Shown here: positions 1-18,463 of the stretch, piece by piece
How the letters are laid out: every line of letters starts with the position of its first letter
How positions within the stretch are numbered: the first letter of the stretch is position 1
The notes under the pieces: generated by a model
What the model was told of the DNA's origin: nothing
Database searches by the model: none
Seen by the model: the letters and a program-made list of their open reading frames with translations, nothing else
Assembly: GCA_029555885.1 (NCBI GenBank)
Contig: JAKPQT010000451.1
Span: 1 to 18,463 of the forward strand
Source: Chloroflexota bacterium
GTDB taxonomy: Bacteria > Chloroflexota > Anaerolineae > CG2-30-64-16
Direction of reading: 5' to 3'
Length of the DNA: 18,463 nt
Position numbers and translations under genes: made by a program

Positions 1-1
1 C

Positions 2-562
2 GGCGCGCTGGTGCCGATCACGGCCACGCAGACCCCCACTGCGACGGCCCCTGTGACCGAAACGCCGACACCGACTGCGACCGAAACCGCCACGGCCACG
101 GCGACACCCACCGAAACCGTCACGCCGTCGCCTACTGCCACCGCGACCCTGGCGGTCGGGCGCATCGAAGTCACCGCGTACGAGGATGCGAATGGCAATG
201 GCACGCGCGAGGATGGTGAGGGGCCGCTGCCCGGTGCGCACTTCGAGCTACATCAAGACGGTGAGCTTATCAAAACGGCTGAAACGGGACCGGATGGCCG
301 GGTGGTGTTCGCTGACCTGCCTCCGGCCAGCTATGCCGTGATCGAGACGGAGCCGCCGGCTGGTTATGCCCGCGTATTGGGACAGCTTGCGCTGGCGCTC
401 ACGCCCGGCCAGGTGGTCGGCTTCAACTGGCCGCACTGGCTCATGACTGCGACGCCCACGGTGACCGCATCTGCGACGCCCACTCTGACGGCCACGCCCA
501 CCGCGACCGCCACCGGCACACGCACCGTGCACCGGGTGTGGCTGCCGCTGCTCACGCATTGA
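2..562 (+). CDS. C-terminal part of secreted Thr/Pro-rich protein with SdrD-B-like domain
   Basis: The frame is open to the left edge of the window, so this is the 3' end of a longer gene; the GTG at 11 is probably internal. Seen: a linker of about 50 residues made of repeated TPT/TAT units, then an Ig-like beta domain containing YEDANGNGTREDGEGPLPG, TGPDGRVVFADLPPASY and ETEPPAGY. This is the pattern of SdrD B-like/Cna-B repeats, in which the DxNxNG part often binds Ca2+. A second TPTATAT linker follows, then the tail HRVWLPLLTH. Similar R-[VI]-[YW]-L-P-L tails after Thr/Pro linkers are, from memory, common in Chloroflexota surface proteins. I infer an exported or cell-surface protein; the function of the missing N-terminal part is unknown. 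It converges on the next gene with an 11-bp gap. Confidence 0.75.
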   Translation, partial: GALVPITATQTPTATAPVTETPTPTATETATATATPTETVTPSPTATATLAVGRIEVTAYEDANGNGTREDGEGPLPGAHFELHQDGELIKTAETGPDGRVVFADLPPASYAVIETEPPAGYARVLGQLALALTPGQVVGFNWPHWLMTATPTVTASATPTLTATPTATATGTRTVHRVWLPLLTH

Positions 563-573
563 GCCAGCGCGAC

Positions 574-1257
574 TTAGCTTGAGCGCAGGCGGCGCAACGT
601 CTGGCTGAAGTCAGCCGGGTACGGGGCGGTCAGGGTGAACGCCTGGCCGCTGACCGGGTGGGTGAAGGTCAGGCTGGCCGCGTGGAGCGCGGGCCGCTCG
701 ATCAGCGGGGGCTCGAAGGCGGGCAGGACGATGGTCGCGCGAGTGTAGAGCGGGTCGGCCAGCAGCGGATGGCCCAACGCGGCCAGGTGCGCACGTATCT
801 GATGCGTGCGGCCAGTCTCGGGCCGCGCTTCTACCAATGCGCAACCCGCGAAGCGTTCCAGCACGCGGCAGTGCGTGACGGCAGGCTTGCCCCGTCGCGG
901 GTCCACGATGGTCCGGTGCTTGCGGTCGCCGTTCGCGACGAGGGGCAGGCGGGTCGTCTGCTTATCCCACGCGGGCACGCCTGCCGCCAGCGCATGATAG
1001 ACTTTGCTGATGCCATGCGTCGCGAACTGGCGGTCCAGGTTGCGGTGGGCATCCGCGCTGCGGGCAAGTACGATGACGCCGCTCGTTCCCCGGTCCAGCC
1101 GGTGCACCACCCACAGCCGGCCGTGCTCCGCCTGCAGCAGGCCGACGAGGTAGGGCGCGTCCGGCTGCCAGCCGTCGGGCAGGGTCGGCAGGCCCGCGGG
1201 CTTGTTGACTGCCAGCAGCGCCTCATCGGCCCACAGCACAGCGATCGGTTGGCTCAT
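574..1257 (-). CDS. RluA-family RNA pseudouridine synthase
   Basis: Converts specific uridines in rRNA or tRNA to pseudouridine in the cytoplasm. The family signature HRLDRGTSGV is present; its Asp (residue 55 from this start) is the catalytic residue. The downstream motifs ARPETGRTHQIRAHL and GHPLLADPLY are also typical. The protein is about 227 aa and lacks an N-terminal S4 RNA-binding domain, like the shorter RluA/TruC-type enzymes, so the exact target base cannot be named. I chose the ATG at 1257 (MSQPIAVL) over the ATG at 1269. A GGAGG Shine-Dalgarno (minus strand, 1267-1263) sits 5 nt before 1257, and the 1269 start would place that site inside the coding region. The promoter at 1306-1278 gives a leader of only about 14 nt. 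The gene is divergent from the PTPS_related membrane protein. Confidence 0.93.
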   Translation of the reverse strand: MSQPIAVLWADEALLAVNKPAGLPTLPDGWQPDAPYLVGLLQAEHGRLWVVHRLDRGTSGVIVLARSADAHRNLDRQFATHGISKVYHALAAGVPAWDKQTTRLPLVANGDRKHRTIVDPRRGKPAVTHCRVLERFAGCALVEARPETGRTHQIRAHLAALGHPLLADPLYTRATIVLPAFEPPLIERPALHAASLTFTHPVSGQAFTLTAPYPADFSQTLRRLRSS

Positions 1258-1262
1258 CACGT

Positions 1263-1267
1263 CCTCC
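1263..1267 (-). promoter_or_regulatory. Ribosome binding site of the pseudouridine synthase
   Basis: GGAGG on the minus strand, 5 nt before the ATG at 1257. It decides the start between the two in-frame ATGs at 1269 and 1257. Confidence 0.75.
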
Positions 1268-1277
1268 ATGTGAGTTG

Positions 1278-1306
1278 ATACTACGTCGAGCCTTTGACTT
1301 AGTCAA
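1278..1306 (-). promoter_or_regulatory. Sigma70-type promoter for the pseudouridine synthase
   Basis: On the minus strand, TTGACT (1306-1301), a 17-nt spacer and TAGTAT (1283-1278). Predicted transcription start is near 1271, just upstream of the GGAGG. The -35 hexamer is one arm of the palindrome TTGACT-T-AGTCAA (1294-1306) that also supplies the -35 of the opposite promoter. Read by eye; no transcription data. Confidence 0.6.
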
Positions 1307-1322
1307 TAACCTCGTCTATAGT
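1294..1322 (+). promoter_or_regulatory. Sigma70-type promoter for the PTPS_related membrane protein gene
   Basis: TTGACT (1294-1299), a 17-nt spacer and TATAGT (1317-1322): one mismatch from consensus in each hexamer, with ideal spacing. Predicted transcription start is near 1329, giving a leader of about 90 nt to the ATG at 1420. It overlaps the divergent promoter by 13 bp through a shared palindrome, so the two should compete for polymerase. Confidence 0.65.
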
Positions 1323-1342
1323 GGATGCGTCTGGATGAAAAC

Positions 1343-1374
1343 GATGCTTCCGCGTGGTCCGCGTATTCCGTGGT
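1343..1374 (-). repeat. Short dispersed repeat, copy 1 (related to 9431-9462)
   Basis: The minus strand here matches the plus strand at 9431-9462 in 26 of 32 positions (hand alignment, no gap). Both start ACCACGGAA and contain ACGCGGA. The sequence has an internal roughly 10-nt beat (ACGGAA/ACGCGGA/ACGCGGA). It lies in the untranslated leader of the next gene. Function unknown. Confidence 0.5.
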
Positions 1375-1419
1375 CGCACTAACACACCTGGCAGGAATCC
1401 CCTTGAACGGCCGAACGTC

Positions 1420-3342
1420 ATGAAAGCCCATTTGTTCCGGCGCGAGAGTGTTTACCTTGCGCTGCTGCTCGTCTTTGGCGTCATCGCCATCTCGCCGCTG
1501 CTCCAGCCTGGTTACTTCTGGGGCGCGCACGATGCGCGGCACGATGTCTATTTCATCTTTCAATATGCGAAATCTGCCGCAGAGGGCATCTGGTTCCCGC
1601 GCTGGTCGCCCGATTGGACCTTCGGCTACGGCTACCCCTTCTTCATCGTCTACGGCCCGCTGGCAACCTTCATTGGCGTCGTGATCCACCAGTTCCTGGG
1701 CCTGGGCTACGAGGCCAGCGTCAAGGCGGTGCTGGCGCTCTCCATCGTGGGGTCAGGGCTGGCGATGTACGGGTTCGTGCGCTCGTGGCTGGGCAAGCGG
1801 GCTGGGCTGGTGGCGGGTGTGGCCTACATGGTCATTCCTTATCATCTGGTGGATGTTTACGTCCGTGCGGCGATGGCTGAGGCGGTGGCGCTGGCTTTCC
1901 TGCCGCTGGCGCTGTGGGGCTTCCGGGCCGCGGTCCTGCGCCCGCGTTTTGCATCGGTGTGCGGCGCGGCGCTGGCCTTTGCTGCGATCATGTGGACGAG
2001 CAATCTTGTCGCGCTGGTGTTCACGCCGCCGCTGGCCGTCTACATCCTGTTTCTGCTACTTGATCGGGCGCAGGGTGCAGGCCCGACGCTGCGCGGGCGA
2101 TTCGTCGCGCTGGTCAGGGGCGCGGTGCCGCCTGCGCTGGCGGGGCTGCTTGGCCTGGGGTTGAGCGCCGCATTCTTCGTCCCCGCCATTGTCGAGCAGG
2201 CTTACATCAACCGGACGCAGTGGTTTGGCGAGTATTACGACCCCACGCAGCACTTTGTCTACTTCCACCAGTTGTTCGATCCCTCGTGGGGCTTCGGCAT
2301 CAGCCAGCCGGGACCGGTCGAGGCCGCGCAGGGCGGCTTGAGCTTCCAGTTGGGGCTGGCCGCGACGTTGCTGTCGGTCATTGCGGTGGGGTGGACTGTC
2401 GGCCGGTGGCTTAAGACCAGGCGACTATCCATCGCACAGCCTGCATCGGGGGAGGCCACAGGTCGGGTTCGTGATAGCAGTGATTCTGTCGGGCCTCAGC
2501 GGTTCCATGAAGTCGTCTTTTGGGCGCTCTGGGCGGTGGCGAGCGTCTTCCTGACGCTCGATATTTCGCTTCTCGCGTGGCAGTATGTACCGATTGTGCC
2601 CTACGCACAGTTCCCCTGGCGCTATCTCATGCTGGCCATCCTCCCTCTGAGCATCCTGCCGGGTGTGCTGGTGGCCGACCACGCGCTGGCAGCACCGCCC
2701 GGCCGGGCCACGCCATCGGTCGCAGGATTTTGGCCCGCGCTCGTGCTGGCCGTCCTCCTGATGGCGAGCAGCGCGCCGTATCTGAAGGTCGAGGTGCGCG
2801 AGCCGACCCGCGAGCAGGGCCCGGTGTCGATGGCCGCGCTGATGCGGTTCCAGCGCACGAGCGACGAGATGACCGGCGTCACAGCCTGGGTGGACCCCGC
2901 GCGCCGGCCCATGTGGTCCGACATGGCCGACCTGTGGGTGCAGGGCGCGGAGGTCACCACGCGCGTGGATTACAGCCAGGTGCCGCAGAACGAGTCGCTG
3001 GCCGTCAACTCGGAGGACATGGGCACCGCGCACGAGCAGGTCTTTTTCTACACGAATGAGACGGGCCGCTCCATTACCTTCAACCGTTTCTGGTATCCGG
3101 GCTGGACCGCGTGGCTGCTGGATGGCAAGGACGGCCGGCCGGTCGAGCAGATTCCGGTGGTGCGCGAGGATGGGCCACTGGCACGCGTCGTTGTGCCCGT
3201 GCCTCAGGGCCAGGGCTATATCCTGCTGCGCTTCGAAGATACGCCGCTGCGCGCCGCAGCCAGGTGGGTGACGATAGGCACCGTCGTACTGCTCGTCCTC
3301 TTCGCCGTCGCGAGTCTGCTGCGGCGGCGGTTTGGCGATTGA
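1420..3342 (+). CDS. Polytopic membrane protein, PTPS_related / GT-C-like
   Basis: About 640 aa with many hydrophobic segments, a large extracytoplasmic region near the C-terminus, a final membrane span and an RRRFGD end. The N-terminal loop has GYFWGAHDARHD (H37, D38) and then FPRWSPDWTFGYGYPFF. These are hallmarks of the large bacterial membrane family annotated as 6-pyruvoyl-tetrahydropterin synthase-related (PTPS_related, PF10131), which resembles lipid-linked-sugar glycosyltransferases of the GT-C fold. The name is misleading: no pterin chemistry is implied. I infer a role in envelope polysaccharide or glycolipid assembly; donor and acceptor are unknown. The ATG at 1420 (MKAHLFRRES) is preferred over the in-frame GTG at 1354, because 1354-1419 lies in a dispersed repeat and encodes no plausible N-terminus. 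No clear Shine-Dalgarno precedes either. Confidence 0.85.
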   Translation: MKAHLFRRESVYLALLLVFGVIAISPLLQPGYFWGAHDARHDVYFIFQYAKSAAEGIWFPRWSPDWTFGYGYPFFIVYGPLATFIGVVIHQFLGLGYEASVKAVLALSIVGSGLAMYGFVRSWLGKRAGLVAGVAYMVIPYHLVDVYVRAAMAEAVALAFLPLALWGFRAAVLRPRFASVCGAALAFAAIMWTSNLVALVFTPPLAVYILFLLLDRAQGAGPTLRGRFVALVRGAVPPALAGLLGLGLSAAFFVPAIVEQAYINRTQWFGEYYDPTQHFVYFHQLFDPSWGFGISQPGPVEAAQGGLSFQLGLAATLLSVIAVGWTVGRWLKTRRLSIAQPASGEATGRVRDSSDSVGPQRFHEVVFWALWAVASVFLTLDISLLAWQYVPIVPYAQFPWRYLMLAILPLSILPGVLVADHALAAPPGRATPSVAGFWPALVLAVLLMASSAPYLKVEVREPTREQGPVSMAALMRFQRTSDEMTGVTAWVDPARRPMWSDMADLWVQGAEVTTRVDYSQVPQNESLAVNSEDMGTAHEQVFFYTNETGRSITFNRFWYPGWTAWLLDGKDGRPVEQIPVVREDGPLARVVVPVPQGQGYILLRFEDTPLRAAARWVTIGTVVLLVLFAVASLLRRRFGD

Positions 3343-3430
3343 CCTCACCCCATCCCCCTCTCCTGATCTGGGCGAGCGTGCGAACCTTCGGTTCGCCCAG
3401 GTCAGGAGAGGGGAAGTCGAGGGGGTGAGG
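3343..3430. repeat. 88-bp imperfect palindrome between genes
   Basis: Starts directly after the stop codon. The left arm (3343-3386, CCTCACCCC...CCCCTCTCCTGA...GGGCGAGC...GCGAACC) pairs with the right arm (3390-3430, GGTTCGCCC...TCAGGAGAGGGG...GGGGGTGAGG), with small internal loops and a 3-nt tip. CCTCACCCC/CCCCTCTCC palindromes are a dispersed intergenic repeat type in many bacterial genomes. The RNA could fold into a long hairpin and may act as a terminator or 3'-end stabiliser for the upstream gene. It has no U-tract, so intrinsic termination is uncertain. Confidence 0.8.
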
Positions 3431-3453
3431 CCATCGAGCAATGGAACCGTGAC

Positions 3454-4017
3454 ATGACCTCTCCCGATAATCCGCTCTCCGCGAACCTCTGGCAAGGACC
3501 GCGCGTGCGGCTGACTGCGCTGACCTACAGCGACACGCCCACCATCTCCGGCTGGCACAACGACCTGGGGATGCTGCGCTACTTCGATGCTGAGGCTGCG
3601 CGCCCGCGCAGCGAAGATGATGTGAGCCGCTGGCTGGACGACGTGAAGAAGAACCCGCGCACCTTCGTCTTTGGCATCCGGCGCCTGGAAGACGACGCAC
3701 TGATCGGCATGGTCAGCATCGAGGATGTGTTATGGCCCCATGGCACGGGCTGGCTGAGCATCATGATCGGCGAGCGGACCAACTGGGGCCAGGGATACGG
3801 CACCGAAGTGCTGCGCCTTGTGCTGGACTACGCCTTCCGGGAGCTGAACCTGCACCGGCTCCAGCTCACCGTGTTCGAATACAACGCCCGCGCCATCGTA
3901 CTATACGAAAGGCTCGGTTTCCGGCGGGAAGGCGTCTACCGTGAGTTCATGCAGCGGGATGGCCGGCGCTACGATATGTACCTGTACGGCCTGTTGAGCC
4001 GCGAGTGGCAGAGATAG
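3454..4017 (+). CDS. GNAT-family N-acetyltransferase (RimJ/RimL-like)
   Basis: 187 aa, one complete GNAT domain, presumably cytosolic. It transfers an acetyl group from acetyl-CoA to an amine. Seen: N-terminal GPRVRLTALTYSDTPTISGW, typical of the RimJ/RimL (Acetyltransf_3) group; the acetyl-CoA loop NWGQGYGTEVLR (residues 110-121); then LHRLQLTVFEYNARAIVLYE and LGFRREGVYRE, the usual last-motif Asn and Tyr. The substrate cannot be read from sequence: relatives acetylate ribosomal protein N-termini, antibiotics or small amines. The ATG at 3454 has only a weak GGA upstream. It follows the palindrome at 3343-3430 and may be transcribed separately from the membrane protein before it. Confidence 0.9.
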   Translation: MTSPDNPLSANLWQGPRVRLTALTYSDTPTISGWHNDLGMLRYFDAEAARPRSEDDVSRWLDDVKKNPRTFVFGIRRLEDDALIGMVSIEDVLWPHGTGWLSIMIGERTNWGQGYGTEVLRLVLDYAFRELNLHRLQLTVFEYNARAIVLYERLGFRREGVYREFMQRDGRRYDMYLYGLLSREWQR

Positions 4018-4032
4018 GGGTGGGCCGGGCGC

Positions 4033-4104
4033 CTGCCTCTACGGTAAAATTGACCGCAGTCAACCAGTATTGCGTGTTATGTTTTCGATATGAGAAAATA
4101 TATG
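4033..4104 (+). repeat. 72-bp direct repeat, copy A
   Basis: Matches 4345-4415 at a constant offset of 312 bp. By hand, the core of about 54 nt has about 43 identities and one gap, including 15 identical bases (GTCAACCAGTATTGC at 4059-4073). It contains TTGAC-CGCA-GTCAA (4050-4063), a perfect dyad. It begins 15 nt after the acetyltransferase stop, in DNA distinctly richer in A/T than its surroundings. Confidence 0.75.
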
Positions 4105-4206
4105 TCAATATCTGGATGCCTGGATCAGTTTAGGTCTAAGCATGCTGAATTCGTCGGATGATGGAGTCTGGTGCTCTTTCGGCTGCGCCGGGCTGTGCCC
4201 TGCTCC

Positions 4207-4249
4207 GCTCAGGATGCGGCTGACCACCGGGGCATCCGGCATCCTGAGC
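4207..4249. repeat. REP-like inverted repeat (GCTCAGGATGC / GCATCCTGAGC)
   Basis: Perfect 11-bp arms at 4207-4217 and 4239-4249 around a 21-nt loop. The flanks (GGGCTGTGCCCTGCTCCGCTC before, GAGCGAGGCC...GGCCGGAGTCGAAGG after) resemble the dispersed CCTGAGCG...GTCGAAGG intergenic repeats seen in many environmental bacterial genomes. Probably a mobile or repetitive intergenic element; no coding. Confidence 0.6.
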
Positions 4250-4344
4250 GAGGCCCCGCCAGGAGGGGCCGGAGTCGAAGGCTGGTCGATGACTTGATCC
4301 GCCAGAATCATCGTGGCTGTGCTTCGTCGGCCCGAATGGAGCAT

Positions 4345-4415
4345 CTGCCCGTATAGGAAATCTGACTATGGTCAACCAGTATTGCATGTTGTGTTTTGAA
4401 GTGAGAGAAGATATG
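4345..4415 (+). repeat. 72-bp direct repeat, copy B, directly upstream of surE
   Basis: Second copy of the 4033-4104 sequence, ending 13 nt before the surE ATG. The dyad survives as TGAC-TATG-GTCA (4363-4374). Its place just before surE suggests it carries the surE control region, duplicated when the intervening DNA was inserted or amplified. That is inference. Confidence 0.7.
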
Positions 4416-4428
4416 CCAGAGTCAAACC

Positions 4429-5265
4429 ATGCGCCCTGTTGAACTGACCCGCGAACGCCCGTTGATCCTGCTGACCAACGACGACGGCATCCAGTCGCCC
4501 GGCCTGCACGCCGCGGCGGAGGCGCTCTGCGACCTGGGCGAGCTGCTGATCGTCGCACCCGCCGAACAGCAGACTGGCATGGGCCGGGCCATGCCCGCGC
4601 TGAGCGGCGACGCGCAATTGGAGGCAAGCCGCCTCACGCTCACCTGCCAGGACGTGCAGGTCTACACCATCACGGCATCACCGGCGCAGGCCGTGCTGTT
4701 TGGGGTCCTGGCAATCGTTCAGCGGCGGCCCGCGCTCGTGGTCTCCGGCATCAATCACGGCGAGAACCTCGGCACCACCGTGACCTCCTCCGGCACGGTC
4801 GGCGCAGCGCTGATGGCTGCAGAGCTGGGCATCCCCGGGCTGGCCGTATCCTTCAAGACGGATGCGGCCTACCACTTCGGCTACGCGCACGAGCTCGACT
4901 GGACTGCCCCAGCGCACTTCACCCGTCTGTTCGCGCGCGCCATGCTCGGTGCGCAACTTCCGTTCGACGTGGACGTACTTAAAGTAGATGTCCCCGGTGA
5001 GGCCACCGCGGAGACGCTATGGCGCATCACGCGCCAGTCCAAGCAGCCCTACTACCAGTCGCTGGCGCCGGAACAGCGTTTCGGGGTGGGGCCGCTGCGC
5101 ACGCTGGATTATCGCATCCTCATTCATTGGGACACGCTGGAGCCGGACTCGGACATCTCGGTTTTTGCACGTGACCGCCTTGTATCGGTCACTCCGTTGA
5201 GTCACGACCTGACAGCGCGGACCGATCTGGCCGCGCTGGAGGGGCTGTTGAAGGGGCAACCATGA
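4429..5265 (+). CDS. surE: SurE-family 5'-nucleotidase
   Basis: Metal-dependent phosphatase acting on nucleoside 5'/3'-monophosphates in the cytoplasm. Seen: LLTNDDGIQSPGL with the metal-binding Asp pair (D18, D19), the APAEQQTG loop in place of the usual DRxxSG-type loop, and SGINHGENLGTTVTSSGTVG with the metal-ligand Asn (N109) and the TVGAAL helix. 278 aa, slightly longer than typical (about 250). The loop Ser ligand appears replaced by Thr (T49). The ATG at 4429 has only a weak AGAG 7 nt upstream. The stop overlaps the start of the ABC ATPase by 4 bp (ATGA), so translation is probably coupled. A nucleotidase leading an ABC-2 exporter operon is an unusual arrangement. Confidence 0.92.
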   Translation: MRPVELTRERPLILLTNDDGIQSPGLHAAAEALCDLGELLIVAPAEQQTGMGRAMPALSGDAQLEASRLTLTCQDVQVYTITASPAQAVLFGVLAIVQRRPALVVSGINHGENLGTTVTSSGTVGAALMAAELGIPGLAVSFKTDAAYHFGYAHELDWTAPAHFTRLFARAMLGAQLPFDVDVLKVDVPGEATAETLWRITRQSKQPYYQSLAPEQRFGVGPLRTLDYRILIHWDTLEPDSDISVFARDRLVSVTPLSHDLTARTDLAALEGLLKGQP

Positions 5266-6248
5266 TTCGCACCGAAGCATTGAGCAAGCATTTCCAGGCG
5301 GATGGCCGCACGATCAAGGCAGTGGACGGGCTGGACCTCCAGGTGGCCGAGGGAGAGGTATTCGGCTTCCTGGGCCCGAACGGCGCAGGCAAGACGACCA
5401 CCGTGCGCCTGCTCACCTGCCTGATCGGTCCCAGCGCGGGCCGTGCATGGGTCAACGGGCGGGCGGTGGGCCAGGCCGACCGGCAAATCCGGCAGCAGGT
5501 TGGCATTCTCACCGAGTCGCCCGGCCTGTACGAGCGGCTGAGCGCGCAGTACAACCTTAGCGTCTTCGCTGAGCTGTATGGCGTTCGGGATGTGCGCGGC
5601 CAGGTCGAGAAGTATCTGCGGCTGCTGGACCTGTGGGATCGCCGCGACACCGAGGCGGGGACGTTCTCGAAGGGCATGAAGCAGAAGCTCGCGATTGCGC
5701 GCGCCCTGCTGCACGAGCCGCCGGTCGTGTTCCTGGATGAGCCGACCGCAGCGCTCGATCCGGAGGCGGCCAAGACGGTCCGTGACTTCATCGAGACGCT
5801 CCGCGGCCAGGGCCGCACCATCTTCCTCTGTACGCACAACCTGGACGAGGCCGAGCGGCTGTGTGACCGCATCGGTGTGTTCAAGCAGCGTCTCATCGCG
5901 GTGGATACGCCGGACGCGCTGCGGCGGCAGTTGTTTGGCCGCCAGACGGTCGTGCACCTCGTCCCGCCCGCGGACCGCGGTGCGTTGCAGCAGTGGGCGG
6001 GCGTGGTGGCCGGGCTGCCCGATGTGCAGCACGTGGAGCCGCTGCCCGCGTCTGCGGATGACCCCGCACATGCTGACCGCCTCGTCATCAGTTTGGCTGA
6101 CCCGCCCGCGCAGAACCCGGCCATCGTGCGCACCCTGGTGGCGCAGGGCGCCGAAGTGCAGTTCGTCAACGAGGTCAAGCACTCGCTGGAGGATGTCTAC
6201 CTGAGCCTGATCCACAACGGCGGGAGTAATGCGGGAGGTGCAGCATGA
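5262..6248 (+). CDS. ABC transporter ATP-binding protein (ABC-2 type exporter)
   Basis: Couples ATP hydrolysis to transport through the permease encoded next. All motifs are present: Walker A GPNGAGKT (38-45), the Q-loop region GILTESPGLYERLSA, signature FSKGMKQ (135-141), Walker B VVFLDEPTAALDP (155-167) and the H-loop FLCTHNLDEAERLC. A C-terminal extension of about 100 residues, as in CcmA/NatA-like drug, Na+ or lipid exporters, probably contacts the permease. 328 aa. The start overlaps surE and the stop overlaps the permease gene, each by ATGA, giving a tight three-gene operon. Substrate not predictable. Confidence 0.95.
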   Translation: MIRTEALSKHFQADGRTIKAVDGLDLQVAEGEVFGFLGPNGAGKTTTVRLLTCLIGPSAGRAWVNGRAVGQADRQIRQQVGILTESPGLYERLSAQYNLSVFAELYGVRDVRGQVEKYLRLLDLWDRRDTEAGTFSKGMKQKLAIARALLHEPPVVFLDEPTAALDPEAAKTVRDFIETLRGQGRTIFLCTHNLDEAERLCDRIGVFKQRLIAVDTPDALRRQLFGRQTVVHLVPPADRGALQQWAGVVAGLPDVQHVEPLPASADDPAHADRLVISLADPPAQNPAIVRTLVAQGAEVQFVNEVKHSLEDVYLSLIHNGGSNAGGAA

Positions 6249-7036
6249 AGGCGGTACGCACGATTATCCTGAAGGAATGGGCCGATATCCGGCGCAACAA
6301 GCTGGTGTTCTCAGTAGTCATCGGCGTGCCGCTGCTGATGGTGTTGATACCTGTCGTCATGCTGTTCATCATGAGCCGTGCGCCGGTGGACTCGCGCGAC
6401 CTCGAAGAGTTGAGCCGCATGTTGCAGAACACGCTCTTCACGGGCATGGACGGCCGTGAGGCGCTCCAGGCCGCGATGGCGAGCAACTTCATGATCCTGT
6501 TCCTCATGATGCCCTTGATGGTGCCCGTCACGATTGCCGCGTACAGCATCGTGGGCGAGAAGATCACGCGCTCGCTGGAGCCGCTGCTGGCGACGCCCGT
6601 CTCGACCGCGCAACTGCTGCTCGGCAAGGGGCTGGCCGCAGCGCTGCCGGGCATCGTGATGACGTGGTTCAGCTATGCAGTGTTCCTGGTGTTTGCCCGG
6701 CTCTTTGCGGTCAGCGACCGGGTGTTCAGCGTGTTCGTCAATCCCATGTGGCTGATCGCGATGTTCGTGCTGTCGCCGCTCCTGACAGTGATGGCCGTGA
6801 ACGTGGGCATCATCGTCAGCAGCCGCACCTCGGACCCGCGCGCGGCCGAGCAGCTCGGCAGCCTGATCATTCTGCCGCTCATGGTGCTGTTCATCGGCGT
6901 GATGGCCGGCTTTATCATGCTCAGCTCTACAACCTTCTGGCTGAGTTCGTTGATTGTTCTGGTGCTCGATGCAGGCCTGCTGTACCTGGGCGTGACCCTG
7001 TTCCAGCGGGAGACCATCCTGACGCGTTGGAAGTAG
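6245..7036 (+). CDS. ABC-2 type transporter permease
   Basis: 263 aa with about six hydrophobic segments: after residue 20, around the LFLMMPLMVPVTIAAYSI span, and then four more. The amphipathic coupling segment EKITRSLEPLLATPVS is diagnostic of ABC-2 permeases such as NatB/YhaP-like proteins. A good Shine-Dalgarno (GGGAGGTG, 6233-6240) lies before the ATG, which overlaps the ATPase stop by 4 bp. It forms the membrane part of an exporter with the preceding ATPase. Its stop codon abuts a degenerate palindromic repeat (7037-7060). Confidence 0.92.
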   Translation: MKAVRTIILKEWADIRRNKLVFSVVIGVPLLMVLIPVVMLFIMSRAPVDSRDLEELSRMLQNTLFTGMDGREALQAAMASNFMILFLMMPLMVPVTIAAYSIVGEKITRSLEPLLATPVSTAQLLLGKGLAAALPGIVMTWFSYAVFLVFARLFAVSDRVFSVFVNPMWLIAMFVLSPLLTVMAVNVGIIVSSRTSDPRAAEQLGSLIILPLMVLFIGVMAGFIMLSSTTFWLSSLIVLVLDAGLLYLGVTLFQRETILTRWK

Positions 7037-7060
7037 CAGGACGGGTTGGCAGCCCATCCC
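7037..7060. repeat. Degenerate copy of the GGACGGGTTG palindrome
   Basis: CAGGACGGGTTGG followed by CAGCCCATCCC: arms pair in about 8 of 10 positions. It starts directly after the permease stop and resembles the perfect element 70 bp downstream. Confidence 0.6.
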
Positions 7061-7106
7061 CCAGGGGTATGATGTCCTCCCGGCGCGCGATGGCTGGCGA
7101 TAACTT

Positions 7107-7133
7107 GTAGGACGGGTTGCCAACCCGTCCTAC
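7107..7133. repeat. Perfect 13-bp palindrome GTAGGACGGGTTG-C-CAACCCGTCCTAC
   Basis: Two 13-bp arms (7107-7119 and 7121-7133) around a single base. This GTAGGACGGGTTG palindrome is a dispersed intergenic element type in many environmental bacterial genomes. It could form a stable hairpin at the 3' end of the surE-ABC transcript; there is no U-tract. Confidence 0.8.
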
Positions 7134-7160
7134 GCTGGCCTGTCCCCCTCCCCCGCGCGG

Positions 7161-7189
7161 TTGCCGCGCGCACCATTTTGGCGTACACT
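7161..7189 (+). promoter_or_regulatory. Probable sigma70-type promoter for the DUF5671 gene
   Basis: TTGCCG (7161-7166), a 17-nt spacer and TACACT (7184-7189). Predicted transcription start is near 7196, leaving a leader of about 46 nt to the ATG at 7242. This also argues against using the upstream in-frame TTG at 7161 as a start codon. Confidence 0.5.
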
Positions 7190-7241
7190 ACCTGCGTGCT
7201 CATCCCGCAGAAGCCATAATCAACATACGGGAGTCATGCCA

Positions 7242-9425
7242 ATGACTGTTCGGCGCTCACTCTATGTAGTGGCCTTCGCCGGGCTGCTGCTCTTCGTGGC
7301 CGGGTTGCTGCTGGCCGTGCGCAGCAGCTCCGGGGGCTGGACCGGCGGAATTGCTCTGGCCGATGTGCCAGCGGCATTGATGGGGAGTATCCCCTGGCTG
7401 GCGTTGGCGCTTGTCGGGGTGATCGTCTTCGGCGTCGCCTGGGGCATGACGAACCGCGGCGCGCGGCCGCTGACGCTGGCAGGCGCGGCCGAACGCGGAT
7501 TGCCGGCGCGCAAGGCGACCCTGTACATGGGCCAACTGCTGCTGCTGGCTGCGGCAGTGGCGTTCGCGGTGCTGATGTTGCGCGGCGCGGCCCTGCAGCT
7601 CTTCGCAGGGCTGGGGTTAGGCCCCGACGAGGCGCCACCCGGCTGGCCCGTCGCGCAGGCCCTGGTCGCGCTTCTGAGCCTGCTGGCCTGGGGCTATCTG
7701 CGCTACGAGACGCTGCGCGACGATGACTTGGGCCGCGAGCAGGGGCCGGCCGTCGGCTGGCGGCGGGCCTACACCTATCTCGCCGCGCTCGGCGGGTTGG
7801 CGCTCAGCGTGGGCGGCATGGGCGAATTCATCCGTTCGGTGATCGCCCTGGGCATCCAGCCGCTCGCGCCGGACGCGCCGTGGCGCGTGCCGATGGCCGG
7901 TGCGGTCGCCGCGCTGGTGGTGGGCGTGCCGCTGGCTGCAATGGCGTGGCGCTGGTCCACCCGCGGCGCCGCGGCGCGGCCCGCGCCGGAGATGAATGCA
8001 TTGAGCCGCGTGCTGCTGCGCTACGCCGCGCTACTGGCCGGCGCGCTCGTCACACTCCTGGCGCTCGGCTACCTCATCCATGACGTGATTCTGCTCATCC
8101 TCGGCCAGCGCGCAGGCCAGTGGTGGGGCCATGCCCTCGCGTATTTCCCGCCCATGCTGGTGCTTTGGCTCACCTTCAGCAGCGGTATCCAGGGGGATCG
8201 GGCGCGCGGCGGCGAAAGCCCGCGCACCGCCCGCATCCGCCGGGTTGTGCGGTACACGATCACCGCGCTGGCGCTGGCTGCGTTCTGGCTCGGCTTGACC
8301 GAAGTCGCGCGGCTCGTGTTGCAGATGGCGCTGGCGCGGCAGGCGGGCAATGTCGAGTTGGATGCAGCCTGGCGGGGGCGTTTCGCGCTCGCGACCGCGC
8401 TGGTGCTGGTCGGCGCCCCGGGCTGGTGGGGTCACTGGTGGCCTTTGCATGTGCGCGCGCGGCTCAACACGCCGGGCGGCCACAACGAGCGTGCATCGGG
8501 CATTCGGCGGGTCTACCTGTTCGCCGTGGTGTTGATCGGCGCGGCCGTGCTGGTGTTCTCGCTTGGGTTCGGCGTCTTCCTGGGCCTGAATCTCGATGGC
8601 GTGACCACCGTGGGTGGCGTGCTGGGCGCGCTGGCGGGTGCAATTGCGGGCGCGGCGATCGCCCTGGTGTGGGCGGCCTCACATGCGCTGGTCTTGCGGG
8701 GAGACGAGCGACTGCTGACGCGCGACGCGGCTGAGGCGGAGCGCCAGCGTGCGTACAAGCCGCCGGTCGTCGCTGCGAGCGTCGTGCCTGCTGCACCGGC
8801 TGTCGCGCAATCGCCGGTTTCCCCGCCCGCGGTCGAGCCCCTTGCGCAGCCCGTCGCGGCGGGTGCGCCCCTCCGCTACCGACGGGAGGACCTGCCCTCC
8901 CTGTTGCCGGCCGCTGCTTCCCTGACGGCTGAAATCGAGAGCATTGCGCCGACTCCCACGGAGTCGGCGTCTGCCGCGGCCGGAGAGCCGGTGCATGCTG
9001 TCGCAGTTGTGGATGGCGCGAACGGTGTGGCAGGTGCGGCCCTGGTCGCCGGGCTGCGCCGCGCGCTGCCCGACCTGGTCATCTGGCCGGTCGGCCTGAA
9101 TGCCGCCGCGCAGGTGGAGATGCTGGCCGCGCTGGGCGACGGCACGCCGCCCGCCGTGCCCGCGACCGCGTTGGGGACTGTTTCGCTCATCCTCGGCCCT
9201 GCCGATATTGTGACGCCCGGCGGCATGGACGGCGAGGTGACGGATGAGATATTCGCGGCCATCAGCGCCAGCCCGGCCACGGTATTCCTGCTGCCGCCGC
9301 GCGATGCACGGCTCCAGTGGATTGCCGTGCCCGAATGGTCGCTGGCACAGTGGGTCGACCATGCCGTCGTGGAGGTGCAGCAGGCGTTCGGCATGCTGCC
9401 GCCTGAGCCAGCGCCCGAGATTTAG
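7242..9425 (+). CDS. DUF5671 multi-span membrane protein with C-terminal DUF3842-like domain
   Basis: 727 aa. The first 500 or so residues form repeated membrane units of the DUF5671 type. Each has paired helices followed by a short Trp/His-bearing loop, for example GAPGWWGHWWPLHVRARLN, then IRRVYLFAVVLIGAAVLVF. A Pro/Ala/Val-rich linker (about residues 507-582) leads to a soluble domain (about 584-717): VHAVAVVDGANGVAGAALV, VIWPVGLNAAAQ, VSLILGPADIVTPGGMDGEVT and ATVFLLPPRD. This is the order and spacing I recall for DUF3842 (VIDGQGGGIG... GTNxxAT... GPIGIxxxNxMxGExTP... IPL). Function unknown for both parts. The ATG at 7242 is chosen because GGGAG (7229-7233) lies 8 nt upstream; the ATG at 7236 is only 2 nt from it. 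Confidence 0.85.
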   Translation: MTVRRSLYVVAFAGLLLFVAGLLLAVRSSSGGWTGGIALADVPAALMGSIPWLALALVGVIVFGVAWGMTNRGARPLTLAGAAERGLPARKATLYMGQLLLLAAAVAFAVLMLRGAALQLFAGLGLGPDEAPPGWPVAQALVALLSLLAWGYLRYETLRDDDLGREQGPAVGWRRAYTYLAALGGLALSVGGMGEFIRSVIALGIQPLAPDAPWRVPMAGAVAALVVGVPLAAMAWRWSTRGAAARPAPEMNALSRVLLRYAALLAGALVTLLALGYLIHDVILLILGQRAGQWWGHALAYFPPMLVLWLTFSSGIQGDRARGGESPRTARIRRVVRYTITALALAAFWLGLTEVARLVLQMALARQAGNVELDAAWRGRFALATALVLVGAPGWWGHWWPLHVRARLNTPGGHNERASGIRRVYLFAVVLIGAAVLVFSLGFGVFLGLNLDGVTTVGGVLGALAGAIAGAAIALVWAASHALVLRGDERLLTRDAAEAERQRAYKPPVVAASVVPAAPAVAQSPVSPPAVEPLAQPVAAGAPLRYRREDLPSLLPAAASLTAEIESIAPTPTESASAAAGEPVHAVAVVDGANGVAGAALVAGLRRALPDLVIWPVGLNAAAQVEMLAALGDGTPPAVPATALGTVSLILGPADIVTPGGMDGEVTDEIFAAISASPATVFLLPPRDARLQWIAVPEWSLAQWVDHAVVEVQQAFGMLPPEPAPEI

Positions 9426-9430
9426 CCACA

Positions 9431-9462
9431 ACCACGGAACACACGGATTACGCGGAGGGATC
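9431..9462 (+). repeat. Short dispersed repeat, copy 2 (related to 1343-1374)
   Basis: ACCACGGAACACACGGATTACGC-type sequence in the 60-bp gap before corA; 26 of 32 positions match the minus strand at 1343-1374. It resembles the ACCACGGATTACACGGATT-type low-complexity intergenic repeats seen in various bacterial genomes. Confidence 0.5.
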
Positions 9463-9475
9463 ATCTTTGCCATCT

Positions 9476-9480
9476 GGAGG
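9476..9480 (+). promoter_or_regulatory. Ribosome binding site of corA
   Basis: GGAGG 5 nt before the GTG at 9486; it supports the GTG start of the CorA-family gene. Confidence 0.7.
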
Positions 9481-9485
9481 CGCGC

Positions 9486-10541
9486 GTGCACACGCTAATT
9501 GTGCTCAAGGGCCGGTCGTTCAAGCACAACCTGCCGCTGACCGATATCAGCGACCTGCTGGCCGCACCCAACACCATCGTATGGCTGGACATCCAGAACC
9601 CCACGGATGCGGATGTGGCGCTGCTGGCGGAGGAGTTCGGCTTCCATCCCCTTGCCATCGAAGATGCCACCCGCTCGCACGAACGCCCGAAGGTGGATGC
9701 CTATCCGTCTGCGGAGTCTCTGGAGGAGGAAGCGCCGGAGGCTGCGGCAGCGCCTGCGTCAGTCGAGGAGCCGGATGAAGCCGTGCCGGCGTCCGGCGGT
9801 TACTACTTCGTCGTCTTCTACGAGGCCGCGTTCGATCCGGCAGAAGATCGGATTGTCACCGAAGCCATTAACCTGTTCATCGGGGCCAACTATCTGGTCA
9901 CGGTTCACCAGGGCGATATCCGCCACGTCAAGGAAACACTGGCGCGTTGGCAGACGCCCAACAGTCCGCTGGGCAACAGTGTGGCCGCGCTCGTCCATGC
10001 GCTGCTTGATTCGATCGTGGATGACTACTTCCCGCTGATGGATCGGGTGGCCGACCGGGTGGAGGACCTGGAGGACGCCATTTTCGTGCATTACGAGGAG
10101 GAGTCCATCCAGACGATGTTTGGCCTGAAGCGGGACCTGTTGAGCCTGCGCCGCGTGGTTGCGCCGGAGCGCGATGTGCTGAATGTGCTGCTGCGCCGCG
10201 AGCTGCCCATCTTCCGCCCGGCCGATCTCGCCTATCTGCAGGATATCTACGACCACCTGGTGCGGGTCACCGACAATATCGACACCTATCGCGACCTGCT
10301 ATCGAGTGCACTGGACAGCTATCTGTCGCTGCAATCCAATAATTTGAATCAGGTCGTCAAAATATTAACGATTGCATCAATAATATTGATGGCGGCCAGC
10401 CTGATCGCCGGCATCTACGGTATGAACTTCGTGCACATGCCCGAACTGCAATGGCGGCTCGGCCACGGCTTTGCCATCCTGCTGATGATCATCGTCACTG
10501 CCGGGCTGGTGATTTACTTCAAGCGCAAGCGCTGGCTGTAG
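9486..10541 (+). CDS. corA: CorA-family Mg2+/Co2+ channel
   Basis: Pentameric inner-membrane divalent-cation channel. 351 aa from a GTG start. Seen: N-terminal cytosolic domain with HPLAIEDATRSHERPKVDAY, a long helical stalk (VHALLDSIVDDYFPLMDRV onwards), two membrane helices at the C-terminus, and the selectivity motif YGMNFVHMPE (GMN at 312-314) between them. The end, YFKRKRWL, is a usual basic tail. Two oddities: an acidic Glu/Ala/Pro-rich insert (about residues 74-105) between DAY and YYFVVFY, absent from typical CorA proteins; and a strongly A/T-rich stretch (10332-10390) encoding the conserved SNNLNQVVKILT segment and first membrane helix. It may be co-transcribed with the DUF5671 gene 60 bp upstream. 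Confidence 0.95.
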   Translation: MHTLIVLKGRSFKHNLPLTDISDLLAAPNTIVWLDIQNPTDADVALLAEEFGFHPLAIEDATRSHERPKVDAYPSAESLEEEAPEAAAAPASVEEPDEAVPASGGYYFVVFYEAAFDPAEDRIVTEAINLFIGANYLVTVHQGDIRHVKETLARWQTPNSPLGNSVAALVHALLDSIVDDYFPLMDRVADRVEDLEDAIFVHYEEESIQTMFGLKRDLLSLRRVVAPERDVLNVLLRRELPIFRPADLAYLQDIYDHLVRVTDNIDTYRDLLSSALDSYLSLQSNNLNQVVKILTIASIILMAASLIAGIYGMNFVHMPELQWRLGHGFAILLMIIVTAGLVIYFKRKRWL

Positions 10542-10574
10542 AACCATTAAGAGCAACCCGCAGCGAATTGGACC

Positions 10575-10592
10575 GCCGAGCACCAGCTCGGC
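10575..10592. terminator. Hairpin between convergent corA and nuclease genes
   Basis: GCCGAGC-ACCA-GCTCGGC: a perfect 7-bp G/C-rich stem with a 4-nt loop in the 52-bp gap, ending directly before the nuclease stop. Its position fits a bidirectional terminator. There is no U-run on either side, so it may need Rho or act only as a 3'-end stabiliser. Confidence 0.55.
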
Positions 10593-10593
10593 A

Positions 10594-13026
10594 TCAGTCT
10601 GGCGACCAGAAGCTTCCCACCGCGCCGCTCACAGCCCCCACCAACGCATCGCTCACCCCGGTCCGCCTGAACGCAAAGCGCACGAACAATGGATCATGGT
10701 CGGAGCTGCGCAGGCTCGTCGTATCGGGCGTCAGCTTCTCCGGGAAGTCCGCATTGATGTGTACCGGCCCGCCTGCGAGATAGTACGCATCGAGGCCAGG
10801 GGTGGCAACGAAGTGATCCAGCACCTCGGCACGGCCGTCATAGATGTAGGTGTAGCGATCCGCCGGCGGGACATAACGTGCAAAGAGGTTGACTTCACCC
10901 CCAAACTGCGCCAGCGTGTCAGATGCCAGCAGGTCGTTGAAATCGCCCAGCGCAACCGCGTTCGGTTCCGCATCCGCCGCGGCCAGCAGCCCGGCCACGA
11001 ATGCCGCCTGCAGGACGCGGCGGGGTGCATTGTCGGCCTCGTCCCCGCGCTTGGACTTGAAGTGATTGACGATGACGCGCACTTCGAGTGCCCGGTCGCC
11101 GCGTGCGTTGCGCACGACCAGGTCGGCCACGTAGGGCGGCCGGTCGAACAGCGGGTAGGTGTCCGCGTCGCAGGGATTCGCGGTTGCGCGCGGCCCGCGG
11201 GCGGCTGTGTAATCCACGCCGTAGTCGGTCGGCGTGCAGGTTTGCGCTGATGCGCTCCGCCGCAGCTCGACGCGTCGAGTATCGTAGAGCAGGCCCACGG
11301 TGATGTCCCGGAAGTCCGCACTCTCGTAGTAGTCATAACGATAGCGCGGCCCCGCGGCCGCCGCCAGCGCAGCCCACACTGCGTCCTTCCCCTCGATCTC
11401 CTGCAGCCCCACAACCGTGCAGCCTTGCAGGTTCTGCCGGATGGCTGCGGCCCGTTTCGCCAGTTGCGCCTGAAACTCGCCCAGGCTCGCCGGCGACCAG
11501 TCGCCCACGTCACCGTCGCCGTCGTCCACTGCGTCGAACAGGTCCAGCACATTGAACGAGCAGATGGCGAATTCGTCCGGGCCGATGGCGCGCTCCGCAG
11601 CCGCGGGATCGGGCAGGTCCGTCACCTTGAGCCGCGTAGGGTCATCGACCAGCAGGACGTACCGGCCAAACTGGAAGGCCAGGATGCCCGTCAGACCGGT
11701 CGCGGTAATCTGATCCAATGTGCCGGCCAGGGGCAGGTCCACGCCTAGCCCGCCCGACAATGCAATGCTGCCCCGGCCTTCAGGCAAGAGAGGCGCCTGC
11801 TCAAGCGCGGCCGACTCCGCAAACACGCGCCGGCCGTAGAACGGGCTGCCCCGGTCCAGCAGGACAATCTCGGGGTCGCCGGCGGGGTAGCGGGAGGCAT
11901 AGCGGTGCGTCGGGCCGATGACCGAACCGTCGAAACTCAGGCTGACCCGCATCCCCTCGAACCGTTCGTAAGTCGCGGCCGGGTCCGCGGCCGGGTCGCC
12001 CGGCGGCGGGATCGGGCCGGGCGCGGGCAGCGGGCAGCGGCCTATCGTCCGGTAGGAGGCAGTCGTGTCATCGGACAGGCCGACAATCTCCGTCTGGCCG
12101 TAGAACTCCTGCACGCGGAAGTCGTGCAGTTCGACGAGCGTGCCCGGCGTGAGGTTGCGCGGGTTCTGCCAGGTCGTGTAGCGAAAGACGAAGATGCCGT
12201 CGGAGGTGGCCGGGTTTGCATCCGCCGCGGGATCCTGCAGGAAGAAGCCGTCCGCAGTCACGCCGGTCACGCAGCCGGCGAGCCGTCCGAAGGTCGTCTC
12301 TGCATCATAGGGTGTGGCTGCGGTTGTGCCCTGAAGTTGCGCAATCGTCACCGCGGGGCGGGCCGCGACACTGCACGGGCCGGGCCGGATATCCGCCTGG
12401 CTGCGCGGCCAGACCTGCGCGCCATCGTAGTCCGCGCTCAGGCCGCTGACGGTGGCCGGGCAGCCGTTCTGCAGACCCGCAGTAGACAGCCCCAGCCGCT
12501 CGGTGAGGTAGATGAGTGTGCCGCCGACGCGGAAGCGCCGTTCGCTCAGGCGGGAGACCGGTCCGCTGAGCTGCACGAGCCGGCCCTCCGTGGCCTCGCC
12601 CACCTGGCTGGGCTGCACAACCTGGGGGACAGGGGGAGCGCCCGTGCCCAGTCGGATGACCTGCGCGGGGTTGCCCGGCACAATCTCACGCAATCCGTGA
12701 TGCTCAGCCAGCCGCCCGCTGACGCAGACCGCGTCGCCCGCGGCCAGCGCTTGTCCCACACCGCGACCGGCATAGACATAAATCCCGCCGCCGGCATCCT
12801 GCAGGGCGAAGGACTGCCGCTCGGTGAACACGCCGGTGGGCACGCTGACGACGCCTTGAACGGTTACTTCCGTGTCGAGCGGCCGGGTGCGCGCCTCGGG
12901 AATCGGGATGGCCCCGGCGCAGGTGTTCTGCGCCGCTGCGGGAGGCTGTATAGGCAGCATGAGCGAGAAGGCGATGACAATCAAGCCAATGATGATCGGG
13001 GCGACGGTGCGCGGGCAGTGGAGCAT
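10594..13026 (-). CDS. Secreted endonuclease/exonuclease/phosphatase-superfamily nuclease (ExeM/NucH-like)
   Basis: 810 aa. N-terminal signal peptide: basic start MLHCPRT, hydrophobic IIIGLIVIAFSLML, likely cleavage after PPAAA (about residue 32). Residues about 40-450 hold beta-rich OB-fold-like modules (TVQGVVSVPTG, SFALQDAGGGIYVY, LQNGCPATVSGL, FFLQDPAADANPATSDGIFV), as in large extracellular nucleases. The C-terminal third is the catalytic domain: SFNVLD (N492), GLQEIEG (E543), NHFKSK (H655), GDFND (D695, N697) and SSDHDP (H777), a full metal-dependent EEP set. Likely degrades extracellular DNA or hydrolyses phosphoesters. The start at 13026 is preferred over 13083: GAGG lies 6 nt upstream and the signal peptide then begins correctly. 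No membrane anchor is seen at the C-terminus. Confidence 0.9.
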   Translation of the reverse strand: MLHCPRTVAPIIIGLIVIAFSLMLPIQPPAAAQNTCAGAIPIPEARTRPLDTEVTVQGVVSVPTGVFTERQSFALQDAGGGIYVYAGRGVGQALAAGDAVCVSGRLAEHHGLREIVPGNPAQVIRLGTGAPPVPQVVQPSQVGEATEGRLVQLSGPVSRLSERRFRVGGTLIYLTERLGLSTAGLQNGCPATVSGLSADYDGAQVWPRSQADIRPGPCSVAARPAVTIAQLQGTTAATPYDAETTFGRLAGCVTGVTADGFFLQDPAADANPATSDGIFVFRYTTWQNPRNLTPGTLVELHDFRVQEFYGQTEIVGLSDDTTASYRTIGRCPLPAPGPIPPPGDPAADPAATYERFEGMRVSLSFDGSVIGPTHRYASRYPAGDPEIVLLDRGSPFYGRRVFAESAALEQAPLLPEGRGSIALSGGLGVDLPLAGTLDQITATGLTGILAFQFGRYVLLVDDPTRLKVTDLPDPAAAERAIGPDEFAICSFNVLDLFDAVDDGDGDVGDWSPASLGEFQAQLAKRAAAIRQNLQGCTVVGLQEIEGKDAVWAALAAAAGPRYRYDYYESADFRDITVGLLYDTRRVELRRSASAQTCTPTDYGVDYTAARGPRATANPCDADTYPLFDRPPYVADLVVRNARGDRALEVRVIVNHFKSKRGDEADNAPRRVLQAAFVAGLLAAADAEPNAVALGDFNDLLASDTLAQFGGEVNLFARYVPPADRYTYIYDGRAEVLDHFVATPGLDAYYLAGGPVHINADFPEKLTPDTTSLRSSDHDPLFVRFAFRRTGVSDALVGAVSGAVGSFWSPD

Positions 13027-13122
13027 GGCTGGCCTCGTGGTGGGTTGCCCTCCCATCAAAGCACAATACCCCGAGAAGCGCAAACGCGACTGTCTGCCTT
13101 TGCCCGTCTACCAGTTACCCTG

Positions 13123-13131
13123 TGATATAAT
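13123..13131 (+). promoter_or_regulatory. Extended -10 promoter for the GH-A-like gene
   Basis: TGA-TATAAT: a perfect -10 hexamer (13126-13131) with the TGn extension, in the 168-bp divergent gap. No good -35 at 16-18 bp, which extended -10 promoters can lack. Predicted start is near 13138, a leader of about 57 nt. No clear promoter for the opposite (nuclease) gene was found. Confidence 0.6.
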
Positions 13132-13184
13132 GCCAACATTATCCGGCTGCCCGTGCATGGCCGCGGCCGGTTCCTGCCATCTCT

Positions 13185-13189
13185 GGAGG
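13185..13189 (+). promoter_or_regulatory. Ribosome binding site deciding the start of the GH-A-like gene
   Basis: GGAGG 5 nt before the ATG at 13195. It favours 13195 over the in-frame ATG at 13156 and the GTG at 13153, which would place this site inside the gene. Confidence 0.7.
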
Positions 13190-13194
13190 CCCTG

Positions 13195-16100
13195 ATGCGA
13201 CTAGCAGATTTCCCTCGTCCGAAAAACGATAACCGGCGCGGCGTCCACTGGTCCGCGTCAGTCTACCATCCCGGCGGTGGGGCGCTCGACTTCTGGATCT
13301 CCGAGCTTCAGGCCATGAAGATCAAGTGGGTGAAGGTGCTGGATGATGGCGGCGGGTCATCGTTCGAGCTATGCCAGCGCCTGCTCGCCGCGGATATCAT
13401 GCCGGTCGTCCGTCTCTTCCGCATCGAGCCCAACCCTGGCTCCATCGGGGGCCGCGAGGAGGATACCATCCGCCGGATGGTCGCGGCGGGCGTGCGCTAT
13501 TTCGAGACCAACAACGAGCCCGACCTGCCCATCGAATGGAAGGGCGGCAAGATGCCGTCCAACTGGCTCGACGTGGTGATCGACAACTTTATCATCGACG
13601 CCGACAAGGTGATTGCGCTGGGTGGCCTGCCCGCGCTGCCCGCGATGGGCGTGGGCAGTCGGGTCAACCCGATCGCGGAAGTTGTCAAGCGGGGCCGGGC
13701 CGACCTGTTCGACAACGGCGCGTGGGTAGCGATCCACAACTACACGATCAACCACCCGCTGGATTATCCCTATGATCCGGTCAACCAGGAGGGCCAGCCC
13801 GTCAGCCAGGAGGAGTACGACCGGCTGGGCCAGTGGGCCTGGGAGGGCCGGCCGCGCGAGCAGATCAACGAGTGGCGGCAGTCGGACAAGAACCCCGGCG
13901 ACACGCTGGAGGATGACGCGACCTGCTTCCTCGCCTTCCATCTGATGGATCAGATGATCCAGCAGGCCCTGGGCCATCCTGTGCCCATCATCAGCACGGA
14001 AGGCGGGCCAGTCGTCGGCTGGAAGGAAGACCGCCGCTATCCGCGCGTCGATCCCAACACGCACGCCGAGTGGGTCGTCCAGATCGCGGAGTTCATGCAG
14101 GGCACGCGCGAGATTCACGGGATGCCGTGCTCGGACAGTTACTTCTCCATGTGCCACTGGCTCATCGCGAACTACCGCATGGGCTATCTTGCGCCCACGT
14201 GGGAAAGCAACTCCTGGTACACGGACTGGTGGAACGGCGATTTCGAGCTGACCGGCGAGTTGCCCGTCGTTGCGCGGCTGAAGGCGTTGCCCGATGTGGT
14301 GCCCGGCCCGGTCGATCGAGCCGTGGTTGCCGGCCGCGTCCTCCGCGCAGACACCGACGCGGGCCTGCCGGACCTCACCGTCAAGCTGCTCCAGGCGGAC
14401 CGCGAGATCAAGAGCGCGATCACCGGGCCGGACGGCGCCTTCCGGATCGAGGGTTTGGCGGTCGGCGTCTATGACATTGCAATTGTGCCCTGGGGCATCG
14501 TGCGCCGCGGGGTCAGCGCGGTCGAGGAGATCCCGGGCGGCACGCTGCCGTCCGTCACCCTCCGGCTCAGCGGCGGGCAGAACAGCATCCTCACGGGCAG
14601 CGTGCAGAGCGCCGCGGGCGCGCCGCAGGCGAATGTCCGCGTCAGGCTGGCCCGTAGCGGCGTGCAGGTCGGTGAAATGGTCACCGGTGCAGACGGCGCG
14701 TTTCGCTTCGCAGCCTTGCCGCTGGGCTCTTACCGGCTCGACATTCCGGGCATCACGGTCGCGGGCATTGCGCTGGACGGCTGGCAGACGAAGAACCTGC
14801 GCCTGACGGCTGGTGTCGCCGGGCAATACCGCTACGGCGTCGTGCAGCGGCGGCTGCTGCCCGAAGATGAGACCGCGGGCCGGCGCATCTTCTACGGCAC
14901 GGTCACGGATGCCAGCGGCGCGCCGCTGAACGGCGTCAAGCTGCGGATGGCCTGGAGCGGTGCGGCACCGGGCACGGACTTCCCGACCACGACGACCGGC
15001 CGCGACCCGTACAAGCCTGCAGGTTCCTACGAGTTCGTGCACAGCCCCGGCACATTTAACCTGCAGGTGGTGCAGGGCGACTGGCCGAGCGACCTGGCCG
15101 CGGATCTGGAAACAGCCAAAGTCCCCGGTCGCGAGGGCCAGGCCATCACCTACGAGGTCAACTTCCGGCTGCAGGCGGTCGGCGCGCCGGCGCAAGTGGA
15201 CGGCGTGGTGGCGGGCGGCGCGGCGGACGCGCTGCTGACGCTGACTGCGGCGGATGACACGGTGCGCACGACGCGGCTGGCCGCTGACGGCAGCTTTGTC
15301 TTTCCCAATCTGCCCGCGGGAACCTATCGGCTGTCCCTGGCCGGCATCGGCGAGATTGCCGCGGGGATCGTGCTGGAGCCGGGTGCGTTGTTCAAGCTGC
15401 TCTTCCCCATGCGCAGCCGCCTCTCGGGTCACGTCGTCGATGCAGGCGCGCCCGCGCCGGATGGCCTGGTCGCAGTGTTGTACGCGCCCGCGCCCTGGGG
15501 CTGGACGCGGCAGGCGCCGCTCGACCCCAGCGGCAACTTCGCCATCGACAACCTCCCCGCGGGCAGCTACCGGCTGGAGGTCAACGGGCTGATGCTGCCC
15601 GACCTAGTGCTGAACGGCGAGAACGAGCTGAAGCTGGCCGTGCTCGACCTGAGCCAGGGCCAGCGCAGCATCGTGCGTGGCCGCGTGGCCGACGGTGCAG
15701 GCCGGCCCCAGGCCGATGTACTGATGACCCTCCGGCGCGATGGCATCCTGGTCGCGCAGGCCCGCACGGATGCCGCGGGTTTCTACCGGTTCGTCAAGCT
15801 GCCCGCCGGGAGCTACCTGCTGGAGGCGGTGGGCCTGGGCCAGGTGGCCGCCTTCCTGCTCGACGGCGAGCGACAGGAGGTGGCGGATGTGCTCTGGCCG
15901 CTGCCCGGCCCGCGCGGGATCCTGCAGGGCCATGTCCGGGATGCAGCGGGCGCGCCCGTCTCCGGCGTCTGGGTGCGCCTGCTGGCCGCAGGCGGCGAGG
16001 TCGCGCGCGTGCAGACCGACCTGACCGGCGCCTTCCGCTTTGCCGAACTGCCCGGCGGGGTCTATGCGCTGGCGCTCATCGAAGGGGAGCCGCTGGTTAC

Positions 16101-16473
16101 GGGCATCGTGCTGGACGAGGATGCGCTGGTCACACGCGATGTCATGCTGCCGCCCGCGCCGGTCAGGCTGCTCGGCCATTACCTGCTGTTGGCCCCGCCG
16201 CCGGAGCCTGGCGCCGCGGGCCATGCCGAGGCGCGGATGCTGCTGGCCCTGGTGTCGCAGCACGTCGCGCGGGCAGCCGGCAGCATCAGCGCCGGCTACA
16301 GCGTCACCGACGCGGCCAACGCGGGCCGTGCGACCATTGTGGGCGACAACGTGCCGCCGGATGTCGAAGCGACGCTGCGGGCTGCGGAATGCCAGGTGAG
16401 CCGGCTGTCCGGCGACGGGTATGCAGTCGCGGCGGGCCTGGCGCAGCTTTTTGCCGAGGGGGTGAACTCATGA
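13195..16473 (+). CDS. Clan GH-A-like glycosidase with seven transthyretin-like repeats and a C-terminal domain shared with the next gene
   Basis: 1092 aa. Residues 1-370 look like a TIM-barrel glycoside hydrolase: RGVHWSASVYHPGGG, WVKVLDDGG, FETNNEPDL (E108, candidate acid/base at a beta-4-like position) and PIISTEGGPVVG (E269, candidate nucleophile). Spacing and motif type fit clan GH-A; no specific family can be named. Seven carboxypeptidase-regulatory/transthyretin-like beta modules follow, starting near 377, 463, 563, 666, 741, 824 and 908, with refrains such as TGPDGAFRIEGLAVGVYDI and LPAGSYLLEAVGLG. Residues 992-1092 (LLGHYLLL... ATIVGDNVPPDVEATL... VSRLSGD) match the C-terminus of the next protein. 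I see no signal peptide, yet the architecture suggests an envelope-facing role. The stop overlaps the next start by ATGA. Confidence 0.8.
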   Translation: MRLADFPRPKNDNRRGVHWSASVYHPGGGALDFWISELQAMKIKWVKVLDDGGGSSFELCQRLLAADIMPVVRLFRIEPNPGSIGGREEDTIRRMVAAGVRYFETNNEPDLPIEWKGGKMPSNWLDVVIDNFIIDADKVIALGGLPALPAMGVGSRVNPIAEVVKRGRADLFDNGAWVAIHNYTINHPLDYPYDPVNQEGQPVSQEEYDRLGQWAWEGRPREQINEWRQSDKNPGDTLEDDATCFLAFHLMDQMIQQALGHPVPIISTEGGPVVGWKEDRRYPRVDPNTHAEWVVQIAEFMQGTREIHGMPCSDSYFSMCHWLIANYRMGYLAPTWESNSWYTDWWNGDFELTGELPVVARLKALPDVVPGPVDRAVVAGRVLRADTDAGLPDLTVKLLQADREIKSAITGPDGAFRIEGLAVGVYDIAIVPWGIVRRGVSAVEEIPGGTLPSVTLRLSGGQNSILTGSVQSAAGAPQANVRVRLARSGVQVGEMVTGADGAFRFAALPLGSYRLDIPGITVAGIALDGWQTKNLRLTAGVAGQYRYGVVQRRLLPEDETAGRRIFYGTVTDASGAPLNGVKLRMAWSGAAPGTDFPTTTTGRDPYKPAGSYEFVHSPGTFNLQVVQGDWPSDLAADLETAKVPGREGQAITYEVNFRLQAVGAPAQVDGVVAGGAADALLTLTAADDTVRTTRLAADGSFVFPNLPAGTYRLSLAGIGEIAAGIVLEPGALFKLLFPMRSRLSGHVVDAGAPAPDGLVAVLYAPAPWGWTRQAPLDPSGNFAIDNLPAGSYRLEVNGLMLPDLVLNGENELKLAVLDLSQGQRSIVRGRVADGAGRPQADVLMTLRRDGILVAQARTDAAGFYRFVKLPAGSYLLEAVGLGQVAAFLLDGERQEVADVLWPLPGPRGILQGHVRDAAGAPVSGVWVRLLAAGGEVARVQTDLTGAFRFAELPGGVYALALIEGEPLVTGIVLDEDALVTRDVMLPPAPVRLLGHYLLLAPPPEPGAAGHAEARMLLALVSQHVARAAGSISAGYSVTDAANAGRATIVGDNVPPDVEATLRAAECQVSRLSGDGYAVAAGLAQLFAEGVNS
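16456..16463 (+). promoter_or_regulatory. Ribosome binding site of the 440-aa gene, inside the preceding gene
   Basis: GAGGGGGT 6 nt before the ATG at 16470, within the last codons of the GH-A-like gene. With the ATGA overlap this points to coupled translation. Confidence 0.6.
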
Positions 16474-17792
16474 GCCTTTCCGTACGCCTCGGGCGGTTCT
16501 TCGGCCGGCGCAACATGAGCACGCCGCTGCCTGAACGTGCTGCCATGTCGTCCGCTCCCCGCGAGGTCATCAACGACGCGCAAGCCTATGGCGTCGAGAT
16601 CAAGCCGGTTGCGGTCGCGCCGGGCGGCTGGTACTGGCAGGTTGTCCGCGTGCATCACCTCACGCCGGAGGAAAATGGCGGCAACCACCATATCTACATG
16701 GACATCCTCGACCCGGCGATCGGCGACGGCAGCAACCCGAACGGCGGCCGCGTCTACGGCGCGCGCGCCCGCGTAACGTGGGATGGCGGCGAGCAGCTCG
16801 TGACCGTGGACAAGCCCGCGAACGAGCCGGGTACCAACTTCCCGATGTGGAAGTGGCAGGTGTGCGCAGCCGAGGCGCTCGGCCTGCCGGGGCTAGAGCT
16901 GCCCTCGGATCGCGTGACGGGCATGCACACCGGCCATCCCGATGAGGCGCCCGGCAACACCCTGTTCCACCACTCGTTCAGCATCACCTTCGTCAAGGTG
17001 CAGGCCCCGCTGACCATCTATCGCGACAGCGTCATCTACGGGGTGATTTACAACGGCGCCGGGCGCACCGCGCGGCTGCTGGAGGGCGAACGTACCGTGA
17101 CCGAGCAGGTCATCGGCAGCGACGAGACCTTCCGCTTCGTGGAACTGGCCGCGGGAGATTACCTGCTCGAAGTGGTGGGCGCCGGCCTGCGTTCGGCGCC
17201 GGTCCACCTGGACGGACGCAACCAGGTTCAGCTTGAGCTGACCGTCGTCCTGGCCGAGAGCGTCATCCGCGGCCGTGTGCGCAACGGCGTCGGCCGCACC
17301 GTGACCCTCACGCGCGGCGAGACAGCCGTGGCATCTCAGGCCGTCGCGTCGGATGAAACCTTCCACTTCAGCGAGCTGCCGGCAGGCGCGTACCGGGTCG
17401 CGGTGGACGGCGTGGGCGTCATCTCCGACTTGCTGACGGTGGATGGCCGGAACTCGGTCGCGGTGGACCTGTTCGTGCCGCCCGCGGGCAAGCTGCTCGG
17501 CCACTATCTCCTGTTGGGGCCGGCCGGCCAGCCTGCAACCCAGGCCAATCTCGTGCTGGCCCAGGAATTCATCCTGGCCTTCCGGCCGACCTTCGGCTTC
17601 AGTGCGGAGGAGGCCGCGGCCGCGGGCATGGTGACGATCCTCGCCGGGACGGATGCCGTTGATGAGCAGACTGCGGCCGGGCTCGCCGCGGACGGCACGC
17701 CAGTGCAGCGCATCGCCGGCACGGTCGAGCAAGTGGCGCAGGCGTTGGCCGCGCGGGTCGCCAGCGGTCAGCCGTTCGGACAGACGCAGTAA
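16470..17792 (+). CDS. Unrecognised His-rich N-terminal domain with two transthyretin-like repeats and the shared C-terminal domain
   Basis: 440 aa; ATG overlaps the previous stop (ATGA), with GAGGGGG about 6 nt upstream. The in-frame upstream frame from 16389 lies inside the preceding gene and is not used. Residues 1-180: after a basic start (SVRLGRFFGRR), an unidentified domain with WYWQVVRVHHLTPEENGG, NHHIYMDILD, VTWDGGEQLVTVDKP, FPMWKWQV and HTGHPDEAPGNTLFHHSF. Residues 181-341: two shortened beta repeats (GRTARLLEGERTV..SDETFRFVELAAGDYLLEV and its partner with SDETFHFSELPAGAYRVAV). Residues 342-440: the domain shared with the GH-A-like protein (LLGHYLLLGP... FGFSAEEAAAAGMVTILAG... VQRIAGT). 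Probably works with that protein on the same substrate or surface. No signal peptide or catalytic motif recognised. Confidence 0.8.
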   Translation: MSLSVRLGRFFGRRNMSTPLPERAAMSSAPREVINDAQAYGVEIKPVAVAPGGWYWQVVRVHHLTPEENGGNHHIYMDILDPAIGDGSNPNGGRVYGARARVTWDGGEQLVTVDKPANEPGTNFPMWKWQVCAAEALGLPGLELPSDRVTGMHTGHPDEAPGNTLFHHSFSITFVKVQAPLTIYRDSVIYGVIYNGAGRTARLLEGERTVTEQVIGSDETFRFVELAAGDYLLEVVGAGLRSAPVHLDGRNQVQLELTVVLAESVIRGRVRNGVGRTVTLTRGETAVASQAVASDETFHFSELPAGAYRVAVDGVGVISDLLTVDGRNSVAVDLFVPPAGKLLGHYLLLGPAGQPATQANLVLAQEFILAFRPTFGFSAEEAAAAGMVTILAGTDAVDEQTAAGLAADGTPVQRIAGTVEQVAQALAARVASGQPFGQTQ

Positions 17793-17802
17793 CACATGGC
17801 CT

Positions 17803-18463
17803 ATGCCTGATTCTCTCTCCCGGCCCATGCCGCGCTGGTTGGTGCCGGTTGTGTTGGCCCTGGTCACGGCGCTCGCGGCGTTCCTGCGCTACTGGCAGCT
17901 CGACACAATCCCGCCCGGGTTCCATTACGATGAGGCGTATGAGGCGCTGGAAGCCTGGCGGGTGCTGACGCAGCCTGGCTATCGTCCCGTATTCTTCACC
18001 GGCAACTTCGGCGTCGAGCCGATGTTCATCTACCTGACGGCCATCGCGTTCCGGCTGTTCGGCGCCGCGCCGGAGGTCATGCGCGGGGTCGGCGCGGCTG
18101 TCGGAACCGTTACCGTCCCCGCGCTCTACCTGTTGGCGCGCGAGTGGGTGCGGTTGGACCGTCGGCTGCCGCCCACGCTGCCGCTGCTGGCCGCGCTGGC
18201 ATTGGCAGTCCAACGGTGGCACATCACTTTCAGCCGCATGGGCATCGAGCCGATCCTCGTGCCGTTGTTCCTCGTCCTGCTGCTGTGGGCTTTTGTCCGT
18301 GCGGTGCGCACTGGCAGCCGGTGGGCGTGGATCGGCTTCGGGCTGACCGCGGGCCTCGGCGCGTATACGTATCCGGCGGGGCGGCTGCTGCCAGTCCTGG
18401 CTGCGCTGCTGGGCGTGTTCGCGCTCGTTCGTGCTGCGGGACCCGAGCATCCTGAGCGGAGGT
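17803..18463 (+). CDS. GT39/ArnT-like membrane glycosyltransferase, N-terminal part (cut by window end)
   Basis: The frame is open to the right edge; 220 codons are visible. It starts MPDSLSRPMPRWLVPVVLAL, with a first membrane span and then RYWQLDTIPPGFHYDEAYEA. The Asp-Glu in HYDEA is the conserved first-loop acidic motif of GT-C dolichyl/undecaprenyl-phosphate sugar transferases (families 39/83, PMT_2). Further motifs typical of these proteins: FFTGNFGVEPMFIYL, RGVGAAVGTVTVPALYLLAR, HITFSRMGIEP and GAYTYPAGRL. Probably transfers a sugar from a polyprenyl-phosphate donor to an envelope acceptor. It starts 10 bp after the 440-aa gene and is likely in the same operon. No clear Shine-Dalgarno before the ATG at 17803; the in-frame ATG at 17827 is the alternative. 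Confidence 0.88.
   Translation, partial: MPDSLSRPMPRWLVPVVLALVTALAAFLRYWQLDTIPPGFHYDEAYEALEAWRVLTQPGYRPVFFTGNFGVEPMFIYLTAIAFRLFGAAPEVMRGVGAAVGTVTVPALYLLAREWVRLDRRLPPTLPLLAALALAVQRWHITFSRMGIEPILVPLFLVLLLWAFVRAVRTGSRWAWIGFGLTAGLGAYTYPAGRLLPVLAALLGVFALVRAAGPEHPERR

Follow-up and report, generated by a model that had tools for sequence, protein, structure and literature searches.

The window, an 18,463-nucleotide stretch of a Chloroflexota contig, contains two adjoining genes, here termed A and B, whose ends overlap by 4 bp in an ATGA; the open reading frames and coordinates agree with the sequence on this overlap, as originally predicted. Translation of gene A begins with the ATG at 13195, and its M-x-x-x-[DE]-[FY]-P-R-P start recurs in relatives. 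The original prediction also described the two products as sharing transthyretin-like repeats and a C-terminal domain (CT) behind unrelated N-termini, and each part of this description was borne out. The best local match between the N-termini reaches only E 1.6, and BLASTP aligns the C-termini with 35% identity over 99 columns (E 6e-08 in this single comparison). PF13620 (CarboxypepD_reg, transthyretin-like) matches seven stretches of A with 185.4 bits (E 2.2e-55), over its cut-off. The score for B is 22.8 bits, under the cut-off of 32.3, and an AF2 model together with structural matches places two transthyretin-like domains at about residues 187-336 of B. The top-scoring Pfam and NCBIfam stretches of A and B all fall outside both N-terminal domains, a result that leaves the original prediction unrefuted on this point.

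Features of the A/B locus; positions are those of the window.
Feature	Position	Strand	Basis
Gene A, 1092 aa: GH39-like barrel, seven transthyretin-like repeats, CT domain	13195..16473	+	ORF list, PF13620, predicted structure, CT HMM
Predicted (beta/alpha)8 barrel, A residues 1-372; closest folds probably GH39	13195..14310	+	
E108 codon, predicted acid/base, NNEP motif after strand 4	13516..13518	+	conservation; predicted barrel position
E269 codon, predicted nucleophile, TEGG on strand 7	13999..14001	+	conservation; predicted barrel
Seven transthyretin/CarboxypepD_reg-like repeats of A	14311..16170	+	PF13620, 7 stretches
CT domain of A (CWB2-like)	16171..16473	+	35% identical to CT of B; CT HMM 8e-25, A sequence also in HMM training set
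Gene B, 440 aa: His-rich all-beta domain (BN), two repeats, CT domain	16470..17792	+	ORF list, AF2 model, CT HMM
BN domain of B	16560..17021	+	46-row alignment; no Pfam match
Two transthyretin-like repeats of B	17028..17480	+	AF2 model m38c5bb8f268d, structural matches
CT domain of B (CWB2-like)	17469..17792	+	AF2 model, CT profile, BLASTP vs A
GT-C (PMT_2) glycosyltransferase, cut by window end	17797..18462	+	PMT_2, E 2.4e-10

The glutamates picked out at the outset as glycosidase-like occupy fitting positions in the predicted barrel of A (the A_N domain), with E108 just past strand 4 and E269 on strand 7. A single search found 560 relatives of the A_N type, and among the best 120 of these 560, residues E108, H181 and E269 are conserved in 119 proteins, the remaining one being gapped. 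Predicted structure, matches and conservation thus agree on the features that define clan GH-A: a barrel with one Glu after strand 4 and another on strand 7. From the modeled fold, A appears to be a retaining glycosidase of this clan. The top Foldseek match of A is PslG; GH39 structures share 9-17% identity with A in structural alignment, and further down the list GH39 structures score level with GH164 and GH1. By profile, A does not fall into GH39, as neither Pfam (E ≤ 1) nor NCBIfam returned a GH family. A sequence search of solved structures with A_N gave no match at E ≤ 1, and the A_N profile gave only chance-looking matches to solved structures (E ≥ 0.29).

Searches of the PDB with a CT profile returned 28 sequences at E ≤ 10, the top 8 being without exception CWB2-type proteins, either S-layer or Cwp; these eight represent one protein family and not eight independent matches. 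Their E values run from 1.3e-05 to 0.11, the next, unrelated match stands at 0.16, and single stretches score 0.04 or weaker. PF04122 (CWB2) matched none of 38 CT members, and in a genome search CT reached 13.4 bits, under the cut-off of 24.9. CWB2 modules typically occur in threes; CT is present as a single copy in both A and B, with no pseudotrimer of tandem CWB2 copies. The resemblance lies below formal thresholds, and on these sequence matches CT resembles CWB2 cell-wall-binding modules, may be remotely related to them and may itself bind the wall. In 400 Chloroflexota genomes, all 34 frames found with CT carry a GH39-like (27), BN (4) or Amidase_2 (3) domain, a partner list that is biased and a lower bound because the CT profile derives largely from A and B and up to 12 candidates per genome were scored.

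B-type proteins number 350 in a single search (120 among the matches listed). Within BN, H63, H156, H167 and H168 are invariant in the 46-row alignment and H62, H73 and H74 are at least 90% conserved; the sole PDB sequence match has an E value of 1.3. The His cluster is largely missing from the BN domains of loci L072 and L044 and is therefore not general to BN, which makes metal binding a guess. Whole-B fold searches of the PDB and of a viral library were filled by repeat matches and so barely probed the BN fold, and an alignment spanning a broad range of BN sequences proved too divergent for use in scanning. An amphipathic N-terminal helix of B was considered as a membrane anchor and rejected: its mean z of 0.43 (118 proteins) exceeds that of an internal B stretch (-0.96) and is not above the A control (0.66).

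Co-occurrence of A and B across Chloroflexota, which had been put forward as a check, is observed. Among 38 loci taken from public genomes (L004 and L010 being on one contig), an A_N frame lies directly upstream of B at 27, a recurrence that makes the two-gene arrangement more than chance. In five of the 11 remaining loci (L001, L005, L006, L022 and L030) the sequence breaks off at B or close to it, which leaves 33 testable loci. The A_N and BN domains are joined in one frame at L044 and L108, and some A_N copies are solitary (G002:C17, G191:C250). Together, the GH-A-type fold and residues, the unrelated partner, the common CT, the co-occurrence and these two fusions support in part the earlier view of a paired enzyme and binding module.

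Other relatives join these domains to wall hydrolases. The L068 protein carries an intact GH39-like domain, Amidase_2 and CT in one chain, and a GH39-like domain is joined to SpoIID in 8 of 120 relatives of a short member (among the matches listed). SpoIID is a wall lytic family, and both Amidase_2 and SpoIID act on peptidoglycan. To judge from sequence, these domain partners suggest a connection of the family with the cell wall. Not all members of the family are enzymes: one paralogue in L004 carries Asp at position 108, and 12 of 18 short members have lost a catalytic glutamate. Among the matches listed the A/B family has no descriptive name, and no description of it was found in the literature searched, which lay mostly outside subscription papers, or in the available text of PMC6403190.

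A GT-C gene after the pair and a secreted nuclease before it had been taken to suggest envelope or extracellular polymer work. Both genes are present at the locus, the upstream, divergent nuclease being ExeM/NucH-like (172.8 bits, cut-off 300), but this setting is not general across the fetched flanks of the 38 loci: the nuclease was found at only 2, and GT-C or related glycan genes at 9, plus one weak match at L029. In some relatives the GT-C gene is the first of a glycan-assembly cluster. At L001, L005, L007, L009, L012, L014, L015 and L034 the pair has neighbors of at least two kinds among GT-C, methyltransferase, GT2 and DegT genes, and at L008 it has a GT-C gene alone. Glycan neighbors were undetected in the fetched flanks, some of them short, of 28 of the 38 loci, and the cluster is absent from those of L002, L004 and L010. 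Such neighbors, and PslG as best structural match, would fit exopolysaccharide housekeeping, in which a surface polysaccharide made by the neighboring GT-C, GT2 and DegT genes would be trimmed or cleared by A and bound by B. We think this unlikely in view of the 28 loci with no such neighbors detected and of the fusions to Amidase_2 and SpoIID; in addition, PslG has a signal peptide according to the available text of PMC11912335, and none is evident in A.

Signal peptides are scarce throughout the family. A crude hydropathy test found none in 120 A proteins (the best 120 of 560) and at most one, marginal, in 121 B proteins. Among family frames of the loci, 98 of 100 lack one, the exceptions being L104, a distant BN protein with an evident signal peptide, and L038, whose borderline signal precedes the conserved start. 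Likewise, no signal peptide is evident in those amidase and SpoIID relatives that were examined. This scarcity would fit an intracellular role instead: the family could work in the cytoplasm or at the inner face of the membrane, scaffolding division or helping to recycle wall fragments. Short genes with GH39-like and CT domains adjoin ftsZ in 9 genomes, all 9 without the acid/base glutamate, and ScpA lies beside the amidase-CT gene of L037. However, the ftsZ-adjoining genes belong to a different branch from A, the helix of B is unsupported as an anchor, and the L104 protein evidently carries an export signal. Moreover, repeats of the transthyretin type typically belong to exported proteins, and a wall-binding-like domain has no obvious cytoplasmic use. 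An intracellular role is improbable in our judgment.

With no evident signal peptide and with putative catalytic and wall-binding-like domains, A might also be likened to an endolysin, and the pair might be a domesticated phage lysis or tail module that is released by lysis or a holin. BN turns up close to tail genes on two viral contigs, and excerpts of PMC9045149 describe a C. difficile phage endolysin, CD16/50L, as a holin-secreted wall hydrolase whose simplified CWB2-like domain binds a secondary wall polysaccharide. Yet no phage locus was seen for A. The patterns tried on viral contigs matched 7 stretches, none of them an A_N relative, and no phage genes were recognized in the window frames scanned or, by eye, around L072. 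We regard a phage module as highly unlikely. When viral contigs were searched for BN with the sequence of L039, the sole match was the contig that it comes from. For the distant pair at L072, descent from a prophage was rejected, as its flanks look chromosomal by eye.

Our preferred reading, in which our confidence is evenly balanced, is that the two proteins make up a two-component system for glycan processing that is docked on the cell wall. A would cut a wall glycan, which may be peptidoglycan itself or a polymer linked to it. B would be the partner of A, the His-rich all-beta BN domain binding or presenting the same glycan, possibly via a metal. The transthyretin-like repeats may serve as spacers in both proteins, and the CWB2-like CT would dock each on a wall polymer; because A and B have the same dock, both would be brought to the same place. 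The architecture, the catalytic layout, the pairing, the conserved catalytic residues and the fusions to wall hydrolases in relatives rest on computation; the glycan substrate, the role of B and the binding by CT are inferred. On this reading the A/B pair would be a form of modular wall hydrolase that has gone unannotated.

To our knowledge, envelope building and division in Chloroflexota are poorly known. It is conceivable, if doubtful, that the phylum has its own large family of GH39-like, CWB2-tailed proteins without a classical signal peptide as wall-remodeling machinery. Its branches would be active A-B pairs, two-headed amidase or SpoIID fusions and dead ftsZ-tied members; export would follow an undescribed route, and A-B would be a two-protein hydrolase complex dedicated to a wall glycan that only this phylum has. 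The family is well conserved; its catalytic residues are clearly predicted, a partner usually accompanies it and its tail likely binds the wall. It offers experimental handles in two proteins, two catalytic residues and one docking domain. Two puzzles, the lack of a signal peptide and the pseudoenzyme branch linked to ftsZ, also become testable through it.

Among known systems, the closest to A are probably GH39 enzymes such as PslG of Pseudomonas aeruginosa, from which it differs in its 9-17% structural-alignment identity, its lack of a Pfam GH match (E ≤ 1) and the absence of an evident signal peptide. PslG, as far as we know, has no repeats, CT domain or partner gene. The wall-anchored CWB2 proteins SlpA, Cwp6 and Cwp8 are the best PDB matches of CT, whose C-terminal half aligns with CWB2 motifs; CT differs in having one copy instead of three, in scoring below the Pfam threshold, in lacking an evident signal peptide and in occurring in Chloroflexota. 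CD16/50L is comparable to the products of L037, L063 and L065 as a wall hydrolase with a CWB2-like domain, but it is a phage gene, with no repeat array or paired partner mentioned in the excerpts of PMC9045149. Finally, the Amidase_2 and SpoIID/LytB wall hydrolases, whose domains Pfam does not find in A and B themselves, share one chain with CT or GH39-like domains in relatives of the pair.

Genes A and B overlap at an ATGA motif, as was originally predicted from the sequence. The final 100 residues of their products align (35% identity, E 6e-08) and no alignment was found between their N-terminal domains, which bears out the predicted combination of a common C-terminal domain (CT) with unrelated N-terminal domains. 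Protein A has a predicted GH39-like barrel (A_N) with putative catalytic glutamates E108 and E269, then seven CarboxypepD_reg stretches detected by Pfam, and finally CT. The best Pfam stretches of all listed families fall outside residues 1-370 of A and 1-180 of B, and NCBIfam gave nothing further in these N-terminal parts. A structure model of B, built from 46 sequences (pLDDT 87.4, pTM 0.48), contains an all-beta domain at residues ~35-180 (BN), followed by a pair of transthyretin-like domains, and ends in an alpha/beta domain. The model suggests that BN is a sandwich; structure searches with B returned match lists taken up by its repeats. Invariant residues in the 46 sequences include W56, H63, E68, N69, H156, E159, H167 and H168, and most histidines are gone from two distant BN members, L072 and L044. 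BN is also present in two viral contigs; the sequence patterns tried for A_N detected no viral copy of it.

Features of the window and of related loci
Feature	Coordinates	Strand	Remarks
Gene A	13195-16473		1092 aa
Gene B	16470-17792		440 aa
ExeM/NucH-like nuclease	window 10594-13026	minus	evident signal peptide; under NCBIfam cut-off
Protein combining DUF5671 matches with DUF3842 in a single chain	window 7239-9425
Second A-like paralogue, L004	15079-18270		3.8 kb downstream of pair; CT present
L037 gene, GH-A-like start (by eye) + Amidase_2 + CT	7601-11709		followed by scpA, then BN gene
BN in viral contig L039	9950-10588		3' of tape-measure, Dit and minor tail genes
BN in viral contig L040	5936-6535		3' of tail fibre gene
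L104 distant BN-like protein	7289-9229	minus	646 aa; evident signal peptide at start
GH39-like + SpoIID/LytB fusions			P0285, P0288, P0306, P0311, P0314, P0321, P0327, P0339

We scanned the B alignment against public genome contigs and obtained 38 loci, two of them (L004 and L010) on one contig; 36 are titled as Chloroflexota groups, L030 as Sulfuritalea and L011 only as "bacterium". An A_N frame lies directly upstream of BN on the same strand in 27/38 loci, with -4 to +225 nt between the A stop and the start of the BN domain (+87 in the window). Five of the remaining 11 (L001, L005, L006, L022 and L030) break off at B or close to it, and a CT end is still visible upstream in L001, L005 and L022. 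L015 and L021 have a repeat-plus-CT frame without A_N, and nothing was recognised in L026 within the 2.1 kb present. The CT frame is farther upstream of BN in L035-L037. In L037, Pfam identified Amidase_2 in that frame and ScpA in the interval before BN. The gene clusters of L036 are the same, and by eye the CT frame of both loci starts with what looks like another GH-A-like domain. L037 thus holds the same parts in another arrangement, beside a chromosome-segregation gene. A_N and BN share a single frame in L044 (672 aa) and L108 (1046 aa).

We sampled 400 Chloroflexota genomes: 26 had A_N-type matches (E<=1e-10) and 15 had B-alignment matches, many of the latter to CT or repeats only. Five genomes (G002, G191, G095, G368 and G022) contain BN proper, four of them with A next to it; the A_N-type and BN matches of G022 fall on separate contigs. 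A_N-type frames without an adjoining B were found in G002 (C17), G191 (C250), G368 (C127) and G018. The second A-like paralogue of L004 has Asp at the acid/base position (SSDP).

The original prediction also tied the pair to a GT-C glycosyltransferase and a secreted nuclease. Tblastn with eight neighbour proteins against the 38 loci, some of them short-flanked, supported a genuine GT-C link for some of the loci and a marginal nuclease link (L002 and L004 only). At least two of the GT-C, methyltransferase, GT2 and DegT aminotransferase genes accompany L001, L005, L007, L009, L012, L014, L015 and L034, on the other strand in L014 and partly so in L034. GT-C is the sole glycan neighbour in L008 and a weak match (29%) in L029, and CorA adjoins L004 and L009.

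A CT profile built from 38 sequences gave 28 matches to PDB sequences at E<=10. The top eight all came from CWB2-type S-layer or cell-wall proteins, with E-values between 1.3e-05 and 0.11, and represent one protein family rather than eight independent witnesses; unrelated proteins followed at E 0.16 and worse. The match spans the C-terminal half of CT, with weak individual stretches (E 0.04 or worse). PF04122 matched none of the 38 single members, and its 13.4-bit score for the B-type CT of G002 in the genome search fell short of the 24.9 cut-off. Two reports describe CWB2 as typically occurring in three copies that bind the polysaccharide PS-II, and a simplified CWB2-like domain in phage endolysin CD16/50L that binds secondary wall polysaccharide (PMC9045149, PMC8881574). 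CT may bind the wall in a similar way.

With at most 12 candidates scored per genome, CT (E<=1e-6) was found in 34 frames from 23 of the 400 genomes. A second domain was assigned to all 34, GH39-like in 27, BN in 4 and Amidase_2 in 3 (one, L102, seen in partial view), with a profile that derives mostly from A and B and so favours partners of this kind. The assignments come from HMM classification and Pfam and, for five frames (G002:C216, G002:C17, G018:C31, G191:C148 and G191:C250), from A2 matches in the same frame. L068 combines an intact GH39-like domain, Amidase_2 and CT in one protein. The short relative L061, used as a query, found 179 proteins; among the 120 listed, eight have SpoIID (PF08486) fused to the GH39-like domain, confirmed by Pfam in 8/8. 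Peptidoglycan is the target of Amidase_2 and SpoIID, and these partner domains therefore suggest that A would act at the cell wall.

Eighteen short GH39-like+CT genes (L054-L062, L088-L096) were grouped by their neighbours. FtsZ genes adjoin nine, in nine genomes (L062, L088, L090-L096), as called by tblastn (53-100% to L091 FtsZ, itself confirmed by Pfam). A gene resembling the large TPR protein of L056, which also matches Peptidase_C25, adjoins eight, in eight genomes (L054-L061); L089 has neither neighbour in its short locus. The acid/base glutamate is absent from all nine ftsZ-adjoining members, and both glutamates are retained in 5/8 TPR-adjoining members and 6/18 overall. Judging from sequence, a catalytically dead glycosidase relative appears to be linked to this division gene. 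Among the papers listed by a literature search, none was seen to describe ftsZ-linked GH39-like pseudoenzymes.

Export was gauged from the peak hydropathy of any 12-residue stretch within the N-terminal 50 residues, a crude measure compared with SignalP. Values above 2.0 occurred in 0/120 best-listed A proteins and 1/121 B proteins (2.1); the neighbouring nuclease scored 3.1. No signal peptide was seen in the N-termini inspected of amidase and SpoIID relatives. Because these scans show no signal peptide in A or B, either their export is unusual, or they are released by lysis, or the family is partly intracellular. A strongly hydrophobic stretch (>2.2) precedes the domain in two of 100 distinct BN or GH39-like frames of the loci. 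One is L038, where the stretch is borderline and lies ahead of the conserved start; the other is L104, which shows that BN can be exported.

We give an even chance to the reading that A and B are a wall-docked GH39-like glycosidase, with a wall polymer as its putative substrate, and an accessory partner. The architecture, catalytic layout, pairing and domain partners are shown by the analysis, whereas the substrate, what B does and wall binding through CT are inferred. The L104 signal peptide and the comparison with known glycosidases pull this reading in opposite directions, as the GH39 match rows for A are tied with those of other GH-A families.
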